Shown here: positions 1 through 64,000 of the stretch, piece by piece | Layout of the letters: each line of letters opens with the position of its first letter | Position numbering within the stretch: position 1 is the stretch's first letter | Assembly (NCBI RefSeq): GCF_019649055.1 | Contig: NW_026570452.1 | Span: forward strand, 1-64,000 | DNA: 64,000 nucleotides | DNA from: Paramacrobiotus metropolitanus | Lineage: Eukaryota; Tardigrada; Eutardigrada; Parachela; Macrobiotidae | Direction: 5' to 3' | Notes under the pieces: generated by a model | What the model saw: the letters and a program-made list of their open reading frames with translations, nothing else | The model's database searches: none | Told to the model about the DNA's origin: nothing | Program-made: the position numbers and the translations under genes

Positions 1-238
1 GCAACGACGCTGCCGCAACTCAAGATCAGATCAGAATGCTTACTGGGGTATGCAATGAAATGTTTCCGCGCTTTTAAAAAAAAAAATTTTAACAAGCTCT
101 ATGTTATTGCAGATGACCGAGGTAACAGACGTTGCATCCGCTGTGTGGTGCTATTTCCCACCGATACCGATTGCAGTGAAGAAAGTACTCACGCGGATAT
201 TAGCATGCCAAGAATTTCTAGTGCATGAGTCAGTGTAA
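1..238 (+). CDS. possible terminal exons of an unknown host gene (partial)
   Basis: Two short coding pieces join in phase across a plausible 65-bp intron: exon 1-47 ends before GTATGC, and exon 113-238 follows TTGCAG and ends at TAA 236-238. The joined tail is about 57 residues and shows no recognised domain. Its start lies outside the window. It could also be chance coding potential in the leader of the adjacent polymerase relic. The only evidence is phase compatibility and the short intron, so confidence is low. Confidence 0.25.
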
Positions 239-357
239 CCTGCCTAACTAACCGTACCCGTTACAAAATGCTGTACTGGAATTTTGTTCTCGTCCAAATC
301 AGTTATATAAAGTGGCATCTTTGTCGCTAGCAACTTTGGCCATATTTTGCTTTCATC

Positions 358-3300
358 ATGGCGCAAACCCCTGACTTATCCGCAGAATTGTTTGACCCCG
401 GCACCAGTGCTGAAACTAACTTTGCTGATAGTGCTCTTTCAATCATAATTATGCGCTTCTCGATCACAATTATTTTATACCTCCGGCTCCGATCGATGTG
501 CCAGTACAGAACCTAGAAGAACTTGATTCGGATTTGTATGATATTAAAGATTATTATGAGTTGGAAAAACGGGGCTAAATATTCACAAAAATTTTCAGTG
601 TCGTTTGAAACCTATAAATGTGTGATACACGGTCTGGATAATTTGTCATTTAAATACGCGATTAAAACCATAACTCTTTATTGAAAGACATTCTGGACAC
701 CGTGCTTTCGGCAATTCAGCCCACAATTTGGTTAGAATTCGCTTGTATCAAAACGCACTGCAATACCCAATTTGGATGCCACCTATCCAACGTGATCAGC
801 TGAGTGTTGAAAGATGGATGACAACGATCCGGAGAATCTTGAATTCAAATCAGGCGTTTTTATTGGATGAATCTTTTAATTGTCTGTGCAGCATACGGAT
901 ATTCCAACTGGGTCGCAGAAAAACGTTTCAAAGCTGTTACGGCAAATACTGGACAAGAAACGATGCATTACACAAATCCGCAACACGGACTGCTTGTGTA
1001 TGGCGCGAGCTATTGTGGTCGCTAAGGCGCATGCAGATGGCGATAAAATAATGTATACAAAGCTTTACCGAACGAAGAAGTTGCAGACCGAAAAGACCAA
1101 GGAGTTGCTGCAGGCTGCGGAATTGCCAGATAGAGAATTCAGTGTGGAGGATATTCCTCGATTTGAAATCGTTTACCAAATTATCAATTTATTGTAGTCT
1201 CGGTGGACCATGGAAACTCAATTGTGTACTGCGGCGCGTACTGTGAAAAAACGGATCATGCTGCTGCATCATGATCATCATTTTGACGTGCTAGCATCCC
1301 TGCCCGCGTATTTTGAACAACAGTATTATTGCTACCGCTGTATGAAGGGCTACAACAAAAGGCAGAACCACAGATGTGAGTTCAAGTGTCATCAGTGTTT
1401 ATCTGTAACCTGCCCTATGGACAAGCTTCAGAACATCCACTGTCCTGACTGTAATCGCGATTTCCATGGGCAAGAGTGCTTTTACACGCATAAGTCCGGA
1501 AGCAGTCCAATCTGCGCAAAAGTTCTTTATTTGTGAATTATGTAAGTCGTTTGTTTCCATGGTGAATCGTCGAATGAAGACCAATTACGACTTCACAAAA
1601 TTATCCGCTTTACGATGACGGCGACAAGGATAGCGACAATGAAAACGATGATATTGAACTGGATATAGATGACCAACAACATCGGTGTGGTGAAGTCTTT
1701 TGCCCAACGTGCTCATTGTTCTTCATGCCCGAAGATAATCATGTCTGCTACATGCAACCCATTGAGCTCACAGACAAAGAAAAGGCTAAACACCTGAACG
1801 ATAAGCTAGCGTACTTTGATCTTGAAACGTTTCAAGATGAGGCAGGTGATTTCAAAGTGAATTTAGCGGTCATAGCAACAAAAAAGACGAGAAATTTGTC
1901 CTTCCGGAAGATGGAAATATTAGCGGTGATATTTCAAGTGCGTTGGGGAATTCATCTTTAGCGAACGCTTTCGTGGGTACACCTTTATTGCAAACAACTT
2001 GAAGGTAAACAATGTCAAAACTTCATAAGCAATCATAAGCTTTTGTTGACAAAACTTACTTTTTAGGATTTGACGGGTATTTTCTGCTAAACTATCTAAT
2101 TAAGAACGGAATCATTCCACACCCATTGATCTTTAACGGGAGCAAGGTTGTGCAGATGGATATTTCAAAACTTAAAATAAAAATTCCGTGACTCTATGAA
2201 TTATGTGCCGTCATCGCTCAAAAATTTTGCCAAAGCATTCGGTTTGCAAGAAACCAAAGGAGACTTTCCTCACAAACTTAATCAGCCAGAAAATTGGAAC
2301 AAAATTCTTCCATGGCCAGATCGACACGATCACGGTTACCAGCTCATGAAAAGAAAGAGCGTAAACGTTTTATAAAGTGGTTCCGTAAAGAGCGACGCCG
2401 TCACAACAATCAATTTGACTTTAATGCTCACTTTATTGTACAGTATTTATTTAGCTCTGTTATAGATATTGCTCGCAAGATGTTCTTGTTCTCCAACAAG
2501 CATGTGAGAAGTTTCGAACGCTCTTCCAACAAGTGACGAATGGATTGTGTCCATTTGCTTCAGGCCTTACCACCCCTGGAATGTGTAATTATTTTGGAGA
2601 GCGCGGATGTTAAAGAAAACCAAATTGCGCTGATTGGTCCCCTGGACAAGGTAAAAAATCTTCTGCCAAAGGAGATCGTTGGCTCCGATGGATTGAAATG
2701 GACAACGATATACAACTCCAGCGCGAGGTTCGAATCGGCCCTTGGACAGTAGATGGTTTTGACCCAAGGAATAAAACCGTTTATGAGTTTCTAGGTAAAT
2801 TAGATGAACAACGAATTTTAGCAAATACAGAAAGTTTTGATATAATTGTGTTTGTTCTTTTATGGGTGTGTGTGGCACGGTTGCAGCCACTGCACGACAA
2901 AAAGTACACTGCATCCATTTCTTAATCGCCCCATGGAAGAAATCAACAAAGCAACTGACTCACGCCTTGACGCAATAAAAGCTATGGGTTACGCTCTTGT
3001 TTCAATCTGGGAGCACGAATACGATGCGCGCCTAGCAGCAGACATGGAATTCAAACAAGTCATCGAGTTAGCAAACATTGAAGAGCCTATGCACCTACGA
3101 GATGCATTCACCGGGGGCCGAACAAACGCTATCAAACTGTACCACAAATGTGCGCCAGGCGAAAAAATCTATTCCCTCGACGTTATTAGTGAGTACCCCT
3201 ACATCAATAAAAATCTGCCTTATCCAGTGGGAGCTCCTGTCATCATCACAAAGGACTTCCCGCCTGTGGAAAGCATATTCGGAGTGATGAAATGCCGTAT

Positions 3301-4624
3301 CATTCCACCACCGTCATTATTTCTCCCTGTACTGCCGTACAGAACCGACAAGCTTACATTTCCGTTATGTGCCAAATGCGTACAGGAGCGCGTGAACACA
3401 CCGTGCTGCCATGAAGATGATGACAGGGCTTTGGAAGGAACGTGGTGTACACCAGAAATTCACCGCGCGATAGAAGCTGGCTACCGCATTGAAAAGATTT
3501 ACTCTGTTTGGCATTATCCAGAGCAGATGCAATATTTATTCAGAGAATACATAGATCTATTTTTGAAGCCTAAAACAGAGGCATCAGGCTATCCACCGAA
3601 CTGTCGAACAGAGGAAGACAAAGACAGATATATTGAAGAGTTTCTTATTAAAGAAAATATTTTATTGGATAAAACAACATTGCGAAGAACGATGGGCTAA
3701 GAGCGTTGTCCAAACTTATGCTGAATAGTTTTTGGTAAAGAGTATTAATTCGATTGGCAACATGCAGTTTTAATTCTGAGTCTTTTACAGGGTAAGTTCG
3801 GCCAGCAGGAGGACACATCCAACACCGCATTTGTTGAAAAGAAAGAGATTTTCCATGATTATTTGTTTTCCAATAAATACGAAGTTGCCGGATTCGACTT
3901 GGTGACTGATGAAGTTATGGCTGTTCAATACCGTTCTAAAAAAGATTACATCCCAACAAGCAGAAAGACAAATGTTGTCATTGCGGCATTCACAACAGCA
4001 TATGCGCGGTTGCACTTGCTGAAGTTTATGGAAATGGTTGGAGACCGCTTGTTATATCATGATACTGGCAAGTACTGAATTTCAAGAAACTGTCTTTCGT
4101 ATTGTGATTCTATCTGTGCACTTTGCAGACAGTATCTTTATATTCACACTGATGACTTGCCTGATCCGCCAGTGGGGACATGTTTAGAGATTTGTCATCG
4201 TCCTTGGAGCCTAATGAGCACATCAACGAATTTGTTGCACTCGGTACATTCGGATCTACGTTAAGCTGTTTTACGGTGCAGCTTATAAGTATTTATACTT
4301 CATTCTTTTCAGGGCCTAAAGCTACGCGTACCGCACCAACACTGGCAGTGAAACGATAAGGTCAAGGGCTTTACCTTAACAAGGAAAGCCAGGAAACAGT
4401 TGAACCTCGAAAGCCTGAAGGAAATGCTATTAGAAAGCCTGGCACCGCAAGACCAGCCAAATGATGTAACCGTGAACTATCCGTTTAACATTACGCGGAA
4501 TAAGCGTAAATTGGAGGTTTCCGCAAAAGAAATAAATAAACGGTTTCGACTTACATATTCAAAGCGTCGAATTGTCGACACGGAATTTAACACTCGACCA
4601 TGGGGTGACGTTTCCGTTGATTAA
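358..4624 (+). pseudogene. Polinton-type protein-primed DNA polymerase B, decayed relic
   Basis: Fragments in all three + frames line up in order with the reverse-strand pPolB at 18237-22413, so this is a second, older Polinton polymerase. Recognisable parts are the N-terminal region (about 728-1200), the Cys-rich HHD-containing segment (1210-1530), an exonuclease-like region (1716-2540), the palm with motif A DVISEYP (near 3180) and the split motif C around 4070-4150, where DTD is assembled across an intron. A TATA-like stretch lies at 304-312 before the ATG at 358. Many stops and frameshifts make it non-functional. Two intron positions match the other copy: before FDGYF, and inside the DTD codon run (here with a GC donor). 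No capsid, integrase or terminal repeats were seen nearby, so it is a solitary remnant or the edge of an element extending upstream. Confidence 0.85.
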
Positions 4625-5144
4625 ATCTTCAACTGTCAGTGCTGAACAGTTGTTGATACTGGTTTTCATATTATGACTTACTCCGAAAAAAGGCCTCGAG
4701 CAATATTATTAAAATTAACATTAGAACAATGCATGTTCCTGCTAACTGCTTCGCAAAAGTTCTTTTTACACACTAGGCGTGCCATTTTGATAGTATATTT
4801 TCTTGCTTATGTATGGTGATTTATTATGATTTCGTGCCTTTAATACTTACTTTAAAGTGAAAACACAATCCAGACAACCGATTATATAATACAATCAAAA
4901 ATTAAAATTTTGTCTAATGATAATATCATCGAATTGTGTGCGGATGTTAGTATTGCATATGTAGCGTGTTTCATACACGTATGAAATATATACAGTGTAC
5001 AGTTGTGATGACTCATGTGTGGGAGTTGGGAGCTGTAGTTATAAAGTGCAACCGGGAATTGTAACTAGAAAGTCCAGCTCCCAACTCCAGTTTATGACGT
5101 AAGCCGTCGCCATTTTGTGTTTATATAAGGTCCGTTTTATTCTA
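4625..5144. other. spacer with a long imperfect hairpin
   Basis: I see no coding exon here. The one structure is an inverted repeat: 14 bp GGAGTTGGGAGCTG at 5022-5035 faces its exact complement at 5075-5088, with an inner TAGTTA/TAACTA pair. It may be a small foldback element or an end remnant of the older Polinton; the sequence does not decide. Confidence 0.4.
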
Positions 5145-5516
5145 ATGTGCTGCGTTTTTTTAGGTTTTTCTTTGCATTTGCGATATTAAATTTTAAGTTT
5201 TGCGAATCAATAGGATTTTCGATGCATTTTTTATGCATCTTTTCTGTTGTTTATATTTTTTTAAAATATTTTTTACGTGAATCGACAGGTATTTTGTTTC
5301 CCGTGTAGACGAAGAAACGCACGGCAATGTACTGGGCTTTTTCTAGGTTTTTCTTTATATTTACGATATTTTATTTTAAGTTTTGCGAATTAATGGAATT
5401 GTTTATGTGTTTATTATTTATGGTCTTTTCTGTTATATGTTTATTTCATTATTATTTACGTGAATCGGCATGAATTTTTTTCCCGCGCAGACGAAGAAAC
5501 GCACGGAATGTGCTGG
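5145..5516 (+). repeat. 181-bp tandem duplication spanning an intron end and exon start
   Basis: Units start at 5145, 5326 and 5507, each beginning AATGTGCTG or AATGTACTG. The first two are complete, diverged copies of 181 bp. Each contains a polypyrimidine stretch, an acceptor (TAG at 5306-5308, CAG at 5488-5490) and the same exon opening ACGAAGAAACGCACGG. The splice acceptor and first 16 exon bases of the methyltransferase gene have therefore been duplicated upstream of the real exon. Use of the upstream acceptor would run into a stop within a few codons. Confidence 0.8.
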
Positions 5517-5753
5517 TTACTGGAGAAGGTGCCGTGCGCCGCCAGCGGGATGGAGTTCGGGAGATTCCTGGATGAAGTGCAGTACTCGCGCAAGGGCATT
5601 TTGAAGTACGAGGCCATCTTCGGCGACGGCTTCGTCAGCACCGGCGGCCAGCGGACCACCAGCGAGTTCTGCCAGATGGTGGGGCTGCAGCGCGGCCAGT
5701 ATGTCCTGGACGTCGGCGCCGGGATCGCCGGCAGCGCCTTCCACATGGCCAAG
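5491..5753 (+). CDS. phosphoethanolamine N-methyltransferase, exon A (SAM-binding domain start)
   Basis: First of four exons in this window of a PMT-2-like enzyme. The family methylates phosphoethanolamine derivatives toward phosphocholine using S-adenosylmethionine. The exon carries the family stretch QYSRKGILKYE, then FVSTGG and the SAM-binding motif I as LDVGAGIAGSAFHMA. The acceptor is CAG at 5488-5490 and the donor GTGATC at 5754; the exon ends in phase 0. Earlier exons are not seen; the polymerase relic and the tandem duplication lie directly upstream. Continuation is in the exons at 6813, 7714 and 31317, all in phase. Whether this is a single-domain enzyme, as in nematode PMT-2, or the C-terminal half of a two-domain protein cannot be told here. 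Confidence 0.9.
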
Positions 5754-6812
5754 GTGATCATACTATTGCGCTGGTATTGTTTAAACACTGTGTCAGTCTG
5801 TGTCGACTTTTGTTTTAAGTAACCTTTAATAAGTATCATGGTACGAGTACAAACTATGCACCAGAACAAAACGGCGCTTACAAAAGAAACACTTCCTCTA
5901 TGCTATCCTGATCGGGGATCGTACCCATGCATTGATATTCGCTGTGTCAGCGTAGTGTAGTGGCGCGAAGTGTGATCTTGTATATCGTAGCGCCCGCATA
6001 GCCCGTTGTAGCAGTGCAGTAGTCACATTTTGGTAACGAAATTTCAATTTTTCTTGTTTGTTTGACGTTTTCTTTTACTTATTATAAAATTAACGACAAT
6101 ATAAAAAAAAAATTAATAAAATTCGAGAAACATAAGACATAAGATAAGAAACATAAGAAATTCCATAAGAAATTCCATAAAATAACATGAAATTCCATAA
6201 AATTCCATTCCATTCCAAACATAAGAAATTCCATAAAATTAGACGAAATGGACGGTTTTCGTCGTTTTTATGGTTCTGTTATGATACCGCAGCAAAAAAA
6301 GAGATTCGAGGTTGACAGAGAAAAGGATCAATGGGAAGAGGATACATAAAAAATTAGCTATTAATAATAAAGTGGTAATAAAAAATAGTAAATTAATTAT
6401 GGTCATATTAAATTAAGCACTCAGCAGTAATTAATTTGAAGTTATTAATTGGTAAGATTCAATGGTTAATAAATCCTTTAATAACTCTTGGTGTGAGACC
6501 GGCATTGTCACGTTAAAGGAGATTGGTAAAAAATTGTTTTTGAGAACTCGACTTGTTTCTTGTTTCAACGTTTAAGTTTGGAGATTATGCGCGGTAATGC
6601 TATGAGTGTGTTGTGCACAGTTCTTCTCACGCTAATTGGGACAAATTCTTCATTTGATTATAACTGCTGAGCGAAGCTCACTTTGTACATATTGAGAAAT
6701 AAATTCCTTCTATTCAATTAAAAATAATAAATTAATACGAGATATTAATTGTTAAGTGTAAAGTTTAATTATAATTTAATTGGGGCGCTGTTGCTAAATG
6801 TCGTTTTCTCAG
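5754..6812 (+). other. intron of the methyltransferase gene with simple repeat
   Basis: This is an AT-rich intron with no coding signal. About 6120-6245 is a degenerate tandem repeat built on CATAAGAAATTC and AAATTCCATAA units. Confidence 0.6.
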
Positions 6813-7031
6813 GAATACGGCGTGCATGTGACGGGCGTGGATCTGTCGTCCAACATGTTCTCCATCGCCGTGGAGCGCCGCGGCGAGGCGGTGCTGTCCG
6901 CCGGCAGCGTCGATCTGGAGATTGCCGACATCCTGACGCGGGAGTATGCCGCCGAGAGCTTCGATCTCATCTACAGCCGCGATGTCATCCTGCATATCGC
7001 TGATAAACGCCGCTTATTCCAGCAGATGTTT
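6813..7031 (+). CDS. phosphoethanolamine N-methyltransferase, exon B
   Basis: This 219-nt exon is in phase with exon A. It encodes GVDLSSNMFSIAVERR (SAM-binding motif II region), a central acidic segment and SRDVILHIADKRRLFQQMF, matching the middle of the phosphoethanolamine methyltransferase domain. Flanks are CTCAG before 6813 and GTACG at 7032. Its GC content is much higher than that of the surrounding intron, which supports real coding sequence. Confidence 0.9.
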
Positions 7032-7713
7032 GTACGTTGATCAGTTAAAACAAATTACTGATAAATACAAAATAAATCACTGGTGAACAAATATAATAAA
7101 AAATAAAGCGCAGTAAGTTAAAAATAAATCTTTGCTAAATTATTCCGCCGCTTACAAATGCTCATGCGTTTATCAATAAAAATTAACCGTGGATAAATAC
7201 AGATAGGTGACTAAAAATGAAATAGAAAATTAATCATTAATAAATTAAATATTATTTTTAAAAACAGTAAATAATGCGAATTAAGCTGAAATAGATAGAA
7301 CAGTAGATACCTAAACAAGCGTATTCTATCATTGATAGTGATACTAAATCCTTTTTACGTGTTTTACTTAAAGCATTTGTATCGCATAAGAAATATGTGG
7401 TTTTTTAGATTACAAAATATGTCGAATTTTATACGGTAGTCTGTAATCGTGGACTATTTTGTTTTATTGATCTTGATAATTTTTTCAGTATTTTTAACTT
7501 TGGAATTAGTTTTTTTGTGCATGAATGTGATGCTAAAAATGCAGTGTATGAAAATATGGTTGTTTATACTGTAGAAAAATCCAAGTTTAATGCATAACAG
7601 ATATTTTGAAATATTAACTTCCTGAATTGCGCGTTACTACCACTATGTCGCCACTACTCTACAAAATCCGTTATAAACATATTGCATACGCCCGGGTTTT
7701 TCGTTGTGTGTAG

Positions 7714-7845
7714 AAATGGCTGAAACCCGGCGGGAAACTGCTGGTTACCGACTATTGCTGCGGCGATAAGGCGCATTCCACCGATTTCCAGACCTATGTC
7801 CAGCAGCGCGGATATATCCTGCTGACCGTCGCCCAGTACGGCCAG
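7714..7845 (+). CDS. phosphoethanolamine N-methyltransferase, exon C
   Basis: This 132-nt exon encodes KWLKPGGKLLVTDYCCG, the conserved post-motif strand, followed by YVQQRGYILLTVAQYGQ. It is in phase with exons B and D. The donor is GTCAGG at 7846. The following intron is 23.5 kb because a Polinton sits in it; without the Polinton it would be about 0.7 kb. Confidence 0.9.
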
Positions 7846-8080
7846 GTCAGGGTTTTAGTTTGACGCGAATCGGCGCTATAACTGCTTGTGATCGTAGTGT
7901 ACTGGCCACAACATCGGTGGCGTGAACTGTTTGGTGTAGTGTTGTGCTAGTTGCGTTGACTGATTTAACGGTTATGAAATGAAGGATCCAATTTTTTTTT
8001 CTAAAAATCAGAAGCGGTTTTCATAGTTGTTCTAGGGTTTTTTATTCTGAATGGAATTTATTTAATCTTTATGCTGATAT

Positions 8081-8086
8081 TATATA
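8081..8086. repeat. left target-site duplication of the Polinton (TATATA)
   Basis: TATATA lies directly before the first base of the left inverted repeat and is repeated exactly at 30841-30846 after the right one. Six bp is the normal Polinton duplication length. AT-rich 6-mers can match by chance, but the position exactly at both ends of the inverted repeat is convincing. Confidence 0.85.
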
Positions 8087-8233
8087 AGCAGCAGGATCGG
8101 CTCTATCAGCCAACTTTTTAAAAATTAGAATTAATAATTCTATTAATAAATAGAAAATCGAATTAAAAAAATGAATTTCCAGCGTGGGAAAAATAATTTC
8201 GATAATTCGGACAGAAAAATCGTGATTGGCTGG
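8087..8233 (+). repeat. left terminal inverted repeat of the Polinton (147 bp)
   Basis: It matches the reverse complement of 30694-30840 over 147 bp, with one mismatch seen by eye (GGACAG here against GGAAAG). Similarity stops sharply after TTGGCTGG. The open reading frame across it is incidental. Confidence 0.93.
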
Positions 8234-8515
8234 TTCCAGTTAGCTGCTGGACCAATCACATCACAGGAAACACTTTTGAATCTACCATTGCATTTTTGCT
8301 TCTCCAAAAGGTCTGAGTTCTGCAGAACAAACTTTTCAAAGTTGGCTTTGGGAACTAAGTTGGGAAAACTATTATCTTCGTTTTCGTACTAGAGTCATCT
8401 CTATCAACCAAGTCAGCACGAGCTGGCTTATCGATTTGTAAGTTGCTTTTGAGTGCAGTGTACTAGGTGAACGATCGTACTGGTACCAACACAGGGCGAG
8501 CGAAGCGACGGTTGT

Positions 8516-9022
8516 TCACAGCTTTGATTTTAATTCCGTTAACGCTGCATTCAAGCACTCCACAGACTTTGCGCCCAGAAAATTACATTTCCCCGAATGA
8601 AAAAGAACAGCAGTGCATGCGGATAAGCGAATAGGCAAACCAGTAAATAATTCAGGAGTATAGGATAACTGCAGGCGATTACTAATACTTTCCAGATTTA
8701 ACTTCTGACCAAAGTTAAAGGAACCAATTACATTAACAATACGATAATTTGTAACCATACAGCGATAACCATACTGACGTAATACACTAGTAAAATAATG
8801 CAAGAGAGCGCAGGACTCCCGTCTAGATGTGCCGCCGTTGACTGTAATCCGGCCATTAGCATATAGTTGACAGTGACCTTTAATGGGATGCAGTGTCCGG
8901 AGGAGTAAACCGGAAAATCTATGCGGTAGGTACTGGGCCATCGACAGTGTCTTCTCCAACTGAGCGAGGTCCAAGATGCAGTTTAGCTCCGCAGTCGCCA
9001 CAACATTGGTCACCTTGACAGT
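8516..9022 (-). CDS. TATA-binding-protein-like protein (TBP fold)
   Basis: About 169 residues form two TBP-like half repeats. The first has NVVATAELNCILDL, YLPHRFSGLLLR and YANGRITVNGG; the second has IVNVIGSFNFGQKLNLE, YTPELFTGLPIRL and FHSGKCNFLGAKS. These match in order the TBP landmarks N(I/V)V.T..L.C.LDL, Y.P.RF.A...R, SGK...TGAKS and the second-repeat YEPELFPGL..R. TBP recognises core promoters for RNA polymerases. The start is unresolved: no ATG precedes the domain in frame and a stop lies just upstream. The exon probably begins after TTAACAG at 9022 and is spliced to an upstream exon, perhaps the gene at 9121-9709. With the visible donor the phase points to a different frame, so an indel, another donor or dual coding must be involved. 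Identification of the fold is firm; the gene model is not. Confidence 0.8.
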   Translation of the reverse strand, partial: TVKVTNVVATAELNCILDLAQLEKTLSMAQYLPHRFSGLLLRTLHPIKGHCQLYANGRITVNGGTSRRESCALLHYFTSVLRQYGYRCMVTNYRIVNVIGSFNFGQKLNLESISNRLQLSYTPELFTGLPIRLSACTAVLFHSGKCNFLGAKSVECLNAALTELKSKL

Positions 9023-9709
9023 CTGTTAATACGAGTACCATTGCTACTACGTATATGCAAAATCAACTGGTACAAATGACTAACGATTCGTAAGGATTCT
9101 TACGGTACAAATACTCTTACCGATCCAGTGGACGGTTCCGCATTCGCATTCATCTTGGGTCAGCTCTTTCTTGGTATCCGGTCGCTCTCTCATGCAGGTC
9201 GTGCAGGTCTTCTGGTTCAGGTACCCCTCCAACCATCTGGCGTACGCAACAGGCTTATTCCACTTGTCTGGACGTTCACTGGACAGCTGGCAAAACGATG
9301 GACACTTCAAATCGTCCAGGTTGAGAACGGTCGCTGGCTTCAGAATGCTGGCTAGGACGGCACACTTGTCTGCACCCTTTGCATAAAACTGCACATCGTA
9401 CTGACGCTCGCCCTTACAATGAGGAAGACCACAATCGTGTTCGTCACCGAAATCGTCAAACATAACAGAGTACCAGGTATCGATCGTATTACGCAGGCTG
9501 CGGATATTTTCTGACAATTGCATGCCAAATATAACACCCTTGTTCACATTACGTAATCCATATTCTTCAACAATGTATTTCTTAGATGGATGGAAAACTG
9601 TCGCGAACATACTCTTGCCTTTCTCAGGACAAATAATAGCAAAATGCTTAAACACTTTAACATTTTGAATCTCAACATATTTAGCATCAACAACACAGGG
9701 AACAGCCAT
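8919..9709 (-). CDS. unknown protein with Cys-rich C-terminus, Polinton cargo
   Basis: Exon 9709-9121 starts at ATG 9709 and ends before GTAAGAG. Spliced to the acceptor TTAACAG it continues at 9022-8919 to TAG, giving about 230 residues. The C-terminus has CTTCMRE and CECG in exon 1 and CQGDQCCGDCG in exon 2, a pattern that looks like a zinc-binding cluster completed across the splice. The N-terminal 150 residues match nothing I recognise. Exon 2 overlaps the start of the TBP-like frame in another phase. Alternatively exon 1 is the N-terminal half of the TBP-like protein and one base is wrong. A GTGGCTAAC box array lies upstream in the divergent promoter shared with the PC4-like gene. Confidence 0.55.
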
Positions 9710-9806
9710 TTTGACAGCACTCTAATAAGACAAGTGAACATCAAATCCAAATGTGACAACTGATTTTGCTGTAGCTCGTATTTGAAGTGTATTGGCAGTG
9801 CTCTTG

Positions 9807-9925
9807 TGGCTAACCTACACAATGGTGTAGCTAGCCGACGCAGTGGCTAACATACGCAATGGTGTAGCTAACCGACGCAGTGGCTAACGTACACACTGCA
9901 GTGGCTAACTTACACAGTGCTAGCC
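9807..9925. promoter_or_regulatory. GTGGCTAAC box array in divergent promoter
   Basis: Six or more copies of a GTRGCTAACNTACRCA-like unit start near 9807, 9826, 9843, 9862, 9880 and 9901, spaced 16-21 bp. They sit between the divergent starts at 9709 (-) and 10077 (+). The same box recurs at 17560-17655, 22502-22558, 25325-25339 and 30603-30617, always near gene starts within this element. A regulatory role is inferred from position and repetition. Confidence 0.6.
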
Positions 9926-9961
9926 TAACGATTTGGTGGATGAGCTTTAACCACTTATCAG

Positions 9962-9967
9962 TATAAA
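9962..9967 (+). promoter_or_regulatory. candidate TATA box of the PC4-like gene
   Basis: TATAAA lies about 110 bp before the ATG at 10077 and just downstream of the box array. Assigned by consensus and position only. Confidence 0.4.
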
Positions 9968-10076
9968 ATCAGTCTACAGCCAGAGCCCTGAAAAACAGTT
10001 TTCAGTTTTGTTTTCCTTTTCTGATCTAACTTTGAAAATCGCTGGTGACCTTTTGTTTTAACAACATTTTTCAATA

Positions 10077-11239
10077 ATGGAATTTCTTGCTGATATCCCG
10101 TCGACCTCGACCCCGGCCCGAAAGAATCCTAAGCGCAAGATCACCATGAAGATCTCCAAAGACCGGACGCAGCTGGAACCTATCAAGCGCCAAAAGAAAT
10201 CCGACATCGCCAGCAGCAGCAGCAACAGCGCATCCGTTCTTACCGGCAAGCATGCCCGCTACGCCTTTACTGAACAGGGACTGCCCGTCTACAAAATCGG
10301 GTTCGACAAGTTTGCCCTGGTTCGCTGGTTGGAGGGAGGGACGAAGGTGGTCCTAGCCGAATTCAAAGAGCAGCCGGATGGTACCTTTAAACCTGTGGAT
10401 GCCAACAAGTACATCGCCATGACCATCAACAACTTTTTGCGCCTCTGTGGATTAATGCTGACTGGTAAAGCCGACTTGGTCTCGTCGTGCCCGCCATTGT
10501 TCGATAATGGAAAGCTGTCTCCTCACTACTGCCTGGACGACAACCTGTACTTCCAGTGGAGCCGCTACAACAACATGGACCTGGCCACTGTACGCCGTTT
10601 CAACCTGTCGCCTAACAAAGATTTGTACCCAACCAAGGTCGGTATTTCTTTCGGTCGGAAGGCCTACGAAGGACTCAAGGAACTGGTGGTGGACTTTACG
10701 CTGCTGAAGGAGATCCGGGACACCAACGAAGCTCACGATGTCGCCGCGGATCCCAAGCCTGGTCTCGCTTCCGTTTCGTTGAAACAGGTTAGTTGAATAC
10801 GTACAATTATTTTAATTTTACTTGTTACAATTTACACTGTCATTTTTAATTGTCGGTTTTTAACAATGTGTAATTTTTGCGATGCGTGTATTTTACAACA
10901 TGTAATTTTTGAGCTGTCAGTTTTTGCACTTTGTTATTTTTAAACCGTCAGGTTTTCACACTGGTCCGATTTAATTATTAGGAATTGGCTGAAATTATGT
11001 TCCGCAATATTCGTGAGCACCGTGAAAATGCGACTGGTCGTACGCCGATGCGCGGAATCGCTACGGATGAAGAATGGAACACTGCCGAAAAGGACGTTCT
11101 GGAAAAGAAGCAGATTCATGGTGTGTTGTTGTTGCTTAATCAGCTTGATGTGGGTCAGTGTATTGATTTAGATGTTGATGGCTACTTGGCACAGTTCCGT
11201 AAGGAAGTGCGTGCCCAGTTGGATAAAATGATGATGTAA
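10077..11239 (+). CDS. protein with two PC4-like transcription coactivator domains
   Basis: Two exons, 10077-10787 (donor GTTAGT) and 10982-11239 (acceptor TTATTAG), join in phase to 322 residues. The N-terminus is basic (KNPKRKITMK) and Ser-rich. Residues about 65-125 and 145-205 each resemble the PC4/Sub1 fold, with the hallmark strand pattern and lysine-proline turn: F-x-LVRW...LAEFKEQPDGTFKPV, then NLYFQWSRYN...NLSPNKDLYPTKVGISFG. PC4 binds single-stranded and melted promoter DNA and stimulates transcription or replication. The last 85 residues are helical and charged and match nothing known to me. It is the only + strand gene in this part of the element and is divergent from the 9709 gene. 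The intron has degenerate GTCAGTTTTT-type repeats. No frameshift is visible. Confidence 0.65.
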
Positions 11240-11277
11240 CGCGTAACGCTGCATGCCGTAATTACTGGTTATTTATT

Positions 11278-11793
11278 TCATATTAATGCACGAACAATCT
11301 GTTTTTCTAGAAATTTGCTATTGCATATTTCTGTATTAAGCTGGAAATAATGATTAACAGTTCGGCAAACCATCTTGTCATTGCTCGCCTTATTATCAGT
11401 AAACATTTTAACAATTGAGCCAAATGGCTGACCACTGCACCTCTGTAAAATAAAAAACATACAGTACTGTCCACACACAGTAGAAAATTCAGACTGCAAC
11501 ACTTCGCCTTGGGTCACTAGTCTAACACTACCAGAAAATCTTTGCCTGAGTGCGTTGCTGTAGTACGCCGGTAATTTCCCATTCGAGTCGAAAAATTCAA
11601 TGACACTGGCTTGGTCCTGGTATATGGCTACCCAATGCTCTCCCGGCTGCTTTGCTGGGTCCGTATTGACGATACATGATGCAGGATAAGGCTGTAGATC
11701 CATTGGTACTTCATCGGCAGCAAACACACCACGGAATGTCGAGCTAGTAATAGGGTTAGCCCGCATGGCCGCCGATAATTGTTCCGAGTTCAT
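11278..11793 (-). CDS. adenain-like cysteine protease (Polinton PRO)
   Basis: 171 residues, intact, ATG at 11793. The His of GEHWVAIY, the acidic strand EFFDSNG and the Cys of STVCGQYCMFF match the active-site blocks of the adenovirus-type maturation protease found in Polintons. Its expected role is capsid protein processing during virion assembly. It overlaps the end of the capsid gene by a few bases and closes the minus-strand morphogenesis cluster (integrase to protease). Confidence 0.88.
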   Translation of the reverse strand: MNSEQLSAAMRANPITSSTFRGVFAADEVPMDLQPYPASCIVNTDPAKQPGEHWVAIYQDQASVIEFFDSNGKLPAYYSNALRQRFSGSVRLVTQGEVLQSEFSTVCGQYCMFFILQRCSGQPFGSIVKMFTDNKASNDKMVCRTVNHYFQLNTEICNSKFLEKQIVRALI

Positions 11794-13096
11794 GTTGAGA
11801 AGTCAGCAATCAATTGACGATGCTGGTTAAACTCAATAATACTATCAAACACCATCATGCACACCATCATCAGCGATTTAGCATGTGACTTTGCAAAGGT
11901 CACCGACACACTTAAATTTCCCTGTTTGATTAAAGTCAACGGTCCACGCCCCGTATGACCAGGTGTCAAATCAAAACCGAAAATAGCGTATCCTTCGTTA
12001 TAGCCATTACGATTGACCGACCAGCATCCGGTGGGATGGTTTTTTGCGCCCAGTGCATCCAGCAACCCATCGTAACATTCCAATGACTGATTTTTCGCAA
12101 AATCAGCATTGTATGGTTTGGTCGGATAACTTTGTCCATCCACTTCCACACTTATCTGCCGTACGTCGAAATGGTGAAAATTAAATGGATTTTTCTGGTA
12201 ATTGCCGTGAAAATCTTCGCTGTCCAGGAAACCAATGAATACCACCTTAGGAATTTGACCAATCTGCAGATTGGTCACTACAGTACTTTGGTGTTCTTCG
12301 GAATGTCGGCCACCCGCATGACAATCCGTTCAATGTGGTACTTAACCGTGCGATTCAGTAACTGGCCGGCTACAGCGGTCATAAAGTCCGGAGCCGGAAT
12401 ATAACGGCGTACTGATAACCGAGCATTCCGAATGAATGGTTTGTATGTTTTGGTATCTTTATCGGCATCCCAAACACGTAGGCAAAATTCTGGCCGGTTC
12501 ATAACTAATCGTATTTGGACAGGAATGCCCGTACAGAGCGGTTTGCTTTGGTCAAATAAATCGGCAAATATTTTTCCGGATAATTGTACATATTCTCCCT
12601 TCCCAAAAAGGTCATGCCGCCATACTTCACCAGTGTTATCGGTCTGATTGTTCATTTTTCCCGGCAAATCCAGCGCATAGCCCGCTGAGCTTAATTGCGA
12701 AAATTGCGCTTCCGGAGAATGAAATAACAATGATTCAAAATAAGCGCGATACGGATAAAATGTTGCCGCGTCCGAGATGAGGCGATTAGCCACCGTTACA
12801 TGAACCGATTGGAATATTGAATGCAGAAAATTGTTCACCGGGGCCACCCCCTCAGCGGCAGTGATTATTTCAAAATTATTCTGGTTATTTTTCTTGACCT
12901 TTATTGCCACTTCCAACTCCAGTACCATGTCACCTAAACTCAACAGTCCGGCCGTACTAGGAGGAATGTAGAAGTTAATATCGCCAGCCGTCCCATCCTC
13001 GGTAAATATCGTTGTAGGATTAAGTTTCTCGTGTTCAGTGCGCCATCGGTCGGTCAATGTTGCAGGCAAAGCAAAGAGCTGATTTTCCAACTGCAT
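11790..13096 (-). pseudogene. Polinton major capsid protein (double jelly roll), frameshifted
   Basis: Two overlapping frames, 13096-12278 and about 12300-11790, follow one another with a single shift near 12285, together about 435 residues. Position between the small capsid protein and the protease, a length near the family minimum and beta-rich segments (INFYIPPSTAGLLSLGDMVLELE; later NHPTGCWSVNRNGYNEGYAIFGFDL) support a major capsid protein. I place the start at ATG 13096; an ATG cluster near 13131 is in another frame, so the true start may also be affected by an indel. It would build the icosahedral shell. The lesion, if real, disables it; a sequencing indel or programmed shift is not excluded. 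Confidence 0.75.
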
Positions 13097-13133
13097 TGCT
13101 GGTCTGAATTGGGCATCATCATCATAGCCATGA

Positions 13134-13532
13134 TTACAGAAAATCAGGAATATTTGTCGGGGGAATTCTACGGGCACGCTTTGGTTGTTTTACGGGCTTT
13201 ACGAGTACGCTTTTCCGCACACCTTCGCCTTGCTGCATCCGTCTACTAATAGCTTCGCTGGCTTGTGCAGCAACGTCTTTAATAGCTCCGGTGGCTGCTT
13301 CTTGCAAGTGCGGTGTTGCTGCTTCGAGTGCTGCCTTAGCATGCGGTGCCGCTCTTCGTATAATAGGTTTAGCAAATGAAGAAATCTTAGCAATAATATT
13401 CTTTAATACTTGCGCAAAACCAGAACCATTCTGCAAAGTACCACGATAGCGCAGAAGAGGGCTACCACCAGTCTGCGCCACGAAAACGTCTTCATACCGC
13501 CGTGGGTCAGGAACATACGGTACTAAAGGCAT
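13134..13532 (-). CDS. small basic virion protein (pVI/pX-like candidate)
   Basis: 132 residues, intact. There is an N-terminal PRRYEDVF segment, then a Gly-Ser linker, an amphipathic alanine-rich helix (about residues 45-90) and a basic tail with KPVKQPKRARR. In Polintons a small membrane-active or core protein usually sits next to the capsid gene, which is the main reason for this call. It is 1 base from the next gene upstream, so the cluster is tightly packed. No sequence match is claimed. Confidence 0.5.
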   Translation of the reverse strand: MPLVPYVPDPRRYEDVFVAQTGGSPLLRYRGTLQNGSGFAQVLKNIIAKISSFAKPIIRRAAPHAKAALEAATPHLQEAATGAIKDVAAQASEAISRRMQQGEGVRKSVLVKPVKQPKRARRIPPTNIPDFL

Positions 13533-13533
13533 T

Positions 13534-14529
13534 TTAAAACAGCTTCTGCGGTCGGAAATGCAATTTCACCAACGATTTGCCGTTCTCGAACTTGGCGTTT
13601 TCTCCCAGGTCATCAGCCAATGTCAAGTGCACTGTCTCAAAATGCTGAGCAATAACAGGGACATAATGGGCCTTGTCGAACCTTGCTTCCACGAGAGGAT
13701 CCGTACCGCCTCTAATAGGTACATTACGCAAAAACTGCGCTGCAGTATCGCCAATTAAACTGTAGTCAGCCACATCACAATAAACAAATAAATTCTGATT
13801 TTGCAAATGGGCATTAGCCGCTTGATCAGCAATAAATTCCCGAGTTTCGGAATAATTTTCATCCTTGCATTTTTCTATAAACGTTTCGACAACGCCATCA
13901 ACAGCCAAAAAATCTGCCTTTTGTGGGGTGAGATCCCAAAAGTCTGTTGTTAGGTGTGATTTTCGAAATCCCAGTATTTTCTGCAATGCCATGGATTCCG
14001 GGGGAAAATACACGGTTGTTCGTGGTGTTCCAACAGTAATTTTGACCCGTTGATTATTATGGCTATCGAGTTGCATTTGCACATACTTATTTTCTGGCAA
14101 AATGCTCAAGTTCTTGAGAAGGCTTCCGTTGACGCGGAAATAAGGGCTCTTCATGCTCATCACTGGTGCGTTCTTATTGATCACCTCCAGTATTGCCGCC
14201 ACATTTTTATAATTACCAGCGGGCACTACTATGTCCTCAGTATACGAACTCCGCCCTAGTATTTCTACTAACCGATCCGTATTGGCCTCTTTCTCTTTAT
14301 CCCAGACTCTAGTATACTCCAGGCCATATACAGTATCCAGAATAATATGCTGGTCATGACTCAGAGTATATAAAGAATTATTGCACTGAAATTCCACCAA
14401 AGCCATTTCCCAGCGCCCTTTGAGTGATATGGGATGCTTAAGGCGTGTTGTCCAGTCCGATGCAGTATTTTCGGTGAAACTGTTGACATCGCTGGGCAGC
14501 GTTAAGTAGAATGGCGATCCTTCAAACAT
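13534..14529 (-). CDS. minor capsid (penton-like) protein
   Basis: 331 residues, intact, ATG at 14529. The N-terminal block FYLTLPSDVNSF...NTASDWTTRL...LKGRWEMALVEF is characteristic of Polinton minor capsid proteins, which form the fivefold vertices through a single jelly roll. It overlaps the 3' end of the integrase gene by 28 bases and is followed by the small virion protein and major capsid gene, the usual morphogenetic order. Confidence 0.82.
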   Translation of the reverse strand: MFEGSPFYLTLPSDVNSFTENTASDWTTRLKHPISLKGRWEMALVEFQCNNSLYTLSHDQHIILDTVYGLEYTRVWDKEKEANTDRLVEILGRSSYTEDIVVPAGNYKNVAAILEVINKNAPVMSMKSPYFRVNGSLLKNLSILPENKYVQMQLDSHNNQRVKITVGTPRTTVYFPPESMALQKILGFRKSHLTTDFWDLTPQKADFLAVDGVVETFIEKCKDENYSETREFIADQAANAHLQNQNLFVYCDVADYSLIGDTAAQFLRNVPIRGGTDPLVEARFDKAHYVPVIAQHFETVHLTLADDLGENAKFENGKSLVKLHFRPQKLF

Positions 14530-15556
14530 TTTTCACTGATCCACGAGTCGTGTTCTGGCCCGTATCCCAACCACCGCACTAGTGCTTTACCTTTTCGCCG
14601 TTTGATTACAAAATCAATGGTATGCTCTTTATTCTCCACATTCCGCACGCGTGATAATTCTTTCTCGTAAAATTGCCCTTTAATAATTACGCCGTGCTCA
14701 TCTTTTTGCCGATATACAGGAATCTTGTGCCGTACGACTTTGGCAATGGTGAATATTTCTTCTTTGAAATTATAATTATATCCTTTGTCTAATTTTCCCT
14801 TGTTAACAGCTAGACGAACCGTATCGTCCACTTTAAACTTGGGTTCTTCAGCGACAGTGTCTTTGTACAGCTTGTTAAATACTTCCAATGAATTTTCTTC
14901 GGTGACATCAACAGGGCGCATGCCGTGAGCGCGGTGGACAGAACGGTTGTACGAATGCACCAGGTCATTGAGCTTATCGGTATAGCGTGTGGACACTCGG
15001 TGTCTGAATAGCCGGACCATGCGTGATTTTATAGTGCGTATTACTCTCTCCACCATGGCACATTTTATATCTTCATTCTCGGATGTAAAAAATTCCACTC
15101 TTTTGGATTTCAGAAATGACTGAACAATATCATTCACAAATTCGCGCCCTTTATCAGTCTGTACACGCATCGGTTCACCCAAGTCATCAAACACTTTTTG
15201 CAAAGCATTTCTTGTTTCCGTAGCATTTTTGCTTTTCATTTGAACCACACATAATTTTTTAGAAAAGCAGTCTATGGCAAACAACAGATATTTTATACCA
15301 TCATTCTCTTTGTAATATTTAGAAAAATCAGCCAAGTCAATTTGATACTGCATTTGAAGGTCCGTGACCACAATTTGATTGCGTTTAAAACGTTTCGAAC
15401 GGTCCTTTGTTACCGTGTACTCATCCAGTTCCTCCAACAGCTCCTTGGCCTTCCCACGGTTCAGTTTGTGTTGCTTTGTCGCTTGATAAAACCTTTCTAC
15501 GCCGCCAAAGCTTCCGGGATTTTTTGCGTCCAGATATTTTTCAGGAGTTGATTCAT
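14502..15556 (-). CDS. Polinton integrase (RVE family with chromodomain), 5' frameshift
   Basis: The main frame covers all but the first residues. The retroviral integrase core has catalytic D in IDLADFSKYY, D in QTDKGREF and E in VERVIRTIK, with YNRSVHRAHGMRP after the core. The C-terminus is a chromodomain (VIKRRKGKALVRWLGYGPEHDSWI). It cuts and joins the terminal repeats and gives the 6-bp duplication seen here. The best ATG (15556) is in another frame; the shift falls in a run of five A at 15537-15541 (minus strand), so one base is missing there or in the assembly. Otherwise the gene looks intact. Confidence 0.92.
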
Positions 15557-15640
15557 TGCAACACGTTGAGACACAATTTATCCGGAAAACTCGGCAAAGG
15601 CGTAGAACTGACGGCAAAAAGAGGACATGCTACGGTAAGG

Positions 15641-16081
15641 TTATCCACTTGGCTCGTGGATTGCCTGCGCCTTTTGCCCTCCTTTTGTTTTGCGGGCACG
15701 CAGTCGACCGGATGGTGGTGTATGAAAAATTTCCTGGTGGTCAACTTCTGCTGGTGTAGTTGGCGGACTCAACTGACGCCTGGGTACTTTGCGTTTGGGC
15801 TCTTTAGCCGGCTTGGGTGGTTTTGGCGCGACGTACTTGGGAATTTGGATGGGGTTTTCTTCGGGAATCGCACGTGGCTTCAGTGCAAGAAAGCGCTCTA
15901 ACGTTGAAGATAGCTGGTTGGCCTTCTCGTACTCGCTTATATCATTACGGTTAACGATCTTGGCAACTAAATTGTCTAGAGATATCACTTCTACCGCCTC
16001 CGGAGGTTGCTTGTTCAACTGAATTTTATTGGCCAGGCGGTCGTCCATTATTCGCTTAGGTACAATTAAAAATTCATCCAT
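15641..16081 (-). CDS. conserved small Polinton protein (PX/PW-like), function unknown
   Basis: 146 residues, intact. The N-terminal half has MDEFLIVPKRIMDDRLANKI and LVAKIVNRNDISEYEKANQLSS, a type of helical protein common near Polinton integrases. The C-terminal half is proline- and lysine-rich (PKPPKPAKEPKRK). It overlaps the next gene by 8 bases. I assign no activity. Confidence 0.6.
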   Translation of the reverse strand: MDEFLIVPKRIMDDRLANKIQLNKQPPEAVEVISLDNLVAKIVNRNDISEYEKANQLSSTLERFLALKPRAIPEENPIQIPKYVAPKPPKPAKEPKRKVPRRQLSPPTTPAEVDHQEIFHTPPSGRLRARKTKGGQKAQAIHEPSG

Positions 16082-16400
16082 TGCCGATTAAACTGCCTAG
16101 CACACCGGCAATGACGGGTAAAAGTGCTCCAATAAATCCGCCTTGCTGCAGGATCTTTCGCTTTTTCTTGGTCGGGTATCGGCGTAGTGCCAAGAGCCTC
16201 AGGGACTTTCGGTGTCGTTTACAGGTATCCAGATGAGCCGGCGGCAAGGTAATGGTATTTTTAATAATATTGACTGCAATCTCCTCTATCCCTTTCAGCT
16301 GGTTCCGATTAACATACTCTAGTAAAACCTTCCGCTGTTTCGGCCTCAGACTCCGTAAAGTAATAATGTAGGGCGCTAAGGCCTTCACTCTTTCCGACAT
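16074..16400 (-). CDS. small basic protein with glycine-rich hydrophobic tail, virion core candidate
   Basis: 108 residues, intact. It is basic through the middle (HRKSLRLLALRRYPTKKKRK) and ends in a hydrophobic GGFIGALLPVIAGVLGSLIGNG helix that could insert in membrane or act like a processed pVI-type peptide. The overlap with both neighbours (ATPase and PX-like gene) marks a compact operon-like cluster. Function is inferred from context only. Confidence 0.55.
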   Translation of the reverse strand: MSERVKALAPYIITLRSLRPKQRKVLLEYVNRNQLKGIEEIAVNIIKNTITLPPAHLDTCKRHRKSLRLLALRRYPTKKKRKILQQGGFIGALLPVIAGVLGSLIGNG

Positions 16401-17075
16401 GGCTTTAGGCAGGGAGTACTGTTGTTCTTACTTAAATAAATCCGCATATACTGATCCGGCATCACATGAGATCGCACCCTTAAATAGTCGGGGCAGTTAC
16501 TTCTCAAGTCCAGAATGATTGGCTGGTACGCCTCTGAAGTGACCTTTCGATAAGCGTCCACCAGGTGCGGTAGACCCATCTGCCGAGCTAGTGTACTAAT
16601 CTGATTTACGTCACGCACGTTCTTAAACAGTACTAGATACTGACAATTTAGCATAATGTCTCTCATCGCTTTTCCCTGTTTATAGAGATTTTGAAGGATT
16701 AAAATCACGGATACATTTTTATGATGTATGCCTTGCGTAAATAACTTTGTACATCGCATATCCTTATTGATCACGTGTGACAAGTCGTCAATAATAAGCA
16801 GCGTGTGTTGATTAGTATTAAAGAAATCATCATTGGCTAGTACTTCTTCTATGCCCTTAACAAATTCCACTTTCGGCTCTGCCTCTAGTAGCAGATCAAA
16901 TCCTTTCTGATATTCACCATAACAATACACAATGCGATCAGGCGGTCGGTCTATCATCTGCTCTCGGTTTTTAATTAAATTAAACACAAATTCACTTTTT
17001 CCCGACATGGTCGGTCCGCACACAACAGCCAAAGCATGCCTTAAAACGTGGATCACTATCAAGCACTGAATACAT
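16385..17075 (-). CDS. FtsK/HerA-type genome packaging ATPase, 5' frameshift
   Basis: The main frame has Walker A GPTMSGKSEF, Walker B LLIIDDL, a sensor-like LILQNLY and the conserved C-terminal ARQMGLPHL region, as in Polinton/adintovirus packaging ATPases. The natural N-terminus starts at ATG 17075 in another frame and switches near 17039, next to a GG pair, so one extra base is present in the gene or assembly. Predicted role: moving element DNA into capsids. Confidence 0.88.
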
Positions 17076-17153
17076 GTTTGCGCATAAAAAACAACAGTTA
17101 GACGTACAAAAGCGCTTTCAAACGCACACAATTGGTCGAAAACACTTAAATGT

Positions 17154-17485
17154 CTACGTCCACCAATCCAAAGGCTGGGCTCCTCCCCATGTCAGGTCGT
17201 ACACACGGTCCACCCACGCCCGCCCGCGCATGGCCCTCACGTATCCGCAGAATGGATTGAGGTACACGTGCTTTTCCACGCATCCATCCCATCCTCCCAG
17301 TCGTCCGACAGAGTGCGCTTGCAGTGGAAACACGTTGCAAAGCATGTGGCCGAATATATGAACCCTGCCTCTGCCAACGAGCGCGACGCGTTAAGCCTGC
17401 AAGGATGACACCAGTCACTATACGTTGCCAATCGCGCTTCGTACGTGGCGTACTCGGAACAGCCAAAACTTTCCATGAAACTCAT
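17154..17485 (-). pseudogene. BIR-domain (inhibitor of apoptosis) protein, frameshifted
   Basis: One BIR domain reads across two frames: RLATYSDW, then LAEAGFIYSATCFATCFHC and DDWEDGMDAW in the first frame, then KHVYLNPFCGY in the second. The zinc ligands CxxC, H and C are all present but the last two lie after the shift in a run of four A at 17272-17275 (minus strand). IAPs bind caspases or adaptors and block cell death in insects and large insect viruses. It is single-BIR with no RING seen, about 110 residues. It is divergent from the membrane protein gene across a 16-bp box array. Confidence 0.75.
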
Positions 17486-17559
17486 TTTCGTTTATTATTT
17501 AAAAGGAAAAGAAATCAAGGAAAATTACGGCTTTTATTTCGTTTGTTTCCGGTGGTATA

Positions 17560-17655
17560 GTGGTTAAGCGACACGGTGGCTAACCGACGCGGTAGCTAAC
17601 CGACACAGTGGCTGAGCGACACGGTGGCTAACCTACGCAGAGTCTTACCAACACA
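17560..17655 (+). promoter_or_regulatory. 16-bp tandem GTGGCTAAC box array, divergent promoter
   Basis: Five exact-length 16-bp units start at 17560, 17576, 17592, 17608 and 17624, with a decayed sixth to 17655. The consensus is GTGGCTAACCGACACG. It lies between the BIR gene start (17485, -) and the membrane protein start (17722, +). The constant 16-bp period and lack of unique spacers argue for a protein-binding array rather than CRISPR. Confidence 0.65.
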
Positions 17656-17721
17656 GCAGATGAGTATTTCAAGTTCAGTTTGTAATTATTTAAGTGAACA
17701 GTGAACGCCTAAGAGAGCAAA

Positions 17722-18142
17722 ATGGCGAATTTACAGGGCATGATTCCCAGGCTGGACCTGGTCGAGCGCATCGACAACCGCCTCGGGAAAGTTTTGTATT
17801 GGTTTATTGTGGTTAATGTTGATTGTTATTCTAATAACGTTCGTCTGCCTTGAAAATATTATAAAAGTTATCGCCCACCGCCCTCGGCTGTTGGACCTCT
17901 GCGTGAACGACACAGCATGCAATGCCACCGCTATCTACAACATTACGGGCTGACCTTTCGTGAACTCCTCCTACGACTTGTCGCGGCAGTCATTTCTGCA
18001 ACAAAAGCGGACTAAAGATCAACACAAGACTCCTGAATCCAGTCCTTACATTGGCAGTTCTCCTTCCAACCAGTGGGAGATGGGGCAGTCGGAATATGTA
18101 TTTAATGCTGTTGATGTTCTGACTTTAATAGTTACTAATTGA
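17722..18142 (+). pseudogene. small membrane glycoprotein, frameshift and in-frame TGA
   Basis: From ATG 17722 the frame encodes a short cytoplasmic segment (MANLQGMIPRLDLVERIDNRL), then a hydrophobic segment VLYWFIVV that continues in the next frame as LMLIVILITFVC after a one-base shift near 17811. This is followed by N-glycosylation sequons NDT, NAT and NIT. TGA at 17951-17953 ends it, but the same frame continues with another sequon (NSS) to 18142, so the TGA may be a nonsense change or a readthrough site. The topology suggests a single-pass protein with an outside C-terminus. Function unknown. Confidence 0.45.
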
Positions 18143-18236
18143 TTTTGTAATGTTGATTTGCTGCGGTTTTGTCGACCTACTGTAATTACTGTTGCAAAAT
18201 GAATTAAAACTTCAAACGTCAGATTTTATTGTTTAT

Positions 18237-21200
18237 TCACTTTGGTACATAGCCAAACGGTAAAGTGTTCCAATTCTCAACAATTCGGCGCTTGTCATAG
18301 GTCATACGAAACTTCTTAGACATGTCGCGCTGCCGCAAAGTTAAACTGGGCTTATGGCGCTGTATAGAATCAGGATAATTAACATTCACTTCTTCTGAAG
18401 TGTCCAACATCGACAACATGCGCTCAAAATTGATCAGTTCACTAGTAGCTCCATTGAGAGTAAAACCTTTAAGCTTAACGATGCTGACGTCATCATTAGT
18501 CCTGTACGCGTATGTTTTCGGACCCAGGCTAACGAATTCGGTAATGTACTGTCCGGGTTTCAGTTCGTCCGTAAGGTCACCCAAAAACTTGCCCGTTTCC
18601 GGCTTGGGCTGGTCGGGCCGGTCCACGAAGATAATAGAGTCTGCAATACAACAGTGCAATTGCCGATCGTGTATAACGCAGCACGTCTTTGACTGACCTG
18701 TATCGAAGTATAACAGTCGGTCCTGGACCTGTTCCATGAATTGCAGTAAATGCAGCCGAGCCCAACAAGTTGTAAACCTGCGGTCAGTCAGAAACAGGGA
18801 AAGGTCACGGTCAAAACAAGAAAGGTCATGGCCAGAAACGTGCGAGGTCACTAGTACTTACGCAGCAAGTACCACATTCGTGCTAGGATTATCTTCAATG
18901 AAGCCTTCCTCCTTGGTGTACATGACCTGCAGGACTTCTTCTCCAAAAAGGTCCCACGAGTGGACATGGTACTGGCCGGACAGCAGCAGTTCGTAAAAAC
19001 GGGCCGGGTCACTAACGTACTCCGTGGTCAACTTGTTGTTCTGCATACCCAAGCGGCCCCAAAAGCTACAACAAAACATAAATTCTGCTCATGAAGTGGG
19101 AATCCTGTAACCCACTTACCTATTCAGCATCAGTTTGGCCAAGGAGCGCAAACCGGGATTTTCCTGCACCTTCTCACGGTCCAACTGTATGCCTTCTTTG
19201 GCTTGGTATTCCTGGATGTATTGGGTCTTTTGGTCTTCGGTCGTGACGTCCGTCGGCCATCCACTGGCCTCGGTCTTGATCTTTAGGAATTTGTTGATGT
19301 ATCCTTCAAAGAGGTGGTCTTCGTGCTGGTCAAAGTGCCATACCTCATAGATTTCCGCGATGACGTAACCACGGTCCAGCGCTGCCGCGATTTCCGGTGT
19401 ACACCATGTGCCAGTCAGCGCGCGCTCGTGCGGCTCGTGCTCACAAGGGGCGTTAGATGCGCTGGTCGGCACAGGTCCGACACAGTGGAAAGGTCAACTT
19501 GTCCTTGCTTCGGTACGGAAGGATGGGCAAGTACAGGTCGTCTGGCGGCAGCACTTTGCAAGACATAAGGCCAAAGTAGTGGCGCGGATCCGTGAAATCC
19601 TTAGTGATGATGGTCGGATGTCCGGTGGGATACCGTTTGGTCTTGTTGACGAACGGATATTCGCTGCAGACATCGTAGTAACAGATCCGTTCATCTTCGA
19701 CCACCTTGTGATGGAGCTTGACCGCGTTGGTGCGTCCACCGTAGAAGGCATCCCGCGGATTGATTCCGGCTTGAATGTTGACGGTGCGAACATAATCGTT
19801 GAATTCGGGGTCAGTGACGCGCATCCTGTCATACTCATGTTCCCATACGACAATTACCTTGTATCCCATATCTTTAAAATACTGGTCGCGGTCCATGGTT
19901 TCCCGGTAAATGTCCGACATCTTTAGGCCGCGGTATGGATGCACGGTATTGCCGGCAAAGCACTGAGGACAGCCGTGGAACCAACAGCCGTGAAATTCGT
20001 AAACCGTATTCGTCTGGACACAAAATCCGTCTGCAAAGTACGAGCCGATCTTGTGCTCTGAGCCGGTGACCTTTGACTGAATTTCGCACTGACCTTCGGC
20101 TTCCATCGACTGTAGCCAACGAAGGGCCTTGGCGGACTGTGGGCGGTTGCGTCCGAAGCCCTGGTTGGGAATCAGGCCGATCTGCTCCGGCTTCAGCGGG
20201 AAGGTCCGCCAGTACACGCTGCAGACTCCGGCAATGGTGGCGGCCGAGACAAAAGGATTCAGGCCATCGCTAATGTCCGTGAAGAGCTGGGCAAACTGCT
20301 GGCAACACTGACGCAATACCGTGACGTCATTCTGACAATACTGAACGAACTCTTTCCGAAAATCAAAAACTCCGCCCTTGGCCGCAAACTCCGCATCGTA
20401 CCACCTGTCAAAATCCATCCGGTCCTTCAGCTTCATACTGCCATAGCCGTACTCGTCCTTGGAAGGAAAAGGCACAACGCGGTTCCAGTTCTCGGGCCGA
20501 TTGAATCGGTGGGGAAAGGTTCCCTTGCTGGCATTCTCCAATCCAAAGGTCGCCGGCCATTTGGACAAACTTTGCGGATTGTAGTTGTAGCTGTCACGGA
20601 AGTGGATGTTGTACGGTGCCGGGACGTCCAACATCAAAATCTTGCCGCCATTCATGATGACCTTTGGGACGATGCCATTACGCAGCAACCAGTTGAGGAT
20701 AAAGTATCCGTCAAACCCCTATGAAAAGCAGTCCGATATACCAGAGTGAATCTAAATGAACTGTCTGGACAGAATACCTTAAAATTGTGGGCAATGACGT
20801 AATAACCATGGTGGTTTTCCTGGAAAAGGAATGCGCAAAGGTCATCGGTAACGTCCTGGCCAATATCGCTAACAGAGTCCGGGAAAATCCATTCAACCCC
20901 CTCGTCATTCTGCACCACCTATTATAACACAGCATTTTGTAGTTACACTATGAAATATATGCAGCGTCAAAACATACCGCCAAGTTGGGCACAAGGTCGC
21001 CTGACGATGAAACATAAGTTTCAAAATCAAAATACAAAAACTTGGAGGCGCTGCATTTCGTCTTCCGGTCCAACGTAAACGGCTTGGGACGCATGTAGCA
21101 GCGATGATCAGCCGGGAGGTCAAACACACCGCATGTCTTGCATTTGGTCTCACCGCAACGATGGGGATTGTCCGGCTTTCGCCGGGCATTGGAGTAAATA

Positions 21201-22413
21201 CATCGGCACTGGGCACACAGCCTCACGGTCGCACAGATAGCTTTACGTTGTCGATGCCGACCCTTTGCACTACCGACCTTGTGGTAATTAAAACAATCTT
21301 GCCCAGGAAAAGTACGATTACAGTCCCCACAAACAATCGGATTAACTGCATCTCGCGGGCAATCAACACGAAGGCATAAAGAACAATAAGCACTACAACG
21401 GTGATGGATGCGATTATCGTACCCCTTCATACAGTCAAAACACCAGTAACTCTGCTTAAAAAACGCCGGCAACGATTTCAAAAGATCGAAATGACCATCA
21501 TGATGCAGCAGAATTATGGTCTTCTTATGCTTATGACCTTTATGGACTATCGCGTTCGCATGATCAACACTAGCCACAATAATGCGATATTTCGTAAGAA
21601 CTCTTTCGAACGCGGGATATCACTCAGACTGTACGGCCGCTCTGGTAAACCGGCTTCCTGGATAAGCTGCTTGGCTAACTTTGTAATCTTTCGCTTACCA
21701 CGTCGCAGGCTTCGGAATAGCTTCTGGTCGTTGTCGGCTAAGGCTTTACCAATCATCAAGGCGCGCGCCATACAAAGGTCATCGTTGCCGTCCACAACCA
21801 CCACGGACTTCATCTTCTTCAACCGCCGCATTAGCAATGCAGGTACATCCTTGAGACAGCGACCCACAGGAATTTCCGTATGCTGGACAAAAATTTGGAA
21901 GGAATCATCAATGATGAACTCTTCATGACTATTCAAAACGCGCTGAATATCAGCCATCCAACGTTTTACACTGAGTTCAGACCGTAGCGTCAAGGACGTG
22001 TACAAAGGGCGATTAAAATGACGAGAATCTACACGTAGGCGTACCGCGTCATGGTCGCTTACACCAGTTAAAACAACAGACAAAATGTACTCAAGAATAC
22101 ACCAAATAGTTTGCGGAATATCACTGTGTGGAATATCCTTTAACTCGGAAACTTGAATATCAAAAGTGTTAAGATGAACACGAAACTTTCGAGAATATTT
22201 ACGACCGATGCACCGAACGTCAACACTATCAGCTATGCTCGCACTACCACCGCACTGGGGCACGGAATCTTCATACTCCCAGTCATCTGCTGCTGCTAAT
22301 AACGCGGCATCACGCAAAGTATCATCATCTAACTGCATATTACCATCATCATCATCCCAATCACCATCCGCTATCAAGTCAGCCATATCAATATCTGATA
22401 ATGTGTAATCCAT
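18237..22413 (-). CDS. Polinton protein-primed DNA polymerase B (pPolB), spliced, two frameshifts
   Basis: Exons: 22413-20978, 20918-20778, 20718-19120, 19065-18862, 18777-18698, 18640-18237, all with GT..AG introns of about 55-85 bp. The acidic N-terminus (DGDWDDDDGN) precedes a Cys/His-rich region, an exonuclease-like segment (FDGYFILNW, YCQNDVTVLR), motif A DVCSEYPFVNK and motif C DTDSIIF, whose codons are split by the fourth intron from the 3' end region. The C-terminal KKFRMTYDKRR is conserved in the relic at 358-4624. Single-base shifts occur near 21586 and near 19480. The enzyme replicates the element by protein priming. The box array at 22502-22558 lies just upstream. Confidence 0.9.
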
Positions 22414-22501
22414 TTTTAAAATTTATTTGCAACACTTTCAGAACAAAGAACACGCTAACTGAATTTTATTCAGAACAAGTGAGCAAAAACTGAAATACTG
22501 A

Positions 22502-22558
22502 TAGGAGCTAACGTACGCACTGCTGTTGCTAACCTACGCAGTGGCTAGGCTACACAAT
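22502..22558 (+). promoter_or_regulatory. GTGGCTAAC boxes upstream of pPolB
   Basis: GCTAACGTACGCACTG, GCTAACCTACGCAGTG and GGCTAGGCTACACA follow one another about 90-145 bp before the pPolB start (22413, -). They share the consensus of the arrays at 9807 and 17560. They overlap the 3' end of the neighbouring minus-strand gene. Confidence 0.5.
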
Positions 22559-23886
22559 AGTTGACAGGAAAGTTTAACACCTGACACTGCTGACGCACGT
22601 ATTCAATGCTTGCAAAGCATGTAAAAGAACAATCAGAATACACAGGCATCAGTTCAATTAAAATGCTGTAAAAACTGGTAGCATGCAGTTCGGTTAACAT
22701 GGAAAACAATTGGTCTTCCGTCGGTCCAACCATGTCCTTCGAGCGCGCAGCATGGACGGCTTCTATAGCCAGGTAAGCCCGGAAGTCGTTCCAAAACTCC
22801 TGCGGCAGCGCTAAAAAAATGAAGAAATAATTTAGTTAGTTCTTGCCGTTGTAGCCAATATAACAAATACATTTTACCATAAAAAAATTAGATTCAGTGA
22901 ACATTGAACGGGAAAATATGAACATCGAACTGAACGGAAATGAATTTTGATGAACATTGAACTTTAATGAACATTGAACTTTATGAACGTTGAACTGAAC
23001 TTGTTGAACAATGAACTGAACTTGAATGAACTTGTGACCTTACGTTTGATCCCATGGGAGAACCCCGGGAAGAGCTGCGGGAGGAGCTCGTACCAGTTCT
23101 TGCCCCGGAGGCGCTGGAGGGTAGTCTGGCTGATCTTGGGAGTGGCTACGCTGCGATGGTTGTCGCCCACGCGCGAAATCCGCAGCTGCAGGTGCTTGCC
23201 AGAGATCCAGGCGGCGTGCAGGGTGAGAGAGAACTCTTTTCGAAACGACGGGCTGGCTAGCTCTTTCCTCTGGACAGGTGGCGACGGACTGCGGCTCAGG
23301 GCTTCGCACTCGGCGGAGAGGAGAAAGCGCAGCACTGCACGCAGCTCGCCCATGGTGGTGGCACAGCCGGCCCTCTCCTTCCCACGGCTGGTATGCAAGG
23401 TCGCGAACTGCGGGATGCCATTCTCACGGGTGATGTTGATCGTCAACGCTCGGCTTGCGCCAAAGTCACAGTGTCCACGTTGGCGAACATCGAAACCAAG
23501 CCGCCAGGTCGGACTTGGAGGAACTCGTGCAGCGATGCTTGTTCACCGAGCGAAAGTGGGGATGGGTTCATCGGAGGCGCTGGGTCGAACGCTGGCACCA
23601 GTTGGCATGGCGGTTGAAACAGGGTAGTATTGCTGGGTTCCGGCACATGGATAAGAACGGGAACAGGATCCGGTTCGAGCGGCGGCGGGGAGATGGCCTC
23701 GTAACGAGGCAGGAACTGCTCTTTCTGTGTATCCGGATCGACAAATCCCTCGCGCACTTCGGGAACCACACCAGCTTCCCGCAGGATCTCATCCACGATA
23801 TCGAATTCAGCGTTAAAGGACGCTACACTTTCATTAAAATTACGGCCCCAGGCCTCCCAATCCATTGGAGAAAGGTACTCGGACAT
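22545..23886 (-). CDS. unknown Polinton cargo protein, two exons, one frameshift
   Basis: ATG 23886 opens MSEYLSPMDWEAWGRN, followed by an acidic, proline-rich region. A one-base shift near 23445 leads to a folded-looking region (MGELRAVLRFLLSAECEALSR; KHLQLRISRVGDNHRS; RGKNWYELLPQLFPGF). Exon 1 ends at 23044 before GTAAGG; exon 2 (22810-22545) continues in phase with LPQEFWNDFRAYLAIEAV and ends at a TAG stop. The whole is about 370 residues. No family recognised. The intron holds a GAACATTGAACT minisatellite. Confidence 0.5.
22890..23036. repeat. degenerate TGAACATTGAACT minisatellite in an intron
   Basis: At least eight imperfect copies of a 12-18-base TGAACATTGAACT-like unit lie in the intron of the unknown gene. 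The second half alternates GAACTGAAC. No coding function is suggested. Confidence 0.6.
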
Positions 23887-24032
23887 TTTAGAGATTAGTA
23901 CAAACAAATAAATCGTGTAAGTCAAATATTACAAGTTTGTAATAGCAGATAACTACAAATAATTTACATGAGATCGAGTTCCAGTGGTGTAAGTCAGCAA
24001 CTGATTTTGCAGGTTGTAATAAATCGTATACG

Positions 24033-24070
24033 CTAGCAACTGGCTGGGTAGACTAGCAACTAGATGGGTA
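24033..24070. repeat. 20-bp-period direct repeat upstream of the unknown cargo gene
   Basis: CTAGCAACTGGCTGGGTA at 24033-24050 and CTAGCAACTAGATGGGTA at 24053-24070 are near copies, about 150 bp before the ATG at 23886. They are possibly related to the GTGGCTAAC boxes but less similar. Confidence 0.4.
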
Positions 24071-24270
24071 AAGTAGCTACGGAGCGTTGCTGTGGTAACG
24101 TTAAGTTTGTATGTGTATGCAAATACTTGTAAAAGTAAACTGAACTAACGTATGTGCGAGCACTTAATAATCCGTCAAACGTTAATTGAGACCGCAGTCG
24201 ACTGATTTTTATTAATTTCATTCAACAATGCTAGAAAAATAACACAAGTAGCGGAAAAACAACAAACAAA

Positions 24271-25188
24271 TTACATTTCCAAATCCGCAGAATCCTCGGA
24301 GCACGAGTTGCTCACATGATCCATTTCCCAATCCGGATCTACGAATAAAAAGAATTAAAAGCAAATTAAAAATAATTCAGCTTAAAAATCAAGTTTACCT
24401 TCTTCCAGCGCCTTGACGGCGGCTGCCATTTCTTCAGAATCCTTGGTGGATTCTTCTTCGAATTCTAGTAAAAAAATATAATTGATAAATAAAAAGGAAC
24501 GCAAGACGGTTAGATAGTAATTAAGAACATTAATAAAAATAATTACCAGTATCGGAAACATATAATTCCGATTCCTCATCGCTGCTGGAATCCTCCTGGA
24601 CGAGGTGTCCGGTCACTTGGATGTCGGTGTTGGGAAACAGCAGCTCCAGTGCTTCCTGACAGGACGAACTGCGGGTGATCGGGTTGTATCCGACATCCAG
24701 TACATCCAAAGGCAGGTTTCGGATCGGTCGGAAGTCATCCGCCGAGTCAAACAGGTTGTCCGGAAGGTGGAGCTGCCGGAGGGAGTGACAGTCACGGAGG
24801 GCCTCCAAGGCCGATCCGGAAAGAGCGTTGCCCTCCAAGTACAGCGACTGCAATGTCGCTTTACTGGGGAGATTGGCGAGCGATGTAAGGCCACACTTGG
24901 CCGCAGTGATGGATCTATAAATTTGCTTTTCATTTACTTACGTATTTTTATCAATTTTAAAATTTTTGCCGAATTATTTGAATATTTCAAAATTAATAAT
25001 GCAACTAAAACTCACTGGATGTTGGTGAACTGGGCGAGCAATGGCGTTGCTGGGATTTCCAACATCTTAAAATGATCAAAATACAACGTGGACGTCGTCG
25101 GCGCCAAGGTCTGCAGGTATGCCTCGACTTGGGCGGTGGCATCCTGAAAATGAGCGGCAGGAGCGGGATGGTCGGTGTTATTATCCAT
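24271..25188 (-). CDS. ANP32-like acidic leucine-rich repeat protein, four exons, intact
   Basis: Exons 25188-25016, 24914-24547, 24464-24399 and 24338-24271 join in phase to 224 residues with no disruption. LRR units run from about residue 45 to 140: STLYFDHFKM, LTSLANLPS, LQSLYLEGNAL, LRQLHLPDNLF, LDVLDVGYNPI, then a cap-like ALELLFPNTDI. A long acidic tail follows (EDSSSDEESE, EFEEESTKDSEEM, DPDWEMDHVSN). The layout of few LRRs plus an acidic tail matches ANP32/LANP nuclear proteins, which chaperone histones, bind PP2A and are host cofactors of some viral polymerases. U2A'-like proteins are an alternative, but the tail favours ANP32. A GTGGCTAAG box lies upstream at 25325-25339. Confidence 0.72.
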
Positions 25189-25324
25189 GGTAACACAATA
25201 CAGCAATAATTGTGAAAGTCCAAAACAAAAGATTTGCAGCTATTACGCAAAACCAAGCAAGTGAGATCGAATGTTGAATTTTGCTGCCGCATCTTCTTTA
25301 TATGCATGTAAACGAGTACAAAAT

Positions 25325-25339
25325 GTGTCGCTTAGCCAC
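25325..25339 (-). promoter_or_regulatory. single GTGGCTAAG box upstream of the LRR gene
   Basis: The reverse strand reads GTGGCTAAGCGACAC, nearly identical to the first unit of the array at 17560. It lies about 140 bp before the LRR gene ATG at 25188 and points toward it. Confidence 0.5.
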
Positions 25340-25582
25340 TAAGCCAATAAGGAATTTTTAAGTTTTTAATACAATATTTACGTGCCGAATGCGGCGCTTT
25401 CCACAATAGCTCACTACGTCTATTCCATTTTTTATTAAGCATTTACAGTTGTGGTGCACTACAGTAGTCGGCTTAAGTTATTTCGGCATAGATTATAGAT
25501 AATCGTTGCAGATCAGACGCTCACATCCTACCGCTCAAGAAACACATGCTCTGATTATCATTAGACATGTTGATGCAAAAGA

Positions 25583-27719
25583 CTAGCAAAACGAAATACA
25601 GACGCTGAGAAAAAATTGTCTTACAACAATAAAGTAGTAAAGAACGTATACGAAACTGGCTGTCGATAATCCCTGCATAAATTGCCGATATATATTAACA
25701 CCACTTTCAGCAGCTAGGGCACTTCGTAATAGTCCACCCGTTGGGCAGCGCAACTGAATGGCCACATCTTCCAGAATCTGTTCTTCCATGCTAACACCCT
25801 CGCCGAAAGTCAGTGGTTGTACGCGACAGACTTTTCGGCACTCTCCCATGTCCGCAGTAATTTCCTGAATCTCTTCCATGACCGGCTGAGGATGATTGTG
25901 GAACAGCGCGAAATCAGTTTCATGGACACACGATGTAATCATGGATGGGCGCGGCACACCGTTGAATGTCGATGAGGCATCACAGGTGAAAGCGCCATAT
26001 CCTCAAAGATCAGCCATTATCCCATTGACATCTCGGGCGACCAGCAGGATTTGACAATGCAGTCGATTCCGTCGCACGTATATCCCCATAATGCTGGAAT
26101 TGAACATCTCTGATAGCACGTAGAACAGCGGTTGAAACAGCCATAGACGCCGTAATTGATGTAATACATAAACTTGGTGGTTTCTCGTCCGATTTCTGTA
26201 AAGGGAGATTAACGTAATAATCTATCGACTTATAATACTTTTCTTGTACAGGAATTAATCATACCGGTTGCGCATCCACCACACGCCTAGCGATAATGTT
26301 GACAGCCAACGTAAATGCGGAAACGACCATGTAACGTCTGTGTTCGGCAATGATGCGAATTCCCAATTCAGACGGATAGTATTTGTTCAGGGCAGGGTTT
26401 ACTTGTTCATCAATCTGCAAATCAAAATACGCATAAATAAACCGCATCGCGACAATTTCCGCTCGCGCGGTGTTGTCGGATAGGCATAAAATTGATCAGG
26501 GCACATGACCCGACAATTCACAAAGTGCCGACAATACGGAAATGCAGGCGGTCTTCCCAGTCTTTCAAGCCCGCATGTGGGGGCATTCTCAAGACTGTTA
26601 AACGCAAACACAATATTCCCACCCCTTAACGGGCTAAGAGCAACATCTGGTAACGAAAAGTCGATAAATCGCATCTCAGCACCGTAAAAATCGTAAACTT
26701 TCGGAAGTTTCACAAAATACGCAAACCGAAAAACGATTTTTTTCCAGGTAGAGTTAGCTTAACCCGCCGAAAAAAAGCTCATACACTGTATTTAAAAGCC
26801 AAGACATGAAGTGCTTCTACACAGTGTACGAGTATGTGTTAGAGGATGACTCATCGACCAATATGCCAAGAAAACCTGTAATATCAAAAATTCGGCACAT
26901 ACCTCATCAAAATTAGTAGGAGCCCCAACTTGTCCGTGATATCCACCACCCAGATCCAGCATCGTCAATGGCGTTCCAGTTTCCTTAGTGTGATCGAACA
27001 ATTCGCAAACCCACATAATGGCCTTGGCGTAGGCATCCACGTTGGTGCATCCACTGCCGACATGGAAGCTGACCCCGATTACACTAAATTCCAGATCCTT
27101 GGTTACACCCAGTAAGCGCTTGGCTTCCTGCAGTCTGGCTCCGAACTTGATCCCCAGATTGCACACAGCCAGCGGGCCATCGGTACGAATACGGACCAGC
27201 AGCTTGCATCCAGGATGGAGACGTTTGATCGTTTGGGCTCGTGCAGTTCGGGCTCGTTGTCAAAAGTGGTCATGCGGGTATCGTGTTGACGTGTTCAGCC
27301 GCAAACTTGATGTGCGAGGATGTCTTGCACGGGTGAGCAATTATGATCCCGTTGGGATGAACGCCCAGCGACAGCTCTTTGTTGATTTCATTTTTGCTGG
27401 CACAATCGAATCTGGTTCGGAAGCTGGCCAAAGTTTGCAATACTCCGATGTCATCATTGCATTTTACAGCATAGAACGGTTCAACACGGGACAGCTTTTC
27501 TTTCCAGATACGGTGCTTGCTGACGACATCTCCCAGATTGACGATATAAAACGCATCTTCCTTTCATTGCGTATCAGACAGTTTAACTTGCTCATTGATA
27601 TAATCTTGCACGCTTAGGGTATTGGGATCGAACGTATTAATTTCCAGTAAATTATCTCCAGCTAGTACAACGTGTTGCGAAACGGAAGGGACTGAAGGAG
27701 TAGTAGAGGACAGTTGCAT
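25583..27719 (-). pseudogene. ornithine decarboxylase (PLP enzyme) cargo, disrupted
   Basis: Pieces in order on the minus strand match ODC end to end: N-terminus from ATG 27719, then DAFYIVNLGD and VEPFYAVKCND (PLP lysine), FDCASKNEI, HPCKTSSHIKFA, GVSFHVGSGC and LDLGGGYHG, then NPALNKYYPSELGIRIIAE, SAFTLAVNIIARR, YYINYGVYGCFN, WGYTCDGIDCIV and STFNGV. ODC makes putrescine, the first step of polyamine synthesis. Several frame changes, an in-frame TAA near 26010 and loss of the EPGR motif (EHRR here) suggest a pseudogene or an unspliced, error-prone model. Introns are likely near 26880-26790 and 26220-26270. The C-terminal 90 residues after STFNGV do not match the family. Confidence 0.75.
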
Positions 27720-27812
27720 CGCGGTCGTTCTGGATATGACCAACTCAACTATTGGATCTCGTAAAAAAATCAAGGAAACTGTGGAAAAGTGTAGTGCGTT
27801 AATCGGAAGACG

Positions 27813-27892
27813 GAAAGGCTTCGTACGACTTCGTACGACTAAGGATTCGCACGACAGGAAGGCTTCGTGTAAGGCTTCGTACGACAGGAACT
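27813..27892. repeat. GGCTTCGTACGAC repeat cluster upstream of ODC
   Basis: GGCTTCGTACGAC, CTTCGTACGAC, ATTCGCACGAC, GGCTTCGTG and GGCTTCGTACGACAGGAA occur within 80 bp, about 100 bp before the ODC ATG. TACGAC cores recur. A promoter or slippage origin is possible. Confidence 0.5.
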
Positions 27893-29195
27893 ATGGATAA
27901 TAAACTGATGAGGATAAATGGGGGGATAGGTAGATATGACTGGATTTCTTCTCGGAACGGGTATTTGCGGAGCTAACCTATAATAGAGCACATTTATTTA
28001 TTAGCGAATCAACATCATGTATTGTACGTACACTAAATTTCGAATTGTAATACAAAATAATTACAGAAAATATTAACATTTCGGTAATTAAAAAATTGAG
28101 AAAACCATTTTTTGTAGCTAACTCTCAAGCGAGCGTAATGGTTTTAATACAACTAAAATCATTAAACTGTGACATTTTTCGGGCCATTGACATCTTACGC
28201 TTACCAAATAAATGGTTCAGGGAAGGGAAAATTATGCTGGATAGCAAAATGCACCGTTCAGCTTTCTAAATAAGATCTCACTGCAACTGACAACAGTAAC
28301 ACAATTAAACTAATAAAAACAGTCCCGAACGTTAGGAGGCATTAATAATAAAATAAAATACTCAAACTTACTGAGAGGATATTTTTGGGCTGTCTGCTTG
28401 CTTGCACAGCATCTGTCTGCGGACCCATGGCATCGGGAATACCTTTAAAAACACACGGCAGCACATCGTCTTTCAGTCGTTTCTCCGCTCGCCTGGAACG
28501 ATCTGCATACGATAATGTGAGGAAACCTGTTAGCGAAACTCTCCCTGATTGGGCATACATCACACAAGTGCCATTCGCATTAGTATCCCATGGTGGCGTT
28601 GGGAATGCTCACACGAAATCCATTGAGAATTAATATGACGTAGATGACCAAATGTACAAACTCAAATTCAAATGAAAATGATTTCTCACCGGAAGTGGAA
28701 TGTTCGTGAAAGTAACCGCCTGCTCATGTGAGTTTCTTTCTACTCGCTGGAATTTTTATTTTCTCTTAATCCGCGCAGAAAAAATTTAAAAAAATAAACG
28801 TCGTATACACATCGCGAATTTCATAAAAAGCATCCGAAAAGAAATAGCTTTCCATAGCAGCATTAATCAAATAACACTATGATCAACAACAACTTGCGTA
28901 GTTTGGTGGTGGGATAATTCATTCAGACAAAGTCACAATAAGAGATAAAAATTCAAAACTGAAAGAAAAAACGAATGTCCTCCGCCATCCTTCCCTACAA
29001 AAAAAACCTACGATTAGTGACTGCCTGACTGTTATTGCATTTTTTCTCAGCATCGCGTGCGCATGAAGACTGCAAATTCTACCGTGAAAATTTTGCAAAA
29101 TTCCCATTCATTTCCATTTTAATTTCGGTCACACAAAATGATTTTCCCAGCACTATTATTGAAAAATTATGATTGAATAACAAAAAGGTCTTACG
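27893..29195. other. Polinton interior with no firm gene
   Basis: AT-rich sequence. The only coding-looking stretch is 28342-28563 on the minus strand (RVSLTGFLTLSYADRSRRAEKRLKDDVLPCVFKG), which could be an exon with donor-like CAG/TAAGT at its end, but I cannot join it to anything. Confidence 0.3.
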
Positions 29196-29654
29196 TTAGT
29201 TTTCTTCGTCTTCCTCGGTGTCCATCGCGTCCTCCCCGTCACTGCCCAAGCCCGAATCGGCGTCACTTTCGGCGGCCGGTTCTTCTTCTTCCGCCTGCTC
29301 TGGCATCCCGTCTTCGCCCTCGGGGGCATCCCACCATCCACCCGCCGGAGCCGGCTGGCCATCATTTGCTCCCCATCCCCCAGCGTCCCCATTCATCGGC
29401 ACTTCCTCCACAACAACGGGTGGCCATTCCGGCCCCCAGTCCTCCACAGCAGCCCCACCACCGCCGCCGGCCGCATTGACCGGCGCGGCCGCTTGCTCCA
29501 CATTCTGCATAGCAGCAGGCGCAGCATGCGCAGCGTTGAGCTGCTCCTGCAAATCCAACTGAAAATATTCGAGCTGCATAAGCTCGTCCCGTCGGAAATA
29601 TAGCAGCTCTATGACGCGGCGTTCAAAGTCGTCCTGCGGTATAAAGGGATCCAT
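29196..29654 (-). CDS. acidic GW/WG-rich low-complexity protein
   Basis: 152 residues, intact. The N-terminal 45 residues look helical (FERRVIELLYFRRDELMQLEYF). The rest is disordered, rich in Ala, Gly, Pro, Glu and Asp, with tryptophans in EDWGPEW, GGWGAND and GGWWDAP and an acidic end (AEEEEPAAESDADSG; TEEDEEN). Tryptophans beside glycine in an acidic disordered tail resemble Argonaute-binding GW/WG hooks. It could equally be an acidic activation or histone-binding protein. No homologue recognised. The GC-rich codon use is unlike the surrounding spacer. Confidence 0.6.
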   Translation of the reverse strand: MDPFIPQDDFERRVIELLYFRRDELMQLEYFQLDLQEQLNAAHAAPAAMQNVEQAAAPVNAAGGGGGAAVEDWGPEWPPVVVEEVPMNGDAGGWGANDGQPAPAGGWWDAPEGEDGMPEQAEEEEPAAESDADSGLGSDGEDAMDTEEDEEN

Positions 29655-29970
29655 GTTGCCGTCGTGCGACTTATTTAGGTTTTCTTAGGCTTTCTTAGGT
29701 TTCCAATTTCTTTAGTTCAATAAGTATTTTGATGAAATTTCAAAGGAAAAACGCGAAGAACAGCGGTAAACAAAAACGCAGTATGGACAAAATTTAAGGA
29801 TAAATACTGTGCCAGTTAATTTGTGACCGAGCTGTAACAAAAAAGTCGTGCACCGGGCACGATTTTTTTTCATTGTTTAACATTTGCTCTACTTTTACCT
29901 CATGGCATTGGGTAAGCGAATGCAAGCACACACCTACGACATTTTTAATTTTATTCTAATTGGTTCACAG

Positions 29971-30480
29971 TCAATTCCCGCCACTGAGTGCGAACAACAA
30001 ATGTACGGCTTCAAGCCGACAATCATGGCATTCAGTAGAAATAACCGAGACTGACTTTTCTATAAATCCCACAAATTTTCCACAGCGTTCACATTTCAAC
30101 TGGTTAACATTTTTCACATCAATAGCACGCGAAACTAACACAGCTTTTCCCTGCGAAACCGGTGGCGCACTTGATCCAGTTGACGGCGGCATTGTAGAAT
30201 TCCATGCAGGTTGAGCTGCTGTCGCTGGTGTAACCGCCGTGGGGTTCGTAGGCTTACGCTTCCCCGTAGGAACAACGGCTTTCAGGCGGGGCTCCCGCGG
30301 TTTTCTTTTTGGTGGACAGTTACTGCGCTGATGGCGTGGAAGTGCTCGCTGAAGCATTTCGGTGCGGCAGTTCTCACAGGTCACGCGGTTCTTGTTACTA
30401 TGAACTTCTTTGATATGGCGTTGCATATCATCTCTACGTGCAATAATTTTTCCACACTGTTTACATTGAAATTTAACCAT
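29971..30480 (-). CDS. C2H2-type zinc-finger protein, Polinton cargo
   Basis: ATG at 30480 opens a classical finger, CKQCGKIIARRDDMQRHIKEVH, followed by a second CENC...H and, after a basic Pro/Thr-rich linker with RKPREPRLK, a C-terminal CERCGKF...CHDC pair. About 169 residues, intact. Probably nucleic-acid binding in the nucleus. It lies next to the right inverted repeat, with a GTGGCTAAC box at 30603-30617 upstream. Confidence 0.7.
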   Translation of the reverse strand: MVKFQCKQCGKIIARRDDMQRHIKEVHSNKNRVTCENCRTEMLQRALPRHQRSNCPPKRKPREPRLKAVVPTGKRKPTNPTAVTPATAAQPAWNSTMPPSTGSSAPPVSQGKAVLVSRAIDVKNVNQLKCERCGKFVGFIEKSVSVISTECHDCRLEAVHLLFALSGGN

Positions 30481-30602
30481 GGTCACAAGTGTTAATTTCA
30501 AGGATACAGGTCGAAAATAGAAAATGCTGTTTTGAAATACGGTGATCTGGAAACTGAAGAAGAGCAAGAGTGGAATGTTTGCACCCGGTACCAGTGGTGC
30601 CG

Positions 30603-30617
30603 GGGTACGTTAGCCAC
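30603..30617 (-). promoter_or_regulatory. single GTGGCTAAC box upstream of the zinc-finger gene
   Basis: The reverse strand reads GTGGCTAACGTACCC about 120 bp before the zinc-finger ATG, pointing toward it and matching the consensus of the other boxes. Confidence 0.5.
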
Positions 30618-30693
30618 TAGGCCAATTACGTAATTTTGAATTTTGAATTTTAATATTCTATTGTTGTGCTTGGGGGGCGGGGCTTATCCGCAG

Positions 30694-30840
30694 CCAGCCA
30701 ATCACGATTTTTCTTTCCGAATTATCGAAATTATTTTTCCCACGCTGGAAATTCATTTTTTTAATTCGATTTTCTATTTATTAATAGAATTATTAATTCT
30801 AATTTTTAAAAAGTTGGCTGATAGAGCCGATCCTGCTGCT
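30694..30840 (-). repeat. right terminal inverted repeat of the Polinton (147 bp)
   Basis: Its reverse complement equals 8087-8233 with one mismatch seen. It ends in CCTGCTGCT, followed at once by TATATA. Confidence 0.93.
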
Positions 30841-30846
30841 TATATA
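30841..30846. repeat. right target-site duplication of the Polinton (TATATA)
   Basis: Exact copy of 8081-8086, directly after the right inverted repeat. Confidence 0.85.
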
Positions 30847-31316
30847 TATCTGCTCTACCGATTTATGTATCATACTTTTTGTTTTTGTACTTGTATTTTA
30901 CGAAAGCGCTATGCGCCGGAAAATCCCTGGCGCATAGAAGTGACCTTTATTTTATTCTGAATAATTATGCGGAATTTTTGTTTAACTTTTGCGGCTTTAG
31001 TTTAGTTTTATTGATTGTGTTTTGTAATTTATATACAGCAGTAGTTAAATTTAGCATATTTATTCAGTTAACCATTCTTTTCACTAGTTTTAACACTTAT
31101 AATGAAAACAATTTAATGAATAGTTCTGTTTAAATTTAACTAATTAGTTATTGAATTCGGCTCGGTTTATTTCACAGTATTTTACTGGACGTTAATATTA
31201 ATTTCATATTTTATATAATTAATTTTACTGCTAAATTGGTAACTAATTGTATAGCGTAACATCAGCGCGTCTTTGCACGGAGAAGTTGTCGATAACCTTA
31301 ACTCTTTTGCGTGTAG

Positions 31317-31547
31317 TTGCTGGAGGAAGTGGGTTTCGTGCACGTGAAAGCCGACGACCGGACGCAGCAGTTCATCAGTGTGCTGCACAATGAACTGCGC
31401 AAATTCGAGCCGTTGGAGGCGGAGTTTGTGGAGCAGTTCTCCCGCGAGGACTACGAGCAGATCGTCAGCGGATGGAACGCCAAGGTGGGCCGCTGTCATG
31501 CCGGCGATCAGGCCTGGGGACTGTTTATTGCCGAAAAAGATGCATGA
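31317..31547 (+). CDS. phosphoethanolamine N-methyltransferase, last exon
   Basis: After GTGTAG the exon continues in phase from exon C (7845) and ends at TGA 31545-31547. It encodes LLEEVGFVHVKADDRTQQF, FSREDYEQIVSGWNAKVGRCHAGDQAWGLFIAEK, the conserved C-terminus of the family. Because phase and splice sites are intact on both sides of the Polinton, the host gene may still be expressed if the 23.5-kb intron is spliced. Confidence 0.92.
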   Translation: MLEEVGFVHVKADDRTQQFISVLHNELRKFEPLEAEFVEQFSREDYEQIVSGWNAKVGRCHAGDQAWGLFIAEKDA

Positions 31548-32303
31548 TTTTTCAGGCGGTATTATTTGGTTCCGGTGTGTGTTTGGTTTGGACGCTCGTT
31601 AGTCTTTAGTTTTCTTTGGCGTGCTATTGGTGTGAATGGCATTATGGCTGTGATTCTCGGGTGTTGCTGGGCAATGGGCAGATGGGAAAACAAATAAATT
31701 CGCGAATAAATAAAATTTAGTTTGTGGAAAAAAACATAACGTTTAAGGTGGAAAGAAAATACAGTTAAAATCAAACTTAATCGACATTCATGAATAAAAA
31801 ATATTTTCAGATATATATGATTAAAATCTAATATTTTGGGAAACACAAAAACTGGATTAAGGTCACTTCGATATGCCCGGAGATTCCGGGCGCGTTCGTA
31901 AATTAACAGGGAAATAAAATCAAGGAATAAACCAAAAATTTATATATTTCTCCAAATAAAGTAATTATAAAATACTAAAGTGCATTAATTGGATAATTTC
32001 TCAAGAAACCGGATAACAATTACACTGCTAAACTTGCAATTAAAAATACACCGAATTGAAATTAAATTAATACACGTTAAAAAACGGATTTCCACTGCAG
32101 CTGAAGTTGTTGAACGGATGTCAGTTTATCAGTTTTAAGTGCGTCTTGCGTGCCCTTCAATGGTTTCCCGTACTGCATGAGGGGAAAACTAAAGGCCCCA
32201 TGCGAAGTACGGTGTTGGGTGCTAAGCGAGTTACTAAAATCAGTAATTGTAACATCGTAACCGTTTTATGAAAATCTGATTTTCACTGACTTTCAAAACT
32301 TAG
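31548..32303. other. AT-rich spacer
   Basis: I see no coding exon or repeat of note between the methyltransferase stop and the next gene. A short GC-rich palindrome (GCCCGGAGATTCCGGGC) lies near 31874. Confidence 0.4.
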
Positions 32304-32967
32304 ACCCTTCATCCGCATGCGGGACAACTTCGCCGGATCGTCGAGCGTTGCGTGCCGGTGAATTACACGGACGCGCACCTTGCTGCACAGGGCAGTTTGG
32401 AATCAAGAAAATCATCCTGCGTCCGGATGCGATAACTCTTGCGGTACGATTCACGTCCTGCATCTTTAAAATGGTACGAGATCATAAGCGTTGCACGGGC
32501 CAAATTTTGGATCGCGTCCTACCAAAAGATATCGAAACTACTCCACCAATGACGTTCCTTCTTCGAGACAAGCTTGTGCATGACTCGTGCTGGTGAGTTC
32601 GTGAAAACAAAGAGGGAATAAGACTGAGTGTGTTAACAGAAAAGGGCGCACGATCATATAGAAATATCCCAAAGATCTTTCAGATACTGATATGTTATTT
32701 TACTTAGTAAGATGGCGTCGAAGGCAGCTTGCCTACATAAATAAGTTGAAACTATCGCATGGTGGAGTTACCAATCATACTGACATCCGAAAACTATCCA
32801 TAATTATCGTTCTTGTATTTTACCGCAGTTATATAAAGAGCTACGAGCAATGCTACATGCCAAAGGCAAAAGCTAAATGCACTCCGGAAGAGGTGGATGC
32901 CAACCGAATAATTCTGGACTACTTATATGCTGCCTTCCGCTGCCCGGAAAGCTGTCCTGCCGGATGA
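32304..32967 (+). CDS. Cys-rich, probably secreted protein, partial model
   Basis: Exon about 32304-32592 (donor GTGAGT) joins to 32829-32967 (acceptor CGCAG), ending at TGA. The joined stretch has regularly spaced cysteines (SCIFKMVRDHKRC, VHDSC, YEQCYMPKAKAKC, FRCPESC), typical of small secreted invertebrate proteins. No start or signal peptide is seen; the first exon is probably upstream. AATAAA at 33046-33051 could be its polyadenylation signal. Family unknown. Confidence 0.45.
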
Positions 32968-33051
32968 TAACACCTTATTCAACCGTTAATGACCGAACTA
33001 TGCTTTCACATAAATTCCCAATGTGCTTATTGGTTATAGCGGCTCAATAAA

Positions 33052-35423
33052 GGTTTATAAAAAGTCAAAATTTTAAAAAAAAAATCACCTTGCCTTTGTT
33101 GGCCACCGGACACTGGAGAGCTGTGTATCAAAACGTGTTGAAAGTCGTAGCTATTTGCTATGGTAGTTCTTATTAAAGTCCTATTCTTAGTTTAGCTATA
33201 CTGCTGGCCAGCAATTGTCAGTTCGCCCTATTAAAGTTACTTGTTGCAGTAGTAGTACTGTCACGTACTTCTACATCTGCAGTCTTTGGTTGTTTCTGAA
33301 GTCAGACATATCTGACCCCGGACACTTCACCGAAATTTTTTCCGTAGGATGCACTGTACTGAATGAAGCGTTCAATGCTGAACTTTTTGTCTGGCTGTTG
33401 AGTACATCACAGTTCAGTCAGAGATTATTAGTTTTTTTGCTTGCAGGAACAAAGCCAATAAGACCTGCTACTTGACCTTTTCATTGCGGATTAATTAATT
33501 CATGGTTTTACACATATAGCTTTACCATACGTTCACTGTGTGTCCACGCGTCGTGGGATATTGTTTCGGCTGAATTTAGCGCCTAAAGAAAGACTCCAGA
33601 CGTTGCTAAAGCGCACCGTTTCCCTTTGTATGCCTGCTGGTGAGCGAGAGAATGTACCGCAACGGCGCAACCGGCGCTTCCGATTGCGAATAGTGCGGCA
33701 GATACACTACGGGCTTCGTCAGCAGCAGCCGCTTGTCGCCATAGAACGGCCATAACGCAGCTAACTCGCCCGGGTCAACATTCGTGGATCTTCAGAGACC
33801 GCGCGTTATACTCGAAAATGCTACCTCTAGCACTGGATGTCGGCGCGTAAATAGCTGCTGCTCCTGCGTTATTCAGTGCCGGGTCGACCGATGTCGATTC
33901 ACTGTGGCGCGAGCGCAACTGGCATTCCAATGCCGTATGGGTGACCAAGATGACAACAGACGTGCAAGGTGACGACGTCGTGCGTTTTGTCGTGGCTATC
34001 CGCTCGTGCGCTTCTTTTATGCGCAGTCCAGTGCCGTCGCTTCAGCGCCACCGCTTACACAGCTGTCCGACGGCTGCGTCGTGAGTGTGGAAAGATGTGA
34101 ACGTTGGCATATCCCGGCCAGCCGGGCCGGGATTAAACGACGCTTCCTGGAGATGGGCGTTTGACATGTACACTGTAGTGACTGTACAACCAATACAACG
34201 TATTTTTTTTCACAACACAAATGTTGTTTTTGTTGCAGTCTGTACAACGCTCATCCCGATGGGATCCCACAGCGCTGGCCCGCTGAGAACATGTCGATTT
34301 GCGGCAATTTGATTTTGCATTGCTGAACACACTGGAAGTGTACTACAAAAACCGAACACTGGATGCAAACTGGACTGCCAATACGTTTTTCGGTTTTACC
34401 GGCCATATGGATAAAAACCGGACGGTTGCATAATTAACTGATTTGCTTGTCAATTAAGTTAAACGCGGCCATTGGGCAGTGGTCATTTGACTTTGCATGA
34501 CTCTCAACTTCGCGAACATTTGTCTAGTTTAATTGCTCTGTGTCCCGTCCAGTCCAGTCCAGACATCTCGACAAGGAGATGCTGCGCGCGCAAGCGATTT
34601 CCGGCCGATGTGAACAAATCACTTGGCCTCTGAATGAAATCGAGATTACAAGAAAGTATTTCAGAGTTCGCGCAAGGAAAAGGTTTGACGATGTGCCTCT
34701 ACAAACTGGCACCGTGTACCGTGCCATTTCCTTTGCGGCTGTGTTCGTCGAAGAAGGTTTCTTAAAAGCATTCTCTGAGTTTTTCCTTAGAAATTTTGGT
34801 TTCTCAGGAATATTTTGGTTTCTCAGGAATAAGTAGAATCGGTCAAAACTCTCGAGTAATACCGGACCAATGAACACAGGATCTGGCAGCAATGCATCGA
34901 TTGGAGAAAACGCAAAACATTGCAGTACTATACACAGTGCACACCTCTCAAGTTCGGGTTGCACCGTTGCACTGATAAGATGATTCAAACTTTTCCCGCT
35001 ATCACTACAGAAGCAGCAGTATTACTTAGTACCAGCGGTAAAATTCATCACATTGACCTTATCTTATCAGTTCGCGCTATCAGTATCATCGGCGCGGTGT
35101 ACAGCTCAACAATCGCAAGCACTCTCTACCGCAAAGCGAGTGCAAACCCAAAACGCAGTGAAAACGAGTGAATGCTAAACTAAGCCGTGTTCATCCTAGT
35201 GCAGTTCGTCCTTAACAATGTGCATAGTTGCTTTCAATTTTGGTAACAACAGCACTCAGTTTTATCGTTTTACAAGGCTCCGGACACCAGAAATTTGTCA
35301 CTCCATACATTATGCGTAGTTTCAAATCCCCAGACATGTGAACAGTTAAACGTGGCGGCCGTCTCAGCAAAAACTGCATCGAATTAAGAGGGAATCAGTT
35401 GATTTAATCCGGTAATTACGTAA
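33052..35423. other. spacer; from about 33.64 kb start of duplication unit 1
   Basis: No convincing gene. From about 33640 the sequence is a diverged copy of 48972-50675, ending at the kinase-kelch start in both units. The homologous part has many small indels and no conserved reading frame, so it is probably promoter and spacer. Confidence 0.5.
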
Positions 35424-36485
35424 ATGGAAAGCACAGGCTTCCGCAATTCCGGTGCTGTCGAAGAAATTGGCAGCAGCATACAGTACGACTATGCGAAGGA
35501 TGACTTTATTGGGAGGGGAGCGTTTGGAATAGTTTACAAAGCCAAAGTCAGAAAAGCACTTTTACGATTCCGCACTCCGTCCGAGCCAGATTTCGTAGCC
35601 GTCAAAGTGATGCATGTCGCAATTAATTCTGGAATCGCTGCCGATCAGGAAAACTGGATGACCGCTGTGAAGAGAATGAGACAACTTCCAGGGCTGAAGC
35701 ACAAACATATCGTACGGTATCACAAGGTTTCCATCACACAAACTTCCGGTGGAGTGACAGTGAAGCTGGCAATGGATTATCATAAAGGTGACAGGGATTA
35801 TTAAGCAGCTTTTGTCGAAGTCACTCTGCTCTTATAATATTTATTCTCTGTTTTTATGTTTATTTTGTCTATTTTCTATTATCATAGGTGATCTTGCGTC
35901 GTTTTTAAGGGAAGCTAAGGAAAACACGACGCTTTTAAACAATTGGAGAAAAGTGATTCCATTCGCAGAGGACTTGGCCCAAGGACTTCAATTTCTCCAT
36001 CAAAACGGTATCATTCACGGCGATTTAAAGCCTGAAAATATACTTCTGAGCGTCTCGCAGAATGGCAGCGAGAAACTGGTGATTGGCGATTTAGACGATC
36101 TGGTGCAAATGAAAGAAAGCGCCACCTGCTCTGCAGACATTTCCCAGCTACGAGGCACACTGCGCTATATGTCGCCGGAAATGCTGAGGAAGTTCTCCCA
36201 ACAAGAAGCAGAGCGCCCAGGACGAAAAACAGATATTTGGAGCCTGGGCTGCATCATTTTGGAGATGGCCGAAAGCTATGCACGTGTACCCAAGAAACAA
36301 CTCGTAAAGGATGGGAATATCGTCGATGCGGGAAGCGCTCTTGCAAATTACCAGTATGCGAGCTTGATAATCGACGGTTACATCCCATCTGTGAGCGACG
36401 ACATTGAGCACAATTTAGCGAGGCTCATTCGACAGTGTGTGGATGCAAGTAGCGCAAATCGATTATCCGCCGGAGAATTACTGAA

Positions 36486-36489
36486 GAAG
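36486..36489. repeat. target duplication GAAG, left side of LTR element
   Basis: GAAG before the left LTR equals 41549-41552 after the right LTR. Removing one copy recreates the reading frame and length seen in the paralogue at 51720-51760. Confidence 0.85.
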
Positions 36490-36727
36490 TGTTACGTAAT
36501 GGACTTTTTTGTGTATGATTAATATACTTACTCATTTAGACTTTGTCATCTGTTGCACTTTTGCCTATTTATACCGCTTCTTTACGCTACTCACACACAT
36601 TACTTTCATTCCTACTTTTCTGCTCTGCCTTATTTCTTACTTTGTCGTATAATTAATAAACACACTACTACGCGGATGAGGATGACCTTTGGCCTGTAAT
36701 ACTTTGCTCTGCCTAAGTTTCGTAACA
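36490..36727 (+). repeat. left LTR (238 bp)
   Basis: Starts TGTTACG and ends CGTAACA. It is almost identical to 41311-41548, with one difference seen (CATTTAG against CACTTAG). Confidence 0.92.
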
Positions 36728-37698
36728 ATTTTGGTCCTAACCCGACTGAGAAATACCTGAGTGGTGAAAACAGCCCGTCAACTTCCACTTTGGACCCCGG
36801 ATTGCTGATCTTTGCCTGAACCTCCTGCAGTCCCGGGGATCCAGCTGTACATGCCAATGGACCACGAGTGACCAAGATTACCAGCACTACGTGCCATACA
36901 GCATTCGGATTACAAAGATAAGTGCCGGTTTTATAAGATTTGTAACATTTTCCCAAGCATGTCTGTTTTCTTTGGGTACTGTACTTGAAAACTACCATGA
37001 ACATTCAGTTCACACTTTAACCCGTTCTTATCTGGCAGCGATTAAGTTATTTAAGTACGATTAAATCAAATACTTCCAGTATCTGCACGGTACACAACGC
37101 ATAAACCTGTGTCTCCTGCTGAATTTGGTTGATTCTTCTTCGATGTGCTTGAATAACTGTAAGTTTTACACACAAAAAAAGAATAACTCGTGCGTGTAAC
37201 CTTGTGATTTTTCGATTATGTAAAAAGACTACAATATGTTTCACTTTCATTTCACAAATTTTTCTGCTGCGTTTCCTCCTGATTCTTTAATTTTTCCGTT
37301 AAATCAATAAATTTGCTGGTAGTTTACTAAACCACTTTACTCAGTTGAGTAATACATGCTGATTAAGTCATCGTTCGGTAACAGTCGCTCGTCGTCCCAG
37401 TCATTATACCCAGTCCGCTTGAGTCATTTCTGCTTATATTTTATGACCTAAAGTTTTTGCAGTCTTATAAGATTGGGAGCGCTCTGAGTAATTACCATAC
37501 TATTTTGGGTTTGGTCAAACGCAATAGACTCATGAGAGTCAATTCAACTGATAAAAGATGATCCCACTGCTGAACATTTTTCATGCTGAGAAACACATTC
37601 CGTTCGCTTTTGTAACATGTTTGAGTAATCAGGGTTGGTCCTGGTAAACATTTGTATGACTGATAAAATACTAATAAGCGTCCTCAACTGATCGCCGT

Positions 37699-38520
37699 AT
37701 GACTTCGAATGATCATCCCTTCGCCAGTTTTGATGACCTGCTCTCCAGTGACGCATCATCAAACTATTTCAGTCCTGTCGAACCTGCTTCGCCTTCTCAA
37801 GGTGTTCTGTCATGCCAAGCTATTGACTTCCACCTAGTAGTCGCTTCTACCAGTGAGCTTGAAGGTTCAGCATTTAATAAAGTAGTACTCCCATTTGCAG
37901 TAAACGTTAAAAGTGTCGGCAACAGAATGAGTAATAACGACCGATATGATCATAAAGGTCCACCTAATGCAGGTGATAAAGTACACGAATACGCATCAGC
38001 TACCATGAGCGCGCCTCCAGTGCGTGATCTGCCGAAGTTTAGCGGTTTGGCCTCTGAAGATGTCGAAGATTTTATCAATGAATTCGATGCGCAAGCGCAG
38101 GTATATGGATGGCATGATCAAATGGTAAAGTATATTCATGTTTGTCTTAAAGGAAGCGCATTACAGTGGTTTGTAATGCATGAAAGGAAAGAGACCTGGG
38201 ACGAAACATGCCAAGCGCTACGGCAGACATTCGGCAAAAACGCTATTGATTACGATATTGATAACCAGTGCATGTCAATGCAGGCTGCTGATGACCCACT
38301 GGTTTATGTGAATCGAATAACGCGCGTAGTGCGTACCCGAAATCCAAACGGCTCGCATAAGGATGTACTATTGCACCTGTTTCAAGGGTTGCCTGACGCT
38401 TTAAAGGCAGAAATGGTGCAGTATTTCGACGATCTTACAGATACAGATGATTTTCTTGAAAAACTCAAAAACATATCTCGTGCGTACCGCTACCGCTCTC
38501 GTCTTCATTATTCAAGTTAG
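37699..38520 (+). CDS. retrotransposon gag-like protein
   Basis: 273 residues, intact. Residues about 105-260 match the Ty3/Gypsy-type retrotransposon gag domain: LPKFSGLASEDVEDFINEF, LKGSALQWFV, WDETCQALRQTFG, DPLVYVNRITRVVR and LLHLFQGLPDALKAEM. No zinc knuckle follows. It would form the particle shell. Long untranslated spacers flank it on both sides inside the element. Confidence 0.82.
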   Translation: MTSNDHPFASFDDLLSSDASSNYFSPVEPASPSQGVLSCQAIDFHLVVASTSELEGSAFNKVVLPFAVNVKSVGNRMSNNDRYDHKGPPNAGDKVHEYASATMSAPPVRDLPKFSGLASEDVEDFINEFDAQAQVYGWHDQMVKYIHVCLKGSALQWFVMHERKETWDETCQALRQTFGKNAIDYDIDNQCMSMQAADDPLVYVNRITRVVRTRNPNGSHKDVLLHLFQGLPDALKAEMVQYFDDLTDTDDFLEKLKNISRAYRYRSRLHYSS

Positions 38521-41310
38521 GTTAGGAAACCTACAGTTCAGCGAGCAAGTCGACTCCTTTCGGTGATATCAGTTTTCACTGACAAATTACAGTTATGTCT
38601 CAGTTCTAATTTTCGAAGCATGAAAAACGAAATCAGCATCGATGACACCTGTTAAAGTTTAAGTCCAAAATGATACATGCTGCGCAGTAAATAACGGTTT
38701 ACTGACAGTACAACGTTAACATTTATTTCAATCGTAACTCAACAGAAAATAAGTCAGCTGAAAATATGTGTGCACACGTGTTGAGATGAGTTGAAAAGGG
38801 CAGTGGCTAAAGTTAGGCAGCAAAAAAATTTTGAAAAATGATACAGAAAAAAAAACAATTTTATAAAATACAGCTGCCGTCAGCGAACCGATATAGCTTT
38901 TACCAAGAGCAATTAGAAAATAACATGATTTAGTACTACTGACTTGCGCTGGTCGCAATTGTGTTTTGGTAATTAAGTCTTGTTGGCTAATTTCATATAG
39001 AAAGTCGACGTTCCTTATGAAAGCGGCGCATATTTTCTAATAAGATTGTTATGTGCTTGTCGCGAAAGCATATAGTAATCTGCCGTCACGATATTGTGTT
39101 GTAGAAGCCACTGTAAGTAATTACGGGCACCCAAAAAGAAACGGCTAAGCTATTTTCAGAGTCTCGCTGAAGTTTTGGTGAAATAATTAATGCTGACGTA
39201 AATATTTGGTAAAGTTGCGACCCATTGTACCATCTAAAATGTCGAAATTTTCGGAAAATTCGTTGTACAATTGTCCGATGTCCTTAAAGTCAGTACCTGA
39301 GAGCCAATCTAGACTCCGTTTAACTGGTTTTGATTGCTTGTCAAATCGGTTTGTTCCGTTTTTCAGAATTCAAAACTGACTGAGACTTAATTATGATGTA
39401 ATGGTTTTCACTGCAATTAGCGCAAGTCACTCCTTGTAATTTTTACAATTGGACGGTTTGTAAAAACTTGCTTGGCAGAATTGTTTTTGCTGGTTTTCTG
39501 TTGGCTGGTTATGTGGGCTGCTTTTTGCTAATTGCTTTTAAGTTCTTTTTTTTCCTGTTTACTGCGTATATTTTGTTTTGCAGACTCAAGTTGAATCGTT
39601 ACTCAGTGCTTCCATACTATTTTCCTCGTCCCCGTTGAAAACTAGCTTCTGTAGCAGTATGCCACCTAGGAACCGAAAATTCCGTCATATGGCGTATGTT
39701 CCAGATGTACACTCCATCCCAAACCCGGCATTAGCGAAACTGTGGAACTGCCGAATTGCCGGATAATTGGATTTGCTGACCACGAGCTTCGTAAAACTAA
39801 GCGCTTGTTTGTACGGCCGGCCAGCCGTTCTATTCAAAACTTATTTTAAAAAAATTTTTTAAAATGCCTCAAAATTTCCAAGAAAAATGTGAAATCCATA
39901 ATAAAAAAAAACAACATTTTATAAAATGCAAAATGATTTTCTTTACTTGGAAATCGATTCAAAAGTTCTTCTCCTTTTAATTTATCGGAATTTGTCAAAA
40001 GCAACCTATTATATTTACCTGCTAATGAAAAGGTCAAATCGTGCTAATTTTCCTCTGTAGAGTTAATGTTCGCACTGTACACAGTCCGTCATGTCGATGC
40101 GTTTCCATAAATTTTTAATAACCGTATTTTGGCGCAGTTGAATTATTATTACAGTTGAATTATTGAAATTATTTTTATCGTTTAGGGGCGCGAATACTTC
40201 TTGCATAATTATGGCTTTTACTACTCTTCATACAGCTTTTAATATGAGTTTGTTGAATGACTTGGTTAACAGTTAGGTTTTCTACACTGCCCGGTTACTT
40301 TTATGCTCGTTGCGACCATTCTCCGTTTTCTCTAACCAACAAATTAAGCGGCAAAAAAATGTTTCTGTCTTCGTAATACGGCCGCGCATTCCGTGTCACA
40401 CTCAGTACATCTGCCACTCTGAGCCGCTTAATACTCCGACAAGTAAATCTCTCCTCACCGCAGTAACATCAAACGGTCTTAAATAGCCCTAGCGCCAACA
40501 ACTTTAGGCGGTTCGGACAATGCACTCCCTAGGGCTACCGCTCTGGAGTGTTGCGTCACCCGTCGGTGTGGACAAACGTTCTGACCAGTCGGTGGTGGTA
40601 CAATGTCGGACGTAAATGCGCATACCATCAAAAGCGCGTTCGATAACATCAGAATACGTCGGCACTTTTAAGAAAGCGGTGCAATTAAGACACATGCGCT
40701 GTGCTGTTATTGAAGATAACGAAACGAAATACCAGTTAATTAAATGTGTACTTCAATAAGTAAATGCATAAATCAATACGTAAACGTATTGCTTTGGTTG
40801 CAATATTTCCGAGCGTACATGTTGTCGGGCAGCTTCTTCTTGAAACCAGCATTAAACACTTTTCCAGGAGAGAAGGATGAGTCTCTATCTCGTAATGTAA
40901 TAATAGTGATAATGGTATGCAGCTCAAGGTCGATTGGTTTCATCGATTGCATCGACATGATCGTACTGCCGCACGGTGCTACAATAAGCAATAGCCAATA
41001 CACGACCTTATGCAGTATCTGCCGCATCGGATGACAATACGATTTTACTGTAATATAAATAATTTTTCTAATTCCTGCCGCTTGAAGGTGAATTCTTCTC
41101 AGCTGTTGCAGATAAACCGCATCCAAAATCAGCCTTTTGAAATAACGACCAGCATATCACTGTGCAAGCGTTTATCAACTTATTAACATTCACTAAATTG
41201 CATTTCTATTATATGTTATTTCCTACTTTATCATATAGTTATACCGGCTGGCCGACCTGCTTCTTTTTGCATGTTTATAGACTGAGGACAGTCCTCTTAA
41301 AGGAGGAAAG
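38521..41310. other. non-coding 3' part of the LTR element
   Basis: No frame with pol similarity is visible on either strand. Short frames here look random. Confidence 0.5.
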
Positions 41311-41548
41311 TGTTACGTAATGGACTTTTTTGTGTATGATTAATATACTTACTCACTTAGACTTTGTCATCTGTTGCACTTTTGCCTATTTATACCGCTT
41401 CTTTACGCTACTCACACACATTACTTTCATTCCTACTTTTCTGCTCTGCCTTATTTCTTACTTTGTCGTATAATTAATAAACACACTACTACGCGGATGA
41501 GGATGACCTTTGGCCTGTAATACTTTGCTCTGCCTAAGTTTCGTAACA
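41311..41548 (+). repeat. right LTR (238 bp)
   Basis: Copy of the left LTR, preceded by a purine tract and followed by the GAAG duplication. Confidence 0.92.
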
Positions 41549-42779
41549 GAAGCTACCGAAGAAAGACGTCATAGTATTTACTGGACTCAAGAAATGTAAA
41601 GATCTCTGCGTCATGATAATCGATCCGTTGACTAACTCTGTTAATGTTCAAGAGGTGCGGGGCGCACCAAAATTTGACGGGGATTGGTATCGTGAGTCAG
41701 CGGTAACAGGCAACAAAATTGTATATCCGGAACTGATATGTCATGGTGACTTCGAAAAGGTGAAATTCCATTTGTGGAATGTCGACGAGGGAACATGGGT
41801 TCAACACGAGCCAGTCCTCCGTGTGGATATATGGCCGTTTACAAGGGCGACTGCGGTAGAGGACAAGGCTTATTTCTTTGACGATACCGGAATCTTTACA
41901 GAAATGAACATTTTTACAGGCGAAATTGCACCTTCAACTCAACCTGCAAATAAACGGTATGGCTTTTTGTTGGGGCAGCATACATTGCAGTCTTGGTACT
42001 AAACGATTCTAGCTTTTTATGTTTTACAGCCCTTACCGCAATCAACAAGCAGTAGCCAAATGCCGTGAGCAGATATTTTATGCTACTGAGAGCGTCCTCT
42101 TCCAGTATGACACGTTGATCAAGGAATGGAAGTACTTACCAGCTCGGCAACAAGGGCGCCTTAGATTTGCAATGGCCGTGGTCAGCGGACATATACACAT
42201 TATGGGCGGAAGGTTTTTCGACGACACAACACGTGACTTTACTGCAACAGCTGACTGTATTCGTTTGAAACTGGGTTGTACAACGTGGGAAAAGATTGAA
42301 CCACTTCGTCAGCCCAGATATTGCCATGCTGCTTGTGTTGTCAAAGATCGATTATACATCTGCGGCGGTAGACATTCTATAAGCAGGAACGCCGCTACCA
42401 TAGAGATTTACGATACCACAGGCGACGCAGGATGGTCGACTGTCAACTTGTCGCCGAAGGACAACGAACAGTTTGCAGCCTGGCTGGCTGCCTACATTCA
42501 TCCGTTGAATATACTTGCAACCACGGTTTCCGTCAATCAGGATATTGACATTTTTTCCAGATATAACCGCTTAAAAGGCGTTTAGAAATATGCGTCGTTC
42601 TGCATCGACTTGTATAATTAAAGCCTACGAAACTAAGTTTCAATTAATGAAAAGTAAATTCATTTGGTTACTCTAGTTACGGTACCATAAGTTACAAAAA
42701 AGAACGCAAACTGCAACCAATTTAACCCGAAGTAAACTTCGTCCAGCCTTTTAATCGGTGTTATCGCATTGGTTGCTGT

Positions 42780-44536
42780 TTATTTACTGATGCTGACCAA
42801 ACGAAAACGGGACGTAGTAGCATGCGCTCCCTCGCTCTCGATCGCCAGCGCCGTCGTTTTCGCAGTGGACGCAATTTGTAACAGCCGTCTCCGTGCTTTT
42901 GACTGCACGATGCTCCCCAGTTGCCCGTTCGTCATCAGCGCACTCTTCCCAGTACTAGTGTCAGCAGCACTAGCCATCTTCCAGACCGAAACGTTTAGCA
43001 TTCAAAAATTGTTTCGTTTATCCGGAAAAGTTATGCTACGGTAGTTATCAACCATATTTAAAGTTCACAGCCATAGCGCTCAAGTCACGGACATCAGTCC
43101 AAATCGGAGCCGGCCTACATCGCGAGGGCCGTGGCCGGGACCGTTCTGCAGCTACACACCGGCTGACCCCGGCGGTCCTTACTGCATTTGCCGGTGTCGA
43201 AGCATTAAATGTCGCACTTGTCTTGTACACGCGATAGTTTTGAATTTCAGTTATTAGCCACAAAATTGTATGATGAAAATGTTTCGCGGCAATAGTTCAT
43301 TATTGCTACAGGTTTCTCATTCTTCCAGAATTATATCATTAATAACAACTACGAACTATATTTATAATCATATCAACTGAGATCTGTACTTTTATTTTTC
43401 TATGTTATTTCATTTTTAATAATCGGCTTCGCGCAGGCAGTTTTGTATGATATGATAAATTTATTCTGTCGTTTTATATGATAAATTTATTCTGCCGTTC
43501 AGTTTTGGGACTGAACTTTCTGTCCTAGAGCTTCATCAACTATCCCGAAAATTAGTACTGCTTCTAACAGACATAAAAAGAAACAAAATAGAAATAAACA
43601 GAAACAAATAAATAATAACACAAATTAATAGTATAATTACAACTGGTAAAGTAACAGTAATGATAGTAGGTAATTAATAATAATTACAGACTGTACTACA
43701 GTAACTGGCAAATAATAACTGTAATTAAGTACCAGATCTAATAATGCGCCTGTTGGGTAATCATTAAACTCTGGAGCAAAATAATGAATTAGATTATTTT
43801 ATTTTTGATACTGAATTGCTGGACGTTTTTATCAAATCATGGCATCTACGTTTACCAGCCTGGCTGGACGGGCGCCGACTGCAGCGCAATTGTGGACAAC
43901 TGCATGCAATGAGAAATCTCTGCCCGAACGAAGGCCGGAAGTGCCGTTTAAATAATTCGTATAGCCCATTAACCTTCGTTGTCTTTTGTACCACCGATTA
44001 TGGTTTATTTGTTTATTCTTGTTGTCAGGCGCACCGTCTCGCATGAACCGTCCGTAACCGGGTTATCTTTATTTGTAAAATACACGGCTTGTACATGAAG
44101 AACTACAATCCATACCGGAAGAAAATCAGCGCTCAGTTTTGGTGTCAGAAGGCTTGATATGGTATTCAGAGCTCCCCCCAGCCACTGGACAACGACCTTC
44201 AACTTCCTAAACCTGTTCATACTCACAGAACACGGCGAAAATAGACTCGTATTCACTATAACGTGATTCGGTCAGTTTATCTTGGACATTCGTTTATTTT
44301 TCCAGTAGTTGTATCTTTTCATATAAACAGAATATGCAATGGTGCCGTTGAGAGAAAAGAAAATAACGGAAGCCGTCGTTGCATTTGTAGTGATACGATC
44401 CCGGTGTGTTGATGCAGATTTGGTCATATCCGGCGCACTCGTTGACGCCGAAGCAGCGCTTCTTCCAGATGCCAATCAGATCTATCCGCATGCACGGCGC
44501 GCTGTAGGAGTCCGCCAGAACTATGCGGCGAAACAA
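42780..44536 (-). pseudogene. EGF-domain gene, copy 1, partial
   Basis: The exon near 44380-44520 encodes CMRIDLIGIWKKRCFGVNEC...QICINTPGSYHYKCNDGF, a calcium-binding EGF-like domain. Compared with copy 2 it lacks four residues including one of the six cysteines, so this domain cannot form its normal disulfides. Other conserved but unassigned stretches of the gene lie near 42790-43000. The exon structure is unclear. It is convergent with the kinase-kelch gene. Confidence 0.5.
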
Positions 44537-44539
44537 CTA

Positions 44540-46390
44540 GGCTTGCACCGACGGACATAGATGCATGTCGTTCGTCGAATTCAAGAACACGCACGGGTAA
44601 TGCAGAAGGTCACTTGATCGTGGCTACTCAAAAAGCCGTACATAATATGACCTTCTTTGATATTTTATCTAATGGAATAGCCCAATCAGCGTACAGCTGT
44701 GCAGAATGATAAGAGCACACTAATGCGGTATGCATTCTAATGCAGACTGTTAAAACTTGGATAATTACGCAGAATCTCGAAAAATTAGCCAAAGCTAAAA
44801 AGAAAATCAAAAATCGACTAAGAAAGGGGCACTGACCACAACTATAGACACACGATGTTTCCCTAAAGCTCAGCGTTTTAGAATCGCCTTATCGAAAACC
44901 GCTTAGCGGTGTAATAAAGCAAATTAAAAAGTAAAACAATCAACTGAAATAAATAGGTAATAATTATAAAAGAAAATGGAATATCCAGCGGTAAATTCAT
45001 TCGCAAACTTGAAAAGGAATTTCACATCAACGCAAGAAATTATTTTCTGCAGCAGATTCACCGGCTGTTTTTTTGTGCTGACTTTCGTGGTAACGGTTGT
45101 ATGGGAGTTGTTCTTCTGCTGGACATACTTATCTGAATGATCTATACCTGCAAAATGAGACGTTGATGGATATTTTGCACCGTGTTTATTCATTCAACAG
45201 TCTTCCAGTTATTCCTTCATGAGCTATCCCTGTAAATATCGTATTTCTTGGTGTCGCAATCGCAAATTTACGTCATTACAAAGACGTTTATTAATTATGC
45301 GACGCGTGTGGTGACATGCAAGCTCGTATAATGGCTCTTTGTAATAAAATGCATAACAAAATGCTTGGACGTCTTCCGGTCTGTGCTGCGGTTAAAGTTT
45401 CCAGATTGCCTTAACAGAACGCTCAGATTTCCTGAACCAAGTTTATAGCTAGAGTAGGAATTAGATGGTATATCTGGATTAAAAACATGGTTCTGACTTG
45501 CTCGTTCCAGGCAGTGATTTCGCACAGCAGACCGGAGCTCGAGACTGTTGACAGCGTTGGTTGTAAATACCGGTATCTTAGTTTTGTGACCTTTTTCGTT
45601 ATCGTGGCGCTGATTCGCAGTCACGTCGGCATTAGCTACCGAACAGGTATTCTTTTACATGAACATATGGTTTTGACCTTTTGTCTCACGTCGAATTATG
45701 CCAGAGTTTTTTACAACAGATCAAAGAATTTTTGCTGGCACTCTATCATGTTCATTTGCAACTGCCTACGGAAAATTCTATGCAAACAGTGCCGGCGTAC
45801 GCAGTAGATGTAGTGACTAGTGAGAGGCCTTCCTTCCATACGCACATATACGTACGTTCGTGCACGTTCCTGGGTGAACGGTTGTCATTCGACAGGAATT
45901 CTAGAATCTGTCGCATCTATTCGAGGTTATGGAGCTAGCTTCGAAGAATTATTCCTTAAACTCATCTGGAGATCTATTTGTATATTCGGAATAGCTTTAC
46001 CGGCATCGTTTTATTAAAATTCCATGCATACACTACACACTAACACACCATCCAAAAGCGAAAAAATGCAGGACAAGATGAGAAAAACAGAAAACACAAT
46101 ATCAACCAGAACGGGAGTTCTTAAGATAGTACCCCCAGACTATGGTACTTGTTGAATACGACTGCTAAACAAGGATCGTCGTAGTCAAACTAGCAGATGT
46201 AAAGATTACCTATGTGGTTGTATTACTTGTTATATTTGACTCCGACAAATGAGTTGCGTTTACGGGTCTCGTGACTACGAGCGTACCGAGCCTGCTGCAG
46301 CAGAAGATACCTGTATGTACATTGTACATACATATTGTTACAATACTTACGAGTACGTACACACTAAGCCAATTTCACATGTGCGCCGAA
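44540..46390. other. spacer of duplication unit 1
   Basis: To about 46060 it is homologous to 53640-54790. A possible reverse-strand exon (THR-, LYS-rich QQKNNSHTTVTTKVSTKK near 45080) is not supported by the other copy's frame. 46060-46390 is unique. Confidence 0.4.
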
Positions 46391-46781
46391 AAAGAACCGG
46401 TTTTGTTTTTTAGGAGGCCCACACATGTACATATTTCATCAATGCCACTAGCAAGCATTTCTACCGCAATTACTGAACTACGCGCGCAGATGATGAAGTT
46501 TTTCCATAAATACTCGTAGACATTCGACGAAATCTTTAAAGAGTAGCTGGTATGAATACCATCATAATCTGGTTCAGGTAATATTACTCGTATTACGATT
46601 ATATCTTACTCGTATATCAATATACTTAATACTACATGTAATTCAGATTTACGAGAAACACAAAGCTAAGGTGGTCGTATTTTTCTAGGATCCGATTTTC
46701 GTCTGGCAAGCACCCGAAAACCTGCTAATTGAGCATCTTTAAAAGATCTAGACCACCACAAAGCACGACAAGTGGACTATC

Positions 46782-47948
46782 ATGTCCGGGACGGCATCCA
46801 TTTTGGGACGGCGTCGCACAAAATCAGTGCAATATCCTGTCAAGGACAAAGATACAGGAACATCGAAGGCTGTGGTTGCGGTTAGCCAAGCGAACTGGCT
46901 GCACGCAAAACGGAGAAAGGGGAACGCCGCTGAAGTAATCCGCCCTCAAAGGATCAAGGTGGTTACCAAACACAGTTTGCTTTCCTTTAACTATTCGGCA
47001 TTTATCTACTTATCATTAGTTATTTTACTTTTATTCTTAAACAGCAACTTGGCACCGCATGATCTTACAGTCTTTTGGAAATACTTTATGTTTGCCATCC
47101 CTTTTACAAAATTGACGTCAAGTGACTTGCGTGCACTTAAATTATGCAGAACTTTCAAGTTTCTTTCCATGATGAACTGATTTACTTCGTCTTCTTGCTG
47201 CAGCAACCCGCTGTATCTGGTTTCAGCTTGCCTTTATGGACTTAAAGAACGAAGTGGTGCCCAATGATGGCGCAACAGAGTTGCGAGATGTCACAAGAAA
47301 ACAAATTTTAGAAGAAGGTATGCCTTTGCCGAGGAAGCCGAATTAATTTACGTCCTTTAAAGCACTTTAGTCACTTGACGTGGCGCATCTGGTGTTGACA
47401 GCAATAAATACTATAAAGACTCTGGAGGGGGTCACACAAGGGCAAAACGGAGAACTACAAAGACTGAGGCAAACCCTGGCTGGCATAGAGATCATTAAAG
47501 CGTAAGAGAACAAAAACTATCCCGCCATGCCGCATTCGGAACATGCTGGTAACAAAGCGAACGCTTCTGTCCACACGCTGTTAGGGTTAACCGTTCATGA
47601 CTGGCTAATCTCGTAATGCTTCAGTACTTCCCGCTTACGATTTCAGAAGTCAAGAAACGGCTGCAGAAAAGCTGGACATTCACCCTAGCACAAGTGGTCA
47701 ACCAAATCAGGATGAAATTAGATTTCAAGTGGTTAGTAAACGCTTGTTGATACATGGGGCCCCTATTAAGTTTTGATTGTTTGTAGTTTGAGAGAATGAT
47801 GGACCAGCTTTTCCAAACCTACAACCACCTCGTGGATGCATCCAGTTTCCAGGCGCTGTCCGCTACAACCTCCTTGTGGCTCGAAGAATACTGCAGTCCC
47901 TCCAGCATCACGGCCTTGACAGCTGGAGTCTTACGTGATTGTCAGTGA
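46782..47948 (+). CDS. unrecognised five-exon gene, copy 1
   Basis: Exon blocks conserved with copy 2 at 60489-61514: 46782-46958, 47227-47317, 47371-47501, 47647-47731, 47787-47948. The first encodes a basic, Arg/Lys-rich start (LGRRRTKSVQYPVKDKD; HAKRRKGN), the third a leucine-rich helix (VAHLVLTAINTIKTLEG; LQRLRQTL), the last FERMMDQLFQTYNHLVD ending in LRDCQ. The phase between blocks two and three does not fit in either copy, so an exon edge is misplaced or the gene is spliced differently. No family recognised. Confidence 0.5.
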
Positions 47949-48029
47949 TGGTGTTATTTAATGAATACTCTTCACACACAACCGTTTTACGGTTAAACCC
48001 TCAATTTTTGTTTGTACTCGGTAGCCACA

Positions 48030-48360
48030 ACTGATGCATACACACAGGCACAGATGTGCATTTAGATCTTCCATACAAAATTTGATACGCATTTGTCATA
48101 TTTTTTGATAAACCATAAGTTTCGTATAAATTGGCCTTTGGCATCCTTGTATGGACAAATACAGATACCTTGGTGATTACACACCACAAGAGAGCAGAAC
48201 GCCGATCGCATTGTGATCCCAAATCTTCTCGGGACCGCCGTGCCACTGCTCGTCAGGAATCCAATTCGCTGCGCTAACATAACACCCTTCGATATCGTTG
48301 GCCTCACGTCTGAAATGTACGGTAACACCGCATATCTGCGCCTGGACCAGCTAAAACGTT
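48030..48360 (-). other. conserved reverse-strand fragment, possible membrane protein exon, copy 1
   Basis: Homologous to 61600-61920. The reverse strand has LPYISDVRPTIS, reminiscent of the LPYISD motif of DRAM/FRAG1-type membrane proteins, but the frame then breaks. Similarity is short and the call is weak. Confidence 0.25.
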
Positions 48361-50675
48361 AATCAACGAGGCACGACGACGACGAAATCTAGTCAACGGA
48401 AGATCATTTTGAACGGGCTTGTTGTTATAGCTGTTCTTCTAAAACACATGTCAAGAAAAGCATACAAAAGCCAAACTAAATAACACTGAGAATTATGACC
48501 GAATCAATATCAAGAAATAGTCTGCAGAAAAGTAATTTAAAAAAGGAGAATAGTGAGCGAAGGCAACTCGCATCGGACGGGGCTGGACGCCTGACGGCAA
48601 TGCCGAAACATCGTCCAACGCGGGAACGCGGCCTCTGTCATGGGAACAGCACCAGCATCGGCCAACTTAGACGAAATGTTCTGTGTGATTAGGCCGCCTA
48701 TATCCGTAGACGGCTGAGGCTGTGTATTCAGTACACTTCTTTCACTTTTATAAACTTGCGACTGTATTCCGTATTGTATCGCCAAATTGAAATAAAGACA
48801 ATGCCGAAACGGCGTTCCTGCCGGGACAGGATCACTGAATCTCCTGCGTTCAGCGCGGGACAAGTCGAGGTAGCAGGCGGCGGCCAGGCGGATGGCCGGT
48901 CCCAACGGCCCGCGGACCACCTTGATCAGGGCATCTCCGGACGCCTCGTGAATTCGCCCAGCCAACCGCCCGTGTGAGCAAGAGAATGTACCGCAACCGG
49001 CGCTTCCGATTGCGAATGGTGCGAAAGATACACCACGGGTCTCGTCCGCAGCTGCCGCTTGTCGCCGTAGAACGGCCGTAATGCAGCTAACTGGACCGGG
49101 TCAACAGTCGTGGATCTTCAGTGACCGTGCGTTATCAATGCTGTTACCTCTCGCCCTGGATGTCCGCGCGTGAATAGCTACTGCTCCTGCGCTACACAGT
49201 GGTGACAGTGCCGGGTCGACCGGTGTCGATTCACTGTGGCGCGAGCGCAACTGGCATCCCAACGCCGTGTGGGTGACCAAGATGACAGCAGACGTGCAAG
49301 GCGACGATGCCGTGCGTTTTGACGTGGCTATCCGCTCGTGCGCTTCTGTTATGCGCAGTCGGCGAAGGAGCAGTGCCGGCGCTTCAGGGCCGCCGCTTAC
49401 ACAGCTGTCCGACGGCTGCGTCGTGAGTGTGGGAAAAGATGCGGAGGTTGGCATATCTCGGCCAGCCGGACCGGGACTTGACGACGCTTCTTGGAGATGT
49501 GCGTATGACATGTACACTGTACAACCAATACAACGTATTTACGTATTTTTTTCACATTTCAGATGTTTGCTTTTCAATCAGTCTGAACAATGCTCATCCC
49601 GATGGGATCCCACAGCGCTGGCCCGCTGGGAACATGTCGATTTGCGGTAGTTTAATTTGGCACAGCAGAGCAAATTAACCGCCACACTGGCTGTGTACTA
49701 CAGAGACTGACCACCGGAGGCAAAATGGACCGCCAATATGTTTTCGGTTTTCGGCCATATGGATGAAAACCGGACGGTTATAATTAATTGATTTGCATGG
49801 CAATTAAGTTTAACGTGGCAATTGGGCAGTGGTCATTTGTCTTTGTATAACTCTCGACTTCGCACACATTTGGCCAGTTTAATTGTCCAGTGTCCAGTCC
49901 AGTCGAGTCCACAAGGAGATGCTGCGCGCGCAAACGATTTCCGGCCGATGTGAACAAACCACTTCGTTCCCTTGTCACTGTATACGACGAAGAAGGTTTT
50001 ATAAAAAAAACAGTCTCTAAGTTTTTCATCAGAAACCAAATCGGTCAAAACTCTAGACAATTCCGAACCGATGAATACAGAATCTGGCAGCGTTCCATCG
50101 AATGGAGAAAACGGAACACACTGCAGTACTGCCAGTGCACATTTGCCAAGTTCGGGTTACATTAATAATATAAACTTTTCCCGCTACCGCTACAGAAGCA
50201 GCAGTATTACTCAGTATCAGCAGCAAAATTCATCACATTGACATTATCTTATCAGTTTGCGCTATCAGTATCATCGGCGCGGTGTACAGCTCAACAATCG
50301 CAAGCACTCTCTGCCTCGAAGCGAGTGCAAAACTCAAAGCGCAGTGAAAACGAGTGAATGCTAAACTAAGCCGTGTTCGTGCTAGTGTATTTCGTCCTTA
50401 ACAAATAATTGCTTTTAATTGTGCATAATTGTATATTATGCACATTATTTAATTGTAAATAATGTGCATAATTGCTTTTACTTTTGGTAACAACAGCACT
50501 CAGTTTTACAGTTTTACAAGGTTCCGTACACCAGAAAATTGTCACTCCATAACATCATGCGTAGTTTTAAATCCCCAAAAATGTGAGCAGTTAAGCGCGA
50601 TTCAGTGGCGGCCGTCTCAGCAAAACTGCATCGGGTTAAGCGGGAATCAGTTGATATAATCCGGTAACTACGGAA

Positions 50676-52764
50676 ATGGAAAGCATAGGCTTCCGCAATT
50701 CCGGTGCTGTCGAAGAAATTGGCAGCAGTATACAGTACCGCTACACTAAGGATGACTTTATTGGGAGGGGAGCGTTTGGAGTAGTTTACAAAGCCAAAGT
50801 CAGAAAAGCACTTTTCCGATTTCGCACTCCTCCCGAGCCAGATTTCGTAGCCGTCAAAGTGATGCATGTCGCAATTAAATCTGGAATTGCTGCCGATCAG
50901 GAAAACTGGATGACCGCTGTAAAGAGAATGAGACAGCTTCCTGGACTGAAGCACAAACATATCGTACGCTACCACAAGGTTTCCATCACAAAATCTTCCG
51001 GCGGGGTGACAGTGGAGCTGGCAATGGATTATCATAAAGGTGACAGGGATTATAAGCAGCTTTTGTCGAAGTCACTCTGCTCTTATAATATTTATCCTCT
51101 ATTTTCATATTTATTTGTTTATATTCCATGATTGTAGGTGATCTGGCGTCGTTTTTAAGGGAAGCTAAGGAAAACGCAACGCTTTTGAACAACTGGGGAA
51201 AAGTGATTCGATTCGCAGAGGACATGACCCACGGCCTTGAATTCCTCCATCAAAAAAGCATTATTCACGGCGATTTGAAGCCTGAAAATATACTTCTGAG
51301 CGTCTCGCAAAATGGCAGCGAGAAACTGGTGATTGGCGATTTAGACGATCTGGTGCAAATGAAAGAAAGCGCCACCTGCTCTGCAGACTTATCCCAGTTA
51401 CGTGGCACAACGCGCTACATGGCGCCGGAAATGCTGCGAAAATTTTCACAACAAGAAGCAGAGCGACCTGGACGAAAAACGGATATGTGGAGTCTGGGAT
51501 GCATCATTCTGGAGATTGCCGAAAACTATGCACGCGTGCCCAAGAAAAAGCTCGTAAAGGATGGGAATGTCGTCGATGCGGGAAGCGCTCTTGCAGATTA
51601 CCAATATGCACACTTGATAATCGACGGTTACGTTCCATCTGTGAGCAACGACATTGAGGACAATTTAGCGTGGCTCATTCGACAGTGTTTGGATACAAGT
51701 AGCGCAAACCGATTATCCGCCGGAAAATTACTGCAAAGGCTAGCGAGAAAAGACGTCATAGTATTTATTGGGCTCAGGCAGTCTGAAGATCTCTGCGTCA
51801 TAATATTCGATCCGTTGACTAACTCTGTTAATGTTCATGAGGTGCTGGGCGCACCAAAATTTGAGGGGTATCTGTGTTGCGCGCTAGCGGTAACAGGCAA
51901 CAGAATTGTATTTACGGAATTGATACATCACGGTGACGTCTACAAGGAGAAATTCCATTTGTGGAATGTCGAAACATGAGGTCACCACCAGCCAGTTTTA
52001 GATCCGTATGCATTGGTGACTGCGGTAGAGGACAAGGCTTATTTCTTTGACGATACCGGAATCTTTCTAGAAATTAACATTTCTACAGGCGAAATTGCAC
52101 CTTCAACTCAACCAAATCAACGGTATGCCTTTTTTGTTGGGGCAGCATACATTGCAGTCTTGGTATCAAACGATTCTAGCTTTTTATATTTCATAGCCCT
52201 GATACCTTTCTACAAGCGGTGGCCAAATGCCGTGAGCAGTTATTTTATGCTAATGAGATGAGCCTCTTCCAGTATGACACGGTGATCAAGGAATGGATGT
52301 ACTTACCAGATCGGCAACAACGGCGCGCTGATTTTGCAATGGCTGTGGTCAGCGGACACATATACATTTTGGGCGGAGAGCTTTTAGACGACGCAAAGCT
52401 TTACTGCAACAGCTTTACTGCCCGTCACTTTACTGCAACAGCTGACTGTATTCGTTTGAGACTGGGTAGTACAACTTGGGAAAAGATTGAACCACTTCAT
52501 CAGCCCAGATGGCGGCATGCTGCTTGTGTTGTCAAAGATCGGATATACATCTGCGGCGGTAGGCATTCTGGAGGCAACCCCGCCGTTACGATAGAGGTTT
52601 ACGATACCGAAGGCCACGCAGGATGGTTGACTGTCAATCTGCCGCTCAAGGATAACGAACAGTTTGCAGCCTGGCTGGCTGCATACAGTATTTTGTGGTA
52701 TACACCTGCAATCACGGTTTCCGTTAAGCAGTATATTGACATCTTTTCAGATATAACCGCTTAA
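50676..52764 (+). pseudogene. Ser/Thr kinase-kelch protein, copy 2, one nonsense codon
   Basis: Exons 50676-51039, 51137-52122 and 52197-52764 match copy 1 closely: GRGAFG, VAVK, HGDLKPEN, DLD, YMAPEM, MWSLGCII, then kelch repeats (YILGGELL, YICGGRHS). TGA at 51977-51979 stands where copy 1 has TGG, next to a 6-bp in-frame deletion; the frame is open again after it. If the stop is real, a protein with the kinase but a truncated kelch part is made. The kinase part itself is intact. Confidence 0.85.
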
Positions 52765-52911
52765 AGTCTCAAACGGCGTTTAGCATCATGCGTCCTTGTG
52801 CATCGACTTGCATAATTGAAGCTTCCGATACAAAGTATCAAATGATGAAAAGTAAATGCATTTGGTTTACTCTGGTTAGAGTACCACAAGTTATAAAAAA
52901 GAACGCAAATT

Positions 52912-53656
52912 TTAACCCCATGTAAACTTTGTCCAGCCTGTCAATCGGTGTAATCGCATTGGTGGTTGTTTGATTACTGATGCTGACCAAACGGAAACGG
53001 GATGCAGCAGCATGCGATTCTTCGCTCTCGATCGCCAGCGCCCGTCGTTTTCGCAGTGAAAGTAATTTGAAACAGCCCTCTCCGTGCTCTTCGACTCACG
53101 ATGCCCGTCACGTGCCCGTCCATCATCAGTGCGCACTTCCCTGTACTAGTACTCAAATAACGATGGCCTTTCTATTGATTTTGGCAGAGCTAACCATATT
53201 CCAGACAGAATACGTTTTAGTATTCGAAAAACAGTTGTTGTCCAAAACATTTGAGCGACAAAAGTTATCAACCATGTCCACGATGCTAACAGCCATAACG
53301 CGCAAGTCACGGACATCAGCCCTAATCGGAAGTGGCCTACATCGCGGGTGGCGTGGCTGGGGCTCTGCAACTGCACACCAGCACTGGTATCTTTCATTTA
53401 ATCTTAATATGCAATAGTGCCGTTGAGAGAAAACAAAATAAGGGTAGCCGTCGTTGCATTCGTAGTGATACGATCCCAGTGTGTTGATGCAGATCTGGCC
53501 GCAGCCGGCGTTATTCTCGGCGCACTCGTTGACGTCAAAGCAGCGCTTCTTCCAGCAGCCAGTCATATCCATCGGCGTGCACGACGCGCCGTAAGAAAAA
53601 CCGCATATCGAAAACCGCATAGCGGTGTTAATGAAGTAAATTAAAACGTTACACAA
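52912..53656 (-). CDS. EGF-domain gene, copy 2, partial
   Basis: The exon near 53420-53600 encodes ASCTPMDMTGCWKKRCFDVNECAENNAGCGQICIN...YHYECNDGY, a complete calcium-binding EGF domain with DVNEC start and six cysteines. Such domains occur in secreted and surface proteins. Upstream and downstream exons were not resolved; further conserved reverse-strand sequence lies at 52912-53150. Gene ends unknown. Confidence 0.5.
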
Positions 53657-53659
53657 TCA

Positions 53660-54914
53660 ACTGGAATAAACAGGTAATATAAAAGAAGATGGAAAATCCA
53701 GAGCGGTAGATGCTACTGCAAACTTGAAAAGGAATTGCACATCAAGTCAACGCATGATTCGATTATTTTCTGCATTAAACGATTTTTTTTCTCGTATTAT
53801 TTTCTGCAGCAGTTTAACCGGCTTTTTTTTCGGTTCGACTTTCGTGGTAACTGTTTATGGGAGTTTTTCTTCTGCTAAACATACCCGAATGATCTGTACT
53901 AGCAAAATGGGACGTTGATGGATATTTTGCACCGTGCTTATTACGTGCAACAGTCTGCGAGTTATTCTTTCATGGGCTATCCCTGTACATATCCTATTTC
54001 TTGGTGCCGCAATTGCAAATTTACGTCATTACAACGGCGTTTATTAATTATGCGACGCGTGTAGTGAAATGCAAGCTCGTTTAAGGGCTCTTTATAAATG
54101 CACAAAAGAACTCTTGGACGTTTTCCGGTGTGTGCTGCATTTTCAAAGTTTCCAGATTGCCTTAACAGAATGCTCAGATTTCCTGATCTAAGTTTATAGC
54201 TGGGAATTAGATGGCACCTATGTCTGGATTAGTAATATGTTCTGTCTTGCTCGTTCCAGGCAGTGATTTCGTGCAGCAGACCGGAGACTGTTGACAGCGT
54301 TGTCTGTAAATACCGGTATCATAACTTTGTGACTTTTTCCGTTATCGTGGCGACGATTTGCAGTCCCGCTGGCATTAGATACCGACCAGGTACTCTTCTA
54401 CATGAACATATGGTTCTGCCCTTTTGTCTCACATGAAATTATGCCAGAGGTTTTTTACAACGGATCGTAGAAATTTCAATTTTCGCTGGCACTTTATCAT
54501 TGCAACTGCCTACGGAAAATTGTATGCCGACAGTGCCGGCGTATGCAGGAGTGAGAGGCCTTCTTCCGTACGTACGTTCGTGCACGCTTCTGGGTAAAGG
54601 TTGTTCTTTCAACAGGAATCCCCGAATTTATTGCATCTATTCGAGGTTATGGAGCCAGCTGCGAAGAATCATTCCTTAAACTCATCTGGAGGACGTCTAT
54701 TTGTACATTCGAAAGCCTTTTAGTGGTATCGTTTTATTAAAATTCCGTACATATAAATATAGTACACACTAGTGCTAACAGACAATCCGATACCCGTATG
54801 TACGTACATACTTCGTTAATCGTTATTATATTTTATTGTTGCAACACATTCCAACATGTGCACTGCACTTTATTTGCTTGTACATTTTAAAAAAACTCGC
54901 AATGCATTAATTAC
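53660..54914. other. spacer of duplication unit 2
   Basis: Homologous to about 44890-46060 up to 54790. No conserved coding frame seen. Confidence 0.4.
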
Positions 54915-55060
54915 CTAGTCGGTTCGTCGAAGAACATCACCGGAGGATTATTCACTAATTCTTGAGCAATTGCCAAACGTTTTCGTTGTCCGCCGGACAA
55001 TTTTGACGTTTCGGTATCGGCGCATTCCATCAATCCCAATGTATCCAGAATGTCTTTCAC
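54915..55060 (-). CDS. single exon of an ABCG/White-type ABC transporter
   Basis: The 146-nt exon has acceptor ACACAG before 55060 and donor GTAAT after 54915. It encodes KDILDTLGL, the ABC signature [15 protein letters not shown] and the Walker B region [11 protein letters not shown]. The RKRL after the signature and FFDEPT are typical of ABCG half transporters. No neighbouring exon was found within several kb on either side; a LINE begins about 250 bp away. It may be an orphan fragment or part of a gene whose other exons lie beyond the LINE. Confidence 0.75.
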
Positions 55061-55100
55061 CTGTGTAAGATATTTTATTTATTAAATGATAACATTACAT

Positions 55101-55140
55101 ACAACGATTACACGATGAGAATTCATCGTGTAATCGTTGT
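55101..55140. repeat. 40-bp near-perfect palindrome
   Basis: ACAACGATTACACGATGA, loop GAAT, then its exact complement: an 18-bp stem. It lies between the ABC exon and the LINE and could be a small foldback or a hairpin in the transcript. Confidence 0.85.
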
Positions 55141-55323
55141 ATCGTACGAATTTTACACTTATTAAAATCTTATGTTCGCTGGTTTGACGTGCAGCACTTA
55201 AGAACTCTTTCACACAATTTGCGGAATCCGGAGCACCGATATTTATGGGAGGCGATCAAGATGCTATGGAAAATGTGTTCTGGGGATCTGCCTCGTTGAT
55301 AAGAAACATCATTTACTAATTTT

Positions 55324-56319
55324 ATGTTCAAGATGACGAGCTCGGCAGCAAAATCTTCGTCAAGATCCCCGGCGAAGCAGGAATCTTTGGCTGAATTGCT
55401 CGCGAAATTGGGGGAGCATGAAAACTCTGCAGCTTACGCACCTACCAAAGGGAACAAGGAAGTATTCGCACTTGTTATTCCACTGATACGCCTTGTATCC
55501 AAGGAACATATGAAACTGTCTGAACGTGTGAAGGCGCTGGAAGACGAAAATGCTAAACTGAAGGAGGACCTGAAAGAAGAGCGTCAAATGCGGTCAAATG
55601 CCGATGCGGATCTTCTACAGTCTGATGGAGCGGTACGCGAACGAATTGACGAAGTAGATGTGGAACTGAAAGAAACCGTTGGGGCCATAAACACTAATAT
55701 CGAGTCTCTGCGTGAAGCCCATGGAAAACTCCAAGACGACGTCAAGGAACTGAAAACCAGTGGAGACCTACGCACCGAAGAACCCGATATCATCGAAATC
55801 CAAGATGGCGGCGAACCCGGATACAATGGCTGGTCTACGCAACCAGCTTACAGGAGGCGAAACTACGCAAGCTTGGCTAGCAGTGGACGTGAATTTTGGA
55901 ACGCAAGCGTTCGGGCTGATAACCAGGTGAGAGCAAACAGCGGTACAGTTAGCAAGAGGATTGTGGTGAAGAGTGTGCGAGGCACAGGCAGTAATAACAG
56001 CGAAGACCCGCTTGCGAATTCTTTGGCTTTAAAGTCGGTTCCACACCGAGACTTCTGTGTGCGCGGGTTACCAAGGGACTGTACTACTGAATGCTTGCGA
56101 TCTTTTTTGGAAAGAAAGAATGTAAAAGTCAGGTTTGTAGATGTTCGAACCAGAGCACCAGACGATCTGAGAGGCACAACGTTTGCTCGCGTTGGTACGT
56201 ACTCAGACTGTGAAAACATTATGTTGAACTCTGAAATCTGGCCAAGCAATATTATCGTCAAACAGTGGAAATATTTTCAAAAGAAAACGAGCGCATTAAA
56301 TAAGAATCATTTAAACTAA
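55324..56319 (+). CDS. LINE ORF1 protein (coiled coil plus RRM-like region)
   Basis: 331 residues, intact. Heptad-rich coiled coil at about residues 55-145 (LSERVKALEDENAKLKEDLKEE). The region from about 240 (HRDFCVRGLPRDCTTECLRSFLERKNV) resembles the RNA-binding part of CR1/jockey ORF1 proteins. It would coat the element RNA as trimers. No zinc knuckle seen. Confidence 0.7.
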   Translation: MFKMTSSAAKSSSRSPAKQESLAELLAKLGEHENSAAYAPTKGNKEVFALVIPLIRLVSKEHMKLSERVKALEDENAKLKEDLKEERQMRSNADADLLQSDGAVRERIDEVDVELKETVGAINTNIESLREAHGKLQDDVKELKTSGDLRTEEPDIIEIQDGGEPGYNGWSTQPAYRRRNYASLASSGREFWNASVRADNQVRANSGTVSKRIVVKSVRGTGSNNSEDPLANSLALKSVPHRDFCVRGLPRDCTTECLRSFLERKNVKVRFVDVRTRAPDDLRGTTFARVGTYSDCENIMLNSEIWPSNIIVKQWKYFQKKTSALNKNHLN

Positions 56320-56349
56320 ATCGAAAGAAATCTTTAGTGAAAGTCAAGC

Positions 56350-59203
56350 CGAGAAAACATTCGTCTTCTCATTTAACCATAAAATTATGTAATATTAATG
56401 GGAATCTTCGAAATCTGACGAAGTAAAAACGTTTTGTTCAGGGAATGATTTAATAGGACTGACTGAAACTGAGGACAGACCTGCCAGACAAGTTGTTTCC
56501 AGATGGTAGGTCTTTTAACGTTTTTCGTCGCGCACGTGTCGGTAGAACAGGCGGAGGAATTGCGTTAGTAGTTAAAAAGCATCTCGCTGGTAAAAGACGA
56601 TCTGACCTTGAAAGAGTCGAATTTGAATTTGTTGCTGTCGAAATTAGCGCTGTTAATATTATTGCCGGTGTGTTCTATGGCGCCCCCGACGAGATTTCAG
56701 AAGTTTTACCCAAGTTTCTAAACCATCTCAGCAGAATTTTAAGTGAAAATGATTCACAGCGGTTTCTATTAATGGGTGATTTTAACTGCCCTAAAATAAA
56801 TTGGCATTCTTTAAAATCGAATACTGCGTACGAGCAATGTTTACTGCAATTTTTAAAAGAGTTCAACCTAAAACAAATAGTTACGCTCCCAACGCGGAAA
56901 AGCAACATTCTTGACTTGATAATTGTACCTACTAAATGGTACATTGATTCAGTTAATGTAATCAGCCCACCAGCAAGTACGAATGACCACGACGGACTAT
57001 CTGTAGTCCTTTGCCTTCCAAAAATTAAATCAGTCGAGCCCCAGAAAATTGTATGGAAGTCTCTACCCGAAAAAATTATGCCCTTTCGAAGTGCTCTTTT
57101 TGAGATAGATTGGAAAGTCATTTTAAGGGATAAAAATTGTACTGAAATGACCCTTTTAATTGAAGATGAAATAATCAGTAAAGCTCTCCACTTTTTTAAT
57201 AGAGTAAGGCTAAAGCCAAAACGATTTTCATGTTCTTTCCCCCTTTCGCTCAAGCGCGCTATCAGAAGGCGTGATACCGCGCACAGGCGCTATGTAAAAG
57301 CTACGAATGAAGATTGCAAGAACAGATTAAGAGGTGTCTGGAAAAGCTACTCAAAAACGTGCGACTCATTGATGCGAAATTTTATGAATCGTAAGCTACA
57401 GGATATCGCAACAGCCTCCCGACAAAACCCAAAAAAGTTTTGGTCGTATGTACGTAAGAGTGTTGACAAGCAGGGCATGCCAATTCTGCGATGTGGTAAC
57501 CAGATTGCAAGCACAGACGAAGAAAAAGCTGAAGCGCTAAATGCCCATTATTCAAGTGCACTTATTTCGTGTATGTCACATTGTTCAGATAGCGTAGTGA
57601 CATGTACAGTCTGTACGACACCCATCAGTGTGGAAAACTTTATTAACGAAACAGACATCTGGGAAGCCTTAAAATTGGTTGATCTTTCAAAAACCAGTGG
57701 GCCGTTTGAATTTACCAACGAGTTAATTAAAATTTGTGGTTTTGCTTTAATAGCACCGTTAAAAATTTTATTTAACTGTTGTCTTTCTGATCGCAAATTC
57801 CCAGAGACTTGGAAAGTATCGTATATCACGCCGGTGCCAAAGCAGTCGTGTGACCTCACGATCCCTAAAAGCTGGCGACCGGTCAGTAGCCTTCATCCGC
57901 TGTCTAAGGTATTCGAAAGACTGTTGAATGAGCGATTGGCTTCGCATCTGGTAAAACATGACCTGATCAGGAACTATCAGTTTGGGTATCGAAAAAAGCA
58001 TTCTCCTGAATTACTTTGCCAAATTTTAGTGCAGAAAATTATGAATTACGTTGATAATGGAGTTGATGGTGACTGTGTTTTTCTTGATTGCAGCAACGCG
58101 TTTGATCGAGCTGATTCTTTCACTATTTTGGAAAAACTGCGTAACCTAAATTTAAACGAACAGTTAATTGATTTATTTAGCGATTACCTACAGGGCCGGT
58201 CTCAAGCTGTAATCGTAAATACTAAAATTTCACATATGAAAAAGGTCACGAGCGGTGTTCCTCAAGGATCGATTGTAGGTCCTAAGTTGTATCTTTGCAT
58301 AATGAACGACATTGCAGATCTACCTGAAGACTGCGAAGTGGTTATTTTTGCTGACGATGTTTGTGTTTTTTGTAAAATCGAATCGGAACAAGCCGAACTA
58401 AAGTTCCAGTCAGCTTTAGGCAAAGTGTCTGACTATGCTACTCGACACCAACTGAAATTCAGTCCAGCTAAATCTGGGCACATCCGTTTCACCAACAAAC
58501 GCGCGAAGCTGCAAGAGCATTATGCTCTCTCTGACATTAAACTCTGACGAAATCCCTGTTACTGAGAACTCGAAATATTTGGGCATTTATCTGGACCGTA
58601 AAATTAGTTGGAAATTTCACTGTGAGAACTTGGCTTGCCGTATGAAAAAGCGAATTCGTTATCTGAATGCGCTATTTCCTCTTCAGAATAGCGCCGCCCG
58701 AACAAAGCTATACGATGCACTGGTAAAACCGATTGCTGAATATGACAGTACAGTTGCTTTTTGCCAACAGAAACAGTCAGTTGACCATTTGGAAAAATGT
58801 CAGTTCAGATTTTTGAAAACGATTAGGCTCGGACCACACAGTTTTGAGTACTGCGAAACTCTCAGAAAAACCGGGTACAAATCGCTGTTACTCTGTCGCA
58901 TTAAAAAATCATTAGTCATGATGTACAGAATGTTGTTTGGCCTTATACCTCATGCCGGAAAACTTTTTAAATTTCGTGGAACTATTGCTGCTGGCTCTGA
59001 TTGTATTGCAGGCAGGACACGTAACAACCTTGGACTCGCACCCTTACGCAGTGGAACCCGTGGGAACCCGAGCGGCGGACGGACGGATCTTCATCCGTGA
59101 ACGAAGCTTCGCTTTCCTCATGGCCCGTTTATGGAATGAAATTAAGCTTCCCAAGGAGTCGACGATTCTATCCGACGATTCGAGTCGTGTCTGGACTCCG
59201 TAA
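56350..59203 (+). pseudogene. LINE ORF2: endonuclease and reverse transcriptase, frameshifted
   Basis: The main frame 56493-58547 holds most of the apurinic-like endonuclease (GGGIALVVK, LLMGDFNCP, ILDLIIVP, STNDHDGLSV) and the reverse transcriptase (ITPVPK, SWRPVSSLHPLSKVFERLL, FLDCSNAFD, GVPQGSIVGPKLY, FADDVCVF). The C-terminus continues in two other frames (58522-59030; 59010-59203, ending RLWNEIKLP). The start of the endonuclease before 56493 contains several stops. It cannot make a full protein as read. Confidence 0.85.
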
Positions 59204-59829
59204 AATGGATGGATTTAAAGTGGACCGATTGTTTTATTCATAACGATCTCAGATGTTTACTCCGACACTTATTGCCGGATATCTGATAATTGTTTTCTTT
59301 TTGTTTGTGTTTTACGAGCTGCCGCTGCGGCAGCATATTCTTCAACGGTAGTCTACTACCTTGTGCAGGATATTCCTGATCGTTGTAGACGTTAAACTGA
59401 GTAAACAAACAAACAAACAATCATACGAGTATGTGCATGCTATCAGACAATAGCAGTTTACGCTAACGTTGCTGCCTTAGGCCAGCAACGGATATTGAAA
59501 TCCGGTTCTGGTTTCTCCGAGGCACACACAAGTACAGCAGTACATATTATATCCATGCCATCAGCAAGCTTGTACCGCAGTTATTGAATTACACGCGCAG
59601 ACGTTACATCCCGTTAAGTTTTTCCATACTCGTAGACATTCGACGAAAGCTTTGGTATGAATATCATCATAATCTGGTTTGCTGTGTTCCTGTAATATTA
59701 TAATTATGTCTTACTCGTATGTCAATACTGAATACTAAATTCAAAATTACGAGAAACACAGAGCTAACGTGGTCGTAATTTGCCAGGAACTGATTTTCGT
59801 CTGGCAAGCACCCGGAAACCCAGAGATTA

Positions 59830-60405
59830 AAATAGTAGTAATTTAATAATACACACTCCCCCCACACCCCCAGGGGCTGCCCCTGGGAACTCAGGGGCGC
59901 TGGGTGGGTAAGTTGGATTTCTTATTAAGCAGCTATGGATAAAAAATATTTTCGCGCGAACCGCGAAGCCGAAGAGCTATTTTCATGAATGACGCATGAA
60001 ATACTATTTTGCTGGAGTTTTAGTTTGTGCCGAGTTTCACTTTACTAACGACAATAAAACAACGAGTACATATCTTGAACAACGTGTAATCACGTACATA
60101 AATTTGCAGGTCAATACCGGTTCTCGTAAACGAACCGGTTATTGCTGTTAGTGAAGGTTGTTGTAAAATAGATTTATGCTGAAAGTACAGAAAACCTGAC
60201 CCATGTTCTAAATTTCAAGTAGGGCGGTCGCGAATTATTACTGGTGAGAGGGATTTTTAGGCAATATTTAGTGCGCGATTATCACTGTATCCAAGTGTGA
60301 CGTTTAATAATACCAATTTCGCGCAAAGCGCGAAGCCGACGGCAGATTTTGCCTTAACAAATTAAGAAATTCCATTAAAAATACAAGTTTTAATTCAAAT
60401 TTTAT
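59830..60405. repeat. about 580-bp insertion found only in unit 2
   Basis: Comparison with 46710-46730 shows extra sequence between ACCCGGAAACC and the block starting GCAGGTTCCCGG. It contains GC-rich palindromes (CCCAGGGGCTGCCCCTGGG near 59868) and the inverted pair ACCGGTTC/GAACCGGT at about 60117-60140. No coding sequence and no clear termini. Probably a small non-autonomous element. Confidence 0.45.
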
Positions 60406-60488
60406 ATTAGCAGGTTCCCGGGGACCTGCTGATGGAGCATCTGTAAAAGAAGATCAAGACCATCACAAACAACGGCAAGTGCGCTATC

Positions 60489-61514
60489 ATGTCCCTTACC
60501 GGCCTGACGGCATCCGCTTTGGGACGGCGTCGCTCAAGGTCAGTGCAGTACCCCGTCAAGGACAAAGATCCAGAAACATCGAAGGCTGTGGTTCTGGTTA
60601 AAAAAGCGAACTGGCAGCACGCAAAACGGAGAAAGGGGAACGACGCTGACGCAATCCGCCCTCAAAGGGTCAAGGTAATTACCGAACACAGTTTGCTTTC
60701 CTTAAAGAATAACTGTCCATCGGGCAAGTTGTAGACTGCTCTACGAGCAGTTAGTGCAGCAACTCGCTGTTTTTGGTTTCAGCGTGCCTTGACGGGCTTA
60801 AAGAACGAAATGGAGCCCAGTGATGGCGCAACAGACTTGCGAGGTTTCAAAATTTTAGAGGGAGGTATGTCTTTACCAGGCTTGGCGTTATTGAAGTGCT
60901 GCGCTGCTGCGTTACATAGGAAATCACCGTGGCGCATCTGGTGTTAGCAGCAGTGAAAACTATAAAGGCTCTGGAGGAAGTCACACATGAGCAAAGCGAA
61001 GAACTGCAAAGACTGAGGCAAACACTGACTGAAATGGAGATCATTAAAGCGTAAGAGAACAAAAACCACCCGACTTGAAGCGGCGCCTTATCGCATTCGG
61101 AGCATGCATGTAGCAAAAGAGAACGCCTTATCCACACGCTTGTTAGGGTTAAACGCTCGTGACTGGAAAATCACGTTATGTTGCAGTACTTCCGGTTTGC
61201 AATTCCAGAACTCAAGTAACAGTTGCAGAAAAGCTAGACATTCAACCTAGCACAAGTGCTCAACCAAATTCGGATGACATTAGATTTCATGTGGCCGGTA
61301 AACACTTGCTGATATGCTCATCTGCCCATATTAAGTTTTGAGTATTTTGCAGTTTGAGCGAATGATCGATCAGCTTTTCCAAACATACTACCACCACGTG
61401 GATGGATCCAGTTTTCAGACGCTGTCGGATGCAGCCTACTTGTGGCTCGAAGAACGCTGCAGTCCCTCCGGCATCATGACCTTGACAGCTGGAGTCCTGC
61501 GTGATTGTCAGTGA
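60489..61514 (+). CDS. unrecognised five-exon gene, copy 2
   Basis: Exon blocks 60489-60674, 60783-60864, 60920-61050, 61209-61293, 61353-61514, conserved with copy 1. Start MSLTGLTASALGRRRSRSV, basic HAKRRKGN, helix VAHLVLAAVKTIKALEEVTHE, then VAEKLDIQPSTSAQPN, and the last block FERMIDQLFQTYYHHVD ending LRDCQ. The donor after block four is GCCGGT where copy 1 has GTTAGT, so this copy may be mis-spliced. Conservation of protein sequence over spacer sequence suggests selection. Function unknown. Confidence 0.5.
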
Positions 61515-61599
61515 TTTGTAATACGGTTACCTATACTCTTCTTAAGCGTATGTTTTACGGTTAAACCCGCAATTTTTGTTTGTACTCGGTAGTCAAAGC

Positions 61600-61920
61600 T
61601 GATGCATACACACAGGCACAGATGCGCATGCAGACAAAAATTTATACGAATTTGTCATTTTTCATAAACCATATGTTTCGTATAAATTGATCTTTAGCAT
61701 CTTTGTATGGACAAATACAGATACCTTAATAAGTACATGCCACAGGAGAGCAGAATGCCGATCGCATTGTTGATCCCAAATCTTACGGGACCGCCGTGCC
61801 ACTGTTCGTCAGGCATTCCAATTTGCTGCGCTAAAATAACACCGTTTGATATCGTTGGCATCACGTCAGAAATGTACGGCAAGTTGGCAACACCGCATAT
61901 CTGTGCCTGGACCAGCTGAA
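61600..61920 (-). other. conserved reverse-strand fragment, possible membrane protein exon, copy 2
   Basis: The reverse strand reads NLPYISDVMPTISNGVILAQQIG and stays open to 61694, the better-preserved of the two copies. The LPYISD motif hints at DRAM/FRAG1-type proteins. No second exon found. Confidence 0.28.
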
Positions 61921-61929
61921 ACGCTAATC

Positions 61930-63219
61930 AACCAGGCACGACGAAATTTTGTCAACGGAAGACCATTTTGAACGGGCTCGTTATTAGCTAGGTCTTATCA
62001 AAAGCACAAGAAAATCATACAAAAACTTGAATAATTGTAATCACTTGGTGTAAATCTCCGCAAGCGTATTTGACACGTATCTTGTGTATTGGCTTCCCCC
62101 GATCAAAATATTACATTAGTTATTTTTTTTTATAAAAGACAATCGACTTTTTCAATACGAAATTCTGAAAACCGGTGCTCGTAAAGTGAAACTAAGTTTC
62201 AACCAGAAAAAGATCAGGTTGATGGGAATCAAAAATCGATCCATCCCAAGAAGCCGTCAACAGACGGGGTAACATGGTGTTGCTGGAGGATTTACAGCTG
62301 AGCAGCTGTATGACTCTCCAGCAAGACCACGTCTCCGCGCCCACGGCATGGCAGGTTCCGCGCCACTACACCACAAAACTCCTGATTTTCTTCAACACGC
62401 ACCCGACGATGCAAATGGTCAGCCTGCATAAGCACTACATGTTAAGCAGTCAAAAGCAAAAGATTGTGACATTCTCTTTCGTGGTTTCCGCTAGAATTAC
62501 CTGCGGGAAGAGCGTGCACATATGCGACATTTGATGAGAATATCGCCTGAAACAGTGACATTTATGAGCAGAACATGGCCGGTTATCGAGGATGAACTGC
62601 GACAATATCGACATGTTAAAAGGCGCATTGCCGTTTACACTTTACAGTGTGTCGGGATATTTTGCTATCGCTTGTTTGAAATAGCTTTTTTTGCGGGCAC
62701 AAGGTTTGCTACCGGTTACTACATGCGGGACCTATTTCACCCGTTGCGCCACAAACCGCACAAGGTATCCCCGTGGATGGTATGGCTACAACTATCATGT
62801 GCTATTTCTGTGCACCGCGATTCTGCGATATGATGCTAATTGTTTTTTTATACATATGTATACTTCATATGCCAGCGCGGCAGCGCCGATGCACACTAAT
62901 TAAAGTGACTGAAGTTTAAACACTGGAGAAACAACCAAAATTGTTGGTTGTAATCTTGGGATGCGTATTCCGTGCTCTAAAATGCATTGTGTAGATACGG
63001 CTTAAATGCTGGAATTACAAAGTAAACAGCACTGGTACGGAGAGCCTTTGCATTGTGTACTGCATTTTCTCTGTGGCCAAAAAGAGAATCATTAATGCAG
63101 AATACCAGTAGCAAAATACCGCGAACAAATGCAATACTTACGTGCTTAATTAAATGAAAGTACACTGTATGATTACGCTAGAACAAGACCGTTTCAGGCC
63201 TTTTACACAACTTCTTTAT
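61930..63219. other. spacer with no firm gene
   Basis: Two short + frames (62274-62534 and 62522-62833) have protein-like composition but no motif, start context or splice support. I do not call them. Confidence 0.3.
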
Positions 63220-63338
63220 TTAGTCTTTGTAATATCCATCCAGCATATGCACAGCCAACGGACTCAACCTGGCGACGTCCAGTTCCCGCAAATCCGCATC
63301 ATCCCAATGCAGCGTCCCTGCAGGATCGCTGAACCTGT
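63220..63338 (-). CDS. probable last exon of an unknown minus-strand gene
   Basis: After TCTTACAG (reverse strand) it encodes RFSDPAGTLHWDDADLREL and DVARLSPLAVHMLDGYYKD, then a stop. It is GC-richer than its surroundings and protein-like. It probably belongs with the exon at 63621-63962, although the phase could not be settled. Confidence 0.4.
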
Positions 63339-63409
63339 AAGAACAACTGAATTTTACGCAACCCGCTAATAAACAAGCGACTGTAGTAAAGCGAATGTAA
63401 ATGCGTTTT

Positions 63410-63440
63410 ATCATAACGTAAGCGTTTTATCATAACGCTA
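63410..63440. repeat. short direct repeat GCGTTTTATCATAACG
   Basis: Two adjacent copies of GCGTTTTATCATAACG separated by two bases (TA), in what is probably an intron. Confidence 0.6.
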
Positions 63441-63620
63441 TCCGTTCTGGCGGTTTGGACTAGCTTGCTCAGGAGTCATGACCATAGACCAATACGATTA
63501 ACCGAGGAGATAAACTGTTTCCAAACCTGACTTTCATTTCCTATAAGGGACTGCATAGATAGATTACTTGCGATCTGGTCATACAGCGATCTAGTGTTTC
63601 TCGATTCTGGTAATGTTATT

Positions 63621-63962
63621 CTAGCAGTTTTCGTGACGCACCCAGCGCGCATGCGCCGCCGTGACCTCTTCCAGCAGGCGCTCACCAACAGGCGGGAGGT
63701 TTTCATTGCCGGCGGCTAAGAAGCGTCGACAGTGTTCCGCACGGGTTCCCGTGGAGTGGAAGCGCAGAGCGGGAATCACCGCGTCCAGGTGGCCATCACC
63801 CTCTCCCCGCGCAGCAGCTGCATCGTGTTCGGGCCACGGTACAATCGGATCCGTATGAAACATGTTAACCCGCGATTCATTGCCGTTCGGATCGGACGTC
63901 GTGTAGGTGAGCAGCACTAACTGCTGGCACACCTTTGACGGAATAGAGCAGTACATTAGCAA
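63621..63962 (-). CDS. probable internal exon of an unknown gene
   Basis: The open frame encodes VCQQLVLLTYTTSDPNGNE, VNMFHTDPIVPWPEHD, VIPALRFHSTGTRAEHCRRF and ERLLEEVTAAHARW. The acceptor is probably the AG before GTGTGCCAG (about 63937) and the donor GTGCGT near 63637. High GC and protein-like composition support coding. No family recognised. Confidence 0.45.
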   Translation of the reverse strand: MLMYCSIPSKVCQQLVLLTYTTSDPNGNESRVNMFHTDPIVPWPEHDAAAARGEGDGHLDAVIPALRFHSTGTRAEHCRRFLAAGNENLPPVGERLLEEVTAAHARWVRHENC

Positions 63963-64000
63963 TGTTGCACTTTAACATCTGTACTGGTAAATTTTATAGC

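Follow-up and report, generated by a model that had tools for sequence, protein, structure and literature searches.

The analysed window is a stretch of 64,000 nucleotides from one contig (C232) of the 169.8-Mb assembly of Paramacrobiotus metropolitanus, and the region from 8.5 to 22.5 kb of this window is a Polinton. Its DNA polymerase B gene (PolB; 18237..22413, minus strand) is of the organellar/viral type, with the piece 19453-20688 scoring 103.2 bits against PF03175 (cut-off 25.8). On the same strand lie an rve integrase (14502..15617; PF00665, 47.8 bits, cut-off 32.6), whose end gave a chromodomain match below the cut-off, an adenovirus-type cysteine protease, the PRO (C5) of Polintons (11278..11793; PF00770, 24.9 bits, cut-off 21.3), and a packaging-ATPase-like protein (16385..17131; Pox_A32, 19.6 bits, below the cut-off of 22.8). 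A Pfam search of the frames 11790-12278, 12278-13177, and 13534-14529 gave no match; we take this to be the capsid region, and the frame at 12278..13177 (minus strand), which has 132 matches in the genome, is presumably the MCP. The window copy (8516-22555) is partly decayed, since its PolB open frame is split into several pieces in different frames; the reading frames of TBP, PC4 exon 1, the protease, and the capsid-like protein remain open. No inverted repeats bounding this copy were found, including any of 20 or more pairing its two ends, and the element size of about 16 to 17 kb is the distance between the terminal repeats of a related copy on contig C19. A BIR (inhibitor of apoptosis) domain at 17237-17485 (minus strand; 28.9 bits, cut-off 22.9), whose reading seems to run on in another frame, heads the ATPase/capsid block. 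Left of the element, a second PolB gene lies in pieces in the opposite orientation (880-3700, plus strand; PF03175, 72 bits for 2846-3700), and it is probably a relic of another element.

The gene at 8516..9022 (minus strand), in which the initial annotation had recognized a TBP fold, encodes a two-lobe TBP of 168 amino acids and has no ATG at its start in the window lineage. PF00352 matched it in two stretches with 107.8 bits against a cut-off of 22.9, and the predicted structure forms the TBP saddle, so the assignment holds. At the four positions that we take to intercalate into DNA, the window protein carries F, Y, F, and F, and the pattern F-[Y/F]-F-F was found in 44 of 44 non-host TBP sequences, with Y at the second position in 40 and F in 4. 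This set comprised the window copy, 15 other tardigrade copies, 27 database relatives, and the more distant TBP P0032; the 27 were drawn from 30 database relatives (P0032 apart) after the partial or odd sequences P0029-P0031 had been excluded. As for the residues that we assume to be the stirrup glutamates, the second is kept in 40 of the 44 sequences and the first in 14. The TBPs encoded by large double-stranded DNA viruses and mirusviruses share this fold and the conserved DNA-kinking aromatics, as far as the accessible text of the reports on them goes (PMC11410667, PMC7221094, PMC10132985).

Next to the TBP, the initial annotation had placed a two-domain PC4-like gene at 10077-11239. The two domains and the fold stood up in our analysis, and an intron was added; the profile match fell slightly short, with PF02229 giving 24.3 bits, just below the curated cut-off of 25, which is passed at 10 places genome-wide, the best of them being the host gene. 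Exon 1 (10077..10787, plus strand) encodes two PC4/PUR-fold domains at about residues 62-128 and 150-216 of the model, and a predicted GT..AG intron (10788..10981) separates it from exon 2 (10982..11239), the same junction being present in the annotated proteins P0033-P0035 of other copies. The predicted structure has the β4-α single-stranded DNA (ssDNA)-binding fold of PC4. In sequence, domain 2 matches PC4 weakly and no match was found for domain 1, and the HMM-HMM comparison of domain 1 with domain 2 was not significant (probability 0.4, E 0.14). PC4/Sub1 and PUR-alpha are ssDNA-binding cofactors of transcription and replication. The element protein shares their domain fold, and its tandem layout resembles repeats I-II of PUR-alpha, but it differs from them in carrying two domains in one chain plus a C-terminal extension.

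Both frames appear to be under purifying selection. Pairwise dN/dS values (NG86, pairs with dS of 0.05 to 1) had a median of 0.126 and a maximum of 0.20 for TBP (44 pairs, 36 sequences) and a median of 0.123 and a maximum of 0.37 for the PC4-like frame (26 pairs, 38 sequences), with none reaching 1 in either set. Because only open frames entered the comparison, certain loci were retrieved as overlapping pieces of a single copy, and individual sequences recur in several pairs, these values are an indication rather than an exact estimate.

The pair is not peculiar to the window. The PF00352 search of the genome scored 150 of 493 candidate matches, so that the counts are lower bounds; after merging, there were at least 122 TBP places (one, on C4, being the host gene), 120 PC4 places (135 matches), and 126 capsid places (the 132 matches above). 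A PC4 match lies within 3 kb of the TBP at 57 of the 122 listed TBP places, and in all 57 it is on the opposite strand, where about 0.6 such places would be expected by chance. The side-by-side arrangement described for the window had thus been understated. The pairing is not universal: another 18 of the 122 listed places have PC4 on the same strand as the TBP and up to 12 kb away, 47 show no PC4 match at this distance or closer, and some layouts separate the two genes by about 5 to 8 kb. A capsid match lies within 10 kb of the TBP at 88 of the 122 listed places; PC4 or capsid is found within 15 kb at 98 and neither at 24 (the host gene among them). Viewed from PC4, at least 57 of the 120 places have a TBP within 3 kb and 93 have a capsid within 10 kb, while 18 have neither a listed TBP within 15 kb nor a capsid within 10 kb. 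Viewed from the capsid, at least 88 of the 126 places have a TBP within 15 kb, 92 have PC4 within 10 kb, and at least 67 have both. The TBP is on the capsid strand in 61 of the 88 listed places and against it in 27, which indicates that the gene belongs to several Polinton layouts as a standing part rather than to a single copy.

These counts also bear on whether host genes were simply captured by chance, or inserted into one copy. Apart from the fold, which is the cellular one, we found nothing that speaks for such an origin, and we consider it very improbable. The TBP recurs at 122 or more places, and at least 88 of these have a capsid match no farther than 10 kb away. The main tardigrade element TBPs share 42 to 55% identity with the window copy (its sister lineage 77%, two far ones 28 to 30%), against 25 to 32% with the host TBP. 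Likewise, the relatives in other database assemblies are 42 to 57% identical to the window copy and 23 to 32% to the host TBP, and they come mostly from the sources ena, jgi, and lgn, on contigs that reach 27.6 kb and would thus be long enough for whole elements; the contigs holding P0016, P0020, and P0025 measure 27.6, 20.0, and 19.4 kb, respectively. Among the database relatives of both proteins, no TBP-PC4 linkage outside the P. metropolitanus genome was seen. P0032 and P0040, which alone lie on contigs of equal length (969), were considered as a linked pair and rejected, because P0032 is the more distant TBP and comes from another source. A scan of viral contigs with the TBP and PC4 alignments and with capsid, PolB, and integrase gave no confirmed locus, the last three scans using the window protein alone as the query and so reaching close relatives only.

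The close spacing of the two genes could have another cause, in which the TBP would serve transcription, the PC4/PUR-like protein would act mainly as the ssDNA-binding protein of protein-primed replication, and the two would be neighbors only through a shared gene block. The PC4-like protein may indeed be such a replication protein rather than a coactivator, and we regard this division of labor as a serious possibility, albeit one that we would not bet on: the pairing at 57 of 122 listed places speaks against it, and each of PUR-alpha, PC4, and Sub1 also acts as a transcription factor.

Between the TBP and PC4 genes lies a middle gene of 209 amino acids (9080..9709, minus strand) with no Pfam match, directly before the TBP and on the same strand. 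Its frame overlaps the TBP in another frame in many copies (e.g., L069, L071, and L079), and in two copies the two genes form one open frame (L046:1-945, minus strand; L076:1062-2009, plus strand). An acceptor-like taacag was found just upstream of the ATG-less window TBP, and sister copies were also compared. From these features we infer that the TBP of the window lineage may be made from a spliced transcript beginning at the middle gene.

The initial annotation had likened the element to large cytoplasmic DNA viruses, and this likeness found no support. A whole-genome search with PF00382 (E up to 1e-3) gave six TFIIB-family matches at only three places (C45, C100, and C28), and these contigs hold no listed TBP, PC4, or capsid match, although a very diverged TFIIB could escape such a search. 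With no element TFIIB in sight, host TFIIB is the more likely partner of the element TBP, and the GT..AG intron in the PC4 gene of the window lineage argues for nuclear transcription with the host machinery. In the accessible text of one study, a TFIIB-like gene accompanies almost all viral TBP-like sequences, poxviruses having none; the TFIIB-contacting glutamates vary in viral TBPs, and its authors hence doubt that host TFIIB is the partner there (PMC7221094). The tardigrade element differs from that viral TBP-TFIIB system in that no TFIIB-like gene was found for it with PF00382. Judged on these comparisons, a nuclear, host Pol II-dependent, herpesvirus-like model appears better than a cytoplasmic one.

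A TATAAAA at 9962..9968 (plus strand), 115 bases before the PC4 start codon, lies in the promoter region from which the middle gene and PC4 diverge. Among 27 copies with a recognized PC4 start, 22 were nonredundant, and 12 of these have TATAWAD between -150 and -30 of PC4, compared with 3 on the reverse strand and a mean of 0.88 (maximum of 4) in 300 shuffles, the baseline being shuffled sequence and not host promoters; the motif is missing from the other 10. On the middle-gene/TBP side, no TATA enrichment was seen (3 of 15, against 1.11 by shuffles with a maximum of 5). The TATA boxes before PC4 would serve host TBP as well.

A protein of this kind might also work as a decoy or antagonist, sequestering host TFIIB/TFIIA or sitting on host TATA boxes and so shutting host genes down. 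Its low identity to the host TBP (25 to 32% in the tardigrade copies) and the failure to find a TFIIB-family gene near the listed element genes would suit such a role. Against this, all 44 sequences retain the DNA-kinking residues, and a TATA box frequently precedes the element's own PC4 gene (12 of 22); we think the decoy role improbable.

Besides the TATA box, the element promoters carry arrays of short sites. Five GTGGCTAACNTACAC-type sites with up to 3 mismatches lie at 9806..9915 in the divergent middle-gene/PC4 promoter, a second array of five sites of this family lies at 17560..17638 before the ATPase, integrase, and capsid block, and a third, of three sites, lies at 22504..22555 before PolB. 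The motif, derived from the cluster at 9806-9915, matches the window as a whole 21 times, where 3.95 matches would be expected and the highest count in 100 shuffles was 11; the three clusters account for 13 of the matches, and 8 lie elsewhere. Right of the element, more GTGGCTAACNTACAC-like sites with 1 to 3 mismatches were noticed at 23987-24040, 25325-25339, and 30603-30617 (minus strand), perhaps from other element remains.

Comparable arrays of repeated sites, palindromic by eye in several lineages, occupy the middle-gene/PC4 intergenic regions of other copies. Repeated 9-mers exceeded the maximum of 200 block shuffles in 10 of 15 such regions and showed no excess in 5; the 15 were obtained from 23 copies tried and include kin (L017, L018, and L020 are one lineage, and L007 and L046 are close). 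The type of site changes with the lineage: GTGGCTAACNTACAC in the window, a GGGATCACCGAGTTCAGTGATCCC type in L081 on C19 (eight sites with no more than 2 mismatches), GGATAACC..GGTTATCC in L063, and GGTAATC..GATTACC in L007 and L046. When up to 2 mismatches were allowed, the 24-mer of L081 gave 59 match rows genome-wide, including one place that was counted for each strand, compared with 0 for the control. Sorted into position classes that were chosen once the positions were seen, 34 rows fall between the middle gene and PC4, 21 in outer arrays (14 about 5.2 to 5.4 kb upstream of a capsid match and 7 upstream of PolB), and 4 elsewhere, namely one on C13 and three on C351, a contig without a listed PolB match.

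We had considered that the outer arrays mark only the PolB and capsid promoters. This was dropped for the C19 lineage, where both outer arrays turned out to be part of terminal inverted repeats that are 845 bp or longer and 98.8% identical (L096, C19:385150-386150; L097, C19:400950-401900). The outer stretches on C55 likewise match each other in inverted orientation (98.7% over 236 and 92% over 240), and a TATAWA match is absent from three of the four outer stretches read. Being subterminal, the outer arrays of the C19 lineage may have a role in replication or integration in addition to one in transcription. Subterminal repeats and E2/NFI-type sites are precedents for terminal or origin-type site arrays, and all arrays might be read in this way, as sites for an integrase or an origin-binding protein and not as promoter operators. 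We treat this as a credible alternative to which we give less weight than to promoter operators, since the position of both C19 outer arrays within the terminal repeats speaks for it and the internal arrays speak against it. The richest C19 array, with 8 of the contig's 14 24-mer matches, sits inside the element, between the divergent middle gene and PC4, and has a TATA box toward PC4. The window array at 17560, before the ATPase/capsid block, is also internal; neither of the two is at the margin of the gene block. A search for inverted repeats of at least 20 found none that pairs the ends of the window element.

According to the above-described analysis, we favor, with a probability of roughly 0.55, the reading that this tardigrade Polinton lineage encodes its own promoter-recognition set, in which the TBP and the PC4-like protein would act on element promoters together with private operator arrays and host Pol II. 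The proposal that the element may direct its own transcription is thus supported in part, as to gene identities, pairing, signs of selection, TATA boxes before PC4, and site arrays, and the function itself is deduced from these sequence features. The conserved fold and intercalating residues suggest that the element TBP would bind and kink TATA-like core promoters of the element, where host TFIIB and host Pol II would join it in the nucleus. The tandem PC4/PUR-like protein would bind opened or single-stranded DNA and so aid initiation, a replication role being possible as well, and the lineage-private arrays beside the promoters may be operators or enhancers bound by a putative element-encoded protein. 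The gain would be joint activation of the element genes, independent of host genes and of the other Polinton lineages in the same genome. More tentatively, and with the odds somewhat against it, the system may be fully orthogonal: the element TBP and PC4/PUR-like protein would steer host Pol II, each lineage having an operator code with a coevolving protein, so that lineages could coexist without cross-activation.

The element resembles Polintons/Mavericks and adintoviruses in its PolB, rve integrase, C5 protease, and ATPase-like and capsid-like genes, in its many integrated copies in an animal genome, and in the terminal inverted repeats of the related C19 copy. It is unlike them in that a TBP gene and a tandem PC4/PUR-like gene belong to its regular complement and that private arrays lie beside its promoters. 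The terms TATA, TBP, and PC4 are absent from the main text of four papers on Polintons and Polinton-like viruses (PMC10120064, PMC8097293, PMC4642659, PMC4028283), and neither a Polinton nor an adintovirus carrying a TBP or PC4 gene appeared among the papers listed in searches of the openly accessible literature, in agreement with the initial annotation, which knew of no described Polinton with this pair. The terms Polinton and TATA-binding protein occur together in one paper (PMC7786948). TBPs are encoded by large double-stranded DNA viruses (PMC11410667, PMC7221094) and, in the accessible text of one report, by 59% of mirusvirus genomes (PMC10132985); these genomes are far larger than that of the tardigrade Polinton. 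The closest functional likeness is the late preinitiation complex of beta- and gammaherpesviruses, which have TBP mimics, so that a DNA virus's own TBP-like protein and host Pol II meet on its own promoters; ORF24 of KSHV recruits host Pol II (PMC7498053). In the accessible text of that report, the TBP-like domain of ORF24 is embedded in a longer chain whose N-terminal domain binds Pol II, and no fewer than six viral proteins work together in all. In contrast to ORF24, the TBP frame of the tardigrade element is a bare two-lobe core beside a PC4/PUR-like gene.

An animal Polinton of about 16 to 17 kb thus keeps a TBP at more than 100 places, with signs of selection. If the orthogonal promoter system were true, Polintons would be the smallest DNA viruses or transposons with their own TBP known to us. 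The model makes a testable claim on Polinton gene control, a subject on which we know of little in print, and the lineage-private arrays would provide a natural series of promoter/factor pairs. Meanwhile, the finding bears on the proposed Polinton-like origin of larger viruses, in that core-promoter factors may already have existed among the small elements.
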